Assembly (NCBI GenBank): GCA_016208105.1
Contig: JACQYS010000023.1
Location: forward strand, 1 to 64,000
Direction: 5' to 3'
Source of the DNA: Desulfovibrio sp.
GTDB lineage: Bacteria > Desulfobacterota > Desulfovibrionia > Desulfovibrionales > Desulfovibrionaceae
DNA: 64,000 bases
Shown: one piece after another, positions 1-64,000 of the stretch
Position numbering within the stretch: position 1 is the first letter of the stretch
How the letters are laid out: every line of letters starts with the position of its first letter
Position numbers and translations under genes: made by a program
The notes under the pieces: generated by a model
Seen by the model: only the letters and a program-made list of their open reading frames with translations
Database searches by the model: none
What the model was told of the DNA's origin: nothing

Positions 1-1
1 G

Positions 2-133
2 CATCTTCAAAAATACCTCGATGAATTCTGCTACCGATTCAACCGCCGTTTCTGGCCTGGGCAGGGCTTCGACCGCCTCTTGAGGGCCTGCTCCAGTGCC
101 ACCCCTGTCACCTATGCGGAGTTAAGGGGATAG
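2..133 (+). mobile_element. C-terminal end of an IS1595-family (ISXO2-like) transposase, cut by the window edge
   Basis: The reading frame enters from the left edge and ends at the TAG at 131-133. It encodes 43 residues, starting HLQKYLDEFCYRFNRRFW and ending TPVTYAELRG. That matches the end of the DDE transposases of IS1595/ISXO2-type elements, where HLQxYLDEFxxRFNRR is a hallmark and a TYxELTG-like tail is common. The rest of the transposase lies outside the window. Immediately downstream is a serine hydrolase lacking its 5' part, so the element probably inserted into that gene. Family assignment is from motif memory; the inverted repeat was not resolved. Confidence 0.75.
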
Positions 134-134
134 C

Positions 135-1001
135 CACGTTGCGGAATTGACCCGCGAATACGTGTTCGGCCCGTTGGGCATGGCCTCTTCGATGTTCGCC
201 CAGCCTTTGCCTCCGGAGTATCAGGCGAGGGCTGCCAAAGGGCATGACTGCAAGGGGAGGGAGCTTCCGGGCGGCTTCAGGGTCTATCCCGAGCTGGCCG
301 CGGCCGGACTGTGGACCACGGCCACGGACCTGGCGCGCCTGGTCATAGCATTGAACAGGATTGTTCTAGCGTCGTCCGAAGGGGGGGATGCCGGGAAAAT
401 GGCGCCCGCCCAATCGGGGGTTTCCGCTGTGCGTGCCGACTCGGGCGCCCCCTTTCTTCCCAGGGAACTGGGGCGCAGAATGGTGCAAGACGCCGCCTTG
501 GCGGAGTGCATGAAGTCCGGGCTGGGGATTTTCACCATGGAGGCCGCCGGGGAGAGCTACCTGCTGCACTGGGGAGCCAACGCGGGCTATCGCGCGCTTT
601 TCATATGCCGTCCGTCCAAGGGCCAGGGCGTGGCCGTGCTGGCGGCGGGCGACAACGGCGAGGCGCTCATTGCCGAAGTTGTGCGCTCGGTGGCCGCGCT
701 CCAATGCTGGCCAGGGTTCGAACCGGCCTCCTTCACGCCGCGCAGGCTTTCCAAAAACGCCCTGGTCAATTTGTGCGGCAAGTATGCGGGCAACAACGCT
801 ACTGTGGAAGTGACGGCTTGTGACGGCATGGCCCAGGTGAAGACGCGCCCGGACGTGGCGCCCTTGCCCATGTATACCGAGAACGGGGTTGAATTCTGGT
901 TTGCCGATCAACTTGGTGCGGCGCGGGTTATCTTCGATGGCGATGAGCTGGTTCTTGCCAACTGCCCCAGCCGGGCCGAGCGCTTCAGACGGATTCGTTG
1001 A
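135..1001 (+). pseudogene. 5'-truncated serine hydrolase (beta-lactamase / class C PBP superfamily)
   Basis: The frame is open from just after the transposase stop and reads VAELTREYVFGPLGM, then GLWTTATDLARLVIALNR, then LLHWGANAGYRALF, and ends at 1001. These are the middle and C-terminal landmarks of beta-lactamase-superfamily esterases and peptidases (the PLGM turn, the GLxxTAxDLAR helix and an HxG motif), followed by a small C-terminal domain. The N-terminal third with the catalytic Ser-x-x-Lys is missing, and the only nearby start is a TTG at 147. An intact enzyme is therefore unlikely. I infer that the IS element to the left displaced the 5' end. A terminator follows at 1024. Confidence 0.75.
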
Positions 1002-1023
1002 AGGGGAAGTGAATCAAACGATT

Positions 1024-1061
1024 GCGCCCGTTGCCGGTATCCGGCACGGGCGCTTGTTTTT
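1024..1061 (+). terminator. Rho-independent terminator after the truncated hydrolase
   Basis: A GCGCCCG...CGGGCGC stem with inner TGCCGG/CCGGCA pairing is followed by TTGTTTTT. It ends transcription of the hydrolase and lies between that gene and the convergent chemoreceptor gene. Confidence 0.8.
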
Positions 1062-1134
1062 CATGGGCGGCGTATTCGTCCCCAAAACTCGATATGCCTG
1101 GACGGGAACGCGCTTCCAGGGGAAGTGCCGCGCG

Positions 1135-2862
1135 TTATCTGCCCAGGGCCCTGGCCACGTGCACGCCTGGACTGCGCTCCAGGCCGCCGTCCAGGAAGGT
1201 TTTCACGTAGCGCTTGTCGGTCTTGCAGATGTGGTTTTCCAGCCAGTCCTTGAGGAAGTTCATAAGATCCATGGACACGTTGGCCTGGCCGGATTTGAAC
1301 TGGTTGATGAAACCAATGACCTTGGCCTTGAGTTCCTCGTGGATCTTCTTGTGGGGCCCGGTCTCGGAGTACTTCAGCTGGTCGAAGTACTTCTCCTCGG
1401 CCCCGAAGTGGTACACCGTGTATTCGGCCAGGCCGTCGAGCAGCTTCTCCAGCGCACCCTTTCCCTCGCCCGCCTTCATGGCGGCGTAGAGGGCGTTGAT
1501 CATGTCCACGAGCACGCGGTGCTGCTCGTCCACGAACTTCACGCCTGTGGCCAGCTCGCTGGTCCAGGGCATGAGGATGTTCGCCTGCATTCCGCTTTTC
1601 AAGTCGGCGATGAGGATCGAAAGCTCCTGGGCCAGTTCGGAGAGCTCCAGCACTGCCTGGGCCGAATCGTGGATGCCTCCGGCTATTTCAGTGGCAACGT
1701 GGTCCACCTCGTCGATGGCCTTGCTGATATGTTCGGAGCTGGCAGACTGTTCTTCGGACGCGGTGGCGATGGAGAGAATCTTGGCGGTGTTGTCCTCGAC
1801 GTGGCGCAGGATGACCCCGGCGGACTCCCCGGAGCGCTTGGCCATGGTGGAAGCTTCGTCCGCGCGGGTCACGGCCATGTCCATCTCTTGCACGTTCTGG
1901 TGAATGGCGCTCTGGATGGACATGATGGAATCGCCGACTTCCCTGGTGGCGGACATGGTCTTTTCGGCCAGCTTGCGCACCTCGTCGGCCACCACGGCGA
2001 AGCCGCGCCCGGCTTCTCCGGCCCGGGCCGCTTCGATGGCGGCGTTCAGGGCCAGCAGGTTTGTCTGGTCCGCGATGTCGTTGATGACGTTTATGATGCG
2101 GTCGATGCTCTTGGCCTGGTCGCCCAGGCTCCCCATATTGTCTTTAAGCACCATGGTGGCCTCGTTGACCTTGGAAATGGCCGCCACGGCCTCGGCCGCG
2201 ATCTGGGCGCTGGAGCCGGCCTGTTCCTTGGCTCTTTCCACGCTCACCGAGGCGTCGGAAGAGCTGCGGGAGATGTCGGATATGGCCAGGTTCATTTCGC
2301 CCATGGCCGTGGCAGTCTCGTTCATGCGCTGTTTCTGAAGGTCGGCGCCCTCGGAGATGCGTTCCATCTGGTTGGAAAGGTCGCCGGCCGAGGCCAGGAT
2401 GCGCCCCACGGCGGATTCAAGCTTGGTGGACGCGGACAAGAGGTTCGCCACCCTGGATTCTTCGGACAGTCTGGAAGCCTCCTGGGATTGGAGGATGGAC
2501 TCGTCGCAGGATTTGCGCACCAGATCCAGCGCCTTCTGGTTTTCGGCAGCCGCGTTTCGGGCGTCCTTGAGACAGACGCAAAGGTCGGCCAGCGCCTTGG
2601 AGACAGTGGCGAATTCCCAGGGGCCTACGCTTGTTGTAGAGGGGAGTTCGCCTTTGGCGGCGGATTGAACCATGAGAATGAGCCTGCCCAGAGGGCCGGC
2701 CAGAAACAGAGCAAAGACGATGAGTGTGACAAGGTTCACCGCTGCCGTAAGCATCACGAGTGCGGCGGGTGCGCCGGAAGGGCCAAGGGCCATGGCTGCC
2801 GCGGTGGCAGCCAAAGCTGTTGAAACGCCAATAAGAAGGTAAAACAGGATTTTCGTGTTCAT
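1135..2862 (-). CDS. Methyl-accepting chemotaxis protein with C-terminal hemerythrin domain (DcrH-like)
   Basis: This is a 575-residue inner-membrane chemoreceptor. Two hydrophobic segments lie close together at residues 4-28 and about 35-60, with almost no periplasmic loop, so it should sense something inside the cell. The signalling hairpin carries the highly conserved tip ([20 protein letters not shown]). From about residue 434 the protein continues into a bacteriohemerythrin domain: [35 protein letters not shown] and [10 protein letters not shown] supply the His/Glu/Asp ligands of a di-iron oxygen site. Desulfovibrio DcrH is the known example of this architecture and links oxygen sensing to chemotaxis. 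The gene stands alone, converging with the hydrolase remnant. Oxygen as the signal is inference from the family. Confidence 0.93.
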
Positions 2863-3061
2863 TGTATCCCTCTTTTCTTCCCGGTAGCCTAGACCAGTAC
2901 CGTAACTATTCGCAAGGGACCAATAGTTACAGTTTGGATATCAATGGTTGTGGGTTCAATAGCCAGATTTGTTGGTTCGGAGAGTCGCTTGCAAACCAGG
3001 GCAGCGCTTGGTATCAAACGCGGCCTTTTAGTAATTTCTCTTAATAACAGGAGTCAATCAA

Positions 3062-3721
3062 ATGAGCAATACCGATACGCCCCGTGGCGCCATACTGCAG
3101 CGTGACGGGGAAACCTGGGCCATCGTCCCCCGCACTCCCGTGGGCCTCATTACCCCGGAAGTGCTGGACGCCTTGAACGGCGTTGTGAAGAAGTATTCCA
3201 TTCCCATCGTGAAGATCACCTCCGGCCAGCGGATCGCCCTGGTGGGTGTTAGGGCCGAGCAGGTCGAGGACATCTGGAAGGACCTGGGGACGCTGGTGGG
3301 CCAGGCCATCGAGCTGTGCGTCCATTTCGTCCAGGCCTGCCCGGGCACCAGCGTGTGCAAGTTCGGGGTCCAGGATTCCCTGGGCCTGGGCATGGAGCTC
3401 GAGAAACTCTACGTGGGCATGGAGCTGCCGGCCAAGGTGAAGATGGGCGTTTCCGGCTGTCCGCTCTGCTGCGCCAGCTCCCTGGTGCGCGACGTGGGCG
3501 TGATCGGCAAGAAGAGCGGATTCACCGTGTCCTTTGGCGGGCATCCGGGCGGTAAGCCCCGGGTAGCCGATGTCGTGGCCGAGGACCTGGACAAGGACCA
3601 GGTGGTCGCCCTGGTGAAGAAGCTTCTCGAGTATTACCGGGAGAACGCGAAGAAAAAGGAACGCTGCGCCCGGTTCGTGGAGCGTGTGGGCATCGAGGCC
3701 ATAAAGGCCGCGGTGCTGTAG
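3062..3721 (+). CDS. Assimilatory-type sulfite reductase, small siroheme / [4Fe-4S] protein
   Basis: This 219-residue protein matches in size and motifs the low-spin assimilatory-type sulfite reductase of Desulfovibrio (about 218 residues), which reduces sulfite by six electrons. The nitrite/sulfite reductase cluster-binding cysteines are visible as CPGTSVC (Cys-x5-Cys) and GCPLCC (Cys-x3-Cys including the last Cys), which hold the [4Fe-4S] cluster bridged to siroheme. The N-terminal ferredoxin-like half (residues 1-65) is also typical. It should be cytoplasmic and monomeric, unlike the dissimilatory DsrAB complex. The ATG at 3062 follows an ACAGGAGTC ribosome site. A strong terminator follows directly, so it is a single-gene transcript. 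Confidence 0.9.
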   Translation: MSNTDTPRGAILQRDGETWAIVPRTPVGLITPEVLDALNGVVKKYSIPIVKITSGQRIALVGVRAEQVEDIWKDLGTLVGQAIELCVHFVQACPGTSVCKFGVQDSLGLGMELEKLYVGMELPAKVKMGVSGCPLCCASSLVRDVGVIGKKSGFTVSFGGHPGGKPRVADVVAEDLDKDQVVALVKKLLEYYRENAKKKERCARFVERVGIEAIKAAVL

Positions 3722-3729
3722 GAGATCAT

Positions 3730-3758
3730 GGCCGCCCTTCGGGGGCGGCCTTTTTTTT
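3730..3758 (+). terminator. Strong Rho-independent terminator
   Basis: A GGCCGCCC-TTCG-GGGGCGGCC stem-loop is followed by eight T residues. The next gene's ATG at 3759 starts at the very end of the T run, so the glycosyltransferase would need read-through or a promoter overlapping the sulfite reductase 3' end. Confidence 0.92.
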
Positions 3759-4781
3759 ATGGCACCTCTTATTTCCGTCCTTCTTCCGGTCCGAAATGCG
3801 GCGGACTGCCTGCCTCGGGCTCTTGAGAGCCTATCGGCCCAGTCCCTTGCGGACCATGAAGTCCTGGCCGTGGACGACGGCTCCGACGATGACGGCCGCA
3901 CTCTTACGGTTCTCAAGGACTATGCTCTTAAGGATAAACGTCTCAAGATAATCGAAGCGGGCCGGGTGGGCATTGCCAATGCCCTGAATCTCGCCGCCGG
4001 GCAGGCTTGCGGGAAATACCTGGCCCGGATGGACGCGGACGACGAGAGCCACCCGGAGAGGTTTCGCCTCCAGGGGGGCTACCTTGACGCGCATCCGGAG
4101 GTAGATGTGCTGGGGTGCCGGGTGCGCTTCGGAGGCGACCACGCCTCGGCCAGCGGCTACGCGCGCCATGTGGAGTGGGTCAATGGCCTGGTCACCCATG
4201 AAGAGATGGCTCTTGGCGTATTCCGCGATGCGCCTCTGGCCCACCCGTCGGTCATGGTGAGGGCCCAGGCGTTCAAGCGGTTCGGGGGGTATCGGCAGGG
4301 GGAGTACCCGGAGGATTACGAGCTGTGGCTGCGCTGGTTCGAATCCGGGGCCAGATTCGCCAAGCTGCCCGGGGAACTTCTCACCTGGAACGATCCCCCG
4401 GGCAGGCTTTCCAGATCGGATTCCCGTTATTCCCCGGACTCGTTTCACGGCCTCAAGTCCGCGTTTTTGGCCAGATGGCTGGAAGCCAACAACGCGCACC
4501 ATCCCGACGTGGTGGTTGTGGGCGCCGGGAGGGTCACAAGGCGCAGGGCGGAGTGGCTGTGCGTCCATGGGGTGCGGATAACGGCATATCTGGACATCGA
4601 TCCGAAAAAGATCGGTCGGATTCATAAGGGAAGGCCTGTTTTGCACCACCGGCATGCCCCGGTCCCGGGGAAGGGTTTTGTGGTGTCCTATGTTTCCACT
4701 CCGGGAGCCGCTCAGCATGTGGCGGAGTATCTAACAGGCCTGGGATACCTGCCCGGAAAGGATTATATCCAGGCAGGCTGA
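3759..4781 (+). CDS. Family 2 glycosyltransferase with extra C-terminal Rossmann-like region
   Basis: The 340-residue protein starts with the GT2 (GT-A) fold: ISVLLPVRNAADCLPRALESL, then the nucleotide-binding VDDGSDDD, and the metal-binding ARMDADDESHPERF (DxD). A PEDYELWLRW motif near residue 190 is typical of bacterial GT2 enzymes that build surface polysaccharides. From about residue 245 a separate segment, VVVVGAGRVTRRRAEWL, looks like a dinucleotide-fold start and continues to the end (LGYLPGKDYIQ). Sugar donor and acceptor cannot be told from sequence. No polysaccharide genes flank it. The ATG lies directly after the terminator T run with no clear ribosome site; no better in-frame start is obvious. 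Confidence 0.88.
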   Translation: MAPLISVLLPVRNAADCLPRALESLSAQSLADHEVLAVDDGSDDDGRTLTVLKDYALKDKRLKIIEAGRVGIANALNLAAGQACGKYLARMDADDESHPERFRLQGGYLDAHPEVDVLGCRVRFGGDHASASGYARHVEWVNGLVTHEEMALGVFRDAPLAHPSVMVRAQAFKRFGGYRQGEYPEDYELWLRWFESGARFAKLPGELLTWNDPPGRLSRSDSRYSPDSFHGLKSAFLARWLEANNAHHPDVVVVGAGRVTRRRAEWLCVHGVRITAYLDIDPKKIGRIHKGRPVLHHRHAPVPGKGFVVSYVSTPGAAQHVAEYLTGLGYLPGKDYIQAG

Positions 4782-5306
4782 GCGATTGCGTCATTCGCAT
4801 CGTGGATAATCGGCAAATTCTCCTGGAAACGAGGGTATTCAGTATACTGGAATTCGATATTAATGTTTAGTTACAGAAACGATGAGAGAAAACTCAAAAA
4901 AAATAATCAAATGGTTTCGGAGTATTGGCGTGTAATAGAACGTTCTGTTACTTCAACGGGAATGAAGAAATGGCTTGGTATCAGGGCAAATCTTTGAAAA
5001 ATGATGGGTAGCAGCTTCAGCTTTGCCTCGAAAAAGAAATCATTCATTAGTATTCTCGCGAAATCAGAAATTGTGGCTGTGGAAAACTTATTTCAACCAT
5101 GTTGATAAATTTTTATCTCTCCCAGTGGAATGCCAAGCGAGCCGTCACTTTCCGGCCTGCAGGCCAAGGCTGACACCGAATCGTCATTTCTACTTCTAAT
5201 TAATAATTACAAGAGGTTAGCTTTGGGATAATCGTTTGGCCACCCGTGCGGCTCAAGCCGCTCATTCAGGTTGAGAAAAAAGACCCTCGGGCGCATCACA
5301 CTCTCC
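4782..5306. other. AT-rich intergenic region upstream of dnaA; possible but weak origin candidate
   Basis: This 525-bp stretch has no convincing ORF and is visibly richer in A and T than its flanks. It holds one exact DnaA-box consensus match on the minus strand (TGTGGAAAA, 5078-5086) and a one-mismatch box (CGTGGATAA, 4801-4809), followed by an AT-rich tract (5100-5120). Two boxes are too few to call an origin. It must contain the dnaA promoter. Confidence 0.35.
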
Positions 5307-6644
5307 ATGACGAACCCGACCTGGAACCACATCCTCCGCATTCTCGAACGCAGTCTCAATCCCGGTCTTTACCAGGTTTGGATAAAACCTCTGACAGCCG
5401 CCTTCAAGGATGGCCGCATAACCCTTCATGCTCCCAATGAATTCGTTGCCGCCTGGGTGCGGGACCGACTGACAAACCATATTGCTGAAGCGGCCGCCCA
5501 GGTCATGGGCCAGGCGCCCACCGTGGTGGTGGTGGCCGGGGCGGCCGCTGAAGTGCCCCAAAACGCTCCCGGAACCCCCCAGGAGTCCATCGCGGCTCCA
5601 AAACGCCAGAAACGCCACGATGACGAATCCGGACGGTTGTTCAGGTTCTCCTTCGACCAATTCGTGGTCGGCCCCTGCAACGCCTTGGCGTATGAGGCCT
5701 CGCTGGGCCTCTGTCGGGACACGCTGCCCGCGAATCAGCTTTTCATAAGCGCGGGCCCCGGACTGGGCAAAACCCACCTGAGCCAGTCCATGGGGCGCTT
5801 CCTTTTGGACGGGGAGTCCAAGGCCAAGCCCAAGGTGGTCTACATCACGGCCGAGGAGTTCTCATCGAGGCTGATACTGGCCATCAAGACCCGCGAGGTT
5901 GAACGCTTCAAGGCGAATTTCCGGGAGAATGTGGACATCCTGATTCTGGAGGACATTCATTTTTTCCAGGGCAAGTTGAAGCTCCAGGACGAATTGCTCA
6001 ATACCCTCTCCGCGCTTCAGTCCCGGGGTTGCCGCGTGGTGTTTACCAGCTCGTTTCTTCCCAAGGAACTCACCGGCCTGGATAACCAGCTCGCTTCCAG
6101 GCTGTGCGCGGGCTTCATGGCCACCATCGAGCACCCCGACTTCAAGACCCGGCTGAACATTCTGGAACGCAAGGCGAAGCTTCATCAGGTCATCTTGCCG
6201 GACGAGATCGCCGGGTTGCTTGCTGACCGCATCCGGACCGATATCAGGCAGTTGGAGTCCTGCCTGCAGAACCTTGCTCTCAAGGCCCGCATTCTCGGAC
6301 GGACCATATCCATGGAAATGGCCTGGGAAGTGCTCAAAAATTACGATCTTGACCAGCCGGTCCTGGGTCTGGACCAGATCATGGAGTTCATCTGTTCGGC
6401 CTATGACATAAGGCCCGATTCCCTGGTTTCCAAAAGCCGGAAGCGCCAGCACGTGGTGGCCCGCAACACGGCGTTCTTCCTGGCCCGCAAGCACACCGAC
6501 CTTTCGCTTCAGGACATCGGGGAGCGTTTCAACCGGCGCCATTCCACCGTTGTCAAAGGCATCACCGCGGTCGAGCGCCAGCTCTCCCTGCAAACCCCTC
6601 TGGGGCGCCAGATCGAATCAACCATCGAACGCCTGGCTCAGTAA
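5307..6644 (+). CDS. dnaA: Chromosomal replication initiator protein DnaA
   Basis: This AAA+ ATPase melts the replication origin. The N-terminal domain reads WNHILRILERSLNPGLYQVWIKPL, and a linker of about 50 residues follows. The AAA+ core has Walker A GPGLGKTH near residue 150 and Walker B LILEDIHFF. The C-terminal DNA-binding domain ends with DIGERFNRRHSTV, the DnaA signature helix. I chose the ATG at 5307 (445 residues) because the homology begins there; an upstream in-frame TTG at 5271 would add twelve unsupported residues. No dnaN, recF or gyrB follows; the neighbour is a convergent UPF0280 gene. It could be a second dnaA copy, as I recall for Desulfovibrio vulgaris, or a dnaA separated from its usual operon. 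Confidence 0.92.
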   Translation: MTNPTWNHILRILERSLNPGLYQVWIKPLTAAFKDGRITLHAPNEFVAAWVRDRLTNHIAEAAAQVMGQAPTVVVVAGAAAEVPQNAPGTPQESIAAPKRQKRHDDESGRLFRFSFDQFVVGPCNALAYEASLGLCRDTLPANQLFISAGPGLGKTHLSQSMGRFLLDGESKAKPKVVYITAEEFSSRLILAIKTREVERFKANFRENVDILILEDIHFFQGKLKLQDELLNTLSALQSRGCRVVFTSSFLPKELTGLDNQLASRLCAGFMATIEHPDFKTRLNILERKAKLHQVILPDEIAGLLADRIRTDIRQLESCLQNLALKARILGRTISMEMAWEVLKNYDLDQPVLGLDQIMEFICSAYDIRPDSLVSKSRKRQHVVARNTAFFLARKHTDLSLQDIGERFNRRHSTVVKGITAVERQLSLQTPLGRQIESTIERLAQ

Positions 6645-6650
6645 AGTATT

Positions 6651-6682
6651 CCCGCGCCGGAGCCACATGGCTCCGGCGCGGG
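6651..6682. terminator. Long GC-rich hairpin between convergent genes
   Basis: A 13-bp perfect stem (CCGCGCCGGAGCC with its complement, loop ACAT) sits between the dnaA stop and the end of the convergent UPF0280 gene. There is no good T run on either strand, so it may work as a processing or pausing hairpin for both genes. Confidence 0.55.
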
Positions 6683-6694
6683 GCCTGTCCGTCA

Positions 6695-7438
6695 TCATTC
6701 AAGAACAACCAGCTCCATATCCCCCCAAACGCCGATTTTCCCCTCCACCTGCGCGAACACGCCGGTGACACCGAACCTGGAGAGTTCCTGGGCCCGTTCA
6801 AGCACGAGGGGGAGCTGCCGCGCACCCTGCGCCAGGTTGCCCAGGGTGGTGGCGGCGGCATCCGCAAGGGCTCCTCTGCGGGCCATCACGGTCACCAGGT
6901 CGGCCTTGCCGAACGAGAGCGAGTGGCCGATGGTGGCGGATGTTCCGCACAGGGCCGCCGGAAATTGGTCCGGAGCAAGCTTGAGCGCCAGGCGGGCTCC
7001 CTGCACGGGCTTGGCCAAGAGGGCCACGGTCCGCTCCCGGGTGGAATGCATGAAGATGTCCCCGCCGTTTTCCACCAGAATGTCGGGGGAATCCTTGACG
7101 AAGCGGTCGGCAACCGCCTGGGCCACCGCACCCGCCACCGCGGCCATGGGCCCCACCTGGCAGAGGCGGGAGGCGTGAAGCATGTCCCGCACAAGCGGCG
7201 GCGCGTTTGAATCGTGCGGCAGAGGCACCAGGGACGTGGCGAACGCGGGGTGGAGCAGGATGTAATTTTTCAGCTCGCCCCTGATGGCGTTCAGGTACTG
7301 GGCAATCTGATGGGAAAGGTCCTGCCGGGTGGTTATTCTCAAATCAGACTCTTCAACCACGACGTTGAAGCTCGTTTCTCCGGGAGCGGGCTGAAGCAGG
7401 GAACGGTACGCCCTGTCGGGGTCTTTGTGGATGATCAT
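6695..7438 (-). CDS. UPF0280 family protein (ApbE-related fold)
   Basis: The protein is 247 residues from the ATG at 7438. It opens MIIHKDPDRAYRSLLQ and continues VVVEESDLRITT, the usual start of UPF0280 proteins; upstream in-frame starts add residues that look non-coding. The central PMAAVAGAVAQAVADRF and DILVENGGDIFM segments resemble the FAD/flavin-binding face of ApbE-like proteins. A GGAG lies 11 bases upstream. The function of UPF0280 is not established; the fold relation to ApbE flavin transferases is family knowledge, and no covalent flavin role can be claimed. Convergent with dnaA. Confidence 0.8.
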   Translation of the reverse strand: MIIHKDPDRAYRSLLQPAPGETSFNVVVEESDLRITTRQDLSHQIAQYLNAIRGELKNYILLHPAFATSLVPLPHDSNAPPLVRDMLHASRLCQVGPMAAVAGAVAQAVADRFVKDSPDILVENGGDIFMHSTRERTVALLAKPVQGARLALKLAPDQFPAALCGTSATIGHSLSFGKADLVTVMARRGALADAAATTLGNLAQGARQLPLVLERAQELSRFGVTGVFAQVEGKIGVWGDMELVVLE

Positions 7439-7669
7439 CCGATGGGGGTCTCCTTTCCGGATCACGGCGCGAGGAATCTGACACGTGAATCCTGGCCGGA
7501 CAAGGGGGGAATGCTCCCCACCCGCGCATGACAACTTCCTTATCGCGCCAGGAAACTGTAAGGAAGGGGGCATTACGATCTAACACCCTAATGGATAATG
7601 ACTCTTTTGCCGATGTGAGCCGTGCCGGCTGATGTTTCATCCGGGATTTGAAAGAGGATCAGCGCGCCC

Positions 7670-10429
7670 ATGTACACGATGTCGCAGCTCACACAGATGG
7701 TGCCACCCATTGCGCAACCCAAGCTGGTTGCTTCAGGCATTGGTGTATGGGTCGTCTGGGATGGGCAACTTTCCCCTGTTCTGAATCAGATATTTTATGA
7801 CTTTGGAGGTTTCGAGCAGAGCCAGGTAGAAGAACAATCCCTATGGTTCTTTTTCGGGGACGAAGTGTTCAAGGCTTTCGCGAGGCTTAGCAGTTATGCC
7901 CGGGTCAACAAGCTTCCCTTGTTCATTCAAACCTTTCCCGCGTCGCTTCTGGTCGGTAATAAATTCGAGACGTCCTTTACGTGCCCTGAAGAATTCCTGA
8001 ACCAGGAGGTGGAGGCCTCCCAGGATCTGGAAATCCTTATCCATCCGAGTTTCATGCCCACAGTGGAAGGCATGACGGGGCTTAACATCAAGGAGTTTCC
8101 CACCAGGGAAGGACTGACCCCGGCCGGATTCGGACTCATGACCACGGACGCGGCGGTGGGCTACAACTCGCCCCTGGGCTGGTATTATATGCTGAGGCCC
8201 TTGGGGGACCCGCTCGATAAAAACACCGCCGAGGGGTGGCGCTCCATTTTCTCAGAGCTCCAGGCCCTGCTTGAACGGTTGGCCATCAAGCACCTCTCCC
8301 ACGAAGGCTATCTCATCTTCGGCTTGGACACCGTCCGGGCACTGCGCATCGTAACGCGCGAGCTGCTCCAGCTCGAAGAGACCATCAGAACCGAGGACGG
8401 AGGAAGAAAATACTGGCCCTGCGTCATGGCCTGCGTGCTCAAACAAGGGTACCATTTCAACAAGGATTTGCCCAAGAGGATCAAGCTCGATTGGCAGCAG
8501 CTCTCCCCGGACTACCCGCACATGAGCTTCAAGTCGGCGCTCTACCTGGGCAGGGATTTCCGGGTGAACGACGTTCGCCGCTCTTCCGGGAAATTGGATA
8601 TCGACGACTGGTGCCACATATCGCTCACCTCCCACGAGCAAGCCGGTGAAGGCGAGGGGCAGGTTCCTTTCCAGCTGCCGGCGAATCTCCTGGCCGGAAA
8701 CGATGTCACCTGCTTCTATTGCGGTTTGACCAACCATTCCGCCAGACAATGCCCCACCAAGGCCATACCGGATTTGAACGACGATGTGTGGGAAGACTTG
8801 AGCCTGGTGGACATGGCCAGACTCGAGGAAGGCGGCATGAGCCTCAACCGGGAGCTGGACGGGGCCGGACCCGAGGTCATGGCCAGGCTCATGGAAGGCC
8901 AGGACATCCGGGGGCTCTTGCTGCGCGGTGTTTTCGAACTGACGTTCGCCTGCCAGCTCAGATGCCTGGACCGCATCTGGCGGAGCAAGGGCAAAACCCT
9001 CCCTGACGGCATTGCCGACCTGGCCGCTCCGGACGACGGAGAATACCTTTGGAACGCCGTGGACATGGTGCGCCGCTGCGACGACGAAGGTTTCGAAAAC
9101 GAAATTTCAGCCGGTCTGGCCAAGCACGAACGTGGATTCCAGCCCCGCTCCATCCAGGGGTTCCATGCCATGGAACAGGGGGATTGGAGCAGGGCCGCCT
9201 ATTTCTGGCAGGAGGCGGCGCGCAGCGCCTTCTCCCCCTTGCAGCACGGCTGGCTGGCCTTTCTCGAAGGCCGGGCCATGGAAGTGCAGGGGGATTACCA
9301 GCGGGCCATGGGCCTTTATAAACAAGCCAAGTCGGAATGCCCGAAGTGGATGGAGCCTACCTACCGCATGGGTGTCTGCCTGGTGAAGATGGGCTTCACC
9401 GATCAGGGACTCACCGAGTTGCTGGGCCCGTTGCTTGGAAATCCCAGCCTCTTCAACCGCATTCTGCTCGATCCCGAGTTGGAGCGGGGCCGCGTGCATA
9501 TCCTTGCGGCCCTCTGGAAACCGTGGTGCGAGGCCTTGGCCGTAAGGGACGAGAAAGCCACCCATCTCGCGGAGCTGCCCGAACTTTTGAAAAGCTGGTT
9601 CAGGCCGGACCACCCCTTTCTGAAGGAAGGTCTCGAGCGGGCCAAATTCTTACGGGAACTCGCAAAAATCAATAACTACGTCAGCTTCTACCGGGTGGTG
9701 AAGGACTACGACAAGTTTCAGAAGGACTTGAATCAAACCGTTGAAAAGGAAATCGCCGCTTTAAACGCAAGGCTCAAAGAACTCCACGTTGATCTCAAAA
9801 ACATTCATCACGAAGCGGCCTGGTTCCCGTTCGGCAAGCTGCTGCGCGAGTTCAACAAAGATTTCAATGCGTGCGCCAACAAAATCAATTGGATGCACAG
9901 CACGTCCCTCCAGGTCCCGGCCAACTTCCGGAAAAGCCTGGATTATGTCGATGAGATCGATTCGGCCGTGGTCCTCTTGAAAGCCAGACTGGTGACCTTG
10001 CGCATCGTGCGGGACTCCACGTTGTTTGTTCTCTTGCTGGGCAAAAGCTTCATGTGGCTGGAGCTCTTGGGCCTGGCGCTTTCCCTGGTCGCTGTGCCGG
10101 GGGCCATCTATCTTGCCCAGAAAACCGGGCAGTTCTGGCTGGCCGGTCTCTTGGAAACCCAGAAATGGCAGGTGCAGAAAGGCCTTTTGCTCATCGTGAG
10201 CATAGTGGCCATGGCCATTGCAGCGATAAAGACGGCGGTCAGCTTCGAGAAGAAAAGGGCCGCGATATTCAAGGCGCGCGAAGAAATGGCGGACAAGGCC
10301 CAGGCAAAAGGGAAAAAGAAGCCGGAAGCCGTCAAGCAGGCCAAAGCCTTGCCGCCGGGCAAAGGCGGCGCAGCAAAAGCGCAGGACGCGAAAAAGGACG
10401 CGGGGAAAGGCAAAACCAAGGGGAAGTGA
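7670..10429 (+). CDS. Large TPR membrane protein with a CCHC zinc knuckle, function unknown
   Basis: I do not recognise this 919-residue protein by name. Residues 1-330 form a region without known motifs. At residues 348-361 is CFYCGLTNHSARQC, a textbook Cys-x2-Cys-x4-His-x4-Cys zinc knuckle. Residues about 490-590 contain TPR-like helices (QGFHAMEQGDWSRAAYFWQEA; GDYQRAMGLYKQAKSE). A coiled-coil-like section follows near 690-720. Two membrane segments lie at about 785-815 and 845-865, and the tail after 870 is Lys/Ala-rich, low-complexity and basic. A membrane-anchored scaffold with soluble N-terminus is the simplest reading. It stands alone between UPF0280 and dsrC. Confidence 0.8.
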   Translation: MYTMSQLTQMVPPIAQPKLVASGIGVWVVWDGQLSPVLNQIFYDFGGFEQSQVEEQSLWFFFGDEVFKAFARLSSYARVNKLPLFIQTFPASLLVGNKFETSFTCPEEFLNQEVEASQDLEILIHPSFMPTVEGMTGLNIKEFPTREGLTPAGFGLMTTDAAVGYNSPLGWYYMLRPLGDPLDKNTAEGWRSIFSELQALLERLAIKHLSHEGYLIFGLDTVRALRIVTRELLQLEETIRTEDGGRKYWPCVMACVLKQGYHFNKDLPKRIKLDWQQLSPDYPHMSFKSALYLGRDFRVNDVRRSSGKLDIDDWCHISLTSHEQAGEGEGQVPFQLPANLLAGNDVTCFYCGLTNHSARQCPTKAIPDLNDDVWEDLSLVDMARLEEGGMSLNRELDGAGPEVMARLMEGQDIRGLLLRGVFELTFACQLRCLDRIWRSKGKTLPDGIADLAAPDDGEYLWNAVDMVRRCDDEGFENEISAGLAKHERGFQPRSIQGFHAMEQGDWSRAAYFWQEAARSAFSPLQHGWLAFLEGRAMEVQGDYQRAMGLYKQAKSECPKWMEPTYRMGVCLVKMGFTDQGLTELLGPLLGNPSLFNRILLDPELERGRVHILAALWKPWCEALAVRDEKATHLAELPELLKSWFRPDHPFLKEGLERAKFLRELAKINNYVSFYRVVKDYDKFQKDLNQTVEKEIAALNARLKELHVDLKNIHHEAAWFPFGKLLREFNKDFNACANKINWMHSTSLQVPANFRKSLDYVDEIDSAVVLLKARLVTLRIVRDSTLFVLLLGKSFMWLELLGLALSLVAVPGAIYLAQKTGQFWLAGLLETQKWQVQKGLLLIVSIVAMAIAAIKTAVSFEKKRAAIFKAREEMADKAQAKGKKKPEAVKQAKALPPGKGGAAKAQDAKKDAGKGKTKGK

Positions 10430-10477
10430 TTCAGCCCGGGCGTGAACCTGGTGCATGCGCGACGGTCTACGTGCGAA

Positions 10478-10512
10478 TAAAAAAAGCGGGGCTCCGAAAG
10501 GAACCCCGCTTT
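10478..10512 (-). terminator. Rho-independent terminator of dsrC
   Basis: Read on the minus strand, AGCGGGGTTCC-TTTC-GGAGCCCCGCT is followed by a run of T residues just after the dsrC stop. The + strand gene ending at 10429 may use the same stem from the other side. Confidence 0.9.
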
Positions 10513-10534
10513 GCATTCAAGAATGCTGTACGGA

Positions 10535-10852
10535 CTACACGCAGCCGGTGGGCTTGGGCAGGCCGGCCATCTTACAAGCTCCCTTGCCGGGTCCGGAGGG
10601 GAACAGCTCGTAGATGTGCTTCAGCTTGAATCCGGTCACCTTCGAGAGGATGCGGACCATGGGGGCGATGCCGTTCTTCTTGTAGTAGTCCTGCAAGAAC
10701 TCGATCACCTTGTTGTGCTCGTCGGAAAGTTCCTTGATGCCTTCGGACTCTTTCACGTACTCAACCCAGTCGGTGGTCCAGTCCTCAAAGCGCTGCAGGA
10801 AGCCGTCTTCATCGACCTCGAAGTTTTTGCCCTTGAATTCAACAGTGGCCAT
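10535..10852 (-). CDS. dsrC: DsrC, sulfur-carrying partner of dissimilatory sulfite reductase
   Basis: The 105-residue protein belongs to the DsrC/TusE family. It opens VEFKGKNFEVDEDGFLQRFEDW and ends KGACKMAGLPKPTGCV, giving the two conserved C-terminal cysteines on the flexible arm. The penultimate cysteine forms the trisulfide product with the second, which is the hallmark of true DsrC rather than single-cysteine TusE. In sulfate reducers DsrC takes sulfur from DsrAB and returns electrons through the DsrMKJOP membrane complex. An AAGGAGG ribosome site lies ten bases upstream of the ATG. It is a monocistronic gene with its own terminator, as is usual for the highly expressed dsrC. Confidence 0.96.
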   Translation of the reverse strand: MATVEFKGKNFEVDEDGFLQRFEDWTTDWVEYVKESEGIKELSDEHNKVIEFLQDYYKKNGIAPMVRILSKVTGFKLKHIYELFPSGPGKGACKMAGLPKPTGCV

Positions 10853-11098
10853 TCTCCATCCTCCTTGGCGTTGCTTGAACTATCTGTCGATTGCCCAGAG
10901 TTGCCGGTACCCTCGTGGGAGGGCGCCTAACCATTTAAACAGCGTTCCGCTGTTATGGAACACCAGGTAAGAACATGGGCACTATACCCGTTGCCATTGC
11001 GCTCTGAAAGCTTCCTGGCGTTCTTCCGTGGTCCCCACCCGAATTCGTGACGTCTTAAAGTCCAATTCAAGCTGTTGTCAATTGATTTCGATAACGAA

Positions 11099-12823
11099 TC
11101 ATTCCGGTCGTATTTCATCGAGATGTTTGCGAGCAAAATCAAGGCCCGGGTCCATCTCCAATGCCTTGCCCAAAAACTCCGCGGCCGCTTCGCCATGGCC
11201 GAGAAACTTATGGCACAGTCCCAGGTTGGCCAAGTCCATGGCCGAGCCTGAATCAAGGGCCAGGGCCGCTTCGAAGTCGACCGCTGCATCGGAGAAATTC
11301 CCGGCCTTGAAGCGGGCCACACCGCGAAGGTTGTAATATTCCTTCACGTCCGGGCTCATGCTGATGGCTCTTTCAAGGAGCGCTTCGGTCTTGCCCCACT
11401 GGTCCAACTGGGAGTGGGCGTAGGCCCTGTAAAAAATCGTGAGCGCCCCGTCCTCGGGGTCGGGCTGCAGGGTTTCGGCTTTTTCAAAGAGAGTCATGGC
11501 CTCGCCGGTCTCACCTTGGCGCATGGCCAGAAGTCCCTGGAAAAACGGGAGGTAGGGCTGGCCGGAACAGATTTCCGCCAGAACGTTAAGACCGGGAACC
11601 GCCTTTTCCACGGGCGCTTCCTCAGCCAGCATGCGCCCCACGAACATGCCCAGGCTGGCCCTGGGGGTGCGTTCGCGGAAGTAAAAGCCCGGCACGAAGT
11701 TGTAGTTGGCGCAGGCGCCAAGGTCCGGCTGGGTTGTTTCCACGGTGTAGAGCGTGAAGCCCTGATCCGCGAGGCCTGCCGCGAACGCTTCGATCTCGTA
11801 AAGCATGTCGGCCCGCTCCAGGTTGGGGAGGGTTTCAAGGCCGGTTTCCGGTCCGTCCACGACCCAACCGATTTCATCAAGCTCCGTAAATTTTCGCAGG
11901 CCGGAGGCTTCGTAGTTGCTGCCCGTCTCGAAGTCGCCCGCCAACTGGGCGATCTCGGTGACGGCGCGGACAGCGGCCTTGACGGGCGAGGACGCCGTGC
12001 CGGCCGTGAACACGATCTCGCTCTTTAAGCCGAGCGTCGCGGGATCATAGGCCAACGCGCCCACGGTGGGCACGGGCATGTTCATGCTGAAGTCCTTGAG
12101 CCACAGCTTGACCCCGTTTCGCTCGAAGGCTTCCACCAGCTCCCGGAGCACGGGGTCGGAGCAATCTGCGGTGCGGATGGTGGGGAGAACTGTTTGCTCC
12201 CTGTCGATCACCGCGCTCACATGGCGTTCCACCAGCTCGCAGGCGCCCTGCAGGATGGATTCCTCCAGGCAGTTGCCGGCGGAGGAGCCGTTGAACTCGT
12301 TGAGCTTCTTGAACCAGTCCAGGGGCACCATGACTTCCTGGCCATCCTTCACACGCGTGGCCGGGTAAAAACGCCAGGAAAGAAGGTCCATGAGCCTGGC
12401 GGCCTGTTCTTGCGCAAGCGTGTCGTCCACGGACTGAAGGATCTCCGAAATGGGCATGACTTTGCCTGGCCACAAGGCCTGGGCCTCGGACCATGTGGCG
12501 CTGACAAAGTTCTCCCCCCTGGCCCAGAAGCTGAAATAGCTGAAGCGCTCGGCCAGCTCCATCAGGGCGGAAGCCTCGGCCTGGGCCGGGGAAGCCCCTT
12601 TGCCCATCTGCTTGCGGGTGGGCATTACCGTGCGCGCCTGGGGGCCGCAGATGCTCAAATAGACCGGGATGCCCAGGCGCCCTGTGTCGGTGCGCCTGAG
12701 TTCGCCGAGTATGCCCCCGTGGCTGGCGAAGAGCTCTTTGACCCTGGCCACGGTCTGGGCGGGGGTGCAGAGTTTGTCGGAATCGGACGTGTACCCTTTG
12801 GGGGTGCTTTGCAACTTACGCAT
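11099..12823 (-). CDS. YcaO-family protein with C-terminal TPR repeats
   Basis: The 574-residue protein has a YcaO (ATP-dependent cyclodehydratase/thioamidation) domain over residues 1-390. Recognisable parts are GKGASPAQAEASALMELAERFSY, the acidic ATP/Mg-binding LEESILQGACELVERH, and AAVRAVTEIAQ. From about residue 405 four TPR motifs follow (for example GNFSDAAVDFEAALALD). Characterised YcaO enzymes activate a backbone amide with ATP; some make thioamides with a TfuA partner or modify ribosomal or MCR-like proteins. No TfuA or azoline oxidase is present. It overlaps the upstream methyltransferase gene by eight bases, so the two are co-transcribed, and dsrC lies 246 bp downstream on the same strand. 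The substrate is unknown. Confidence 0.88.
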   Translation of the reverse strand: MRKLQSTPKGYTSDSDKLCTPAQTVARVKELFASHGGILGELRRTDTGRLGIPVYLSICGPQARTVMPTRKQMGKGASPAQAEASALMELAERFSYFSFWARGENFVSATWSEAQALWPGKVMPISEILQSVDDTLAQEQAARLMDLLSWRFYPATRVKDGQEVMVPLDWFKKLNEFNGSSAGNCLEESILQGACELVERHVSAVIDREQTVLPTIRTADCSDPVLRELVEAFERNGVKLWLKDFSMNMPVPTVGALAYDPATLGLKSEIVFTAGTASSPVKAAVRAVTEIAQLAGDFETGSNYEASGLRKFTELDEIGWVVDGPETGLETLPNLERADMLYEIEAFAAGLADQGFTLYTVETTQPDLGACANYNFVPGFYFRERTPRASLGMFVGRMLAEEAPVEKAVPGLNVLAEICSGQPYLPFFQGLLAMRQGETGEAMTLFEKAETLQPDPEDGALTIFYRAYAHSQLDQWGKTEALLERAISMSPDVKEYYNLRGVARFKAGNFSDAAVDFEAALALDSGSAMDLANLGLCHKFLGHGEAAAEFLGKALEMDPGLDFARKHLDEIRPE

Positions 12824-13556
12824 TGGTTCGTCTCCGCATGCGGTAAAGGACGCAGGTTTGGGACTCTCCTGACTCTGAACGGCAGGTGGACTGCGTGCGC
12901 TGTATTTGGAAGTCCTGTTGTGCTTGTGCGAAAAAAGGCGCGGCCTCCCGGCAGCGGTCGCAGGAGAGCAGAATTTGGGAATCCGGCTTCGGGGTCAGAT
13001 GGCTGGCCAGGAAATTGGCCAGTGGGGCGTGCAGTTCCGGCAGGTACAGCGCTTCCGAGCAGGCTATGACATCGAACAGGTCCGAAGTCTCGGGAGCGGC
13101 GATGTCCAAATATGCCGGGCTGGCCATGCCGGACAGATCGTTTTTTAAGATGCAGGCCCTGATGAAAAGCAGGGCCTCGGGTTCCTTGTCGGTGATGAGG
13201 GTCCTGTACCCCCTTTTCGCGGCAACCAGACCGCACAAGCCGAGTCCTGCGCCGAGTTCCAGAAACGTGGAGCCGCTTGCCGGGGAAAGCTTGGATGCGA
13301 GCAGGGCCAGGGGAAAGGATGCGGGCCAGATTTTCGCCCAAAAGGGCAGGGCCACCTTTTCGCCGGGCCGGGCGGTCTCCACCAGCTGGTCAATGTAGCT
13401 TGGCAGATCGGTGATCTGGAGCATCTCGAAAGACATGCTGCCGAGGGTAACGGTCTCGAAGCCCACAGGATACCGCGAACCGGCCAGGGCCAGTATGTCG
13501 TCCAGGGTGGCCGTGGGGGACAGGGCGATTTCAAGGATGCGCGATGTGTTCTTCAT
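12816..13556 (-). CDS. Class I SAM-dependent methyltransferase
   Basis: Starting at the ATG at 13556 (246 residues) with a GGAGA ribosome site eight bases upstream, the protein contains the Rossmann methyltransferase motif I FLELGAGLGLCGLVAAKRG, an acidic motif II after RTLITDKEP, and VIACSEALYLPELH in place of motif IV. The PFWAKIWPAS segment just before motif I is typical of METTL21/NNMT-like protein lysine methyltransferases. It overlaps the YcaO gene by 8 bp, so a joint role (for example a paired post-translational modification) is plausible but unproven. An in-frame ORF extends 29 codons further upstream, but the added residues look unrelated. Confidence 0.85.
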   Translation of the reverse strand: MKNTSRILEIALSPTATLDDILALAGSRYPVGFETVTLGSMSFEMLQITDLPSYIDQLVETARPGEKVALPFWAKIWPASFPLALLASKLSPASGSTFLELGAGLGLCGLVAAKRGYRTLITDKEPEALLFIRACILKNDLSGMASPAYLDIAAPETSDLFDVIACSEALYLPELHAPLANFLASHLTPKPDSQILLSCDRCREAAPFFAQAQQDFQIQRTQSTCRSESGESQTCVLYRMRRRTNA

Positions 13557-13719
13557 GCGAGGTCTCTCCAGCCAGTCGGTCGTGCTCGTGGTGAAGCTGC
13601 AAACGCCCGGCACGGACCTGAGCGTCCGCGGGGCAAGCCGCAAACCTTGGGAAGACGCGGGAAAGGCGAGAAAGAGAAAAGGCCGGACGCGCTGACGCTC
13701 CGGCCTGTGTCTGGTCTGG

Positions 13720-13794
<75 letters not shown>

Positions 13795-13798
13795 AATC

Positions 13799-13873
<75 letters not shown>

Positions 13874-13935
13874 CCGCGCAAAGGGAAGTCAGCTTTAGTG
13901 AAGATATCCTTCCCTGTCAACGAATTCGCTTACAT

Positions 13936-13961
13936 CCAAAAAAAAGTCCCCCGAGGGGGAA
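13936..13961 (-). terminator. Terminator between the upstream tRNA-Gly and the tRNA-Cys
   Basis: On the minus strand TCCCCC-TCG-GGGGGA is followed by eight T residues. It follows the first tRNA-Gly, so the downstream Cys-Gly pair probably has its own promoter within 13874-13935. Confidence 0.75.
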
Positions 13962-13962
13962 G

Positions 13963-14037
<75 letters not shown>

Positions 14038-14381
14038 TCGTGGCGAGAGGCGCTTTTAAATGGGCTCGGGGGTGAAGTCAAGGGGCCACTTCAAGAAAAA
14101 CACAACAGCTTGAAATAGCTGCTTCTATTGTCAGCCTGTGGATGCCGGGAACTTGATAATCCAGGCACGGGGAGTGGCGCGGGCCTGGCAGCATGCCTCG
14201 TACCGTATAAATGCGATCTCTGCCGGGAGTAATTGCAGGGTAAATCTTACCAAAGAGAAGATCAAAAAAATGCCTGAAGCTCAATTTGGCGCATGTTGGC
14301 TCTTTACCTGGGGCGGCAAATCCATTAAGTGGACTCACTTCGTTGACCCCCAGGGCATGCTGGCCCACCCGGAGGCTCACT
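14038..14381. other. Intergenic region between tRNA cluster and dksA
   Basis: These 344 bases carry no supported gene. They should contain divergent promoters for the tRNA-Gly (minus) and dksA (plus). I see no clear riboswitch, repeat or hairpin. Confidence 0.5.
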
Positions 14382-14744
14382 ATGGAACAGAAAGATCTGG
14401 ATTTCTTCCGGCAGTACATGAACGATTCTCTCCAGGACATCCTGAAAAAGGGTGAGGAGACCATCGAGGACATGACCGACACCGTCGAGGTGTACGCCGA
14501 CCCCGCTGACCGGGCCACCGCCGAATCCGACAGGGCGTTCACGCTTCGCCTGCGCGACCGCGAGCGCAAGCTCATCCGCAAGATCCAGGAAGCCCTGGAG
14601 CGCATCGAGGACGGCACCTACGGAATCTGCGAGGAGTGCGGCGAGGACATCAGCGTCGCCAGGCTCAAGGCCAGGCCCGTCACCACTCTGTGCATCAAAT
14701 GCAAGGCCCGCCAGGAGGCTGACGAGGATTTGCGGGGCGAGTAG
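14382..14744 (+). CDS. dksA: DksA/TraR family zinc-finger transcription factor
   Basis: The 120-residue protein binds the RNA polymerase secondary channel and, with ppGpp, modulates rRNA and amino-acid promoters. A coiled coil spans about residues 5-70 (LDFFRQYMNDSLQDILKKGE through RERKLIRKIQEALERI), followed by the C4 zinc finger CEECGEDISVARLKARP...CIKC. I chose the ATG at 14382 because of the GGAGG eight bases upstream and because the coiled coil begins there; the ORF is open upstream to 14286 but that part is not DksA-like. The tip Asp residues of DksA appear as part of YADPADRA. The next gene starts nine bases after the stop. Confidence 0.92.
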   Translation: MEQKDLDFFRQYMNDSLQDILKKGEETIEDMTDTVEVYADPADRATAESDRAFTLRLRDRERKLIRKIQEALERIEDGTYGICEECGEDISVARLKARPVTTLCIKCKARQEADEDLRGE

Positions 14745-14753
14745 CCCGGGTGA

Positions 14754-16217
14754 ATGGACGCCGCGTTCTTCAGGTTCCTGGGGCCTGAACTCATAAACGT
14801 CCTTGGCGGCGTCCGCTTTGACACGGTCTTTAGTCCCGCTCCCGGCTTCTGGACTTTTGTCTTCTCTCCTCCGGTCAGCCCGACCCCAGAATCTCCACCC
14901 GATTGCCGCTTTCTGCTTCTTCGAGTTCATTCCCGGGCGGGTGCGCTGCTGCTCTCGCCCACAAAGCCCGTCAATCCCCCGCAACCCTCCGCCAAGGTGA
15001 TGTGGCTGCGCAAGCGGTTGCGTGGTCGCAGGGTCACGGGCGGCGCGTGCGACTGGCCCACTAGGCGTCTGGCCCTGGAACTCACCGCTGGCGAGGGCCG
15101 GTATCTGTTTTTGTCCATGGATGACGACCCCACGGTGCTCGAAAGCCTGCCCGAAGGATTCGCCACCGGAGGCAACTGGAATACGCCGGAGGAAGCGGCC
15201 GGTGACGCCGCGTGCCCCCGAAGCATCCGCCGGGCTTTGGAACGCGAGGAGCCCGAAGACCGGGACGGCTTGCTTCAGGCATTTAAGGACGGGCGGAGCG
15301 CCGGCTTCTTCCTTGCTGAATCCCAGCAGGAAGAAGGACCGCTCCCCTGGCCGGCCGGCCGGGAATCCGTTCGCTACCCAACCGCTCTGGCTGCTGGCGC
15401 CGCCTATGGCGAAACCTCATTTTTCAGCGCGCTGCTCCCGGTGGACCAGGAACCCAAACGCGCCGAGACCAGGCGGAAGAAGCGCCTGGCCCTGCTGGAT
15501 CAAGACACACAAAGGCTTAAGGGTTTGGAAGAACAGCAGCTGTATGGCGAAGCAGTGGCCGCCAATCTTTCCGCTTTGGATCCCAGGGAAAAGTCTGCCC
15601 CCATGGCCCTCGAGCATCCCGTGCACGGGGTGATGACCGTGCCGTTTGATCCGTCGCGTACGGTTCTTGAGAACATGGAGCGCTTTTTCAAGAAAGCGGC
15701 CAAGGGCAGGCGGGGCCAGGTTCATGTGGAGCGCCTGCGCCTGGAGGCGGAGCAGGGTGTCGCCCCGAAGGCCAAGACCCGCCCTCCGCAGAGTGTGAAA
15801 AAAAGCGTGGCACCGGACAGGCGATCCACGATTCCCCTGCACCGATTCACATCCTCGGACGGTTTTTTGATCCTTCGCGGCAAAAATAGCGCGGCCAACC
15901 ACAAGCTCCTCTCCGAACTGGCCAGCCCGTTCGACTATTGGCTCCACGCCGAGGGCGGCCCCGGCGCGCACGTGATCATAAAAAGGGACCATCCCGGCAA
16001 GGAAGTCCCTGAGACGACTCTCAGGGAGGCCGCCGTGCTGGCCGGACTCTCCAGCTGGCGCGCGGCCGATGCCAAGGCGAACGTGCTCTACGCTTTGGCC
16101 AGCGAGGTCCGGAAGATCAAGGGTGCGGCGCTGGGGCGGGTGAGGCTTGAGAACGCCAAAACAGTGCTTGTTGAGCTTGATCCTTTGCTTGAGGCGCGGC
16201 TTCGCCGGGATGGGTGA
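14754..16217 (+). CDS. NFACT-family RNA-binding protein (RqcH/FbpA-like)
   Basis: The 487-residue protein follows dksA closely. The N-terminal NFACT-N domain is recognisable by FSPAPGFWTFVF and LLLRVHSRAGALLLSPTKPVNPP. A charged helical middle (KRAETRRKKRLALLDQDTQRLK) resembles the coiled-coil arms, and the C-terminal NFACT-R domain (about residues 363-487) contains SSDGFLILRGKNSAANHKLL and FDYWLHAEGGPGAHVIIK. RqcH proteins bind 50S-peptidyl-tRNA complexes and recruit tRNA-Ala to add alanine tails to stalled chains. The N-domain is shorter than in Bacillus RqcH, so the exact role is open. Confidence 0.85.
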   Translation: MDAAFFRFLGPELINVLGGVRFDTVFSPAPGFWTFVFSPPVSPTPESPPDCRFLLLRVHSRAGALLLSPTKPVNPPQPSAKVMWLRKRLRGRRVTGGACDWPTRRLALELTAGEGRYLFLSMDDDPTVLESLPEGFATGGNWNTPEEAAGDAACPRSIRRALEREEPEDRDGLLQAFKDGRSAGFFLAESQQEEGPLPWPAGRESVRYPTALAAGAAYGETSFFSALLPVDQEPKRAETRRKKRLALLDQDTQRLKGLEEQQLYGEAVAANLSALDPREKSAPMALEHPVHGVMTVPFDPSRTVLENMERFFKKAAKGRRGQVHVERLRLEAEQGVAPKAKTRPPQSVKKSVAPDRRSTIPLHRFTSSDGFLILRGKNSAANHKLLSELASPFDYWLHAEGGPGAHVIIKRDHPGKEVPETTLREAAVLAGLSSWRAADAKANVLYALASEVRKIKGAALGRVRLENAKTVLVELDPLLEARLRRDG

Positions 16218-16442
16218 TCCATCGCTAATGCCCCGCGCACAGGCATCTTCTGGTGGCGATCGGGAAAAGCTCGCTCCATTTCTTTCTCTTCGGTCTCACT
16301 TGACGGCCGGGCCTTCCGGGAGCAAGGAGTCCGTAAGTCCGCGCACGGTTTTTCTTGCTTTATGGAAGAGAGTGATTACTGCTCTGCGGCGAGTGAAACA
16401 GGTGTGAGTCTGTCCGTGTAACAAGGTGTTCACAGTCCACGA

Positions 16443-17426
16443 ATGGCAAAAAATTCAAGCCTTGAGCGAAAGCTCGAATTCGACGACGCGGGTCTTGCCC
16501 GCGACCTGTTTGGCCCCCACAACGCCAATCTGTCCTTCGTCACCGAAAAAACGGGAGTGCGCGCCGATTCCCGAGGGTCCGTGCTCACTTTGCGGGGCGA
16601 GTCCCCGGAGGTGCTGGAGCAAGTGTCGGAGGTCATGGTCAAACTCTACGGCATGCTCAAGAAGGGCATCCCGGTGTACCCCCGCGACATAGAGCCCGCT
16701 CTGGCCCAGTTGGCCAAAAATCCCGGATCGGGGCTCGGCAAGCTCTTCGAGGAGCAATCCTTCGTCGTCTCCCCGAAAAAGACAATCACTCCGAGAACCA
16801 CAACCCAGCGCGAATACCTCGGGGCCATCCGGGCCGGGGACATGGTCTTCGGAATCGGGCCCGCCGGAACCGGCAAGACGTATCTGGCCGTGGCCATGGC
16901 CGTGGCGGACCTTCTGGCCAGGCGGGTCAAGCGTCTGATACTCACCCGCCCGGCTGTCGAAGCCGGTGAGAAGCTCGGCTTTCTCCCAGGCGACCTCATG
17001 GAGAAGGTGAACCCCTATCTGCGCCCGCTCTACGATGCCCTGCACGACATGCTGGACTTCCAGCGGGTGAACGAGATGCTCGCGGAAGGCGTGATCGAGG
17101 TGGCCCCCCTGGCGTTCATGCGCGGGCGAACCTTGAACGATGCCTTCATCATTTTGGACGAGGCCCAGAACACGACGCCGGAACAGATGAAGATGTTCTT
17201 GACGCGGCTTGGGTTCGGGTCCAAAGCGGTTGTGACCGGCGACGTGACCCAGGTCGACCTGCCCCGTGGAGCGCCATCGGGCCTTGTCGAGGCCCGCAAT
17301 ATCCTTACCGGCGTGCAGGGCCTGGATTTTGTGTATTTTACCGAGGAGGACGTTATCCGCCATCCCCTGGTGGGGCGGATCGTGCAAGCCTATGAGCGGC
17401 ATACTCAGCCGTCTGAAAAGAAATAA
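16443..17426 (+). CDS. phoH: PhoH-family ATPase
   Basis: The 327-residue cytoplasmic protein has an N-terminal KH-like region (residues 20-80) and a PhoH NTPase domain with Walker A GIGPAGTGKTYLA near residue 138, Walker B FIILDEAQN, and TRPAVEAGEKLGFLPGD. PhoH-like proteins commonly neighbour ybeY and pgpH-type HD genes in bacteria, as here, and are thought to act in RNA metabolism. The next gene begins inside its last 35 bases, so they are translationally coupled. The 225-bp gap upstream has no recognisable feature apart from its promoter. Confidence 0.95.
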   Translation: MAKNSSLERKLEFDDAGLARDLFGPHNANLSFVTEKTGVRADSRGSVLTLRGESPEVLEQVSEVMVKLYGMLKKGIPVYPRDIEPALAQLAKNPGSGLGKLFEEQSFVVSPKKTITPRTTTQREYLGAIRAGDMVFGIGPAGTGKTYLAVAMAVADLLARRVKRLILTRPAVEAGEKLGFLPGDLMEKVNPYLRPLYDALHDMLDFQRVNEMLAEGVIEVAPLAFMRGRTLNDAFIILDEAQNTTPEQMKMFLTRLGFGSKAVVTGDVTQVDLPRGAPSGLVEARNILTGVQGLDFVYFTEEDVIRHPLVGRIVQAYERHTQPSEKK

Positions 17427-19788
17427 CCAGCCTCCCAAACCGGCAGCTCCGTGCCAGCCGGGACAGGCCTGCCAGCCCCTTACCTGGGGACTGGGAGTTC
17501 TTCTTCTTGTAATCTTCGGGGCGAGCGTTCTCTCCGCAGTGCGCTTTGAATCCCCGGTGAAGGTCTTTCTGGCTGGCGAGATTGCAACCCAGGCGGTCAC
17601 CGCGGACCAGAACCTGCGCTACGAAGACCGCGAGGCCACCATACGAAAACGCGAGCAGGTGGCGGACAACCAGCCCCCCGTGTTCGATTTGAGCCCCGCC
17701 CCGTACGAATCGATCAGAAAACACGTCACCGACATTCTCTCCCAGACCAGAAAACAAGACGAGGACTTAGAAAAGCTCCGCGCCGCCATTTCGGAAGATC
17801 TGAACGCCGAAATCAGCAGGGAGACCGTGTCGCTCTGGCGTTCGCCTGAGTTCCAGGACCTCATGCACCTGCAAATCCTGCCATGGCTCAAGGAGACATA
17901 CGCCAAAGGCGTGGCCTCGCATCCGGGCGTGTTCTTGTCCTACAAGCAGGGAATCCTTCTTCGCGAGCTCCCTTCAGGGATGGAGACCCTCTATCTGGAC
18001 GGGCCGGGCATGGTGGACCTGGAAAGGCTCAAGGACGAGCTGGACCAGCTGCTCCGCAAGGACATCAAGAAGACCATCAAGGTCCGCAAGGCGGTTTTCG
18101 CTCTGGTGGGTCCGTTCCTGCAACCCAACCTGGTTTTCAACCAGGAGACCACCCAGGCCCGCAAGCACGAAATCGTCGTGGCTATGGAGCCGGTCTATTC
18201 CAATATCTACAAGGGCGAAGTGGTGGTCCGCCAGGGCGAGCGGGTCACCCCCGAGCAGCAGACCAAGCTCCAGACGTTGTACGCCCACAGAACCAGCTCC
18301 ATAAGGCCCTTCGCGGTGCCGGGAACGTTTCTTCTGGCCTGCCTGTTCTTCGTGCTGCTCCATCTTTCCCAGGGCAAGAAGTCCGGCATCCGCGCAGTGA
18401 GCAACCGCGACTGGCTGGCCCTGGCCCTGACCACGGCGTTTCTGGTGCTCTTGGCCAAGTTCGTGGAACTGGCCCGGCTCTCGGATGCCCATGTCCCGGC
18501 CTTCTTGCGGACCAGCCAGGTGGCCTTCGGCCTGCCCATCGCCGGGGCCGCCGGCGTGCTGGCCATGTTTTTATCCCCGACATTGTGTTCATTCGCCGTC
18601 CTGCTCATTTCATATCTGGTTACCAACGAGGTGGGCGGCAACCTCTATCTGTTCAGCTACTACCTGTTGGGCGGGTTCGTTTACGCGAACATCATACGCA
18701 ACTGCGAAACCCGCCACGACGTGCTGCGTTCCGTACTGCCCCTTGCCGCTCTGTGCGTGGTGTCCTGGTTCGGCATCGTGCTGGTTCAGGAAGGGGGCGG
18801 GGGCGAGCTCTATTGGGCCGGCTTTGTCCATGCCGCGTTCAACGCGGTGTTCTCGCTGCTCCTGGTGCTGGGGCTAAGCCCCATCCTGGAGATGGTTTTC
18901 GGCTACACATCGCGCTTTAAGATGATGGAGCTCATGAGCCTGGAGCAGCCCCTTCTGCAGGATCTCATGGTCACCGCGCCGGGCACCTATCATCACTCCA
19001 TAATAGTGGCCAACATGGTGGAAGCGGCGGCCCGGGCCATCGGGGCCAACGCGCTTCTGGCCAAGGTGGCGGCCCTGTACCACGACATCGGCAAGCTCAA
19101 GAACCCGCAGTATTTCATAGAGAACCAGTACGGACGGGAAAACAAGCACGACAAGCTCTCGCCCTCCATGAGCGCGCTCATCCTCATCTCCCACGCCAAG
19201 AAGGGCGTGGAGCTGGCCCGCGAACACAAGCTGGGCGACGAGATCGCCGAGCTTATCGGCCAGCACCACGGCATGACGCTCATCACCTACTTCTACCACA
19301 AGGCCCAGGAACAGGCCGAGGCCAAGGGGGAGGAGCCGGTCCGCGAGGACGAATTCCGCTACCCCGGCCCCAAGCCGCAGACCAAGGAAGCGGGCATCAT
19401 CATGCTGGCGGACGCCATCGAGGCCTCCAGCCGCACCTTGGTCGATCCCACGCCCAGCCGCATCAAGGGCCACATCCAGGCCATCATGCGCAAGCTCTAC
19501 AACGAAGGGGAGCTGGACGGGTCCGAACTGACGCTGCGCGACCTTACCCAGGCCTCGGACACCTTCCACAGGATTCTCACCGGCATTTTCCACCACCGCA
19601 TCGAATATCCCGGCGGCGACAGGGGCAAGGACAAGCCCAAGGAGAACGGCGAGAAGACCAAGGAATTAAGCGTCAAGCCCAAGGAACTCTCCGACAAGAC
19701 CAAGGACAACATAGAGAAGCCCAAGGAATCCGGGGAAAAAGCCAAGGGGAACGGAGCAAAGGCCGGGAGGGCTGAGAAAGCAGCCTAG
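17392..19788 (+). CDS. 7TM-HD family membrane phosphohydrolase (PgpH/YqfF-like)
   Basis: From the ATG at 17392 (798 residues) the protein has one N-terminal membrane segment (LTWGLGVLLLVIFGASVLSAV), an extracytoplasmic 7TMR-HDED domain (about 60-300), seven membrane helices (about 305-500) and a cytoplasmic HD domain with YHDIGKLKNPQYF near residue 563 and IGQHHG. Family members (PgpH) hydrolyse cyclic di-AMP; that activity here is inference. The C-terminal 50 residues are a Lys/Glu-rich repeat (KPKE, KTKE, EKPKE, EKAKG) of low complexity. I set the start inside phoH because upstream in-frame residues are antisense-like. Operon with phoH and ybeY. Confidence 0.9.
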   Translation: MSGILSRLKRNNQPPKPAAPCQPGQACQPLTWGLGVLLLVIFGASVLSAVRFESPVKVFLAGEIATQAVTADQNLRYEDREATIRKREQVADNQPPVFDLSPAPYESIRKHVTDILSQTRKQDEDLEKLRAAISEDLNAEISRETVSLWRSPEFQDLMHLQILPWLKETYAKGVASHPGVFLSYKQGILLRELPSGMETLYLDGPGMVDLERLKDELDQLLRKDIKKTIKVRKAVFALVGPFLQPNLVFNQETTQARKHEIVVAMEPVYSNIYKGEVVVRQGERVTPEQQTKLQTLYAHRTSSIRPFAVPGTFLLACLFFVLLHLSQGKKSGIRAVSNRDWLALALTTAFLVLLAKFVELARLSDAHVPAFLRTSQVAFGLPIAGAAGVLAMFLSPTLCSFAVLLISYLVTNEVGGNLYLFSYYLLGGFVYANIIRNCETRHDVLRSVLPLAALCVVSWFGIVLVQEGGGGELYWAGFVHAAFNAVFSLLLVLGLSPILEMVFGYTSRFKMMELMSLEQPLLQDLMVTAPGTYHHSIIVANMVEAAARAIGANALLAKVAALYHDIGKLKNPQYFIENQYGRENKHDKLSPSMSALILISHAKKGVELAREHKLGDEIAELIGQHHGMTLITYFYHKAQEQAEAKGEEPVREDEFRYPGPKPQTKEAGIIMLADAIEASSRTLVDPTPSRIKGHIQAIMRKLYNEGELDGSELTLRDLTQASDTFHRILTGIFHHRIEYPGGDRGKDKPKENGEKTKELSVKPKELSDKTKDNIEKPKESGEKAKGNGAKAGRAEKAA

Positions 19789-19907
19789 CCAGCCTAGCAG
19801 CCTGCCCAAAAAATTCCCGCTGGCGGCGTTGCAGCGCAAAAGTCAAACCTTCGCGTATGTCAAACACGCTCAATCGAATCGGCGTGGCGTTCACCACGCA
19901 AAGCAAA

Positions 19908-19948
19908 ATGGGATTCCAAAGGGACTTGTCCCTTTGGCCGCCGGAGGC
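19908..19948 (+). repeat. 41-bp hairpin repeat, copy 1 (upstream of ybeY)
   Basis: The 41 bases are identical to 22824-22864. They contain CCAAAGGGAC-TT-GTCCCTTTGG, a ten-bp hairpin, and end in GCCGCCGGAGGC, which includes a GGAGG. Both copies sit just ahead of a start codon on the coding strand. Confidence 0.9.
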
Positions 19949-19960
19949 TCCCGCACCCCT

Positions 19961-20380
19961 ATGCCTTCCTCCATCTGGATCGAACCGGGCGCTCGCCTAA
20001 ACCCCACGCTGCCGCTTTCCCGCAGCGAGCTCAAGCCCCTTGTGGCCAGGCTTCTTGACGTTCTCGGCCTTCACAGTGCCGCCGTGGAGATCCGGCTCGT
20101 GGACGACGCTGAGATCGCCCGGCTGAACAGCGAATTTCTGGGCATGCCCGGCCCCACCAATGTTCTCTCCTTCCCCTCCGAAGGCCCGCAACGCCCCGGC
20201 TATCTCGGCGAAATAGCCCTTTCCGTGGACACGCTCACCCGCGAAGCCGCGCTCTACGGCCAGGAACCCACGGAGCATCTCATCCGGCTGCTCGCCCACG
20301 GGCTTCTGCACCTGGCCGGGTTCGACCACGGCGACGCCATGGAAGAGATGACGGCCCACGCCGTGTCCGCAGTTCTCTAA
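19961..20380 (+). CDS. ybeY: Endoribonuclease YbeY
   Basis: The 139-residue protein is a zinc-dependent rRNA maturation and quality-control RNase. The hallmark HGLLHLAGFDHGD (HGxLHLxGxDH) supplies the three zinc histidines, and the family segment LNSEFLGMPGPTNVLSFP precedes it. I chose the ATG at 19961, since upstream residues belong to the repeat and intergenic sequence; the repeat's GGAGG lies 13 bases upstream, a long spacing. It closes the phoH-pgpH-ybeY group, a common bacterial arrangement. Confidence 0.93.
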   Translation: MPSSIWIEPGARLNPTLPLSRSELKPLVARLLDVLGLHSAAVEIRLVDDAEIARLNSEFLGMPGPTNVLSFPSEGPQRPGYLGEIALSVDTLTREAALYGQEPTEHLIRLLAHGLLHLAGFDHGDAMEEMTAHAVSAVL

Positions 20381-20449
20381 GCCACTTTACATCCGCACAT
20401 CCAGAAGCTAATCGTTCCCTTTTCTCCAAGCAATTATTCGGAGGCGCAT

Positions 20450-21388
20450 ATGCCTAAAAGATTCCTGGAAATCCACGACATGTCCCCCGCCGAGGCCCGC
20501 GCCGTGGTGGCTCGGGCCATCGAGATGAAGCACATCAAGTTCCGGTCGGACCTGCTTGAGGGACGCACCGTGGCGCTTATTTTCGAGAAAGCCTCCACCC
20601 GCACCCGCGTGTCCTTCGAAATGGCGGTTCGCCATCTGGGCGGGTCCACCATCTACATGACCCAGCACGACTCCCAGCTGGGGCGTTCCGAGCCCGTGGA
20701 AGACACCATCCGCGTGCTGTCGCGCTACGTTGACGGCCTGGTCATGCGCACCTTCGAGCACTCCAAGCTCGAACGCATGTGGGCCAAGTCCTCCATTCCC
20801 ATCGTCAACGCCCTGTCCGACGATTTCCATCCCTGCCAGGTGATGGGAGACGTGATGACCATGGTGGAGAACGGCGCGAATCTGGAAAAGACCAAGGTGG
20901 CCTGGATCGGCGACGGCAACAACATGGCCCAGTCCTGGATCAATTCCGCCACGTATTTCCCCTTCGAACTGGCCCTGGCCTGTCCCGAAGGCTACCTGCC
21001 CAAGAAGGACATCCTGGACGCGGCCCTGGCCCAGGGAGCCAAGATCACCCTGACGGCCGACCCCGGCCAGGCGATCTCCGGCGCGCATTTCGTCAACACC
21101 GACGTGTGGGCCTCCATGGGCCAGGAAGGCGAGACAGAAGAACGCCTCAAGGTGTTCAAGGACTACCAGGTCGATGCCAAGGCCATGGCCAAGGCCGCGC
21201 CCGGAGCCAAGTTCATGCACTGCCTGCCCGCCCACCAGGGCGAGGAAGTGACCACGGACGTCTTCGAATCCGAAGCCTCCATCGTCTGGGACCAGGCCGA
21301 GAACCGGATGCACATCCAGATGGCCATTCTGGAGTGGGTCTACACCTTACAATACGACACCGCCCCCTATACCCTCGCGGAGATCTAA
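20450..21388 (+). CDS. argF: Ornithine carbamoyltransferase
   Basis: The 312-residue enzyme makes citrulline from ornithine and carbamoyl phosphate. The carbamoyl-phosphate loop reads KASTRTRVSFE, the HPCQ motif is present (DDFHPCQVMGD), and the C-terminal ornithine site reads FMHCLPAHQGEEV. Length is normal for ArgF trimers. A GGAGG lies a few bases before the ATG. argG starts three bases after the stop, so the genes form an operon. Confidence 0.97.
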   Translation: MPKRFLEIHDMSPAEARAVVARAIEMKHIKFRSDLLEGRTVALIFEKASTRTRVSFEMAVRHLGGSTIYMTQHDSQLGRSEPVEDTIRVLSRYVDGLVMRTFEHSKLERMWAKSSIPIVNALSDDFHPCQVMGDVMTMVENGANLEKTKVAWIGDGNNMAQSWINSATYFPFELALACPEGYLPKKDILDAALAQGAKITLTADPGQAISGAHFVNTDVWASMGQEGETEERLKVFKDYQVDAKAMAKAAPGAKFMHCLPAHQGEEVTTDVFESEASIVWDQAENRMHIQMAILEWVYTLQYDTAPYTLAEI

Positions 21389-21391
21389 ATC

Positions 21392-22585
<1,194 letters not shown>

Positions 22586-22611
22586 GAGACCAGGGCTCCG
22601 CCCTGCACCCG

Positions 22612-22632
22612 CCAGGGGGATGATCCCCCTGG
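22612..22632. repeat. 21-bp GC-rich palindrome
   Basis: CCAGGGGGAT and its exact complement around a single central G, embedded in C-rich sequence. Similar CCAGGGGGAT palindromes are, as I recall, scattered through Desulfovibrio genomes as repetitive intergenic elements. Confidence 0.6.
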
Positions 22633-22729
22633 ACCCCCAGTTGCTTCGCGGGATTCGCGAGGCGCTGCGGGTGGGCGAGGAGTATGAGCCGCCGGGAACG
22701 CCCAAAGCGGCTTATCCCGGCGGATCGCC

Positions 22730-22753
22730 ATCGCCGCAAGCGGCGATATTTTT
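22730..22753 (+). terminator. Terminator between argG and argH
   Basis: ATCGCCGC-AA-GCGGCGAT is followed by ATTTTT. It implies that argH can be expressed separately from argFG. The remaining 22586-22872 gap holds a GC palindrome and the second 41-bp repeat. Confidence 0.8.
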
Positions 22754-22823
22754 GAAGGCAGAAGGCGCGGCCTTGCGCGCTTTCTGCCTCGTTCAAATCA
22801 AGCATCGATCAACGCGAAGCTAT

Positions 22824-22864
22824 ATGGGATTCCAAAGGGACTTGTCCCTTTGGCCGCCGGAGGC
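22824..22864 (+). repeat. 41-bp hairpin repeat, copy 2 (upstream of argH)
   Basis: Identical to 19908-19948. Its terminal GGAGG lies nine bases before the argH ATG, so here the repeat supplies the ribosome-binding site, with the ten-bp hairpin directly upstream. Confidence 0.92.
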
Positions 22865-22872
22865 ACTCTTCC

Positions 22873-24270
22873 ATGACCACTTCTTCGTCCAAACCCTGGG
22901 GCGGCCGGTTCGCCGAGCCCACCTCCAAGATCGTCGAACGCTACACCGGCTCGGTCCGTTACGACAAAGCCCTGTACGAGCAGGACATCGCCGGCTCCAA
23001 GGCCCATGCCCGCATGCTGGCCCGCCAGGGGATCATATCGGACGATGAGGCCAAGAAGATCGTAGGCGGCCTGGACATCATCCTGCACGAGATCCACGAG
23101 GGCAAGTTCGTCTGGAAGGACGAGCTGGAAGACGTGCACATGAACATCGAGGCCAGGCTCACCGAGATGATCGGCGATGCCGGGCGCAAGCTGCACACGG
23201 GCCGCTCGAGGAATGACCAGGTGTGTTTGGATTTCAGGCTGTTCGTGAGCGCAAGGCTCGAGGCCTGGGGCGAGCTTCTGGCTGGACTCGTTAAAGTGTT
23301 GGTTGAACGTTCCGGCGAGCATGTGGACACCATCCTGTCCGGCTACACGCACCTGCAGCCAGCCCAGCCCGTGAGTTTGGGGCATCATCTGCTTGCCTAC
23401 GCCTGGATGTTCAAGCGCGACCATGAGCGCTGCCAGGACGCCCTGAAGCGCTCGGCGGTGTCCCCTTTGGGAGCGGCCGCCCTGGCGGGCACGACGTTTC
23501 CGCTGGACCCCAAGGCCGTGGCCGAGGAGCTCGGCCTGTACGGGACGTTCAACAACAGCCTGGATGCCGTGTCGGACAGGGATTTCGCGCTGGAAGCGTT
23601 GTTCGTGGGGTCTACGGTTATGACCCACCTGTCACGCCTGTGCGAGGAGTTGATCATCTGGGCCAACCCCAACTTCGGGTACGTGTCCCTGCCGGACGCC
23701 TTCGCCACGGGCAGCTCCATCATGCCCCAGAAGAAGAACCCGGACGTGGCCGAGCTCATGCGCGGCAAGACCGGCAGGGTGTATGGGGCGCTGTTGGGGC
23801 TTATGACGCTCATGAAAGGGCTGCCCCTGGCCTACAACCGCGACATGCAGGAGGACAAGGAGCAGTTCTTCGACGCGGACCGCACCGTGAGCGATTCTTT
23901 GGCCATCATGGCCGAGATGATGCAGGTGATGGGCTTCAGGCCGGAAAAGATGCGCAACGCCCTGAAGCTGGGATTTTTAAACGCCACGGAGCTGGCCGAT
24001 TATCTGGCTGCCAAGGGGGTGCCCTTCAGGGATGCCCACCACGTGGCCGGATCGGCCGTAGCCATGGCCGAGAAGAAGGGCTGCGGGCTGGAGGATCTCA
24101 CTTTGGCCGAGCTCCAGTCGCTTTCGAGTAAGATTGAAGCCGATGTGGCCGAGGTGTTAAAATACGAGACGGCCATGAAGAGAAGAAACACCCCGGGCGG
24201 CACGGCCCCGGAAAGGGTTGAGGAGCAGATCACTTTTTTGATGAAGTGGGTAAGAGAAGTTCAAGAATAA
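22873..24270 (+). CDS. argH: Argininosuccinate lyase
   Basis: The 465-residue enzyme splits argininosuccinate into arginine and fumarate, the last step of arginine synthesis. The fumarase/aspartase signature [12 protein letters not shown] is intact and includes the catalytic serine loop; [10 protein letters not shown] and the [15 protein letters not shown] region are also present. The N-terminus [21 protein letters not shown] is canonical and supports the chosen start. It completes an argF-argG-argH set interrupted only by a terminator and a repeat. Confidence 0.98.
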
Positions 24271-24348
24271 TAGTTTGTTAAGTGTCGTTCTTGTCGCCCT
24301 GGATGCGGCGGTCTAATTGCTGTCATAATTTAGCATGATGAAATTGAG

Positions 24349-26679
24349 ATGGATAGTATGCAGTCGCGGTTTACTTCATATATAATAGATAAATTTTTTA
24401 TATTTTTTGTGCTGTTGTCTGCACTTATTCGTTTTTATCGCTTAGATATTCCTGCAATGTGGTGGGATGAAATCCTTGTTCCGTTAACGGCTAGTCATTC
24501 ATGGGAGTATATTGTCAGTTTTTCGCTGGGTCCAGAAATGCACCCACCGTATTATGCATTTTTAGTTAAACTTCTTATGTATTTTAGTTCGTCAGAGTTT
24601 TTTTTACGTTCCATATCCGCGCTTGCTGGGACTGCTACTGTTGCTGTTGTATATTTTGTAGGGAAAAAAATTTCTGGTTATGGCGTAGGGCTCATTGCTG
24701 CGTCAGTGATGATGGCAAATCCATATATGATTTGGTTGTCACGGCAGGTTAGGCCGTACGCTTTATTATTATTGTCAATTTCAATCGTAATGCATCTTGT
24801 GTCAAGGCAAGATAAAGAGGATGTGAAAGCCTCTTGGCTGGCTGTAGCCATCATGAGTGGATTTCAGTTGCTCCTCCACTATGTATCAATATTTTTAGTT
24901 TTTTCACAAGCACTGGCAATTTCCGTTGGATTGATATTCGAGAAGAAAATGCGAGTTGAGTGGAAACGTTTGTCGTTGTATTTTGCAGTATTATCTAGTT
25001 TTTTTCTTGCTATTATACCGTTCTTCTATTCTCTTTTAGAGAGGAGAAAATCATCCTTTGTGAAAGAGGAGAATTCATACAGTGAAGTTTTCACTGTATT
25101 GAAAGCCAAGGTGATTGAGATCTCTCAGCTGGTTTTTCGTTCTGATATTTATCATATAGAATTGTTTCTTATAGCGTTTGGTGCCGTTATTTTGTTCCTT
25201 ACGAGGAAAAGAATTGGTTTTTTAATTCCGCTGATGGCGATTGTCCCTCTCTCAATATTGTATATTTTTAAAGATACGTATGTGTACTTTTGGCATATTA
25301 GTTTCTTGATACCTACTTTTTCTTTGATGTTTTCTGTAGGTGTATGTTTTTTTATTAGACATGTGTACGTTCAGATGCTTGTGTCTCTGGCGGTTTCCTT
25401 TGTATTGCTATTCAATATTTATTCTGATGGGGAGAATAGGTTTTATTCTGTAGATAGCCATAGTAAATTTGCAGTTGGTCCATTTTCAAAATTGTCTCGT
25501 CCAGCAACCCAAGAGTTTTTATCTTTACCTTTTGATTCAGATATGCCTCGAGTTGTTTATTCTGACAGCATTGGGTTTATTAATAGCGTTAGTTGGTATC
25601 TTGATAGGTTCACGGCAAGTAACCCGTTGATGAATCAGAGTGTAACCAGTTCCGAGAAATTCCGAAATGTTTGGTATATAGCAAATGATACTCCTGGAAA
25701 GGACTCCCTCGCTCCAAAAGAAAATTTCGAGACGTATGTGGGTGAGAACCTATACAAAAGTAGCTATGTTGCTAAATATAAAGAGTTTGTTGATATATTT
25801 AAATTGTCTTCCTTTGTGTCCTGGGATGCTACGCCTTTAAACGTTTATACGAACTCAAAAGAGCTTAGCGATATTACAATCGTTGACAATATGGGGCCTT
25901 CTGTAGTCCCGACGAAAAATATGACTTTTGGCAGTTTTGTTTTAGAGGCAAAAAACCATATTGGGACAACAGGAACTGTTTTTGTTGATATAAAGCGTGT
26001 TAACGCAGGGCGCGATAATATATTCAAATTTTTGGTTGGCTATGATGATCATATTCGGAATGAAATATACGGAGAAGTCGGAAAAATAATCGGAGAGCAT
26101 GTTAAACTTCGTATTGAAACGCCTGAAAAATATGATCGTATTGCATTTGAATATCGACTTTTGGCTGCAGATAGAACTGCAGATTATGAAGCAGGAAATC
26201 AACAGACTATTAAACTGCAAAATATAACCTTTCTATTTGATAAGAAGGGACTTTTATTTGATTTACTAAAGCCAATTACCATTCCAAACGGTGCATATCT
26301 ACATGGAATTGAGGGCATCGAGCGAGACGATAACGGAAATTGGCGTTGGATTAATGGGTCAGAGGCAAATTATGAGTTCGATAGTTTGGAAGAGGCAGAG
26401 GGTGTCCTAAGAATGCTCATTAGCAATCCGATTCCGAATCAGAACGTCGCCATCACTGTGAACGGTAGTGAAGTCGCTAACAAGCAGAATATGCCTTATG
26501 GAAAATGGTTAGACACTCCAGAGAGCATCGAAGTCCCGGTTCGTTTTGTACCTGGGAAGAATCAGGTTAAGCTCATTTTCGGGAAGTGGAACCACAGAAC
26601 TCCTGAAGAGACCTTCTCTCTAGCTGATCCCCGTCCTTTGTCTGCTGCTCTGCTGGAGTTGTCTTTTAATAAGTACTAG
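24349..26679 (+). CDS. Membrane glycosyltransferase-like protein (GT39/PMT/ArnT type), AT-rich
   Basis: The 776-residue protein has an N-terminal membrane domain of about 10-12 helices (residues 12-370) with the acidic first-loop motif MWWDEILVPL and EMHPPYYAFLVKLL, as in lipid-linked sugar transferases of the GT39/ArnT/PMT group. The C-terminal half (about 400-776) is soluble and probably periplasmic. Codon use is strikingly AT-rich (TTT, ATA, AAA, TTA) compared with argH just before it, which indicates recent transfer. Sugar and acceptor are unknown, and no polysaccharide cluster surrounds it. The first ATG at 24349 was taken; 24358 is an alternative. Confidence 0.75.
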   Translation: MDSMQSRFTSYIIDKFFIFFVLLSALIRFYRLDIPAMWWDEILVPLTASHSWEYIVSFSLGPEMHPPYYAFLVKLLMYFSSSEFFLRSISALAGTATVAVVYFVGKKISGYGVGLIAASVMMANPYMIWLSRQVRPYALLLLSISIVMHLVSRQDKEDVKASWLAVAIMSGFQLLLHYVSIFLVFSQALAISVGLIFEKKMRVEWKRLSLYFAVLSSFFLAIIPFFYSLLERRKSSFVKEENSYSEVFTVLKAKVIEISQLVFRSDIYHIELFLIAFGAVILFLTRKRIGFLIPLMAIVPLSILYIFKDTYVYFWHISFLIPTFSLMFSVGVCFFIRHVYVQMLVSLAVSFVLLFNIYSDGENRFYSVDSHSKFAVGPFSKLSRPATQEFLSLPFDSDMPRVVYSDSIGFINSVSWYLDRFTASNPLMNQSVTSSEKFRNVWYIANDTPGKDSLAPKENFETYVGENLYKSSYVAKYKEFVDIFKLSSFVSWDATPLNVYTNSKELSDITIVDNMGPSVVPTKNMTFGSFVLEAKNHIGTTGTVFVDIKRVNAGRDNIFKFLVGYDDHIRNEIYGEVGKIIGEHVKLRIETPEKYDRIAFEYRLLAADRTADYEAGNQQTIKLQNITFLFDKKGLLFDLLKPITIPNGAYLHGIEGIERDDNGNWRWINGSEANYEFDSLEEAEGVLRMLISNPIPNQNVAITVNGSEVANKQNMPYGKWLDTPESIEVPVRFVPGKNQVKLIFGKWNHRTPEETFSLADPRPLSAALLELSFNKY

Positions 26680-26728
26680 GCAAAAACTGAGTGGAAGGGC
26701 CTTGGGGCGTCTTAAAAGCTGAATGAAG

Positions 26729-26793
26729 TGGCGGAAGCGTATAGGGGTCGAACCTACCGAAGGGGATGAGCCTTCCACTGGATTTAAAGTCCC
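26729..26793 (-). pseudogene. selC: 3' fragment of a selenocysteine tRNA gene (selC), likely attachment site
   Basis: Read on the minus strand this is the 3' half of a tRNA with a long extra arm. It has an anticodon loop CTTTAAA with 3' stem TCCAG, a variable arm GAAGG...CCCTTC, T arm with GGTTCGA, acceptor strand TACGCTTCC, discriminator G and CCA. The GGACTT(C/T)AAATCCAG core is characteristic of tRNA-Sec, but the anticodon here would be UUA instead of UCA. The 5' half does not match: no acceptor partner GGAAGCGTA and no D arm is present. Together with the integrase starting 128 bp away this looks like an att junction left by integration into selC. Confidence 0.7.
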
Positions 26794-26920
26794 GCACAAA
26801 CGTATTTCCTGCGTTTTCCCGATTCGTCCCTGCGCCTTGCCAATCCTCGATTAATTTCTTATCGATGCTTCCCACAGTATCCCGTTTCGGCCTTCCCGGC
26901 AGGGGGTAGGTAGGGGGTAA

Positions 26921-28143
26921 ATGATGGGCAAGCATAGACGCATCGCAGGCCCATGCGATGGGGTTACCTGCTACGAACACGCAGATCGGAAATTCAACCG
27001 CAAACCAGATAAATACTACCTCATCCGCTACAGCGATTCCCAAGGAAAACGCCATGAGGAAGCCCTCGGATGGGCTTCCAAGGGTGGAATGACTCCAAGG
27101 CCATCAAGTGGATTAACGATATTCGCGAGAACATTCGCACAGGCAAAGGACCACAAAGCCTGCGTGCGATGCGTGAAGCCGTTGCAAAGGAAATGGCCGC
27201 TGAAGTTGCCGCTAAAGCAACATTGGACCGCTCGCTCTTCACCTTTTCCGAGGCGGCCAATGCGTACCTGACCTGGGCGCGCACCAACAAATCCAGTTGG
27301 GCAGCAGATGATACACGCCTTCGGCTGCACATCCTCCCCGCCCTGGGCCTTACCGCTCTCTCCAATGTCACTCCAAATGACATCGAGCGGATCAAGAATA
27401 CACTCATCAAAACCAAGGCGCCTGCCACTGTTCGCCAGTGCCTGGTGCTTATTCATCGCGTTTTCAGCTTCTGCCGTCAGAACCATGCAAAGGGCGGCCA
27501 CGGCCCGTACTACATGGGTGATATCCCTACGGCTGCAGTGCGAATTCCTCCGGTGCATAACGAGCGCGAGAGATTTCTCACCCGCAAAGAAGCGGACCAC
27601 CTGGTCGCAACGGCCAGGGTGATTAGCCACGATATGGCTGAAATAATCCTCTTGGCGCTCAACACCGGGCTTCGCCGCAATGAGATTCAATCCATGCGCT
27701 GGGAGCATGTGAATCTTGAGAACGGTTCCCTTTCTATACCAGGAGTGGACGGCAAGCGCTCGAAGGGGAAGGGCGTTGTTTACTTGAATGCCATCGCTCT
27801 CGATCTTTTGCGCCAAAGAAAGAAGACTCAAGGCTCTGCCACTGACGTTTTCCCAGGCCAAGATGGCTTAAAGGACATCAGCAAGATCTTCAGGCGCATT
27901 GCCGACGCTGCCAGATTGAATGAGGGCATTGAAGATTCCAGGAATAAGATCACATTCCATAGCTTGCGACACACGTTCGCGAGCTGGTTGGCGCAGAAGG
28001 GCACGCCTCTTCTTACCATCAAGGAGCTTTTGCGCCATCGCTCCATCGAAATGACGATGCGGTATGCCCATCTTATCCCTGACGCGAAGCGTGAGGCCGT
28101 TGAGCAGATTTGCTTCTCTGAAGAGCCGAAGCCAGAGGATTAG
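26921..28143 (+). pseudogene. Tyrosine recombinase (phage/island integrase), frameshifted
   Basis: Two reading frames together make one integrase. Frame A (26921 to about 27085) reads KYYLIRYSDSQGKRHEEALG, the N-terminal arm-binding part; frame B continues with GWNDSKAIKWINDIRENI to 28143. A loss of one G in an AAG-GG-TGG run near 27085 would explain the break (a -1 shift restores it). The core has SAM-like helices (about residues 60-160 of frame B) and a catalytic domain with TGLRRNEIQSMRW, HSLRHTFASWLAQKGT and the tyrosine in MTMRYAHL. The catalytic half is intact. A GGGGGTAA site precedes 26921. It lies beside a selC fragment, the usual arrangement for such integrases. Confidence 0.85.
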
Positions 28144-28145
28144 CG

Positions 28146-28600
28146 CAGCTCTTCTTTATACCGCGCGACTGGGTGATGCGTTCGCGAAGATAGATCAGCT
28201 TGTAGGACTGGGCCGGGATGCGCATGGGCCCCACGCCGTGGAAGGCTTAGAGCGCGTTGTCTCCTGGATGGTAGGGAAGGATTTGGTAGGCCACCATCTG
28301 GCCCCAGGGGGTGAACTCCACACCGCGCCGGGCCGTGTTCACGTTTTGCAGCTGTCCGTCCACATAGTCGTCCATCTGGTCCTCCTCGATGAGTTCAAAG
28401 CGCAGGGGCAGGACGGGGAAGTCACGGTCCCAGACTTCTTGGACCAGATACTCGGCGTCTTCGATAACGTGGCCTAATCCGAGCTTCTGCTGTGAATAAA
28501 CCGACTCCTCGCCGCTGATGTCGGCCTGGGGAGCTCAGACGTTCCACAGAGCCTCCACGGTGGCGTTGATCTTCGTGTCCGGGTTGCCATTGCGCAGGGT
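28146..28600 (-). pseudogene. Relic of a lambda-type phage portal protein
   Basis: The minus strand reads, with two in-frame stops, DAEYLVQEVWDRDFPVLP, LRFELIEEDQMDDYVDGQ, RRGVEFTPWGQMVAYQIL and MRIPAQSYKLIYLRER. This is the GVExDxxGRPVAYxxxxxHPGD / RIPA region of lambda gpB-like portal proteins. Both ends are missing and stops interrupt it (TGA near 28535, TAA near 28247). It is a remnant of the prophage or island that carried the adjacent integrase. Confidence 0.75.
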
Positions 28601-28617
28601 GAAGGCGGCCTGTCCAT

Positions 28618-29290
28618 AACGAAGTCGTAAGACCAGATGTGATTGGGCCATCATGGCCTCAACCGGACACATGAACCACCGTTGAGCTAAATCCGACTGT
28701 GCTTTGGCTGCTTCTGCGTAACCTTCAGCCCGTGCTGACGCCAGATGCGCTCTATGCGTTTGTGGTTCACCCAAGCCTTCCCGCTCAATCAAGGCCTGGA
28801 CACGGCGATACCCATAACGGCCGTGCTCGAGGCGAAGTGGATGATGGCTGCTTTCAGCGGCACTTCATCTCTGGCCTCGAGGGGACGTTACCGCTGATTC
28901 GCTCGGGGCTGTTCCAGTACCCGGCACACTCGCCGTTCCGGCATATCGAAGATCGAACGCACATGAGTCACGGATTTCCAGCGTCGGGAAGGGCACAGAA
29001 ATTTCCCCTTGCTCCTCCTGCAAAATGAGCTTGTCCAATGTCAGCTCTGCCACAGCCTTTTTTTGCCGGGCGTTCTCACGCTCCAGGGCTTTCAGCTTCT
29101 TGGTCTGGTCGACTTTGAGCCCACCTTACTCATTGCGCCAGCGGTAAAAAGACTGCTCGCAGACGCCCAGCGCCCGGCATGTCTCGGCCACAGTCTTACA
29201 TTGTGCCACTGAAACCTCGGCCTTACGCAGTTTAGCTATTATCGGCTTTGGGGCCTGTCCGTGCCTGCCCATAACCTGCCCTCCATGACT
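28618..29290 (-). mobile_element. Decayed IS3-family insertion sequence (orfA and part of orfB)
   Basis: On the minus strand orfA reads KLRKAEVSVAQCKTVAETCR, then ALGVCEQSFYRWRNE-stop-GGLKV, then ARQKKAVAELTLDKLILQEE. The stop replaces a usual Tyr codon. OrfB is recognisable in pieces: VRSIFDMPERRVCRVLEQPR, GRYGYRRVQALIEREG, RIERIWRQHGLKVTQKQPK and NHIWSYDFVMDR, separated by at least one stop and frameshifts. The catalytic DDE part of orfB is missing; the sequence passes directly into the portal relic, so this IS was itself broken by a deletion. Confidence 0.85.
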
Positions 29291-29581
29291 CAGGGACTAA
29301 CAAGGTCCCTGGCTCAGGTTTAGAGGGGCAGGCCCAGGAACAGAAGAGAAAATGGGGTCAAGTCGCAAGAGCCTCTCACGCCGCTAACAGGGGGTCAAGT
29401 TCCCTCGGGGACATCAAAGAAAAACAAGTGGCTACAGAATATTTTCTGTGAACATTTTTTTTCCCCACGCTATACCCCACATGCGTGATCGAAATTGGTG
29501 GTAGTCGGACGTAGTTTATTTATGTCTGAAGACAATTCTACTCTTATTCACGGAGTAGGATCAACTCTGTATCATCTGTTC
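29291..29581. other. Intergenic DNA between the IS relic and the microcompartment operon
   Basis: No gene is supported. Near 29352-29402 two GGGGTCAAGT motifs occur about 40 bp apart. The rest is AT-rich trailer of the operon ending at 29582; no clear terminator hairpin was found. Confidence 0.5.
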
Positions 29582-30004
29582 TTAAATGAACATCTTTCGT
29601 ATGGTGTCCAAGCCGACTCCTGTTCTTGTACTCACGTGGATTATATCTTCCGCTCCAGCGTTTCTTAAAAACCGCTCCGCCCGCTCCACGTTTGCGCTGG
29701 TTTCGTCCACTTTGGTGACTACGCCAACCACGGTCCGGTTGAACAGGGTGGCGAACTGCGGGGGGAAAAGACTGCTTGACCTGGTGGCATCCTGGATCAG
29801 GGCCAGAACGTCGCAATCAACCGCTGTGGTGATGAGAGCGCGATAGAAACGTCTGTTCTCCAGAAACTCCCCGGGGGTGTTGATGAACTGTCCCCGGAAT
29901 TCCACGGCTATATTCCTTTTCTTGGGGAACTCTTCACCCGAGAGAGCCCGGATGAGCGAGCATTTTCCGGCACCGGTTTCTCCTATGAGCATCATTATCT
30001 TCAT
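29582..30004 (-). CDS. EutP/PduV-like small GTPase of the microcompartment locus
   Basis: The 140-residue protein has the P-loop GTPase fold of EutP/PduV: MIGETGAGKCSLI at the N-terminus, DTPGE-like switch II as NTPGEFLENRRFYRAL, and the guanine-specificity loop TKVDE (usually TKxD). PduV has been linked to positioning of microcompartments. The P-loop Ser/Thr that coordinates Mg is Cys here (GKC), which may lower nucleotide turnover. It is the last gene of the operon, seven bases after the EutS/PduU-like shell gene. Confidence 0.85.
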   Translation of the reverse strand: MKIMMLIGETGAGKCSLIRALSGEEFPKKRNIAVEFRGQFINTPGEFLENRRFYRALITTAVDCDVLALIQDATRSSSLFPPQFATLFNRTVVGVVTKVDETSANVERAERFLRNAGAEDIIHVSTRTGVGLDTIRKMFI

Positions 30005-30011
30005 GGGCCGT

Positions 30012-30368
30012 CTAGGACCGCGTCATCTCTACGGACGCGTAGCCAAGCACCCCATCGAAATAGGCGAGCACTCCGCCAAGCGCGGCCTCCACGCTGGCCA
30101 CATCCCCCACCAGAACCAGCGAACCGCCGAACCGGTCCAGAAAGCCGATGTCCACGGACGCCGCCTTGGTGGCGATGTCTGCGGCGATGATAACACCCTC
30201 GCTCGGGGTGATGGTCAGGATGCCGATGGCGTCGCCCGCCTCATGGTCCAGGCCAAGCTTTATGTAGATGCTTTGCTGGGGGCTTGCGATCACATGGGCC
30301 AGGGTGACCTGCTTGCCAGGCACATACTCCTGGATAACTCTCTGCTTTGGTTCGTTCGCTATCTTCAC
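30012..30368 (-). CDS. EutS/PduU-like circularly permuted BMC shell protein
   Basis: Starting at the GTG at 30368 the product is 118 residues, the size of PduU. It reads [19 protein letters not shown], the beta-barrel cap segment of PduU/EutS, then [22 protein letters not shown] and [22 protein letters not shown], the permuted BMC fold. I moved the start from the upstream ATG (30452) to GTG because AGGGAGG lies six bases before it and the extra 28 residues overlap the previous gene. Hexamers of this class cap their pore with a small beta barrel. It sits between the PduT-type shell gene and the GTPase. Confidence 0.9.
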
Positions 30369-30423
30369 AATAACCTCCCTGTCGCCCTTGCTCAGCAAAA
30401 GCTTGTATCCCCGGGCAGCCGTT

Positions 30424-30975
30424 TCACAGTATCTGCGCCTTGAGCCCTTCACTGGGAGAGGGAATCACCACATGGCTGAGCACTGGCCCCGCGTCGCCAA
30501 CCCCGTCCACTCCGGCGCGCACAGAGGCGTTTACGGACCCCACGTCGCCGGTCATCACGACAAAAGCCTTGCCGGCAAGCCCGGCAGCGAAGCGGATCTC
30601 GAGAAGGTCCACCTGGGCGGTCTTTGCCGCGGCATCGGCCGCCAGGATGCAGGACGCGGTGGTGCACGTTTCAATGATGCCCAGGGCGCCGATCGTGGCT
30701 CGTAAGGACGTTCCGCTAAGGGCGGGGATGACGTCCGCATGAACGCTGGGGAGCAGAAACCAGTCGACGATCAATTCGCCGCCGATCTCCCGGCCAGTTT
30801 CCACGGAGCTTTTCACAGCTCCCGTGTCTCCGGCCACAATCACAAGATAGCGCCCCGGACAGGTGGGCCGGGCAAGCACAAGTTCCACTTCAGCGGCTTT
30901 CACCATCTCATCCGCAGTGTGCATGCCCATGGCGATGCTGTTTAGTTCAACACAACCGATAGTGCGTAAATTCAT
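30424..30975 (-). CDS. Tandem-domain BMC shell protein with pore cysteine (PduT-like)
   Basis: The 183-residue protein has two BMC domains (residues 1-92 and 93-183) and should form a pseudohexameric trimer. The pattern [21 protein letters not shown]...PTCPGRYLV closely follows PduT, whose cysteine at this place (Cys39 here) holds a [4Fe-4S] cluster in the pore. The second domain reads [20 protein letters not shown]. The next gene upstream in the operon encodes a PduS-like electron carrier, the natural partner for moving electrons across the shell. Cluster binding is inference from the cysteine and context. Confidence 0.9.
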
Positions 30976-30989
30976 TGCGTTCGTCCCTT

Positions 30990-32318
30990 TTAGTGCGCTC
31001 TGATTGTGACCATGCCGTCCGCGGTGGCTTCCACCACGCCGCTGATGCTCGCGTGAACCCTTGCTCCAAGAGCCTTTTCAGGAATTTCCCCGATCAGATC
31101 GCCCTTCGTTACCCTGGCGCCGCAGGACACAACGCACGCGGCAGGCGCACCGATGTGCTGCTTGAGCGGAATTACCACATTGGATGGTGTGAACTCGCAG
31201 GCGTGATCGAAATGGGTGTCGTATTGCGCCACGTTCAGCCGCTGCATCAGGCGTTTGGTGGGGATCGAGCGGCTCTCCCGGAAGGGGTGGCCCACAAGCT
31301 CCCTTGTGGAGGATTCCCAGCGAACACCCTTCTGCATCAGGGCCTTCTTGATCTGGGCGTTGACCTCCCTGGGGGAGACCATCATGGGGCAGGCGAATTT
31401 CTCGCAGATGCCGCATTCGGAGCAGAGCAGGGCCTCTTTGGCTTGAGGACTGGAGTATTCCTGGGTGTCCAAAATCCGCATCAGCTTATGGGGATGGAGG
31501 CTATGGCCGAGAAGATTCCTAGGGCAAAGATCCGTGCATTGTGAGCACTGGCAGCAGATTGTGTTGGTAATGCGCCGCACCCGGGCTGGGTCCATTATCT
31601 TCCTTGCCACCACGGTATGATCCGGCGGCAAAACGATCAGGCCGCTGGTTGTCTTGGTCACGGGCTGGAGCATGTCCGGCAGCACCCGGCCCATCATGGG
31701 GCCTCCGTCCACCACCTTGAAGTCGGAAATGGTGGGGCCGCCAGCAAAGGCGATCACATCGCAGACTTGGGTCCCCACGGGAACCTTCACGACCATGCGC
31801 TTCTTCACCTCGCCCGTAACCGTTACATAGCGGTGGGTGGTGGGCGTATCCTCCAGGGCCAGGGCCACGTTGTAGAGCGACTCCACGTTGCTCACCACCG
31901 CCCCCACCTGGAGGGGGATACCGCCTTCTGGAACCGTTCTGCCAAGAACCTCCCGGACGAGGACCTGTTCGTCACCGGCAGGATAAAAGTCCTTAAGTTC
32001 AAAGAGTTCCAGCCGTCCCGTGCCATCTCGTGCAACTGCTTCCCGGACGGATGCCATGGCTTTGGAGTGCTTCCCCTTCAGGCAGATGATCCCTTTCCCG
32101 GCTCCAGTGCAGTCAAGAACCGCTTCCAGGCCGCGAACCATCGTCTGTATGTGCGTTTCCAGGATATAAGGGTCACTCATGAGCAGAGGTTCGCAGGAGG
32201 CGCCATTCACAAGAACCGTATCCACCGTTGCGGCAACCTTCACATGGGTTGGAAAGCCGGCGCCACCGGCACCTACCACTCCGGCGTTTCGAATCTTTTC
32301 AACAATCCGCTCTCTCAT
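30990..32318 (-). CDS. PduS/RnfC-like NADH-linked electron transfer flavoprotein, two [4Fe-4S] motifs
   Basis: The 442-residue protein has an N-terminal Complex-I-51K/RnfC-like domain (GVVGAGGAGFPTHVK; VNGASCEPLLMSDPYIL), an SLBB-like segment (GEVKKRMVVKVPVGTQV), and two ferredoxin motifs at about residues 252-310 (CCQCSQCTDLCP and CSECGICEKFACP). A C-terminal barrel-like region carries VVIPLKQHIGAPA and GVVEATADGMVTI. PduS reduces cobalamin in B12-dependent compartments; glycyl-radical compartments do not use B12, so here it more likely reoxidises NADH or feeds electrons to the activase. It precedes the PduT-like shell gene by 14 bp. Confidence 0.88.
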   Translation of the reverse strand: MRERIVEKIRNAGVVGAGGAGFPTHVKVAATVDTVLVNGASCEPLLMSDPYILETHIQTMVRGLEAVLDCTGAGKGIICLKGKHSKAMASVREAVARDGTGRLELFELKDFYPAGDEQVLVREVLGRTVPEGGIPLQVGAVVSNVESLYNVALALEDTPTTHRYVTVTGEVKKRMVVKVPVGTQVCDVIAFAGGPTISDFKVVDGGPMMGRVLPDMLQPVTKTTSGLIVLPPDHTVVARKIMDPARVRRITNTICCQCSQCTDLCPRNLLGHSLHPHKLMRILDTQEYSSPQAKEALLCSECGICEKFACPMMVSPREVNAQIKKALMQKGVRWESSTRELVGHPFRESRSIPTKRLMQRLNVAQYDTHFDHACEFTPSNVVIPLKQHIGAPAACVVSCGARVTKGDLIGEIPEKALGARVHASISGVVEATADGMVTIRAH

Positions 32319-32401
32319 AGCTTTTCCTTGCTGCCCGGGTGAACGAACAGTCGCCTTTTCAAGTCACAGCCAACCAATTGGGAGACATCGGGATGATGCC
32401 C

Positions 32402-33511
32402 TTACCAGGCCTGCTCCAGAAGCCTCTTTACGTCCTCGTGGGATGGTCTTCTTGGATTGCCCCCAGTGCAGATGTCCTCCAGAACGTTTTTGGCCATCAC
32501 ATCCAGGTGCTCCCGGAAGACGGCTTCATCGATGTTCAAGGCGCGTATGTGGTTGGGGATGCCCATGGAATCGTTCATCTCCCGTATCGCCTGAATGAGG
32601 TTCGTGGTCCCCTCTTCCACCGTGGCGGCGGGAATGCCCGCGATCTCGGCAATCTCCCGATACTTCACGCCCACGTGAAAGCTGTTGAACCGGACCACGT
32701 AGGGAAGGATCACCGCATTGGCCAGACCGTGAGGGATATGAAACAGGCCCCCCAGGCTGTGGGCAATGCTGTGGGTGAGCCCCAAGCCGCTGTTGTTGAA
32801 GGCCATGCCCGCCATGCAGGACGCCAGGAGCATCATTTCCCGGGCCTCCATGTCGTCCCCGCATTGGAAGGCCCTGAAAAGATAACGGAACACATAGCGG
32901 ATGGCATATTCCGCGTAGATGGTCGTAAACGCGTTGGCCTGCAGAGAGGTATAGGCCTCGATGGCATGGGTCAGTACGTCCATCCCGGTCGCAGCCGTCC
33001 CGGGAGGAGGGACCGTCCGCGTGAAGCGCGCATCCAGAATGGCCATGTCCGGAATCAAGAGCTCGTCATTGAGGGGGATTTTCACCTCATTGGCCTTGTC
33101 CGTGATCACGGAGAACGATGTCACCTCGGAACCGGTGCCGCTGGTGGTGGGAATGGCCACCAGCAGCGGCTTTGCCGTCTTGTTGCCCGCTTTGTGGGCA
33201 AAGAACATGATGGCCTTGGCCGCATCGATGACCGAGCCTCCCCCAAGGGCGATCACCAGGTCGGTCTGGTCCCTAAGATAATGGAGCGTCCCCTTGGTGA
33301 CCGTTTCCAGGGAAGGGTCCGGCCCCACATCATCAAACGTGCTGTGTCCGATCCCGGACCTGTCCAGATGGCTCTGGATGCGGTCCGTAAAACCGGCCTT
33401 CACCATGACGGGGTCCGTTACGATGAAGGCCCGCTTGGCCGGCAGTTGCTCAAGGCTCTCAAGAGCGCCCGGGCCATAGCAGATCTTTGTTTTGCCAAAA
33501 AACTGAGTCAC
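32402..33511 (-). CDS. cutO: Iron-containing alcohol dehydrogenase of the choline compartment
   Basis: The 369-residue group III alcohol dehydrogenase should reduce acetaldehyde to ethanol and regenerate NAD+ inside the compartment. Coenzyme loop GGGSVIDAAKA, the PTTSGTGSEVT motif, and metal ligands in DVLTHAIEAY, THSIAHSLGGLFHIPHG are all present. It lies between two shell genes in the operon. The symbol follows the naming for the Desulfovibrio cut cluster as I recall it. Confidence 0.9.
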   Translation of the reverse strand: MTQFFGKTKICYGPGALESLEQLPAKRAFIVTDPVMVKAGFTDRIQSHLDRSGIGHSTFDDVGPDPSLETVTKGTLHYLRDQTDLVIALGGGSVIDAAKAIMFFAHKAGNKTAKPLLVAIPTTSGTGSEVTSFSVITDKANEVKIPLNDELLIPDMAILDARFTRTVPPPGTAATGMDVLTHAIEAYTSLQANAFTTIYAEYAIRYVFRYLFRAFQCGDDMEAREMMLLASCMAGMAFNNSGLGLTHSIAHSLGGLFHIPHGLANAVILPYVVRFNSFHVGVKYREIAEIAGIPAATVEEGTTNLIQAIREMNDSMGIPNHIRALNIDEAVFREHLDVMAKNVLEDICTGGNPRRPSHEDVKRLLEQAW

Positions 33512-33577
33512 CCCTCGATTCCTCCAAAAGGTGTCCGGCCCGAAAGTGGATCCGAGCCGAGAGTGAAAGGCCTCCCG

Positions 33578-33853
33578 CTAGGCGGGACGTTTTGGAAGAA
33601 TCTTCTCCACGTCGCTGTGAGGGCGGGGAATCACATGCACGCTCACCAGTTCGCCAACACGCCCGGCGGCAGCGGCGCCAGCGTCCGTGGCGGCCTTCAC
33701 CGCGCCCACATCTCCCCGCACAAGCACGGTCACGAGCCCGCTGCCAACCTGCTCGCGGCCGACAAGCACCACATTGGCGGCTTTGACCATGGCATCCGCG
33801 GCTTCAACGGCTCCAACAAGACCTTTGGTTTCGACCATTCCCAACGCGTTCAT
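33578..33853 (-). CDS. BMC-H hexameric shell protein
   Basis: The 91-residue protein is a single BMC domain: [49 protein letters not shown], and the C-terminal [15 protein letters not shown]. It is a PduA/EutM-type hexamer that tiles the facets. It is nearly identical in pattern to the shell protein at 37314, and the two probably arose by duplication. The pore loop region reads RGDVGAV. Confidence 0.95.
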
Positions 33854-33879
33854 ATGGTTCTCCTTCTTTATTTCTCTGC

Positions 33880-34203
33880 TCAGATGTTTTCTTTGATGGT
33901 TTTGACCACCTGACAGCTCAAGACCTTCAACTGCTCAGGATTTTTGATCCCGTATTGCGTGTTCAGTATTGCGGATACGGCCAGGACGAGCTTCTCCAGG
34001 CCCGGAGACGCTGCCTCAGCCATGGGCGTAGGCGCGCATTCCGCTCTTTCCGGTGCGGGCCCGTAGACGATGGGGACCCCTCTCTTTGACAATTCGTCTT
34101 TGGCGCCGGGCGTCAGGATGATCGTCCCGTCGGCGTATACCTTGCCGGTCGCCTGGCAGATTGCTTCATCCAGGTTGTCTGTCCCAACGAGTTTCTTTCC
34201 CAT
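33880..34203 (-). CDS. Small microcompartment-locus protein of unknown function
   Basis: The 107-residue protein has an N-terminal segment [20 protein letters not shown] and [18 protein letters not shown], which resembles the short N-terminal module seen in some Eut/Pdu proteins (a weak similarity to EutT/EutQ-like N-termini). A linker of about 20 residues follows, and then a C-terminal helix pair ([20 protein letters not shown]...[14 protein letters not shown]). That tail could be an encapsulation peptide or docking helix. It is packed one base after the BMC-T gene and 27 bp before the next shell gene. I cannot assign a function. Confidence 0.75.
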
Positions 34204-34755
34204 TTATAACCTCGCAACGCTTGTTAAAGCCTGAACCACAGAGGCGCTGGGCCTAGGTATCACCACCGCCTCGACAAGGTCCTTGCCCAATGCCGATTTG
34301 GCGGCCTCGGCAGCTTCCTCAACGGAAGCCACGTCCCCGCTGATGACGAAATAGGATTTGCCGTTGATGCCCTGGCCCATGACAAGGCGCAGCAGGCTTA
34401 CGACGGAGCGTTTCACGGCACTGTCCGCCGCCGCCACCCCGGAAGAGACCGTGCGGCACTCGATGATGCCCAGCGCATCACCCTCTTTGGCCATGGAGCT
34501 CTTTTTCAGAACGTCGATCACCTGGGAGGACACGTTGGAAATGACGAAGCTTCCAGCCAGAACGCGCCCTGATTCACGGGCCACTCGAACCGAGGTTTCC
34601 ACAGCCTCGCGGTCACCGGCCACATGGATCATGTATCTGCCGGAACAGATGGTCGTGGCGCGGACAAGCTCCACGGAAGCCACCTTCACCATGGCGTCCG
34701 CCAGCTCCCCGCCGGCGGCAATGCTTTTGCTTTCCACGATGCCCAGCGTGTCCAT
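34204..34755 (-). CDS. Second tandem-domain BMC shell protein with pore cysteine (PduT-like)
   Basis: The 183-residue protein contains two BMC domains. Domain 1 reads LGIVESKSIAAGGELADAMVKVASVELV followed by TTICSGRYM, placing Cys37 where PduT has its cluster cysteine. Domain 2 reads ALGIIECRTVSSGVAAADSA. It begins three bases after the end of the pentamer gene. Having two PduT-type trimers in one locus is notable because each could carry a redox cluster. Confidence 0.9.
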   Translation of the reverse strand: MDTLGIVESKSIAAGGELADAMVKVASVELVRATTICSGRYMIHVAGDREAVETSVRVARESGRVLAGSFVISNVSSQVIDVLKKSSMAKEGDALGIIECRTVSSGVAAADSAVKRSVVSLLRLVMGQGINGKSYFVISGDVASVEEAAEAAKSALGKDLVEAVVIPRPSASVVQALTSVARL

Positions 34756-34758
34756 GCG

Positions 34759-35034
34759 TTAGCCCTCCGGCCTCACTTCCACTTCATCGATGATGGCGAT
34801 GATGGCCGCATCCATGGGGGTGTCGGTGTTTCTAAGAGCCTTGCGCGCGGAACTGCCCGTGACCACAAGCACACGCTCGTCAATGCCGGCGCCCACGCAG
34901 TCCGCAGCGACAAAGCTCTCATGCTCGCCGCCGCCAGCAAGGTCCATGCGCTTGACGATCATCAGCTTCAAGCCGCTTAAGGTTTCTTCTTTGCGGGTAG
35001 CCCACACATTGCCGATAACTTTTCCAATAATCAT
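34759..35034 (-). CDS. BMC-P pentameric vertex protein (EutN/CcmL type)
   Basis: Starting at the ATG at 35034 the protein is 91 residues: MIIGKVIGNVWATRKEETL, LVVTGSSARKALRNTDTPMDAAIIAIIDEVEV. These are the hallmarks of EutN/CcmL pentamers, which close the vertices of the shell. An ATG ten codons upstream exists but would overlap the preceding gene and adds residues not seen in the family. It is the only pentamer gene in the operon. Confidence 0.93.
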   Translation of the reverse strand: MIIGKVIGNVWATRKEETLSGLKLMIVKRMDLAGGGEHESFVAADCVGAGIDERVLVVTGSSARKALRNTDTPMDAAIIAIIDEVEVRPEG

Positions 35035-35047
35035 ATTCCCGTCGCCC

Positions 35048-35641
35048 TCATGAACGGTACACAATGTTTATGTTCATGCTTCTGGCCGCATCGGCCGCTA
35101 GGGGGGTCACCTTTGCCGTCACCGGAACCCAGAGAACAGTTGCTCCCGCCTCCCGTGCCTCTATGACGGTCTGCTCGGTCACAAGGTTTTCCCAATGCCT
35201 GACAGTAGCTGGAAGTTCCCGCCTGAACTGCTTCATTCCGTACGAGGCCAACGCTTTTTCATAGGACTCATACAGGCCGTACAAGGACGCTGGAGCTGTT
35301 TCGCGGTAGGTTTTGTACTCGAAGTCCAGAACGTGAACCTCGGTTCCTGTGAGGAGAAGCCGTAGCGCCTCGGTCAGGAAGGGCCCGATGGCCTTGCCGC
35401 AGGCCAGATCAGCCATCGCACTGCAGGAGAGGAGGGGGAGGATGTAACGCACAGAGGCACGTTTTTCAGCCTCTTCGCCCAGGAAGAGCACGTCAGTCTC
35501 TTCACCCAGGCATTCCCGGACCTTTGCGGCCAGAGCCTGGTCTCTTGTGCCCAGAACCATGACGCAGGCCTTGTCAGCCTCCTTGCGAATCTGTTTGAGA
35601 ACTTCCTTTGCAATGGCGCGAACCAGTTCCTGAACGTCCAC
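35048..35641 (-). CDS. Conserved microcompartment-locus protein, function unknown
   Basis: The 197-residue protein starts with an amphipathic helix, MDVQELVRAIAKEVLKQIRK, which fits an encapsulation peptide, followed by a Rossmann-like alternating pattern: CVMVLGTRDQALAAKVREC, VRYILPLLSCSAMADLACGKA, and a C-terminal ATVLWVPVTAKVTPLAADAARS. Similar proteins of about 200 residues occur in eut- and glycyl-radical-type loci and have no established role. The repeated beta-alpha pattern and the Cys residues may suggest cofactor binding. It lies between the EutJ-like and pentamer genes. Confidence 0.8.
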   Translation of the reverse strand: MDVQELVRAIAKEVLKQIRKEADKACVMVLGTRDQALAAKVRECLGEETDVLFLGEEAEKRASVRYILPLLSCSAMADLACGKAIGPFLTEALRLLLTGTEVHVLDFEYKTYRETAPASLYGLYESYEKALASYGMKQFRRELPATVRHWENLVTEQTVIEAREAGATVLWVPVTAKVTPLAADAARSMNINIVYRS

Positions 35642-35650
35642 GGGGTTCTC

Positions 35651-36472
35651 CTACGCGCCGCAGTTCATGGCTATGCCCAGGGGCGTGACCAGAAAGGGGT
35701 TGGCGGGCTTGTAGACCGGCTTTCCGGTCTCAAAGTGCATCACCTTTTCCATGTCTTTCAGGCAGCAGGTCCCCCCCACCAGGTAAATGGCTGAAATATC
35801 GCGCCCCTGGATATGGCTGCTGACGATGGAGGCCATTTTCTGAAGCACCGGGCGAACCAGGGGAAGAATATCCTCCTGGCGGTCTTCCTGTTTTTTCAGA
35901 TCCTCTGCTTCTTCGAAGCTCACCCGGTAATTGCCCGCCAGCACCAGGGTGAGGTGGGTTCCTCCCGTGGCTTCGTCCGCCACGTAAACCACCTTGCCGT
36001 CTTCAAGGATTGAAAGGCCGGTGGTGCCGCCGCCGATGTCCACGATCACGCCGTTTGTCACTCCGAGCACGGCATTGGCCGCCGTGGGTTCGTCCAGAAC
36101 GCCGGTCACTTCCAATCCGGCGGCCTCCACCACATAACGATGGGTCTTGCATGTGCCCTCTCCCGTGCCGGGCGGAACGGCAATGGCGGCATGGGTGAGG
36201 GTGCGTCCCAGGCGTTTTTCCAGCTGCCCCACAAGTTTTCGAACAATCTGGGTGGCCCCGGTGTAGTCCACCACGATGCCATCCCTGATCACCTGGGCGA
36301 ATTCCATGGCGCAGCCCACGGCCTCTTTCGCGCTGTTTAAGACCACCACCACGATGTAGGCCGTGCCGAGGTCCACTCCCACGTGGAGCGTCTCGTCCGC
36401 ACTCACGGGCACTGTGCTCTCTATGCAGCGCTCAAGAGCCGCGATTTTAGAATCAATGGTGGCAAAATCCAT
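35651..36472 (-). CDS. eutJ: EutJ-like actin/Hsp70-fold ATPase
   Basis: The 273-residue protein has the ASKHA fold: LHVGVDLGTAYIVVVVLN (phosphate 1), GVIVDIGGGTTGLSIL (phosphate 2) and AIYLVGGTCCLKDME (adenosine). The TAANAVLGV segment matches the DEPTAAxxxxG loop of DnaK-like proteins. EutJ is thought to act as a chaperone-like or reactivation factor in ethanolamine compartments; here it might assist assembly or the glycyl-radical enzyme. It overlaps the end of pduL by 20 bases, so they are translationally coupled. Confidence 0.9.
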   Translation of the reverse strand: MDFATIDSKIAALERCIESTVPVSADETLHVGVDLGTAYIVVVVLNSAKEAVGCAMEFAQVIRDGIVVDYTGATQIVRKLVGQLEKRLGRTLTHAAIAVPPGTGEGTCKTHRYVVEAAGLEVTGVLDEPTAANAVLGVTNGVIVDIGGGTTGLSILEDGKVVYVADEATGGTHLTLVLAGNYRVSFEEAEDLKKQEDRQEDILPLVRPVLQKMASIVSSHIQGRDISAIYLVGGTCCLKDMEKVMHFETGKPVYKPANPFLVTPLGIAMNCGA

Positions 36473-37151
36473 TCCCGGCCTCTTTCTTCCCTATTATCCT
36501 GCCGGACACATTGGCGTTCCAGCCGGCGCTGTTGCCCTCGTCCAGGTCTATGTGCATGGCCAGGCTGAACGTGTCGCTGACGCGCACCACCACATCCTCG
36601 AGGATCACGGGGCGTTCTCCATTAAGGCGGACACAGACCCTTTCGTTATCTGACACGCCGAAGCGCTTGGCTTCCTGGGGCGTCATGTGGATATGGCGGG
36701 CTGCGACTATGAGACCCTCTTCCAGACCTACTATGCCCGTCTGGGAAGCCAGGATGATACCTGGAGTCCCGGCTGTGTCGCCGGACTGGCGAACCGGAGT
36801 GTCGGTACCAAGGGTTCGCGCGTCGGTCCTGGATATCTCCACCTGGGAGCTGCCCCTCACGGGCCCCAGGACCGCCACATTGTCGATGACCGCCTTGGGG
36901 CCGATGAGCCGCACCCGCTCCTTGCACAAATATTGCCCCGGCTGGGAGAGCTCCCGGACAGGGGTCGGGGGGCCGCCGAAAAGGGCCAGGGCGTCCTTCT
37001 CGCTCAGATGGACATGGCGTGCCGAAAGCTCCACAGGTATGGCCTCGAAGACGTCGAAACAGGGCAGCTCACTTGAATTCTGGTCGCCCAGCTGTTCGAC
37101 GACGTTTCTCAGGATACCCTCCAGGATGTCCTGTACGGCTTTCTCGTACAT
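36453..37151 (-). CDS. pduL: Phosphate propanoyl/acetyltransferase PduL
   Basis: From the ATG at 37151 the protein has 232 residues. It converts acetyl-CoA to acetyl phosphate and recycles CoA within the compartment. The two PduL metal-binding repeats are clear: VELSARHVHLSEKDALALFG with KERVRLIGP, and AARHIHMTPQEAKRFGV with HIDLDEGNSAGW. The N-terminal helix MYEKAVQDILEGILRNVVEQL is an encapsulation peptide. A GGAG eight bases upstream supports this start; the longer ORF (to 37307) is not PduL-like. Confidence 0.93.
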   Translation of the reverse strand: MYEKAVQDILEGILRNVVEQLGDQNSSELPCFDVFEAIPVELSARHVHLSEKDALALFGGPPTPVRELSQPGQYLCKERVRLIGPKAVIDNVAVLGPVRGSSQVEISRTDARTLGTDTPVRQSGDTAGTPGIILASQTGIVGLEEGLIVAARHIHMTPQEAKRFGVSDNERVCVRLNGERPVILEDVVVRVSDTFSLAMHIDLDEGNSAGWNANVSGRIIGKKEAGNGFCHH

Positions 37152-37313
37152 GTCAGGCTCCGCATGCCGGTGGTTCCGGCGTGTTCTCTCTTTCGCGCAA
37201 AGCAATGGAGGGGAGGGCGCAAGGGCCTGCCCCCCTCCACTGTGAAATCCTCGGGAGCTCCTTGTCTGAAACGCCCTCTCAGAGAAGAATCCCGTCAGGA
37301 CTTCCATGGCGTG

Positions 37314-37598
37314 CTACCCTTCGACCTTGGGGAGAATCATTTCCACTTCGCTGTGAGGGCGCGGGATCACGTGAACGCTGACCAGTTCCCCCACCCGGGA
37401 GGCAGCTGCCGAGCCCGCGTCCGTTGCCGCCTTGACCGCAGCCACATCACCGCGGACCATGACGGTCACAAGCCCGGCGCCCACCTGCGAGCGGCCGATA
37501 AGGGTCACGTTGGCGGCCTTCACCATGGCGTCCGCCGCTTCGATTGCGCCAACAAGTCCTCTGGTCTCAACCATTCCCAATGCAGTCTGCGTCGACAT
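37314..37598 (-). CDS. BMC-H hexameric shell protein
   Basis: The 94-residue single-domain shell protein reads [43 protein letters not shown] and [28 protein letters not shown] precedes the ATG. It resembles the protein at 33578 closely and probably forms mixed sheets with it. Confidence 0.95.
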
Positions 37599-37660
37599 AC
37601 TCGCTCCTTTTAAAGAGTATTCTAAGTTGCTTTATATACTGATTAATTCCCTAACTGCGC

Positions 37661-39100
37661 TCACGCCATTTTCTTCAACTGCTCTATGATCATTGCCGTG
37701 ATGGCATTGACGTCGATGGAGGAGGCGTCCGTCTTCACCGGAGCGGCCGGGCAAGGCATGTTTCCGAGGTCGTAGGCCACTCTTCTGATGTTCATGAGGT
37801 TCAGCGGCGTGACGTTGTCCGAGGTGGAGCTTCCGCCTACTGTGCCGCAGCCCAAAGTGAACGAGGGGAAAAGGCCTGTGGTTATGCCCACCGCGCCCTG
37901 GGTGGACGGGGTGTTGACCAGGAGTCTGGAAACGGGCTTTTTCATGCCGAACTCCCGGATAACCTCTTCATTCTGAGAATGAATGGCCAGGGAGTGGCCG
38001 ATCCCGCCGTTTTTTAAAAGCGCGTGGCAGAGTTCGCAGGCTTCTTTCCAGTCGTTCACCACATAGAAACCGAGCAGTGCGGTGAGCTTTTCCTTGGAAA
38101 ATGGGTACTGAGGCCCCACGCCCTTTTCGTCTGAAACCAGCAGGCGGGTTCCCTGGGGAATATCGATTCCCGCGATACGGGCGATATAGGCGGCGTCCCG
38201 GCCCACGATGTCGGGGTTCATTGCCCCGTTGGGGCGCTCCATCACCCGCTTGACCTTTTCAAGCTTCTCGCCCTCCAGGAAGTAGGCGCCCTGGGAGATC
38301 AGCGTTGCCTTGACCTTCTGGGCGATCACAGTCTCGGTTATGATGGCCTGCTCCGAAGCGCACACCGTGCCGTTATCAAAGGTCTTGCTGGCGAATATCT
38401 TGGTGATGGCGTCCTCGATATTGGCGCTCCTCTCGATAAAGGCAGGCACGTTGCCCGCGCCCACGCCCAGGGCGGGAGTGCCTGAGCTGTAGGCGGCCTT
38501 CACCATGGCCGGGCCGCCCGTGGCCAGGATCAAGTCCACGATCTTCATGAGCTCATGGCTGCCCTCGATGGTGGGGACGCTCATGACGCTGACAAGGTTT
38601 TCACTCACACCGCAATAAACCAGGACGTCCCGGATTATCTCCACGGTTTTGCCGATGCATTTGCGTGCGCTGGGGTGAGGGGTGAAAACAATGGCGTTGC
38701 CGGATTTGAGCGCTATGATGGACTTGTAGATGGTCGTCGACGTGGGGTTGGTGGAGGGAATGATTCCCGCGATCACGCCCATGGGCATGGCGATCTCAAC
38801 GATCTTGTTCGCCTTGTCCTCCCTGAGTACGCCAATGGTCTTCATGTCCTTGATGGCATCGTAGAGCTGCGTGCTGGCAAGGATGTTCTTGGCTTTCTTG
38901 TCCAGGACCTTCCCGAAACCGGTTTCTTCCACGGCCAGGGCGCCAAGCGCTTCCGCCTGCGCGGCGGTGGCTTGGGCAATGGCTTTGATAATGGCGTCAA
39001 CCCGCTCCTGACCGAGCTCTACAAATTCAGCCTGAGCCTTTCGCGCGCTGCGCACCAGGGAACGGGCTTCCTGAATGGACAGCAAATCCTTGTCTACCAT
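37661..39100 (-). CDS. cutF: CoA-acylating acetaldehyde dehydrogenase (EutE/PduP-like), active copy
   Basis: The 479-residue enzyme oxidises acetaldehyde to acetyl-CoA. The catalytic cysteine is present in KTFDNGTVCASEQAI, and the cofactor motif appears as IIPSTNPTSTTIYKSI. An N-terminal encapsulation-type helix is less evident than the C-terminal tail SSIDVNAITAMIIEQLKKMA, which follows a Pro-rich linker and fits a targeting peptide. It works between CutC (which makes acetaldehyde) and PduL. Its paralogue at 43236 lacks the cysteine. Confidence 0.93.
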   Translation of the reverse strand: MVDKDLLSIQEARSLVRSARKAQAEFVELGQERVDAIIKAIAQATAAQAEALGALAVEETGFGKVLDKKAKNILASTQLYDAIKDMKTIGVLREDKANKIVEIAMPMGVIAGIIPSTNPTSTTIYKSIIALKSGNAIVFTPHPSARKCIGKTVEIIRDVLVYCGVSENLVSVMSVPTIEGSHELMKIVDLILATGGPAMVKAAYSSGTPALGVGAGNVPAFIERSANIEDAITKIFASKTFDNGTVCASEQAIITETVIAQKVKATLISQGAYFLEGEKLEKVKRVMERPNGAMNPDIVGRDAAYIARIAGIDIPQGTRLLVSDEKGVGPQYPFSKEKLTALLGFYVVNDWKEACELCHALLKNGGIGHSLAIHSQNEEVIREFGMKKPVSRLLVNTPSTQGAVGITTGLFPSFTLGCGTVGGSSTSDNVTPLNLMNIRRVAYDLGNMPCPAAPVKTDASSIDVNAITAMIIEQLKKMA

Positions 39101-39104
39101 GCGC

Positions 39105-39632
39105 CTACTCCTCTTCCTGCCTGCTGGCAGCGATGATTGCTTCGACCAGATCCGTCTTGCTGACTGAGGCCATTTCTTCCTGGGTTATGGGGAATCCGGC
39201 CAGGGAAGCGGCTATCTCCTTAAGCGACTTAGCGCTCATCCTCTTAAGCTTCGCCGCGTCAGGGAGCGCTGTTCCGGAGACGACGGGCGGGGCGTGCCCG
39301 CCGCCTCCGGTTTTCGCTGCGGCCCTGGGGGAGGTGGGGCGGGGCGCTTTTGGCGTCTCGCCCAGGGCGAGGATGCGCGAAAGTTCTTCGTCTGGGCGGG
39401 CGATGACGTGCGAGGAAACCAGGACAAAGCCCTCGATGCGCTGAGCAGCGGTCACGGCGGCGTCCACGGAGGCCTTCACTGCGGCCACATCGCCCGCGAT
39501 GGAGATGGTCACGAGCCCGCCGCCCGCGAGATTCTTTTCCAAAAGGCGCACATTCGCGGCCTTGAGCATGACGTCAGCGCATTCAATGGCAGCAAGAAGG
39601 CCTTTTGTTTCTATGAGTCCAAGTGCCGTCAC
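39105..39632 (-). CDS. BMC-H shell protein with C-terminal SAP/Rho_N-like extension
   Basis: The 175-residue protein starts with a BMC domain (residues 1-92: [56 protein letters not shown]). It continues through a Pro/Ala/Gly linker into a helical domain at about 125-172 (DAAKLKRMSAKSLKEIAASL and SVSKTDLVEAIIAA). That ending resembles the SAP/Rho N-terminal helix-extended fold, known for nucleic-acid or protein binding. Shell proteins with extra C-terminal domains are known in other loci (PduK, EutK). It begins 45 bp after cutD. Confidence 0.88.
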   Translation of the reverse strand: MTALGLIETKGLLAAIECADVMLKAANVRLLEKNLAGGGLVTISIAGDVAAVKASVDAAVTAAQRIEGFVLVSSHVIARPDEELSRILALGETPKAPRPTSPRAAAKTGGGGHAPPVVSGTALPDAAKLKRMSAKSLKEIAASLAGFPITQEEMASVSKTDLVEAIIAASRQEEE

Positions 39633-39677
39633 AGCGTTATCCTCCTCACGCGCGTAAGATGTGCACCGCGTTGTTCA

Positions 39678-40610
39678 TCAATGTCTCAGCACGGAAACCC
39701 GAAGATCATGTTCGTCGAAACAGGCCGTTATTCGGTCCAGGTCCGTGCTGTTCAACACGGGGTCGCCACCCATTCTGTAGTCCCACCCCAGCTGGCTGTA
39801 TTTGTTGGTGCCAAGCTTGTGGTAGGGGAGGATGTCTATTCCTTTAAAATTCTTAAAATCTTTGAATGGCATCAGGAACTGAATGAGCTTGCGGCAGTCA
39901 TCCATAGTGTCATTGACGTCCTTCAAAAGCGGAATCCTGATCCGTACATTGTGTCTGTACTCAAAAAGCATTTTAAGATTGCTCAGGATCGATTCGTTGC
40001 GCACCCCTGTCAGCTCATAATGACGTTCTGAGTTCATGTGTTTCACGTCATAGAGAAAGAGGTCCGTGTATTCGGCGATTTTCATCAGGGTTTCTGGCCT
40101 GGCATACCCGCAGGTCTCCACGGCTGTGTTTATCCCTCGCTGCCTGCACACCATAAGCAGGTTGGCCGCCGCTTCCGGCTGCATGAGCGGATCGCCGCCA
40201 CCCAGGGTCACACCACCGCCGGACATGTCATAGAATGGCTTGTCTTCCTCAATGATCTCTACGAGTTCCGATATGGTTTTCTTTTCTCCGGACACAGCCA
40301 GAGCGGACACAGTGCAGGCTTCCTCGCATTTTCGGCAGCCGATGCATTCGATGTTGCGTGCGATTTCATGCTGCCTGGAGTGTGGCGGCATTTTGTGGAT
40401 CCCCACAGGACAGACCGGGACGCAGGCACCGCAGTGAACACAGAGGTTTTTTTTGAAGAGCACCTGATATTGTCGAACCTGACCTTCGGGATTTGAGCAC
40501 CACTTGCAGCGCAGAGGGCACCCCTTGAAGAACACCAGAGTCCGTACGCCATGCCCATCATGCGTATTGTACTTCTGGATGTTGAAGATGAGCGCCTTTC
40601 TCTCAATCAT
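39678..40610 (-). CDS. cutD: Choline TMA-lyase activating enzyme CutD (radical SAM)
   Basis: The 310-residue glycyl-radical activase installs the radical on CutC using SAM. The radical-SAM cysteines are in FFKGCPLRCKWCSNPEG (CxxxCxxC), and the two extra clusters of this activase class are CVHCGACVPVCPVG and CIGCRKCEEAC. GGGVTLGGGDPLMQP provides the SAM-binding GGE-like motif (GGGDP). It follows cutC by 52 bp. It must work anaerobically. Confidence 0.96.
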   Translation of the reverse strand: MIERKALIFNIQKYNTHDGHGVRTLVFFKGCPLRCKWCSNPEGQVRQYQVLFKKNLCVHCGACVPVCPVGIHKMPPHSRQHEIARNIECIGCRKCEEACTVSALAVSGEKKTISELVEIIEEDKPFYDMSGGGVTLGGGDPLMQPEAAANLLMVCRQRGINTAVETCGYARPETLMKIAEYTDLFLYDVKHMNSERHYELTGVRNESILSNLKMLFEYRHNVRIRIPLLKDVNDTMDDCRKLIQFLMPFKDFKNFKGIDILPYHKLGTNKYSQLGWDYRMGGDPVLNSTDLDRITACFDEHDLRVSVLRH

Positions 40611-40662
40611 GCGGGCGTCTCTGTTGCTTGAACGGGAAATACTTCAGGCATCTCTTGTCCAC

Positions 40663-43203
40663 TTATATGCTGTGCAGCATTGTTCTGCTGATGATCTCGT
40701 CCTGCACGTCCTTGCACAGTTCCACGAAGAAAGCGCTGTATCCTGCCACCCGCACAACGAGAGAACGGTACTTCTCCGGATGCTTCTGGGCATCCAAGAG
40801 CACTTCGTTGTCCAAGTAGTTGAATTGCATTTCTCCGTTGCCCAGCATGCAGGCGGTGCGGATAAGGGTGATGATGCCGTTCTCGCCTTCCGGCGTGTCG
40901 AGCAGGCCGGACATCAGCTTGAAGTTGTGCACCATGCCGATGTTCATGCTGTCGTTGGTCATCTTGGAGACGGATTTGATGATGGCCGTGGGTCCTTTGA
41001 CGTCCGCGCCCTGGGTGGGGCTTATTCCGTCGGAGAGAGGCATCCAGGCTTCGCGGCCGTTGGCCGATGCCCCAAGCAACTGGCCGAAGGGGGTGTTGTT
41101 GGAGATGGAAAGGGTGCCGTGGCTCAATATGGAGTAGAGCGTCTTGTACTTGCGGTGCTCCGCTTCGGTAAAATAGACCAGATCCGCCGCGATGAGGTCG
41201 GCGTAGTCGTCGTCGTTGCCGTATTTGGGGGCGGCCAGGCAGTCGGCCTTTATTTTGTCAAAGCCCTCGAAGTTCGCCTTCAGGGCAGTGTTTAGCTGCT
41301 CCAGCGTGTATTTCTTGTCGTCGAATACGAGCTTTTTGATGGCAGCCATGGAGTCGGTGTATGTGGCCAGACCGCTCCAGACCACCCCGGGGCCGAAGTT
41401 GTACATGGCGCCTCCGGCGGAGACGTCCCTCCCTGACTCCATGCATCCTTCGTACATGAGCGACATCAGGGGTTTGGGCGCAAGCTCCTTGTGGACGCGC
41501 TGGGAGATGACAGTGGCCACGCTCGACCACTTGGTGATGAACTTGATCTGCTCCTTTACCGCGGCCTCGAACTTTTCGTATGTATCAAACTCGCTTAAGC
41601 CCCCCATGTCCGGGCAGACCTTTTTGCCATACCAGAGGGGGACGCCGCGGTTGAGCACCAGTTCAATGCATATGGGCCATTGGGTGTAGGCCGTGGATGT
41701 CCACTGGTAGAGTCGGCCGGACTTCTGTGGCTCCACACAGCCCATAATGCAGTAGTCGCGGGAATCCTCGATGGAAACGCCCTTGGCCAGCATCATCTTG
41801 ATGTGGGCATCGTCGAAATGGACCGCGGGAAAGCCCATGCCTGAACGGATGACATCCACAATCTTCTTCAAATAGCGCTGCGAGGACTTGTTGTGCACCC
41901 GGGCGGCCAGGGAGGGCTGGTAGATCCGGACATGGCGCACCGCGTCCATGAGCAGGTAGGTGAGGTCGTTTGTGGCGTCGCGGCCTTCGCGGGTCACGCC
42001 GCCCACGCACATGTTGACGAAGGGCTGGTACCCGGCAAAAAACTTTGAGCCCCCTTCGCTGGTGATCCACATCATCTCGGACATCTTGATCAGCATGCAG
42101 CCGGCGAGATCGAAGGCCTCGTACTCGGTCATGCGGCCGGAATCGATGTCCGCCCTGTAGAAGGGGTACATGTACTGGTCCACGCGTCCGATGGACATGC
42201 CGGTCTGGTTCTCCTCCACCACGAGGAGGGATTCGATGGTCCAGACCGCCTGGATGGCCTCCCAGAACGTGCTGGGCTTATGGGCCGGCACCCTGGCGTT
42301 CACTTCGGAAATCTTCTGCAGTTCGGCCTTGCGCTTGGGGTTCTGTTCCCTGGCGGCCAGCTCCGCCGCATACTGGGACAACCGTTTGGCGTAGATCATC
42401 ACCCCTTCGGCGGTGTCGATGATGGATTTGTAGAAATAGATCTTGTCGATATCCTCGGGGTTCTCATAATCAAGCTTGGCGAGATGCTCTTCGGCCTCAC
42501 GCTTGATATCTTGCATCCCCTTGTTCATCAGGATGACGTCGTAGCCGGGGTTGGAGTCACCTCCGCCGTTTATTGCGTGGTAGGAGCAGTCCGTAACATA
42601 GGATTCGCCGGAGAGTTCCCACAGGCCGGCTTCCCTGTATTGATCTTCGCAGTACTCATCCACGGACTTGCCTTTCCAGAAGGGAAAGATCTCTTCGCGC
42701 ATGATCCGCTTGTCTTCTCCGGAGATGTAGAACGGGTCCTGCGGGCGGGTGGCGATTGTATCAATCTCGTTTTCCATCCAGCGCCAGGCGATGTCCGGGG
42801 AGAACGCTCCCGCCCGGGGGGCACCGTTTGGGGCGCCCACGATCAGTTCCTGATCCAGGATGACGAGAGGAGCGGTTTCGCACGAGCGGCGAAAACTCTT
42901 TCCGCGCAGGATGGCCTTGGGCATACCGGGATGCTCCTTGGCGATCTGGGTGATGGCCCGGGCACGGTGGGTGGTGATGCTGGGAACCTGCTTGAGGAAG
43001 GTCTCCTTGAGCTTGACGTGTCGTTCCGTGGGGCCATCCGGAATGCCTGAGCCGCCGGAGGACTCAGGCATGTGCTTCACTGGTGGAGTTTTCAGAACCT
43101 CCGCGGAAACGCCCTCAAATATCTTTTTCAAAGAGGCACGCTCTTCAGGAGTCAGTTTCTTTGTCGCCTCTGCAAGCTTATTTGAAAAATCTCGAAGATC
43201 CAC
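40663..43203 (-). CDS. cutC: Choline trimethylamine-lyase CutC (glycyl radical enzyme)
   Basis: The 846-residue enzyme cleaves choline to trimethylamine and acetaldehyde. The CutC signature GCVEPQKSG holds the thiyl cysteine and catalytic glutamate, and the radical glycine is residue 821 in RVAGYSAFF, 25 residues from the end. Length and C-terminus ([13 protein letters not shown]) agree with the Desulfovibrio alaskensis enzyme as I remember it. The N-terminal 60 residues ([20 protein letters not shown] plus a linker) look like an encapsulation region. Product acetaldehyde is processed inside the compartment by the neighbouring dehydrogenases. The GCVEPQ motif separates it from glycerol, propanediol and isethionate lyases. 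Confidence 0.97.
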
Positions 43204-43235
43204 GTTGTTGCCTCCGTTCTACAGGGTACCTTTGA

Positions 43236-44735
43236 TCATCGGGCCGCAGGGTCGTTCATGACCCGGATCACTTCTTTCAGGAGCTGGTGTATGGTTTCCG
43301 AGCTCATGGAGTGGTCGCTGCCGCCGGGCATGCTCTTTTGCGGGTCGGGTTTCTCCTGCTCTGAGATGCTGCCGTCCATGGCAGGCATTTGCCGCACGCC
43401 ATAACCAACCTTGCGCGTGTATATGAGGTTCAGCGGACTCACATTGTCCGAGGTGATTCCGTATCCGGCGGAGCCGCTGCCCAAGGTCATGGAGGGAAAG
43501 AGGTTAGTGGTAGCGCCCATGCCGCCGAATGCGGCCGGCGTATTCACCAGGAGCCTGCCCACGGGCTTTTTCAGGGCGAACTGGCGGATGACTTCTTCGT
43601 CGTTGGAATGAATGACCATGGTGTGGGCATTTCTTTCGTAAAGGAGCAATTCGATGCACTTTTCGCAGGCGTGCATCCAGTCGTCCTCCACGTAGAAGCC
43701 CAGGACAGGGGAGAGCGTTTCCCTGGAAAAGGGGTCCGCATCGGAGACGTATTTTCTTTCCGCGATTAGAACCGTCACATCAGCCGGAACCGAAAAACCC
43801 GCCTTCTGGGCCAGGGTTCCGGCAGACAGGCCTATTACCCCTGCATTTGGCCTTCCATCCGGGCAGAAAAGCACGGCTAGCTTGTGCGATTCTTCCTCGG
43901 ACATGAAGTAGGCGCCATTGTCCTGCAAGGCGCGCCTTACATCGCGGGCGATGCAGGCGTCCACCACGATGGACTGTTCCGCCGAGGCGGCGATGCCGTT
44001 ATCAAAAGTTTTGCTCGCAACAATGTCCTTGGCTGCCTGCTGGATGTCGGCGGTGCGTTCAACAAAGGCCGGGCCGTTGCCGGTTCCCCCATACACGAGG
44101 GGCTTGCCAGAATTCCGGGCCGCATGAAGCATGCCCGGCACCCCTGTGATCATAATGAGCGAGACCGCCTTGTGGTTCATCAGCTCAAGGGTCCCGCTTT
44201 TTGTCACCGGGTGCAGGCAGGCAAGGGCCCCCTCAGGCAGACCATGGGCCTGCGCTGCGTCGATCATAATGTGCAGCACCTTTTCGATGCATTTCACGGC
44301 CCTTGGGTGGGGAGAGAAAATGATGGCGTTACCAGACTTCAAGGCAATCAACGTGTTATGGATGGTTGTGGAAACCGGGCTGGTCGCCGGGCAGAGGGCT
44401 GCGATCACCCCGACCGGGATGCCGACATCCATGATGCGGCTCTGCCTGTCTTCACCTATGACGCCCACGCAGCGCATGCCCCGCAACCGTTCGCGTACAT
44501 GGCCGCAGACAAAGCGGTTCTTCACCCACTTGTCCTGCCATCTACCGTAGTCCGTTTCCTCATGAGACAAGACCGCAAGGGTCTGGGTATGCGCTTCGAC
44601 CGCGTCAGCCACGTACTCGACGATTTCGTCCAGCTTCTCCTGAGGAAACGCCGCCAGCTTCCTTTGCGCCTCAAAGGCGTTTTCAGCGATGATTCTGGCG
44701 TGCTGAATGGAGAGCAAATCATTGTCGACAATCAT
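43236..44735 (-). CDS. Aldehyde dehydrogenase paralogue lacking the catalytic cysteine
   Basis: The 499-residue protein is an EutE/PduP-type dehydrogenase by fold: LCPATSPVSTTIHNTLIALK, IIFSPHPRAVKCIEKV and VGRLLVNTPAAFGGMGATT. At the active site it reads KTFDNGIAASAEQSI where the downstream copy has KTFDNGTVCASEQAI, so Cys is replaced by Ala. It has a C-terminal linker and helix (SSETIHQLLKEVIRVMND) like an encapsulation tail. It therefore cannot form the thioester in the usual way and may serve as a structural partner of the active copy, or use another residue. It is the gene directly before cutC. Confidence 0.88.
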   Translation of the reverse strand: MIVDNDLLSIQHARIIAENAFEAQRKLAAFPQEKLDEIVEYVADAVEAHTQTLAVLSHEETDYGRWQDKWVKNRFVCGHVRERLRGMRCVGVIGEDRQSRIMDVGIPVGVIAALCPATSPVSTTIHNTLIALKSGNAIIFSPHPRAVKCIEKVLHIMIDAAQAHGLPEGALACLHPVTKSGTLELMNHKAVSLIMITGVPGMLHAARNSGKPLVYGGTGNGPAFVERTADIQQAAKDIVASKTFDNGIAASAEQSIVVDACIARDVRRALQDNGAYFMSEEESHKLAVLFCPDGRPNAGVIGLSAGTLAQKAGFSVPADVTVLIAERKYVSDADPFSRETLSPVLGFYVEDDWMHACEKCIELLLYERNAHTMVIHSNDEEVIRQFALKKPVGRLLVNTPAAFGGMGATTNLFPSMTLGSGSAGYGITSDNVSPLNLIYTRKVGYGVRQMPAMDGSISEQEKPDPQKSMPGGSDHSMSSETIHQLLKEVIRVMNDPAAR

Positions 44736-44811
44736 GAATGTCTCTCCTGCCTGCGGTGCAAGGTGGGGGCGCTTGTTGCGCGCGTGGAGTCAAGAATCCT
44801 GGGCATTCGGT

Positions 44812-45432
44812 TCAGTGGGGAAGGAGATTCTCAAGGTCGTATCGTTTAAGGATGCTGGCCAGGCTCGGGTGGGGCGAGGGAATGACAACAGAGCTGTAGA
44901 CCGTGGCTCCCATCTCTTCGACGGCCTTCACTCCGGCTTCCACCGCCGAGGTACACGCGGCAACATCCCCCTGAACCAGAACCGAGATGTATCCCGAAGC
45001 GACGTTTTCGTAGCCGACGAGTTCCACATCCGCTGTTTTCAGCATGGCGTCCGCTGCTTCCAGGACAAAGACGATGCCGAACACTTCAATGAGACCAAGC
45101 GCCCTGGGCCGGTGCTTGCCGTTTTCCTGGTGGTGCGCATCGTCCACGGCATGCACGGAAACGATGTCGCCAACCCCACGGATTGGGCGGGGCATGACGT
45201 TGCGGGCCGTAAGCTTGCCAATTTCTGCTGCCCCAGCCGCCCCAGCATCCACTGCGGCCTTCACGGCGGCCACATCCCCCTTCACCATGACGGCAACCAG
45301 GGTGGAGCCTACGTTTTCATAGGCGATCAAGGCGACATTGGCCGCTTTGAGCATCCTGTCCGCCCCGTTGATCGCCGGGACCATTCCCAGAGTCTCGATG
45401 AGGCCCAAGGCCTCCTCGCCGTAATACCTCAT
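44812..45432 (-). CDS. Tandem-domain BMC shell protein, first gene of the operon
   Basis: The 206-residue protein has two BMC domains: EALGLIETLGMVPAINGADRML...[20 protein letters not shown], then RALGLIEVFGIVFVLEAADAML...ASGYISVLVQGDVAACTSAV. A linker of about 30 residues with HAVDDAHHQENGKHRP joins them. The fold should give a pseudohexameric trimer; no PduT-type cluster cysteine is seen. The AGGAAA before the ATG is a modest ribosome site. It is the first gene downstream of the sigma-54 promoter, with a leader of about 250 bases. Confidence 0.9.
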   Translation of the reverse strand: MRYYGEEALGLIETLGMVPAINGADRMLKAANVALIAYENVGSTLVAVMVKGDVAAVKAAVDAGAAGAAEIGKLTARNVMPRPIRGVGDIVSVHAVDDAHHQENGKHRPRALGLIEVFGIVFVLEAADAMLKTADVELVGYENVASGYISVLVQGDVAACTSAVEAGVKAVEEMGATVYSSVVIPSPHPSLASILKRYDLENLLPH

Positions 45433-45701
45433 GCGTTTCCTCGTACTTGCTCCGCCAGTTCGTGAGTTGTCCTGCGAGCGCTCCCGGCAAACCGTCTCGC
45501 AACGGTTGAGTGGGCTGGCAAGTTAGAAAAGGTTCTTGTTTGACGCTTGGCGGGTATGTCTTTGTTTCACCGCGCGCATGGCGGCGGAAGAAGTGTTTGC
45601 TTGATCACGATGTGCTTAGAGTGTGTTTTCATATGCGAATGCGGGATTGGTCAGTTCAACCACCATTCCCCCGCTGAAAGGCGCTGATTTCTTTGCTGTT
45701 T

Positions 45702-45716
45702 GCACAGGAAATGCCA
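45702..45716 (-). promoter_or_regulatory. Sigma-54 (-24/-12) promoter of the choline microcompartment operon
   Basis: Minus strand TGGCAT-TTCCT-GTGC keeps GG and GC at the obligatory spacing; two of the ten consensus positions differ (C to T, T to G). It has the same GTGCA -12 form as the promoter at 49258. A palindrome lies 74 bp upstream. Transcription would start near 45690 and run to 29582. Confidence 0.7.
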
Positions 45717-45780
45717 CTTCGGATAAAGACGGTGAAATGCGACATTGCGAGGTGTTTTGTGCTTGCGGGAAAAGTCCGGT

Positions 45781-45796
45781 GCGACAAAGCTGTCGT
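45781..45796. promoter_or_regulatory. Palindromic activator site, operator A
   Basis: GCGACA-AAGC-TGTCGT. It differs from the perfect inverted repeat GCGACA-N4-TGTCGC by one base. The centre is 74 bp upstream of the -24 GG of the BMC promoter. A second weaker match lies at 45834. Confidence 0.65.
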
Positions 45797-45833
45797 CTGC
45801 ATTTATTATCTCAATTATTAGTGGTTATTGGAG

Positions 45834-45849
45834 ACGACAAAATTGGCAT
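45834..45849. promoter_or_regulatory. Possible secondary activator site, operator A2
   Basis: ACGACA-AAAT-TGGCAT keeps one half of the palindrome (CGACA) and TG-C of the other. It is 53 bp upstream of operator A, near five helical turns. Weaker than the other sites. Confidence 0.35.
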
Positions 45850-46014
45850 GACTCATGACATGATGGCCTGAAGAGTGCACATAGAGTCCTTGCAGTGCCA
45901 GGCCACAACTGAGGGAAAGAAGAGAGAGTTCAACTCAATGGCGAAGGTGGAGGGATATGGGAGGGGGAAATCTTGGAACCACCTCTGCCTGTCCCCTGAT
46001 ACGTGATGGTCGAA

Positions 46015-46050
46015 CGTCTTCCTTGACGCCAAGTGGCGCCAAGGAAGACG
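46015..46050. repeat. 36-bp near-perfect inverted repeat
   Basis: Two 16-base arms beginning CGTCTTCCTTG match at 15 positions around an AAGT loop. No T run follows on either strand, and it lies 65 bp after the chemoreceptor stop. It could be a terminator-like or RNA-stabilising hairpin or a protein-binding palindrome. Confidence 0.7.
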
Positions 46051-46114
46051 CGGAACCCCACAGTCGGGCAATGATCAAAAGCTGTACGGCAGAGACTGCT
46101 TGTTCGCGCCCATG

Positions 46115-47887
46115 TCATTCAGACAGCATTTGTTCCACAAGCGAATTGAGGCTCTGGGCCTGTGAGAGAAGCATGTCGACGGAGGTCGAGCAATGCTCCA
46201 TCGCTTCCGATGTCGCATTCGAAATGTGGCTCACTTCCTCCAAGGCCCTGTTGATCTGTTCGCTTGTGGCCGACTGCTGTTCCGACGCGGTGGCGATGGT
46301 TCGCACCTGGTCCGAGGTCAGGTCAATGAGCTGAACGATTTCAGAGAGCGAGGCGCCAGACCGCGTCGCCAGAGTCGTGACTGATTCGACGATCTCCACG
46401 GCGCGCGCCGCATTGCCGATGTTCTTCGTAGTTCCGCTCTGGATGCCGGCAATGGCGTCGCCAACCTGTTTGGTGGCCGTCATGGTCTTCTCCGCCAGCT
46501 TACGGACTTCATCAGCCACGACGGCGAACCCCCTGCCGGCTTCCCCGGCCCGGGCAGCCTCGATGGCCGCGTTCAAGGCCAGCAGGTTTGTCTGGTCCGC
46601 TATGTCGGTGATGACATTGAGCACGTTCCCGATCCCCTGTGCCTGGGTGCCGAGCATGCTCATATCCATGCGTAATTCCTGGGCTTGTTTCTGGAGATCC
46701 CCGATTTCGCGAATGACTTGCCCGACCTCGCGAGCTCCCTCCTGGGCTTTGGCCTTGGCCGAATGAGCCGTTTCCGAAGCATGGGAGGCATTCTGGGCCA
46801 CCTCGAGAACCGAAGCGGTCATCTCCTCCATGGCCGAGGCGGTTTCGCCGGTCCGGGCCGCCTGATGCTCGGCGCCTTTGCTGGATTGGTCTATGCGGCT
46901 TATGAGGTCTTCCGTGGCAACGGACAGCCTTTCAGCAATTTGCTGGACGGAGTTGGCGGCCAGGAGAACTCCCTCGCGCTTGGCGGATTCCGATTTGGCA
47001 TGCGCCTCGGCCGCGGAGGCCAGGGCGCTGGTGGCGCGTGAAGCCTCTTCCGCGGCTTCGCTGGTTTTTTCTTGTGCCTCGCGAATTTTGGATTTCAGGT
47101 TGCCGCTCATCTGCAACATGGCCTTGTAAACCCCGCTGGCTGCGCTTCCCGAATCTCCGGCTACATCCAGATCCCCCATGGCTATGCGCTGCGCCACGTC
47201 CGCAAGCACCTTCGGTTCTTCTCCCAGCTGCTTTTTGAGCGTCCTGGCGAAGAGAAGTCCCATTCCGAGCCCGAGGCAGACACAGACGGCGATGGCCGCG
47301 AAAGCCGTCTGCTTGATTTTCCCGGTGGTGGCGTCGATGATTTCGATCTGCCTGGCCGCGTTTGCTTTGTTGATCTGGCTGAGCGTTTCGAGGCATTGCT
47401 CCACGGCCTGGAGCTTCTTGTTGGCTTCGCCGGTGGACAATGCCGTGGCCTTGGTGTCCCACCTGGAGAGGGCCAGCCGGACCACCTCGATGTTCACCCG
47501 CTTCCATGCGTCAGCGGCATCGACCATTTTTTGGAAAGCCGTCTGGCCTTCCTCGGTCCAGAAGTATCCTTTCGCCTGTTCCAGGTCAGCGGCGAAGCGG
47601 GCCATCTCCTCCTTGTGGCGTTTCTCGTGTTTGGCCAGGTCCGAGTCTTCCACCGTAACGAGGATGTCTTTTTCAACCATGGCAATACTGAAGAGTTCAA
47701 TGTGGAGGCGGCCTATGTAGTATGTTCCAGGAAGCTCCAGGTTTGAAAGCTTGTCGGTTTGTTCTTTAACGGTAGCAAGTCCGAATATGCTGTATATCCC
47801 CACAATTGCGGTAAATGAAGAAAGCACAAGTACGAGTAGGATAATTTTTGTACTCGTTCTTACAGTTGTAGGAAGGAGAAACATCAT
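46115..47887 (-). CDS. Methyl-accepting chemotaxis protein of the choline regulon
   Basis: The 590-residue chemoreceptor has a membrane helix at about 14-36, a periplasmic four-helix-bundle sensor domain (about 37-190), a second membrane helix ([22 protein letters not shown]), a HAMP-like linker and a long signalling coil with the tip [20 protein letters not shown]. It is the last gene of an EamA / winged-helix / MCP group with gaps of 16 and 36 bp, driven by a sigma-54 promoter that shares its operator with the choline operon. I infer that it senses choline or a related attractant; the ligand is not visible in sequence. An AGGAG lies about ten bases before the ATG. Confidence 0.92.
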
Positions 47888-47923
47888 TGTAGTGCGCTCC
47901 TGAGCATATACGTTATTTACAGA

Positions 47924-48199
47924 TTACAGCAACGATTTGCTTATGAGAGCTCTGCCGTTTTTCGTGATACTATACTGGATAACGAGTTCCTCGTCCTCCC
48001 CTCGGTTGACTGATACGACTTTTACAACTCCAACGGTCTTTAAAGTCTGGAGATGGTTTTCAACAGATTCAATGCTCAATTGCTTTTCGGCGCCGTAATC
48101 ATGTTTGAGATGGTCGTGGATCTCCTTGGCGTTTTTGCCTTTGGAGTCGAGCAGGGACTTAACGATCATGAATTTGAGCGGTGGCTTGAATCCGAACAT
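47924..48199 (-). CDS. Small winged-helix DNA-binding protein
   Basis: The 91-residue protein has a MarR/ArsR-like winged-helix pattern: LKFMIVKSLLDSKGKNAKEI (helix 1-2), SIESVENHLQTLKTVGVVKVV (recognition helix) and the wing VNRGEDEELVIQYSITKNG. It has no sensor domain or cysteine pair, so it may act as an accessory regulator of this locus. It lies between the transporter and chemoreceptor genes in one transcript. Target unknown. Confidence 0.72.
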   Translation of the reverse strand: MFGFKPPLKFMIVKSLLDSKGKNAKEIHDHLKHDYGAEKQLSIESVENHLQTLKTVGVVKVVSVNRGEDEELVIQYSITKNGRALISKSLL

Positions 48200-48215
48200 G
48201 AATGCCGGTCCTTGG

Positions 48216-49220
48216 CTATGCGCCGTTACGCAGGTTGGTCATTTCCTTGATGTTGCCGACGACCAGGATCATGCCGGTGGTGATGGTCACTGCGCCCACG
48301 GTGAGGGCCAGGGTGATGGTCGTATCGGAGAACAGGGCGCTGAAAAGGATGCCCCAGAGCGCGTAGGTCACATTGAGGGCCATTGCCCGGCTCACCCCGG
48401 TCATGTTCATGGACCGGTACCAAAGCATGTACGAAGCAGCGCCAAGTCCGCCAGCGCCCAGGAGGATGAGCGACGAGGGAGCTGCCAGGGCATCTTCGAG
48501 TACCAGCCAGCCCCCGAGGAGCGGGAGGATGATAAGCATGTAGGCCACGCCAGACACCAGCTGGCGGATGTTCAAGGCCACGGCCGGGTCCAGCAGGTCC
48601 ATGCCGCTGGTGGACAAAACGCCTTCAGTGCCCCAGCCGAACGTGGCTACTATGGCCATGGCAATGCCGATGTAGAAATCGTTTCCCGGGGAGGCGTCAG
48701 GCGGCGAATAGCCAATGATGATGGCTCCGGCGACGCAGAGCGCCAGTCCCAGCCAGGCCCTCAGGCTTATGCGCTCATTGAGGAACACCATTGCCAAGGC
48801 CGAAGCGACCGCCGGGTACAGCGAGGTGATGGGCAGGACGTACGCGGGGCCGGCAAGCTTGATCCCGATGATGTATCCGCCCATGCCGAGCGGGCCTCCG
48901 AACAGCGCGGCCAAGCAGATCTTGATCCCCGGCCGGGTGAAGAGGCTGCGCCCGATTTCGCGGATTCGTCCAGTGGAGACGTTGAACAGTAAAAGCCAAC
49001 AGCTTGCCAGAATGTCGTGCATGGCTGCGGCGGTGAGCGGCGCCAGCAGCCAGAGGGCGGAATTCGCGAAAGGCCCGTGTTTGAGCCCCTGGTCGAGCAC
49101 GACGCTATTTAAGCCCCACAGCATGCCGGAGAGGAGCCCCCAGATGAGGCCAAGTTTGGCGAAATCAAGGTCGCGTTGAACCAATGCCGCCGCTGGAGAC
49201 CGGCCGGTGAATTCAGGCAC
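48216..49220 (-). CDS. EamA-family (DMT) transporter
   Basis: From the GTG at 49220 the protein has 334 residues and about ten membrane helices in two EamA repeats (GLIWGLLSGMLWGLNSVVLDQG; GIAMAIVATFGWGTEGVLS). The first-helix/second-repeat WG motif is typical. I chose GTG over the ATG at 49256 because GGGAGG lies seven bases before the GTG and because the sigma-54 promoter at 49258 would start transcription near 49246, inside the longer ORF. Members move small metabolites in either direction. Co-regulation with the choline compartment suggests choline, trimethylamine or ethanol as cargo, but this is inference. Confidence 0.85.
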   Translation of the reverse strand: MPEFTGRSPAAALVQRDLDFAKLGLIWGLLSGMLWGLNSVVLDQGLKHGPFANSALWLLAPLTAAAMHDILASCWLLLFNVSTGRIREIGRSLFTRPGIKICLAALFGGPLGMGGYIIGIKLAGPAYVLPITSLYPAVASALAMVFLNERISLRAWLGLALCVAGAIIIGYSPPDASPGNDFYIGIAMAIVATFGWGTEGVLSTSGMDLLDPAVALNIRQLVSGVAYMLIILPLLGGWLVLEDALAAPSSLILLGAGGLGAASYMLWYRSMNMTGVSRAMALNVTYALWGILFSALFSDTTITLALTVGAVTITTGMILVVGNIKEMTNLRNGA

Positions 49221-49257
49221 CGAGTATCCTCCCGGATGTGAAATTTTCTTAAACATT

Positions 49258-49272
49258 GCACAGGGAGTGCCA
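49258..49272 (-). promoter_or_regulatory. Sigma-54 (-24/-12) promoter of the EamA-MCP operon
   Basis: Minus strand TGGCAC-TCCCT-GTGC matches the -24 consensus exactly and has the -12 GC at correct spacing; nearly the same as the BMC promoter. Predicted start about 49246. Confidence 0.75.
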
Positions 49273-49337
49273 CGTATGCAGCATCACAGCAGAAAGGGGC
49301 GCAGTGCGTTGTACGAATGGAAATGGAAGTCCTGGTC

Positions 49338-49353
49338 GCGACGAAATTGTCGT
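49338..49353. promoter_or_regulatory. Palindromic activator site, operator B
   Basis: GCGACG-AAAT-TGTCGT sits between the divergent EamA and activator genes. Its centre is 75 bp upstream of the -24 GG at 49270, the same distance as operator A to its promoter. It also lies 88 bp ahead of the activator ATG and could autoregulate it. Confidence 0.65.
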
Positions 49354-49440
49354 TGCGTATTTTAATTTCAAGCATTACCAGGCTTTGGCAGCGACAGATT
49401 TGACACCATCTATGACAGGAAGACCCCGGGAATCCACATT

Positions 49441-50904
49441 ATGAGCACATACGGTCCGAATCAGTTTGCCCCGGAACAAGACAGCGCAATCACCGCAGTC
49501 GCGGATGGTGACGATATTCGCAGGCAATTGCATCGAAGCGAGAGGAAACTGACGCGATTGTTGAACAATCTTCCGGGCATGGCCTATTGTTGCCGGATCG
49601 GCGAAGAGTTTTCCTACGTTCTTGAATTTGTCAGCCGGGGGAGCATCGATCTGCTGGGGTTCACGCCCGAAGAGCTGATCACCCAAAAGGTGAACACCAT
49701 AGAGCGCATGATGCACCCTGAGGATGTCGAGCGGGTCCGCAAGGAGGAGCGCGAAGCCATCCTTCAGGGCAGGCCGTATAAGCTCATGTACCGCGTCACC
49801 GCTGCCAATGGCGAGACGAAATGGCTCTGGGACCAGGGTGAACCGGTCTTCGAGGAGAGCGGCCTACCCGTACTGCTCGAAGGTATCATCATGGACGTAA
49901 GCGTCCAGAAGATGCGCGAAATCACCTTGCAGGAGGAAAACGAGCGGCTGCGCTCTTCGGTGAACGGGGGGTGCGGGCTTGGGGAACTCGTGGGAATGAG
50001 CCTGTCCATGCAGCAGGTCTACAAGCTCATTCTGAAGGCTGCCCAAAGCGACACCAACGTGGTGATTTTCGGGGAAACCGGCACCGGCAAGGATCTGGTC
50101 GCGCGGACCATTCACGAGATGAGCGGGCGCAAGGGCAAGTACGTGCCCGTCAACTGCGGGGCCATCCCGGAGCAGCTGCTCGAAAGCGAATTCTTTGGGC
50201 ATAAGAAAGGCGCGTTCTCAGGGGCGTACGACAATCGCCAGGGGTATCTGGCGGCGGCGGACGGGGGGACGCTCTTTCTGGACGAACTCGGGGAGCTCAA
50301 CCTGAACCTACAGGTCAAGTTGCTGCGCGCCATCGAAACCAAACAGTACGTGCCCGTGGGCGACACGGTCCCCAGGCGCTCCGATTTCAGGATCATCACC
50401 GCCACGCACAAGGATATCAAGGAGATGGTCCGTGAAAAAACCATGCGGGCCGACTTCTTCTACAGAATCCACGTCTTAAGCATCCACATCCCAGCGCTTC
50501 GCGAGAGGCCCGAAGATATCCCCTTGCTCATCGACAAGTTCCTTGCCCGCTGCGAGGAGCGCGGCCAGAAGACGGTGAGCATGTCGGCGGCCGTTCGCAT
50601 GGCCATGATGAAGTACGACTGGCCCGGCAACATCCGCGAGCTCCACAATGTGCTCGACCGCTACGTCACTTTTGGGGAAGTCAACTTTTCGGATGTGCGG
50701 CTGTGCAACCAGCTCTTGCCGGGTTGCGAGGTGGACATTGAGCTGCGCGATACGGAAACGCTCAACGACGCGGTGGAACGGCTGGAGAAGGCCATGATAC
50801 AAAGAACCCTCGAGCAGTGCCGCTGGCACAAGGGGGAAACCGCGCGTGTTCTGGGGCTCAACCTGAGGACCCTGCAGCGCAAGGTGAAGCAATACGGAAT
50901 CTGA
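49441..50904 (+). CDS. PAS-domain sigma-54-dependent transcriptional activator
   Basis: The 487-residue regulator has an N-terminal PAS/PAC sensor (about 35-160: [36 protein letters not shown]), an AAA+ domain with Walker A GETGTGKD near residue 209, the sigma-54 contact loop as GAFSGA near 257 (usually GAFTGA), Walker [13 protein letters not shown], and a C-terminal Fis-type helix-turn-helix ([20 protein letters not shown]...[11 protein letters not shown]). There is no receiver domain, so it responds to a ligand or redox cue through PAS. It diverges from the EamA operon, and three sigma-54 promoters with a common palindrome lie nearby. I infer that it controls all three. Confidence 0.92.
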
Positions 50905-50927
50905 GGTTTTTCTCAGGGATTTGCCGG

Positions 50928-51797
50928 TCAGTACTTTTTGCGCGACGCGATGTTGCCTCCGAACACGGTGAAGGTGTTCTCCACCACGAAAATGGCATCG
51001 GGGTCGATGTCGTAGACGATGTCCTCGATGGTCTTGATGTGGAAGTTGTGGGCGATGGAGTAGAGCATGTCGATCTCTTTGCCGGAATAGATGCCGCGGC
51101 CACGGATAACCGTTCCGGACAGCGGGGTCTCGTCAGCCAGCCTGCGGGAGATTTCCTCGGTCTTTGCCGAGATGATCCACACGGATTTACGCTGGTTGAA
51201 AAGCGAGAGAATGTACTCCGTGACCACCGAACAGATGCATTGCAGCACGATTGAAGACACCACAAGATCCGGTTCGATGCGCGTGGCGGCAGCCAGCATG
51301 AGCAGCACGTTCACCACGAAGTAGAAAAGGCCAAATCGTATCCCATAGCGCTGGTTCAGCATCACGGCCAGCACGTCCAGCCCCCCCCCAGCCCCGCTTG
51401 AGCGAAGGATGACGCCGCAGCCGGCCCCCATCAGGGCTCCTGACGCGATGGCCGCATGCAGGCGGTCATGAATGGCAAAATCCACCTGGAGAGCGGAGGT
51501 GAGCCAGGCGACCACGGCCATGCAAAAGAGGTTCAGCAGGAAAAAACGCCTGCTGACGCCATGCAGAGCCAGGATGAAGATGGGAACGTTGAACAAGGCG
51601 TAAAGGGAGGCCACGGAAAACATGCCCGTACCCTGCTGTATGAGAACCGCAAGTCCGTAGAGCCCCCCCGGGATGAACTCGTGCTGCCTAGCGATGCCGT
51701 TGTAGCCGAGGACATAGAGGAAGCTTCCGGCGCAGAGGAGCCAGAGGTTCCAGGGCAGGGAATTGGTGATGTGTTTCAGTCCAATGTGTTGTTTCAT
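50928..51797 (-). CDS. YitT-family membrane protein (DUF2179 at C-terminus)
   Basis: The 289-residue protein has five to six membrane helices (LWLLCAGSFLYVLGYNGIA; FFLLNLFCMAVVAWLTSAL; GALMGAGCGVILRSSGAGGG) and a soluble C-terminal domain (EYILSLFNQRKSVWIISAKT...DPDAIFVVENTFTVFGG), as in YitT/YqfU proteins. The GSSGAGGGLDVLA segment is typical of the family. Function is unestablished; a transport role is often assumed. It converges with the activator gene, 23 bp apart. Confidence 0.88.
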   Translation of the reverse strand: MKQHIGLKHITNSLPWNLWLLCAGSFLYVLGYNGIARQHEFIPGGLYGLAVLIQQGTGMFSVASLYALFNVPIFILALHGVSRRFFLLNLFCMAVVAWLTSALQVDFAIHDRLHAAIASGALMGAGCGVILRSSGAGGGLDVLAVMLNQRYGIRFGLFYFVVNVLLMLAAATRIEPDLVVSSIVLQCICSVVTEYILSLFNQRKSVWIISAKTEEISRRLADETPLSGTVIRGRGIYSGKEIDMLYSIAHNFHIKTIEDIVYDIDPDAIFVVENTFTVFGGNIASRKKY

Positions 51798-51841
51798 GGT
51801 CTTCGTTCTTGCAGCTCTGGGTCTGTCACTGGCAACGGAGA

Positions 51842-51870
51842 ATGGGCATGTGCCTGTAACACATGCCCAT
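51842..51870. terminator. Strong 11-bp hairpin downstream of the small AP-like gene
   Basis: ATGGGCATGTG and its complement around a seven-base loop, in the 131-bp gap between the divergently placed YitT start and the 3' end of the AP-like gene. No T run follows, so termination is uncertain; it could also be a binding palindrome in the YitT promoter. Confidence 0.45.
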
Positions 51871-51928
51871 CCAGCGTGTGCGGGAGGAGGTGGTGATCCC
51901 GCGTTGAGGGTTATGAGGGGTGTGGGAT

Positions 51929-52510
51929 CTATGCGCAGTCGTGCTTGTCCCAGGGTTCGCGGCTGTCGCGCTGCAATGCCGCTTCCATCCTGGTCAAAGC
52001 CTCCTTGAGCTTCAAAAATTCGTTCAGCTTCAGGTTGGTTTCCTTGAGCACCTGGTACAGAACCGCCCCGGTGGTATCGTCGGGCAGGGGCAGGTCGGCT
52101 ATGTAGGCAGCGGTGGGGACGATGTCCTCGACCTTGGCGGCGCGGTCGATGGAAGCGGTCTTGGAGTTGGTGCCAAGGCCGTAGAACATCAGGGTGTTGG
52201 CCGCGGCCAGCACCACCAGGGTGCGGCGGTCGGCAGCGGCGAGAATCTTGCCCATGATGTCTTCAAGAGCGGCAGCGTCCAGGTCGCCGGCAGCCACATA
52301 GGCGAAAGCGGTGTCCCCTTCGAACGTGGCGGCCAGTGCGTCCGCGGTGGTCTTGACTCCTCCGGGAACCTTGGCCGCGAAGGCGGCGGCGTCACCAGCG
52401 GTATAGTTCGTAACAACCACGGCTTTTTTCTGGAATTTCTTCCAGGAAGCACCGTCGCCATCGGTATTCACTTTTCCGGCTACAAGCAGGATTACTTTCT
52501 TCTCAGCCAT
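51929..52510 (-). CDS. Shrunken alkaline-phosphatase-superfamily paralogue, no catalytic residues
   Basis: From the ATG at 52510 (AAGGAG upstream) the protein has 193 residues. Its C-terminal region DIVPTAAYIADLPLPDDTTG and AVLYQVLKETN lines up with DIVPTICYATGNPIPADAEG and PIYQILEDPN at the end of the 631-residue phosphodiesterase just upstream. The N-terminal part (MAEKKVILLVAGKVNTDGDG) has alternating beta/alpha character but lacks the metal ligands and nucleophile of that enzyme. I read it as a degenerate paralogue that may pair with the full enzyme. The genes are co-transcribed, 121 bp apart. No function can be assigned. Confidence 0.7.
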   Translation of the reverse strand: MAEKKVILLVAGKVNTDGDGASWKKFQKKAVVVTNYTAGDAAAFAAKVPGGVKTTADALAATFEGDTAFAYVAAGDLDAAALEDIMGKILAAADRRTLVVLAAANTLMFYGLGTNSKTASIDRAAKVEDIVPTAAYIADLPLPDDTTGAVLYQVLKETNLKLNEFLKLKEALTRMEAALQRDSREPWDKHDCA

Positions 52511-52631
52511 GACTCGTCTCCTTATTCGCTCCGGGAAAACCAATGCCCTGGAGCCCGGTTTAATTTCTTTCGTGTGGGTTCATGCATCGTCGACAGGCAG
52601 CGGACCGCATGGTCCTGCCCGGCGCACGGTC

Positions 52632-54527
52632 CTAGTTGCCCTTCACCAGATTCGGATCTTCCAGTATCTGGTAGATCGGTCCGCCCTCGGCGTCGGCCGG
52701 GATGGGATTGCCGGTGGCGTAGCAGATGGTCGGTACGATGTCGGCCAGCCAGCGGGGGCGCTCGTAGCGGTAGTTACGCTTGATGTTGGGGCCCTTGAAG
52801 ATGAGCACGTTTTTAAGCTCTCCGCAGCCGGACTCGCCGGTGGGCAGGCCGTAGCCGTGCTCGGCCATGTATTCGGGCTTGAGCACGAAGACCACGTCTC
52901 CGGCCTGGGCGCCGCCCATTCCGAAGACCTTGGCGTCCTCCTTGCGGATGGCCATGAGCACCGGCCGCTCGCCGGTCTCGGGGTGTTTGTAGTCAAGCAA
53001 TGCGTCGATGATCTGGTTGCGCACGGTCTCGTATTCCTCGGGGAGCACGATGCCGCCGGGATACTTGTCCTTCATGTTTACGTACACGAACATGTAGCGC
53101 TGGGGCACGGCCTTGGATTTCGTTACGTCCAGGGTGTAGTTGAACCCTTCCGACTCCTCGTAGATTTCCCAGTAGTTCTCGGAGGTCTTGGGCTCGTAGT
53201 GGCACAGCCCGGCCTGCTTCAGCGCCTCAGCGGTGTTGAATATGGGGCCCAACGGAGTGGCTCCGTGGTCGGAGCAGAGGCATACCAGAGCCTCGTCGCC
53301 GAAGGCCTCCATCATCTTGCCAAGCAGACGGTCCTCGATCTGGTAGATCTTGCGCTCCATGTCGTAGGCGCGCTGGCGGATGACCGGGTCGGAGCTTTCC
53401 ATCTCGGAGAGCCAGCCATGGTAGAACCAGTCGATGAGGTGGGTGTGCATGTAGAAAAGGTCCCAGTCGGAATGGGCCTTGAGCACCGAAGTGGCCGCTT
53501 CGATAAGCCACTGCGAATGGAACTCGGCGACTTCGACCACGGTGTCCATGTCGATGACGCCGTGAATGAAGGCGACCAGGCCGATGTCGTTGCAGATGAC
53601 ATGCTCGGCAAGGTTGATGTGGTCGCGCGCTTCCGGCGGAGAGATGAACCCGTTGAACCCGGAAATGCCGGTGACGTAGAGCTTGAAGGATTCAGCATCG
53701 TCGGAAAGCTCGAGCAGCTTGCATCTGAAGGTGCCGTCTTCAGTCCGTTTGTCTTCCTTGATGGTGAAGGGGTGGCGCACCACGTCGCTCCATTCACCCT
53801 TGCGGATCACGAAAAATGCCTTGGAGAAATCCTTCTCAGGGCAAAGCGCGAAGACATCGTATCCGTCGTCGTCGCTCTCCCAGGTCAATCCGTACCACAC
53901 CTGGTTTTCAAGCGGGTCCATGGACTCCTTGAAGGTCATGTGCATGACTGCTTCCAGGGGTTCTTCCGCGCCCTCCGGGAGGTTCGCCCATCCCTTGGCA
54001 TCGTCGAAACGGACCTGAAGTCCCATTGGGTAGAAGTCGGTGGAGACGACGCTTTCAGATGCGAGGAATTCCTTGTGGGCGTTGCCAAGCATCTCCCAGC
54101 GCGATTCGGCCGGGGACAGTCCCTGACCCATGATCATGACGCCGTTCTGCATCTTGTTGGGCCAGGACATGGGGTAGTTCACGACAATGCTTTTCTTCCC
54201 CACCTTGTCCCACGCGTCCCAGATGGTTTCCGCGGTGAGGATTTCAGCGCCGAAGGCCTGGCAAGTCTTCTTGTGCTCGAGGCTTTCGCCTTCAAGGTAG
54301 TAGTAATAGTCTTCGACACCATGGGTTCTTGGGTATGCTCCGGTGCATATTGTTGCCCAGGATGGAGGAGTTACAGTAGGCAGATTGTATCCTTCCGACA
54401 TGTAGCTTCCACTCTCGATGAATTTTTTGAAATTCGGAAGTGCACCTTCTGCAACGAGAGCTTCCAGACGTTTCGGAATGCAGCAGTCGAATCCAACAAG
54501 TGCGGCTTTCTTTGCCAATTTAGCCAT
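52632..54527 (-). CDS. Alkaline-phosphatase-superfamily phosphodiesterase (nucleotide pyrophosphatase type)
   Basis: The 631-residue protein has the AP superfamily two-zinc site: metal ligand Asp14 (VGFDCC), nucleophile Thr53 in PTVTPPSWATICTGAYPRTH, the FYMHTHLIDWFYHG Asp/His pair and CLCSDHGATPLG. The Thr nucleophile and ICTGAYPRTHG pattern place it with phosphodiesterase/nucleotide pyrophosphatases, not with sulfatases, which need a Cys/Ser-x-Pro-x-Arg motif. No signal peptide is seen (MAKLAKKAALVGFDC), so it is probably cytoplasmic. It faces the OsmC-DsrEFH-ABC operon across an 883-bp gap. A role in splitting an imported phosphodiester such as a phosphocholine compound is possible but unproven. 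Confidence 0.85.
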   Translation of the reverse strand: MAKLAKKAALVGFDCCIPKRLEALVAEGALPNFKKFIESGSYMSEGYNLPTVTPPSWATICTGAYPRTHGVEDYYYYLEGESLEHKKTCQAFGAEILTAETIWDAWDKVGKKSIVVNYPMSWPNKMQNGVMIMGQGLSPAESRWEMLGNAHKEFLASESVVSTDFYPMGLQVRFDDAKGWANLPEGAEEPLEAVMHMTFKESMDPLENQVWYGLTWESDDDGYDVFALCPEKDFSKAFFVIRKGEWSDVVRHPFTIKEDKRTEDGTFRCKLLELSDDAESFKLYVTGISGFNGFISPPEARDHINLAEHVICNDIGLVAFIHGVIDMDTVVEVAEFHSQWLIEAATSVLKAHSDWDLFYMHTHLIDWFYHGWLSEMESSDPVIRQRAYDMERKIYQIEDRLLGKMMEAFGDEALVCLCSDHGATPLGPIFNTAEALKQAGLCHYEPKTSENYWEIYEESEGFNYTLDVTKSKAVPQRYMFVYVNMKDKYPGGIVLPEEYETVRNQIIDALLDYKHPETGERPVLMAIRKEDAKVFGMGGAQAGDVVFVLKPEYMAEHGYGLPTGESGCGELKNVLIFKGPNIKRNYRYERPRWLADIVPTICYATGNPIPADAEGGPIYQILEDPNLVKGN

Positions 54528-54879
54528 TATGCGATCCTTGTCGTATGAATATTTATGTTCGATGTAACCTTGTTTGCCGTGCTCATCGCGACTTGCTTGC
54601 GCCTGATGAATTCACGGAAAACTCATATCCAAACACTCGACAGATCAACTGTGCAGAAGTCTTTGCCGAACTTCACGGCTTCCCCTTGAGCATTTTCCAT
54701 TCCAAAAGTTTCGGATGCCTGGATTTGAGCCTCATCGGGGGAGGCTTTTAGAATCGCGCGAAATCAATAAATGGATGGTTTGTCTTGTCATGCGTCAAGA
54801 ATGTCGCCGGGGGTGAGGAGCGCCATGTATATGTGAGTAATTACTTGTTTTTTCTGGAACGACGAGACGAGCTCGATTC

Positions 54880-54895
54880 GCGACAATCATGTCGC
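54880..54895. promoter_or_regulatory. Perfect palindromic activator site, operator C
   Basis: GCGACA-ATCA-TGTCGC, a perfect inverted repeat extended by one more base pair (C/G) on each side. It is the best copy of the motif seen at 45781 and 49338. The nearest sigma-54 promoter on the plus strand is 343 bp away, so it would need looping or serve the minus-strand gene instead. Confidence 0.6.
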
Positions 54896-55228
54896 GGGTT
54901 TCATGAAAAACAATGTATATGAGGCGTAAGCACAGGAGTTGGGTGTTTGGGGCATGCTTGCCGCGGATGTGCGCGGTGTTATGGCGCCCCCGACGCATGT
55001 GTTCCAGGTGACACTTTGTATCGGTTGCGCGAAGTCGCGCCGATCTAACGAGCTATAATAACGTAGTATTTGTTGCGTGGATGGTATTAAGTATACTTTC
55101 TCGGTCTGGATTGGTGTAGTGTTGAAGCCAAACGCGAGTTAAAAAAATCACAAAATTCATGAATGCCTGCTCAGGCAAGTAGTCAGGCTGTCTCTCCCGC
55201 CTGAATGCTGAAATATCTTGCGGGAGGG

Positions 55229-55243
55229 TGGCATACCGCTTGC
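55229..55243 (+). promoter_or_regulatory. Sigma-54 (-24/-12) promoter of the OsmC-DsrEFH-ABC operon
   Basis: TGGCAT-ACCGC-TTGC matches nine of ten consensus positions with correct spacing and is followed by A. Transcription would start near 55255, leaving a leader of about 155 bases before the first gene. Confidence 0.78.
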
Positions 55244-55410
55244 ACAATTGGGCGCTAAAGCCAGTGGATTCTTGGTAATATGGTCCCGGAGCTTTTGAAT
55301 GAAAGTTATACGTATGTGCAGAGGTCTTGAACAAATTGTTGCCGAACAATTGTTAAGAAAAATTACTGACAGGTAGAAGGCGAATAACTTTAGATAGTCA
55401 GGAGTATTTA

Positions 55411-55848
55411 ATGTCCGAGACCATTACTCTTACTTTCGACAGAAGCAGCGACAGCAACTGGAAAATCCATACTGGATCAGCTGCTATGCCGGTGATCGAC
55501 TATAATAGCTCAAATCTTACGCAGGAAGAAAAGGCGAATGAGCACATGGGGGGCAGGCTCATGGTGGCTGGGGCCATAGCTTGCTACACGAACTCTTTGT
55601 GGAACGACATAAAGAGAGCTGCTGGAAAGCCTGTCAGCATGTCTGCCTCGGCAACGGTTACAAAAGAAAAGACTGATTCCATGCGGACGGCCTTCACCCA
55701 CATCGAGCTTTCTGTTGAACTCAGTGCCAATGAGTTGGATGATGCTGCCTTCGAGAGGATCCGTGACGCGCTGTATAGAGGTTCATTGGTCACGTATTCC
55801 ATGGAAGAAGGCGTTGAGTTTGACTACGATATCAATCTTGTCAAGTAG
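55411..55848 (+). CDS. OsmC-like protein with a single cysteine
   Basis: The 145-residue protein fits the OsmC/Ohr fold: N-terminal strands (ITLTFDRSSDSNWKIHTGSA), GGRLMVAGAIACYTNSLWNDIKRAAG corresponding to the central-helix cysteine motif, then a beta-rich half (VSMSASATVTKEKTDSMRTAFTHIELSV). Classical Ohr/OsmC peroxidases use two cysteines; only the central-helix one is evident here (Cys in AIACYTN), so peroxide reduction is doubtful and sulfur or thiol binding is an alternative. It is the first gene of the sigma-54 operon, with a GGAGTATTTA site before the ATG. Confidence 0.82.
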   Translation: MSETITLTFDRSSDSNWKIHTGSAAMPVIDYNSSNLTQEEKANEHMGGRLMVAGAIACYTNSLWNDIKRAAGKPVSMSASATVTKEKTDSMRTAFTHIELSVELSANELDDAAFERIRDALYRGSLVTYSMEEGVEFDYDINLVK

Positions 55849-55866
55849 TGATGCAGGAGAAGCAGA

Positions 55867-56148
55867 ATGTTATTTATCCTGAATTCTCTTGACCATTCGA
55901 AGCTGGAAGAAATTGGTGTCCTGGGTGGGAGTGAAGATAAAAGCATCCTATTGTACGGAGATGCGGTGTATTACGCGGCTCCAAGCATGGTAGGAAAATT
56001 GGCTCACCTGGAGCCAGAAGAGATGTTCGCCTGCCAGGACGCGCTTTCCGCAAGGAACATTTCTCCAGATAGTAGCGTTGAAGCAATCGATTACGAGAGA
56101 ATAGCAGAGATGATCGTTGAAGATCATGATCGTGTTGTATCTCTGTAG
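55867..56148 (+). CDS. DsrH/TusB-like sulfur relay subunit
   Basis: The 93-residue protein resembles DsrH/TusB: short N-terminal strand LFILNSLDHS, SILLYGDAVYYAAP, ALSARNISPDSSVEAIDYERI and a C-terminal acidic helix. DsrH pairs with DsrE and DsrF in a hexamer that hands sulfur to DsrC. The order here is H-E-F, not the usual E-F-H. It follows the OsmC-like gene by 18 bp. Confidence 0.8.
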   Translation: MLFILNSLDHSKLEEIGVLGGSEDKSILLYGDAVYYAAPSMVGKLAHLEPEEMFACQDALSARNISPDSSVEAIDYERIAEMIVEDHDRVVSL

Positions 56149-56154
56149 GGGAAT

Positions 56155-56556
56155 GTGATGAGTAAGACAGTGACCATGATTCTACGTTCCGGAAGCACGG
56201 AAAACGATGATGCCATATTCTGCATTAATCTCGCGGAGGCCATTCTGAAACGTGGCGATGGAGTGAATATTTTTCTCTACGGAAACGGATGCAACCTTGG
56301 CAGCAAGCCCGTTCCATATGATGGAAGATCTCCGATATCTGATGCGCTTCGTGAGCACATGGACGGCTTTGTGTTGTCCGATAAGATTGAGGCACTTGCC
56401 GCAAAAGGGGCCAAGATTGCCACGTGCCATACCACAGAGTACAGCCGTGGAATTGAAGGGTGCGCCTACCTGGACGGAGTTGAATGGGGAGACGTGGGAA
56501 ATACGTTCAACCGTTACTTGCTGAGCACGGATGTGCTTCTGTCGATTGGCCGCTAG
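56155..56556 (+). CDS. DsrE/TusD-like sulfur-carrier protein
   Basis: The 133-residue protein has the DsrE fold: VTMILRSGSTENDDAIFCINLAEAILKRGDGVNIFLYGNG, and a cysteine in KGAKIATCHTTEYSRGI at the place of the sulfur-accepting Cys of DsrE/TusD (which read xxVCxxxxxxRGI). The spacing to DsrH (6 bp) and DsrF (6 bp) is tight. The conserved cysteine supports sulfur transfer; partner and donor are unknown. Confidence 0.85.
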   Translation: MMSKTVTMILRSGSTENDDAIFCINLAEAILKRGDGVNIFLYGNGCNLGSKPVPYDGRSPISDALREHMDGFVLSDKIEALAAKGAKIATCHTTEYSRGIEGCAYLDGVEWGDVGNTFNRYLLSTDVLLSIGR

Positions 56557-56562
56557 GAGGGC

Positions 56563-56901
56563 GTGATGTTGCATTCAATGAATGTTGTGGTGCGTAAGGC
56601 CCCTGGAGAAGAGGCCGCCGTGCTCGGATTGAGGGCCGCCTGGGCGGTGATGTCCAGCGGCGGCCTTGATACGCAGTTGGTCTACATGAACGACGGTGTG
56701 TTCAACCTTCTTGGTGTCCCCGGCTATATTGGCGACCTTCTCGGCCGCTTCATTGAAGAAGGCGGCGAAGTCAGCGTGCTTCGCGACAGCATGGTGGAAT
56801 TTGGACTTACAGAGAAGGACTTCATTGAAGGGGTGAAGGTCGTTGACAAGGAAGATGTAGCGGACATGGTACAGGATGCGGACGCAACCGCTACCTTTTA
56901 G
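56563..56901 (+). CDS. DsrF/TusC-like sulfur relay subunit
   Basis: The 112-residue protein reads VVVRKAPGEEAAVLGLRAAWAVMSSGGLDTQLVYMNDGVFNLL, the DsrF/TusC pattern, followed by DFIEGVKVVDKEDVADMVQDADATATF. DsrF has no catalytic cysteine in the family either, and none is seen here. With the two preceding genes it completes a DsrEFH-like set. Confidence 0.85.
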   Translation: MMLHSMNVVVRKAPGEEAAVLGLRAAWAVMSSGGLDTQLVYMNDGVFNLLGVPGYIGDLLGRFIEEGGEVSVLRDSMVEFGLTEKDFIEGVKVVDKEDVADMVQDADATATF

Positions 56902-56945
56902 GCTGTCATGGATGACACGCGAAAACGGTTCATGAGGTAATACTA

Positions 56946-57701
56946 GTGTCCGAATGCATACAAAGAAAGACTAAAATACAGGTCAAAAACTTCACCAAGA
57001 AGTTCGGTGACTTGCTTGTTCTTGATAATATTAACTTTGACATCAAAGAGGGTGAGCTGGTTAGTATTGTCGGTCCGACTGGATGCGGGAAGACAACCTT
57101 CTTAAACTGCATGTCGAAGCTTTCCGAAACAACTGATGGCAATATCTTCATCGATGGTGAAGTAGCAAATCCGCGCAAGCACAACCTTGCATTCGTCTTC
57201 CAGGAGCCAACCGCCCTTCCGTGGCGAACAGTGTCCGAGAACGTCGCCTATGGGATGGAGATAAAGAAGTTCCCGAATAAGGAACTTCAGGAAAGGCTCG
57301 ATCATATCCTGGAGCTCGTGGGTCTTAAGGACACGGCCGACCTTTATCCCAACCAGGTGTCCGCCAGCATGATGCAGCGCATCGCCGTGGCCAGGGCTTT
57401 CGCCGTGAACCCGGACCTGCTTCTGATGGACGAACCGTACGGACAGTTGGACGTCAAGCTCCGCTTCTTCCTCGAGGACGAACTGGTGAAGCTCTGGCAG
57501 ACTCTCAAGAGCACGGTTCTTTTCGTGACCCACAACATTGAGGAAGCTGTCTACGTCGCGGAGCGCATCATTGTGCTCACGCCCAAGCCCACCAAGGTCA
57601 GGGCTGAGGTCGTGGTGGATCTTCCACGGCCGAGGAACTTCCTGGACCCCAAGTTCATCGAGATTCGCCGGCAGGTCACGGAACTTATCCGATGGTGGTA
57701 A
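56946..57701 (+). CDS. ABC transporter ATPase (NitT/TauT type) with degenerate signature motif
   Basis: The 251-residue ATPase has Walker A GPTGCGKTT, Q-loop FVFQEPTALPWRTV (typical of nitrate/taurine/sulfonate importers), Walker B LLLMDEPYGQLD and switch histidine in FVTHNIEEA. The ABC signature, normally LSGGMxQR, reads VSASMMQR, so this subunit's own signature is degenerate. A second, complementary ATPase is encoded at 59443. The start at GTG 56946 was taken from the frame (MSECIQRKTKIQVKNFTKKF), 44 bp after the DsrF gene. Confidence 0.9.
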   Translation: MSECIQRKTKIQVKNFTKKFGDLLVLDNINFDIKEGELVSIVGPTGCGKTTFLNCMSKLSETTDGNIFIDGEVANPRKHNLAFVFQEPTALPWRTVSENVAYGMEIKKFPNKELQERLDHILELVGLKDTADLYPNQVSASMMQRIAVARAFAVNPDLLLMDEPYGQLDVKLRFFLEDELVKLWQTLKSTVLFVTHNIEEAVYVAERIIVLTPKPTKVRAEVVVDLPRPRNFLDPKFIEIRRQVTELIRWW

Positions 57702-57735
57702 AGCCTGTGAATATCATGAGAAAGGAGAAGCGTTA

Positions 57736-58545
57736 ATGGCCTTTGAAACGGTCAAGTTCCGAAAGCCTCTCTTGCTCCGAATACTCCCCGTACTGAGCAT
57801 CGTCTTGTTCTTCACAGTATGGGAGGTGTCGGTGGCTCCGCCGGGCGTGAACGACTGGCGAATACCGACAACGTTGTTGGCAAGCCCTTCGACCACCCTT
57901 ACGCTCGCCATTGATAAACTGACAAATGTGAATCCCGACGGCGCAACGCTGCTCACCCATGCCTGGGTGAGCATGCAAGAGGCGTTCATCGGTTATGTCC
58001 TCGCCCTTCTCGTTGGCCTGCCGCTCGGACTGATGATGGGATGGTTCTCCGTGGTCCGGGGCATAGCGCGCCCGATTTTCGAATTGGTACGCCCCATCCC
58101 CCCGATTGCCTGGATCCCCCTCACGATCTTCTGGTTCGGGATTGGTCTTGGCGGCAAGGTGTTCATTATCTGGATCTCGGGAATCGTTCCGTGCGTCATC
58201 AACGCCTTCATGGGCGTTCGCATGACCAACCCGGTACACATCCAAATGGCCAGAACCTTCGGCGCTTCGGACTGGAAGATATTCACCAGCATCTGCGTGC
58301 CGTCGGCTCTGCCCATGGTGTTCGGAGCTCTGCAGATCGCCCTGGCGTATTGCTGGGTCACCCTGGTTGGCGCTGAGCTCTTGGCCTCTGACCAGGGGCT
58401 GGGATTCCTCATCACCATGGGGCGAAACCTCGGGCGCACGGATATCGTTATCCTGGGGATGGTCAGTGTCGGATTGGCCGGCGCGTTCATCGGCGTGATC
58501 ATAGACAGAGTCGAAGCGAAACTTCTCGCCGGCATCAGGAGATAG
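57736..58545 (+). CDS. ABC transporter permease (NitT/TauT type), first
   Basis: The 269-residue permease begins at the ATG at 57736 (AAAGGAG upstream) with LLLRILPVLSIVLFFTVWEV, and has six membrane helices. The EAA-like coupling loop reads MARTFGASDWKIFTSICVPSALP, as in SsuC/TauC. LVGLPLGLMMGWFSVVRGIARPIFELVRPIPPIAWIPL is a family landmark. It overlaps no gene and is 34 bp after the ATPase. Confidence 0.92.
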   Translation: MAFETVKFRKPLLLRILPVLSIVLFFTVWEVSVAPPGVNDWRIPTTLLASPSTTLTLAIDKLTNVNPDGATLLTHAWVSMQEAFIGYVLALLVGLPLGLMMGWFSVVRGIARPIFELVRPIPPIAWIPLTIFWFGIGLGGKVFIIWISGIVPCVINAFMGVRMTNPVHIQMARTFGASDWKIFTSICVPSALPMVFGALQIALAYCWVTLVGAELLASDQGLGFLITMGRNLGRTDIVILGMVSVGLAGAFIGVIIDRVEAKLLAGIRR

Positions 58546-58548
58546 AAC

Positions 58549-59406
58549 ATGTCCAGCACCTCCCAGAATGTCTGCAACGAAGTCATTATCTCGAACGGGG
58601 ACAAGAAGCCGTTCAGCATCGTCGCGTTTCTGCGCAACGAGTATTTCCTCAACGTGATGTCCCTGTTGGCTTTCTTTGGAATCTGGCACTTGGCCGCTTC
58701 GAGCAATGTGCTCGGGCATTCAAGCGCCTTGGCCACTCCCATGGATGTTGTCAACAAGCTCAATGATCTGTTCACCACCACATTGGCCGGACTGACCATG
58801 TGGGGGCACATCTGGGCCAGCTTAAAGCGCGTCCTTATTGGGTTCATCCTGGCGGCCCTGCTGGGCGTTCCCCTGGGCCTCATTATGGCCCTGAACCCTT
58901 ACGTGAACGCCATTGTGAAGCCAATCATAGACATCTTCAAACCCATGCCTCCCCTGGCCTGGATTTCCGTGGCCATCCTGTGGTTCGGCGTCCAGGAGAC
59001 ACCGAAGATATTCATCATCATCATCGGCTCCTTCATCCCGGCGCTCTTAAACGCCTACAACAGCGTCCTGCTCATCGATCCCGAACTCTACGACGTGGTC
59101 CGGATCATGGGCGGAAAACGGTGGGACGAGATCCGCCTCGTATGCATACCGGCGTCAATGCCGGCCATCTCCGCGGGACTGCAGATCGCCATGTCCAGCG
59201 CCTGGGGATGCGTGCTCGCGGCTGAGCTGGTGAGTTCCAAATCGGGACTCGGCTACATCATCATCCAGGGCATGAAAGTGTCGGATCCGGCCATGGTCAT
59301 AGGCGGCATGGTGGTCATCGCCATCATCGCCTGGATCATCTCACAGACACTCGAATGGATCGACCGCAAGCTCTGCCCCTGGAGACGTGACATCTCCTCC
59401 GTCTAA
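58549..59406 (+). CDS. ABC transporter permease (NitT/TauT type), second
   Basis: The 285-residue permease is a paralogue of the preceding one: LGVPLGLIMALNPYVNAIVK, PMPPLAWISVAILWFG, and coupling loop VRIMGGKRWDEIRLVCIPASMP. It begins three bases after the first permease gene. The two probably form a heterodimeric channel matched by the two ATPases. The long N-terminus (about 45 residues) before the first helix is cytoplasmic. Confidence 0.92.
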   Translation: MSSTSQNVCNEVIISNGDKKPFSIVAFLRNEYFLNVMSLLAFFGIWHLAASSNVLGHSSALATPMDVVNKLNDLFTTTLAGLTMWGHIWASLKRVLIGFILAALLGVPLGLIMALNPYVNAIVKPIIDIFKPMPPLAWISVAILWFGVQETPKIFIIIIGSFIPALLNAYNSVLLIDPELYDVVRIMGGKRWDEIRLVCIPASMPAISAGLQIAMSSAWGCVLAAELVSSKSGLGYIIIQGMKVSDPAMVIGGMVVIAIIAWIISQTLEWIDRKLCPWRRDISSV

Positions 59407-59442
59407 GGGGATGCAAAGTCACATCGAGAACACTCTACAATC

Positions 59443-60237
59443 ATGAAGGACGTCACTGTGAATACTCATGATGCAAAAGCACCAGTCAAGATTTCATGCA
59501 AGAACTTGACTATGACGTTCATACAGAAGGGAACGCACATCGTTCCAGTCTTTAAAGACGTATCTGTCGATGTGTATGATCAGGAGCTGCTTGTCATACT
59601 TGGGCCTGGACAGTGTGGGAAAACGACTCTTCTGAGAATTATCGCCGGCCTGGAAACTCCCACAGAGGGTTCAGTCTATTTGGACGGAGCCAAGGTAACA
59701 GGGGCAGGCCCTGACAGAGGGCTCGTTTTCCAGAGCTACATGCTTTTCCCCTGGCAAACCGTTGAAAAGAACGTTGCCGTGGGGCTGGAAATGAACGGCC
59801 ATACTGCGGATGAAGTGAAGGAAAAGGTCGCACACTACATCAAGCTCGTTGGTCTGGGCGGCTTTGAGAAGTTCTATCCCCACCAGCTCTCCGGTGGCAT
59901 GAAGCAGAGGGTCGGAATCGCCAGGGCGTTCTCCACGAGCCCCAAGGTCATGCTCATGGACGAACCCTTCGGGCAGCTCGACGCCCAAACCCGGATATTC
60001 ATGGAAAAGGAAACCGAGCGCATCTGGCTGCAAGAGAAGCGGACCATGGTTTTCGTCACCAACAACATTGATGAAGCTCTCATCTTAGGCGACCGGATCG
60101 TCACCATGGAAGGGAAACTGCCCGGCAGGGTCAAGTCTTCCTACGAGGTGAACCTGCCCCGGCCAAGGGATCCGATGGACATCGAATTCCTCAGGCTGCG
60201 CCAGACCATAACCGACGAGCAAGAGCTGACGTTGTAG
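59443..60237 (+). CDS. ABC transporter ATPase (NitT/TauT type) with altered switch histidine
   Basis: The 264-residue ATPase has Walker A GPGQCGKTT, Q-loop LVFQSYMLFPWQTV, a normal signature LSGGMKQR and Walker B VMLMDEPFGQLD. The H-loop, normally a histidine in xTHNxxEA, reads FVTNNIDEA, so the switch His is Asn. It therefore complements the ATPase at 56946. Together they would give one complete and one defective ATP site. The start was taken at 59443 (MKDVTVNTHD); the core homology begins about residue 20. Confidence 0.9.
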   Translation: MKDVTVNTHDAKAPVKISCKNLTMTFIQKGTHIVPVFKDVSVDVYDQELLVILGPGQCGKTTLLRIIAGLETPTEGSVYLDGAKVTGAGPDRGLVFQSYMLFPWQTVEKNVAVGLEMNGHTADEVKEKVAHYIKLVGLGGFEKFYPHQLSGGMKQRVGIARAFSTSPKVMLMDEPFGQLDAQTRIFMEKETERIWLQEKRTMVFVTNNIDEALILGDRIVTMEGKLPGRVKSSYEVNLPRPRDPMDIEFLRLRQTITDEQELTL

Positions 60238-60300
60238 CAACCTGTGCCGAGTGATCCGCTTGGAAGCGGGCTAATCTAAACCCATTCGAGGGAGGCCTTT

Positions 60301-61377
60301 ATGAAGAAGATGTTGGTGTTCGCGATGGCGTTTATGTTCGTACTCTCGCTAGCTGCAGGCGCGATGGCGCAGAAGCCTTTGGTCAAGGTACCCACATGCT
60401 GGATGGATTCCTCCGAAGCCTTCAACATCTGGTATGCCAAGAAGAAGGGCTGGGACAAGGAAGAAGGGCTTGATATCGAGATGATTTCCTTCGGCAGCGG
60501 CCCGGCCCAGATGGAAGCCCTTCCCGCCAAACAGTGGGTTCTGGGCGGCACTGGCGTTGGCGGTACGCTCATCGGCGGCATGCGCTACAACATCTACCTG
60601 GTCGGCGGCGCCAATGCCGAAGACGACGTGAACGCTTTCTACGTCCGCAAGGACAGCCCGATCCTTAAGAAGAAGGGCTACAACCCCGAATACCCCGATG
60701 TTTATGGTACGCCTGAGACGGTCAAGGGAAGCACCATTCTGCTGACCTCCCAGACCACCGTGCACTACATCATCGGCAAGTGGCTCGAGATCCTTGGCCT
60801 CAAGGAGAGCGACGTCAAGATCACCAACATGGAAATGCCTTCCATCGTGGCCGCCTTTGAAAAGGGCATCGGCGACGTGGCTTCCGTGTGGGCGCCCGTC
60901 ACCTTCCAGGCCGAATCCCGTGGCTGGGTGAAGGCCGGTTCCACCGGTACCACCAAAGCCTACACCGCCACCGTCCTGGTCGGCGACAAGGAGTGGTGCG
61001 ACAAGAACCCCGAAACCGCCGCCAAGTTCCTGCGCGTGTACTACCGCGTCTCCCAGCTCCTGAAGGCCCAGGGTTCCTCCCCTGAGATGGTCAAGTCCTA
61101 TCAGGACTTCATGAACGACTTCTGCGGCACCAAGATGAGCGCCGATGATGCCAAGAAGGACCTGGACGTGCATCCTCGCTGGACCCTGGCCGAAGCGACC
61201 AAGTTGAACGACGCCGCCAAGGGCGAGGCTGAGATGACCCGCTGGCAGAACCAAGCCGCCGAGTTCTTCACCCGCATGGGGCGCTTCTCTCCTGCCGAGC
61301 TTGAGAAGTTCAAGAAGGCCGGGATCGTCACCGACAAGTTCCTGAAGATCGCAGGGCAGCAGCCCCTCCCGCAATAA
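60301..61377 (+). CDS. Periplasmic substrate-binding protein (NMT1/SsuA/TauA type)
   Basis: The 358-residue protein has a signal peptide (MKKMLVFAMAFMFVLSLAAG ending AMA, cleavage near residue 23). The mature part has the SsuA/TauA/ThiY fold: FNIWYAKKKGWDKEEGLDIEMISFGSGPAQ, a hinge near VYGTPETVKGSTILLTSQTT, and VAAFEKGIGDVASVWAPV. The ligand cannot be read from sequence. Context points to a small organosulfur, quaternary-amine or phosphodiester compound. It is preceded by GAGGGAGG. Confidence 0.92.
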   Translation: MKKMLVFAMAFMFVLSLAAGAMAQKPLVKVPTCWMDSSEAFNIWYAKKKGWDKEEGLDIEMISFGSGPAQMEALPAKQWVLGGTGVGGTLIGGMRYNIYLVGGANAEDDVNAFYVRKDSPILKKKGYNPEYPDVYGTPETVKGSTILLTSQTTVHYIIGKWLEILGLKESDVKITNMEMPSIVAAFEKGIGDVASVWAPVTFQAESRGWVKAGSTGTTKAYTATVLVGDKEWCDKNPETAAKFLRVYYRVSQLLKAQGSSPEMVKSYQDFMNDFCGTKMSADDAKKDLDVHPRWTLAEATKLNDAAKGEAEMTRWQNQAAEFFTRMGRFSPAELEKFKKAGIVTDKFLKIAGQQPLPQ

Positions 61378-61440
61378 CTGCGCGGAGTGTGTCTATATGG
61401 TGTGTTGTAACCATCTAACGGCATTTGAGGAGGAGGAATT

Positions 61441-62892
61441 ATGAGGTTAATTGGCCATCTGGTCTTGGCCGCAGCAATGTTTCTCGGCTGCCTGGCATCA
61501 GCCGAAGCTGCGACTGAAGTCAAAATGACCGGCGACGTTCGCGTCCATGCGAACTTCTGGTCAAAGATGCAGTACACTGGCTGGAACTACAACGGTTCAC
61601 AAACCGCTGACGCGATGACCATTTACGAGCGTTTTCGCGTCCGCACGGACTTCATCGCCAACGAAAGCCTGAAGTTCCGCCTTGGTATCAAGATCGGCGA
61701 TGTGCCCTGGGGTTCCGGTACCTTCACCGTGGACAACCCGGCCGTATCCATTCAGGTGTACCAGGCCTTCATGCAGTTCAAATGGCCTGGCTCTGATGTC
61801 GAATTCACCGTGGGCATGCAGGACATGGACCTGCCCCTGTCGGCCGATTGGCTTGATGCGAACCCCGTGCTCGGCGGCTGCCGCGCTGCGGCGGCCATCG
61901 TGAAAGTCCCGGTGGTTGACCAGTTCAAGATCATCGCCGGATTCACCCGGTTGGTCGATTCCAACAAGGATTTCGATCCCACCACCACCCAGAAGTCCGA
62001 CGAATTCGACGGCTACTTCATGGCGCTGCCCATCACCCTTGAAGGCTTCAAGGCCACCCCGTGGGGCATGATCTCCGTGGCTGGCCGCGACACCGCCTAC
62101 AACAAAGTGTGGGTTGGCAACGGCGGCTACTCCAACGAGACCCTGGCCAACAACCTGTTGGCGGCCGGCTCGATGGGTACGTCCACCTCGTTCAAGAACA
62201 ATCAGAACGTCTACTGGTGGGTCGGCTCGACCTTCGCGGTGACCGCGCTTGATCCCTTCAAGTTCTACGCGGACATCATGTACGGTTCCGGCAACGACAA
62301 CGACCGCTCGCGCAACAAGCGCGCCGGTCTCTTCTTCGATGTGGCGGCCGAGTACACCGGGTTTGACATGGTCACTCCCCAGCTGACCTTCTGGTACTCC
62401 ACTGGTGAGGACAGCTCCATCTCCAACGGCTCTGAGCGCATGCCCGTGGTCGTCAACTACTGGAGCCCGAGCAACTCGTTCCTGTTCGACGGCGACCAGG
62501 CTTTCGCCAACGGATTCACCAACATCAACGCTGTCGGCTCCTGGGGTTTTGTCGCCGCTTTGGACAAGATCTCCTTCGTGCAGGACCTCACCCACCGTTT
62601 GACCTTCAGCTACGCCCGCGGCACCAACAGCCCCGCTGGCCTGCGCAAGGCCAACGCCCTGCAGGGAACCGGCAACTACGTGCAGATCGGACGTGACCTG
62701 ACTGACAAAGAGTCCGTGTTGGCCGTCAACCTGGACACCAAGTACAACATCTACCAGAACTTGGCAGCCATCGTGGAGACCGGTTGGTCCCACGGCGATT
62801 TCCAGACCTCCGTCTGGGGTCATCGCATGGCGAATGCCACCCGTGGCGGCGACGTCTGGAAGGTGGCCTTCGGTCTGCAGTATAAGTTCTAG
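61441..62892 (+). CDS. Outer-membrane porin (Desulfovibrio type)
   Basis: The 483-residue protein has a signal peptide (LIGHLVLAAAMFLGCLASAEA) and a mature part of alternating strands (VKMTGDVRVHANFWSKMQYTGW; FRVRTDFIANESLKFRLGIK) ending in aromatic VWKVAFGLQYKF, the C-terminal Phe signal for outer-membrane insertion. It resembles the abundant Desulfovibrio porins. As the last gene of the operon it should carry the ABC importer's substrate across the outer membrane. An AGGAGGAGG ribosome site precedes the ATG. Confidence 0.92.
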   Translation: MRLIGHLVLAAAMFLGCLASAEAATEVKMTGDVRVHANFWSKMQYTGWNYNGSQTADAMTIYERFRVRTDFIANESLKFRLGIKIGDVPWGSGTFTVDNPAVSIQVYQAFMQFKWPGSDVEFTVGMQDMDLPLSADWLDANPVLGGCRAAAAIVKVPVVDQFKIIAGFTRLVDSNKDFDPTTTQKSDEFDGYFMALPITLEGFKATPWGMISVAGRDTAYNKVWVGNGGYSNETLANNLLAAGSMGTSTSFKNNQNVYWWVGSTFAVTALDPFKFYADIMYGSGNDNDRSRNKRAGLFFDVAAEYTGFDMVTPQLTFWYSTGEDSSISNGSERMPVVVNYWSPSNSFLFDGDQAFANGFTNINAVGSWGFVAALDKISFVQDLTHRLTFSYARGTNSPAGLRKANALQGTGNYVQIGRDLTDKESVLAVNLDTKYNIYQNLAAIVETGWSHGDFQTSVWGHRMANATRGGDVWKVAFGLQYKF

Positions 62893-62926
62893 TTCCGCTG
62901 TCTGATCCTGAGTATAGTGTGGTGGG

Positions 62927-62955
62927 CCGGAGCATGTGCTCCGGCCCTTTTTCAA
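62927..62955 (+). terminator. Rho-independent terminator of the ten-gene operon
   Basis: GGGCCGGAGCA-TG-TGCTCCGGCCC followed by TTTTT directly after the porin stop. Confidence 0.93.
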
Positions 62956-62961
62956 TGTGTG

Positions 62962-63249
62962 CTCCTCTCTTTTGTTAAGGATGCAATGTCGAACGTCCTC
63001 GCGCTTTGTTTTGGGTCTCGAGCGAGGGTGTATCACAGACACTGCCCCGTTTGCCTCGATGGCATCGACTATGGTTTGCGGATGATATTCTTCATCTGCA
63101 ATGATAAAATCGGCACTCTGACCATCCATCGGTGGCATTGCTTGAATGGAGTCTGACTAGTGACCGCCAGTAAGTATAAAACGAGTCGGACAACCTAATG
63201 AATCTGAAGTAGCATGGACCCTGGTTGAGGACCCACCTCGTGGCTCACC
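62962..63249 (-). mobile_element. Relic of an IS5-family transposase
   Basis: The minus strand reads GEPRGGSSTRVHATSDSLG, then PTRFILTGGH-stop-SDSIQAM, then ADFIIADEEYHPQTIVDAIE and GAVSVIHPRSRPKTKRE. This is the DDE core of IS5-type transposases (RGGLTTKIHAxxD...LTxGxxHD...ADKGYD...PPRxxRK) with a TAG inside. The N-terminus and C-terminus cannot be followed. It marks the right end of the operon as a mobile-element zone. Confidence 0.75.
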
Positions 63250-63518
63250 AAACTTCTGCCACTGCAGTCCCCATTGCTCCCTCTTCGAGTTTATGCCATC
63301 GAACAATAGGGCTAAAGAACACGTTGTGCACTACGCAGTAGCGGGCCTCGTCCCCTCCTAGCTCTCCCCAAAGGTGGAGCTCGACGGTCTCGCATTGATG
63401 CCATGTAGAGCAAGCCTATCGATCTGGTGGGAAGTCTTAAGAAGGGTTAAGTGTTTGTGGTTCTTGAGAATCTAGGTGCGCCACAGTTGGAACAGCGTAA
63501 TTCTAGGAAGTTCTTTCT
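63250..63518. other. Intergenic, no gene recognised
   Basis: Possibly further decayed transposase sequence on the minus strand, but no frame is convincing. Confidence 0.4.
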
Positions 63519-63703
63519 GGACCTTCTGGACCATTGCGGACCATCAATTTCAATGGTCCAATATTGTATTTATCTTATATTATTTACTTTTAATTATACT
63601 TTTACCCTATAGGACCATTAATGGAGATAAAGGTCCTAAAAAATGAGCACACCTTTATTATGGGCGTTTAGGTCGTTTCATGGTCCAATGGGGTGAATGG
63701 TCC
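63519..63703. repeat. Cluster of GGACCAT / ATGGTCC repeats in AT-rich DNA
   Basis: Six exact copies of GGACCAT in either orientation (63528, 63538, 63553, 63612, 63680, 63697) plus partial copies (GGACCTT at 63519, AGGTCC near 63631) lie within 185 bp. The first two are ten bases apart, one helical turn. It looks like an operator or iteron array. It lies upstream of nothing on the plus strand and downstream of a minus-strand gene end. Confidence 0.65.
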
Positions 63704-63894
63704 GCACCCTTTAGGATCCAGAATTCTCCCCTCTGAGCTCCACATCCGTGTTGAGCGGCAATAATAAGTATTTGTAGTTACTCATATTCTTTGTTCTCTG
63801 GGCGCTATTCGATGCATGGATTAAAGAGTGCCTGTGATGGGATTGACTTCACGTTTTTGTTATCGTTCTTAAGCCACTATTCGGATTAGACATC

Positions 63895-63999
63895 CTATAT
63901 GGACGTTGCGCCGGCCGTTTTATGCACAGACGCTTCTGCGCGGTCGATTATGAACTCCTCGATATAATACTTGTAGCTTTGGTACTTGTCCATGGTTTC
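63895..63999 (-). CDS. C-terminal end of an unidentified gene cut by the window edge
   Basis: The minus strand is open from the edge and reads ETMDKYQSYKYYIEEFIIDR, ending in TAG at 63895. The helical, charged composition fits a real protein end, but 34 residues are too few for a family call. It could equally be chance. Confidence 0.4.
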   Translation of the reverse strand, partial: ETMDKYQSYKYYIEEFIIDRAEASVHKTAGATSI

Positions 64000-64000
64000 G

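Follow-up and report, generated by a model that had tools for sequence, protein, structure and literature searches.

The trans geometry of composite ATP sites, in which the Walker side of one nucleotide-binding domain (NBD) is combined with the signature of the other, is established (PMC7756269, in the part available to us), and TAP, TM287/288 and BmrCD are heterodimeric exporters in which one composite site is consensus and the other degenerate (same text and the literature matches listed). In the usual degenerate exporter site, the catalytic Glu is lost (available part of PMC7544095). Degenerate ATP sites have been studied mostly in exporters, and the literature matches listed in our search concerned, with few exceptions, exporters, CFTR-type proteins or ABCE1. 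RbsA and NupO of Bacillus subtilis are importer ATPases with one degenerate site, also with an altered signature (PMC11466899, in the excerpt consulted). They belong to type II importers and have fused NBDs and a second Walker A lacking the Lys, whereas the pair described here is encoded by separate genes and keeps both Lys and Glu.

By phmmer, the solved sequences nearest to ABC2, one of the two ATPases of the present locus, are those of CmpBCD/NrtBCD, the cyanobacterial bicarbonate and nitrate importers, which are also the nearest solved folds to the model of the corresponding subunit type (A2). They likewise have two different ATPase chains, but CmpC and CmpD both carry SGGM and the switch His, and CmpC chains comprise 665–690 residues. 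The highest-scoring curated families for the two ATPases include those of SaoA- and TauB-type importer ATPases; membership of SaoA (NF040729) was rejected at 228.1 and 229.4 bits (curated cut-off, 360), the TauB family scores of 181.3 and 202.2 bits are under the curated cut-off of 357, and a literature search on SaoA found nothing. Unlike the present importer, the E. coli tau system has a single ATPase gene, and its TauB is canonical. LivG/LivF also comprises two ATPase genes, one combining an altered signature (LAYG in E. coli, L[PA]YG in the present genome) with the His, and the other combining SGGE with Gln at the switch. This pair is nevertheless distant (68–96 bits against the profile of the present family, whose complete members exceed 300), uses other residues and lacks the A2-type alteration of Walker A. 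LivF/LivG (NF008626, NF008449) do not appear among the 25 top families listed, out of 184 for ABC1 and 182 for ABC2, and are absent among the matches listed in a literature search.

Gene layout and motifs of the importer

The window, that is, the whole stretch of 64,000 nucleotides analysed, contains the following features.

55411..56901, + strand: four small upstream genes (OsmC-like, DsrE-like, DsrH/TusB-like, DsrE/TusC-like)
56946..57701, + strand: ABC1, A1-type ATPase of 251 aa; Walker A/B, Q-loop and switch His normal, signature altered, C-terminal RWW
57072..57098, + strand: Walker A of ABC1, GPTGCGKTT
57357..57380, + strand: altered signature of ABC1, VSASMMQR, where controls have SGG
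57531..57533, + strand: switch His196 of ABC1, in FVTHNIEE
57736..58545, + strand: permease P1 (BPD_transp_1), starting with the ATG at 57736
58549..59406, + strand: permease P2 (BPD_transp_1), 32% identical to P1 and so distinct
59443..60237, + strand: ABC2, A2-type ATPase of 264 aa; signature normal, Asn for the switch His, Walker A altered
59602..59628, + strand: Walker A of ABC2, GPGQCGKTT, with GQ for SG at the third/fourth residue
59887..59910, + strand: normal signature of ABC2, LSGGMKQR
60061..60063, + strand: Asn207 of ABC2 at the switch-His position, in FVTNNIDE
60301..61377, + strand: substrate-binding protein, NMT1-like above the Pfam cut-off; top NCBIfam family SsuA, below its cut-off
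61441..62892, + strand: ORF 3' of the binding protein, porin-like by look (ORF list only)

P1 was analysed from 57733, and its start in the ORF list (57538) lies within ABC1. The OsmC-like and DsrE-like upstream genes score slightly below the Pfam cut-off, and the DsrH/TusB-like and DsrE/TusC-like genes above it. The ATPases, the BPD_transp_1 permeases and the NMT1-type binding protein form one cluster, all five proteins exceeding the Pfam cut-off, and we take its product to be an ABC importer of the sulfonate/nitrate/taurine type (NitT/TauT).

ABC1 and ABC2 are non-identical NBDs, sharing 39% identity over 243 columns. In confirmation of a preliminary description of this DNA, ABC1 combines the switch His (His196) with a ruined signature (VSASMMQR), and ABC2 combines an intact signature (LSGGMKQR) with Asn207 in place of the His; Walker B reads DEP in both, with both glutamates intact. 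The unusual Walker A of ABC2 had been overlooked in that description. Single-chain prediction gave the usual NBD fold for both A1 and A2, in each of which the signature begins its helix (pLDDT, 91.6 and 88.7, respectively).

Conservation and recurrence of the split motifs

We examined 95 loci, of which 81 were complete and distinct, 3 were dropped as duplicates and 11 were incomplete; 80 of the 95 were obtained by a motif-blind permease search (the best 80 of 569 relatives), and the remaining ones by a binding-protein search or by ATPase or permease profile matches. The signature and switch changes always co-occurred, and in different subunits, in the 81 complete pairs, where the labels A1 and A2 were assigned with profiles that include the motif columns. 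The His-bearing ATPase (A1) has an S[A/V/S/I/T]S signature and its partner (A2) has SGG together with Asn (78 pairs) or Ser (3 pairs) at the switch, the deviations being gathered in one composite site in 81/81 pairs. Trees built without the motif columns still placed A1 and A2 in separate clades (18 and 15 pairs). Counted among the 81 are an A1 split into two ORFs, whose Walker A reading is an artefact (L059), and an A1 whose D-loop reads YGQLTV (L200). The Walker A loops of the A2 type are altered as well (GPGx). The Walker-A Lys of A2 and the catalytic Glu of both subunits are present in every pair, with DEP in 81/81 A2, unlike TAP, TM287/288 and BmrCD, for which loss of the catalytic Glu is the hallmark.

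All 41 control ATPases were canonical, with SGG in the signature, the switch His and an unaltered SG in Walker A. They consisted of 26 distinct outside relatives, taken from 32 permease- or ATPase-search loci without sorting by one-ATPase versus other systems, and 15 own-genome ATPases, which are the 23 profile matches at E <= 1e-30 minus 6 of the window family and 2 of lineage II (see below). Of the 85 Pfam ABC_tran matches in this genome, 38 were read (those 23 and 15 others), and the LivG/LivF genes are likewise off-consensus. In pairs of Opp-type appearance (L249, L031 and L032, so called by look), as in CmpC/CmpD, neither subunit departs from the canonical motifs, so that two ATPases alone do not bring asymmetry.

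The asymmetry had been described as rare in bacterial importers, which proved to be wrong. The same trans arrangement was found in 13/13 pairs of lineage II, a separately duplicated importer lineage with Ser or Ala at the switch, 5 of the 13 genomes belonging to one genus. It was also found in both one-permease relatives (G084 and G447), where SAG and His are paired with SGG and Asn and Walker A is still GPTG, and in LivG/LivF, both in 5/5 systems read in this genome and in E. coli K-12. The degenerate sites of RbsA/NupO are already published (same excerpt of PMC11466899). Among the relatives, the motifs form a graded series of SGG/His, SAG/Asn and SAS/Asn with altered Walker A. Two different permeases, previously regarded as supporting a heterodimer, were not borne out as a requirement: in both G084 and G447, a single related permease gene turned up next to the two ATPases. 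The genome profile searches for ATPases and permeases were capped at 6 scored candidates per genome, and the lineage II search at 5, so that absences are lower bounds.

A single origin of all asymmetric pairs was rejected, in that a clade of the altered-signature subunits (A1+A1p+Ba) gave an AU p of 4.2e-5 and that of the His-less subunits (A2+Bb) a p of 0.0115, and A1+A2+A1p+A2p as one clade was not rejected (p 0.779), these p-values being weakened because the tested groups were named after seeing a tree. The constrained A1+A2+A1p+A2p tree was 12.5 log units better than the free-search tree; the free search had thus missed this clade. The G084/G447 pair probably, though not certainly, had an origin of its own, as A2+A2p as one clade gave a p of 0.092 on a quick tree (57 rows) versus 0.0142 on a careful tree (69 rows).

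Predicted roles of the two ATP sites

Judging from the sequences, we consider it probable (about 0.8) that the locus encodes a two-permease, two-ATPase importer with a putative obligate A1:A2 NBD heterodimer, in which one site hydrolyses ATP and the other chiefly keeps it bound. A1 and A2 would have become dedicated to pairing with each other. Site 1, consisting of the A1 Walker A/B and His with the A2 signature, would be complete and hydrolyse ATP in every cycle. Site 2, consisting of the A2 Walker A/B (GPGx, Asn/Ser switch) with the SAS-like signature of A1, most likely serves to bind ATP and keep the dimer together, with slow or nil hydrolysis, because Lys and Glu are kept but the contacts are changed on both halves. 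The preliminary description of one good and one broken site agrees with this proposal in that both changes would meet in the same composite site; the word broken is perhaps too strong, because the catalytic Glu is kept and because transport by ABCC1 stayed wild-type-like when the switch His of its NBS2 was Asn or Gln instead (review PMC7756269, available part).

Site 2 may indeed still hydrolyse ATP, since neither subunit has lost the catalytic Glu (81/81), unlike the usual degenerate exporter site. Hydrolysis at both composite sites, with the SAS-like signature and the Asn switch serving as a co-adapted alternative chemistry without loss, would be in keeping with the Walker-B Glu and Walker-A Lys of A2, with the ABCC1 substitutions, and with an altered signature that is conserved rather than drifting (S-x-S in 81/81). 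We nevertheless regard it as unlikely, because site 2 is altered at three points together (Walker A, switch and partner signature) and the switch residue of lineage II is Ser or Ala, of which Ala is incapable of the His side-chain contact.

Homodimers of each ATPase, acting for different permeases or other transporters, are far less probable. The two genes are non-adjacent in 47/81 systems, as such a reading might predict, yet all 81 have both on the same strand within a single locus; moreover, both signatures of an A1 homodimer would be altered, an A2 homodimer would be devoid of the switch His, and A1 and A2 distances are correlated, albeit loosely (r 0.63 with the broken rows counted). The idea that this genome shows local decay or a sequencing error has nothing in its favour except the departure from consensus itself, and its probability is negligible in view of the 81/81 pairs, which include own-genome paralogues on contigs C20 and C8; relatives with intact motifs, or local decay, were looked for and appeared in none of the complete pairs read. 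Because the arrangement is kept in all complete related pairs read and recurs in other importer lineages, it looks like a working design, not gene decay.

Possible substrate and wider meaning

A Tpa-like, alanine dehydrogenase (Ald) or Xsc gene adjoins 21 of 80 loci, a minority, and the own-genome paralogue on C20 lies beside Tpa-like and Ald genes; these neighbours suggest that the family may take up organosulfonates. A search beside the window copy (L028) detected none of the 12 neighbour genes, and the upstream genes did not point to a substrate either, because none of the other 296 of the 297 genomes searched had a relative of the DsrE protein at E <= 1e-12. A whole-word search for five transport terms in a Bilophila paper (PMC8667426) gave 0 occurrences, and a sulfoquinovose ABC importer has been predicted in Faecalicatena (PMC11659671), the available part of that paper containing nothing on its ATP sites.

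The window family represents conserved importers with an exporter-like asymmetry yet an intact catalytic Glu. It is conceivable, though we hold it as a doubtful generalisation, that importers acquiring two ATPase genes favour an end state with one live ATP site and one that retains its ATP, which would have arisen separately in the window family, lineage II and the LIV family (the last judged by distance, with no tree), always with the two changes lying in trans within a single site, and that it may halve the ATP cost per import cycle in energy-poor anaerobes living on sulfonates. Because graded relatives and repeats in other lineages are available, the ATP used per import cycle and the role of a non-hydrolysing site could be tested by comparison, and LivFG of E. 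coli K-12, a common laboratory strain, is open to the same test.

The importer operon and its conserved motif split

The ABC importer operon of the window and the genes directly upstream of it are arranged as follows.

55411-56901, four genes immediately before ABC1, like OsmC, TusB/DsrH, DsrE and TusC
56946-57701, + strand, ABC1, ATPase, first in the order ABC1, P1, P2, ABC2, binding protein
59443-60237, + strand, ABC2, ATPase, following the permease genes P1 and P2
60301-61377, + strand, binding protein, last, after ABC2

Alignment gave Walker A GPTGCGKTT, signature VSASMMQR, Walker B DEP and switch FVTHNIEE for ABC1, and GPGQCGKTT, LSGGMKQR, DEP and FVTNNIDE for ABC2. On re-reading, the gene places and the motif reading of both ATPases in the preliminary description were correct, although it had overlooked the odd Walker A of ABC2 and the catalytic Glu retained in both.

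A binding-protein search (E ≤ 1e-30) found matches in 4 of 59 genomes (G000, G004, G017 and G034), counting the own genome (G000), which carries two more systems of the window type on contigs C20 and C8. In seven aligned pairs, the ABC1-type ATPase (A1) had [VLI]SASM with His, and the ABC2-type (A2) had LSGGM with Asn. A wider census was queried with the permease P1, so that the motifs had no part in choosing the loci; the best 80 of 569 confirmed relatives, together with the seven earlier loci and eight taken by place after profile hits, made 95 loci, comprising 81 distinct complete pairs, 3 duplicates and 11 incomplete loci. The A1 signature was S-A-S in 55 pairs, S-V-S in 16, S-S-S in 8, and S-I-S and S-T-S in one each, always with the switch His (81/81), and A2 always had S-G-G (81/81) with Asn (78/81) or Ser (3/81) at the switch. 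In all 81 A2 proteins, the usual S-G of Walker A is replaced by G plus a non-Gly residue (Q, R, H, L, Y, K or E; window 59602-59628), the motif being GPGx[CS]GK in 80 and GAGKAGK in one, and the Glu of DEP is kept in A1 and A2 alike (81/81). No exception to the split occurred among the 81 distinct complete pairs, and those of the 11 incomplete loci with a visible signature or switch agree with it (in L096 and L107, no ATPase was seen). The alignment across relatives, proposed previously as a check on whether the two changes co-occur, shows that they do so in 81/81 complete pairs; the asymmetric motif split of A1/A2 is real and strictly conserved. The pairs are labelled Bacillota (30), Thermodesulfobacteriota (27), Myxococcota (6), Chloroflexota (2), Planctomycetota (2) and Actinomycetota (1), with 13 unlabelled, the rarer labels carrying little weight because many entries are metagenome bins under old names.

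Several other features were recorded in these pairs. A1 comes first and is non-adjacent to A2 in 47/81, and A2 lies immediately 5' of A1 in 34/81. The A1 C-terminus is [RKQW]WW in 77/81 (window 57690-57701), the remaining four having other ends, some through a cut or broken ORF, and that of A2 is mostly L-x-L or similar. In one metagenome bin (L059, 5977-6733), the A1 gene is divided into two overlapping ORFs, which may be an assembly error.

Predicted ATP sites and substrate

In the excerpts available of PMC7756269, each ATP site is built from two nucleotide-binding domains (NBDs), the Walker side of one and the signature of its partner. By this trans rule, in a putative A1:A2 heterodimer, site 1 (Walker A/B and His of A1 with the A2 signature) is complete and site 2 (Walker A/B and switch of A2 with the A1 signature) is altered on both halves. 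Hydrolysis would be expected at site 1 and ATP would be expected to stay held at site 2, with the caveats that the catalytic Glu is still there and that, in the same excerpts, Asn or Gln at the switch of ABCC1 NBS2 left transport working. The predicted folds of A1 and A2 are ordinary NBDs, and the solved folds nearest to the A2 model are CmpBCD and NrtBCD.

The family most likely imports sulfonates, a claim for the family rather than the window copy, because of its neighbour genes and the PDB matches of the binding protein. The neighbours include alanine dehydrogenase (Ald; 548.8 over 391.85, NCBIfam), sulfoacetaldehyde acetyltransferase Xsc (848.2 over 676.4, NCBIfam) and a class III aminotransferase, presumably Tpa-like (543.8 over 488 with the PRK07678 model, which is not taurine-specific). 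As lower bounds, since many loci are incomplete, the 80 loci contain the aminotransferase in at least 18, Ald in at least 6, Xsc in at least 7, any of the three in at least 21, and split transketolase halves in at least 8; the own C20 paralogue adjoins Tpa-like (57%) and Ald (53%) genes. The binding-protein profile has six matches in the PDB: one taurine-, two sulfonate- and one nitrate-transport protein, a putative exported protein and a THI5 protein.

In a coarse ORF comparison, the OsmC-, TusB-, DsrE- and TusC-like neighbours in the window were absent from the other loci compared, and a search of 297 genomes of the phylum for its DsrE protein turned up no relative at E ≤ 1e-12 in the 296 besides the own genome; a sulfur-handling role for these genes is a guess. 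Also in the window, a 631-aa type I phosphodiesterase family protein (52632-54527, - strand) scored above the Pfam cut-off and below both NCBIfam cut-offs matched.

Canonical ATPases and origins of the asymmetry

The own genome has 85 ABC_tran matches, 38 of which were read. SGG, His and the Walker A SG are all present in 15/15 further ATPases of that genome and in 26/26 outside relatives. Unlike A1/A2, E. coli TauB and both CmpC and CmpD are canonical, as are both ATPases in pairs resembling the Opp type (L249 of the own genome, and the pairs in L031 and L032; named by look). Two ATPases in an importer therefore need not mean asymmetry.

The ATPase tree was computed without the motif columns, including 10 of 13 pairs from lineage II, a separately duplicated importer lineage (Ba/Bb in the trees). 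Branches separated A1 (100/96), A2 (99/99), Ba (100/98) and Bb (99/97), each as one side, and Ba and Bb were grouped together (100/99). The ATPases of the one-permease relatives G084 and G447 are designated A1p and A2p. Constrained tree tests rejected A1+A1p+Ba (p = 4.2e-5) and A2+Bb (p = 0.0115) as single clades. The trees placed A2p with A1+A1p; A2+A2p held as one clade gave p = 0.092 in one test and 0.0142 in another. At least two origins of the asymmetry within this ATPase group are well supported and three are likely, the LivG/LivF (LIV) group being an additional, distant case outside the tree.

Recurrence in other importers

G084 and G447 each showed one related permease gene next to two ATPases, which have [LI]SAGM with His versus ISGGM with Asn and GPTGCGK in both subunits; this looks like a less advanced state. 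Lineage II occurs in the own genome (L191, C8:229859-232441) and 12 others; in 13/13 pairs, Aa has [ILV]SSGM and His, and Ab has LSGGM, with Ser at the switch in 12 and Ala in one. Two permeases of the Pa/Pb kind were found in 11/13 loci (both nearest to Pa in L238); L243 gave a single weak match, and L236, where the contig ends, gave none. Near the own-genome operon, the scan of one of the 13 loci, L191 (G000:C8:222000-241000), found a glycyl radical enzyme, which reaches 1588.8 with the model for (2S)-3-sulfopropanediol dehydratase (cut-off 1000), and EutJ-like and phosphotransacetylase genes of microcompartment type.

LivG/LivF resemble A1/A2 in having an altered signature with His in one subunit and SGG without His in the partner: L[PA]YG + His with LSGGE + Gln in 5/5 own-genome systems read, and the same trans asymmetry in E. 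coli K-12 (L255; LivG, LAYG and IEHD; LivF, MSGGE and VEQN). The own-genome systems comprise four adjacent pairs (L245-L248) and one that we paired from genes some kilobases apart (L250/L251); L245 and L250/L251 had LivF and LivG as best matches, under the equivalog cut-offs, and L246-L248 were assigned by likeness. In G084/G447, lineage II and LIV, the altered-signature subunit keeps His and the partner lacks it, and therefore both changes fall in one site.

RbsA and NupO have degenerate sites according to the excerpts available of PMC11466899. Among the matches listed (titles, abstract starts and word counts), none dealt with asymmetric ATP sites in LivFG or in importers of the sulfonate/nitrate type, which has little bearing on novelty because the search covered few subscription papers and no bioRxiv preprints. 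The preliminary description had considered such asymmetry rare in bacterial importers, which is contradicted by G084/G447, lineage II and LivG/LivF. The asymmetry thus recurs in other importer lineages and is not rare among importers.
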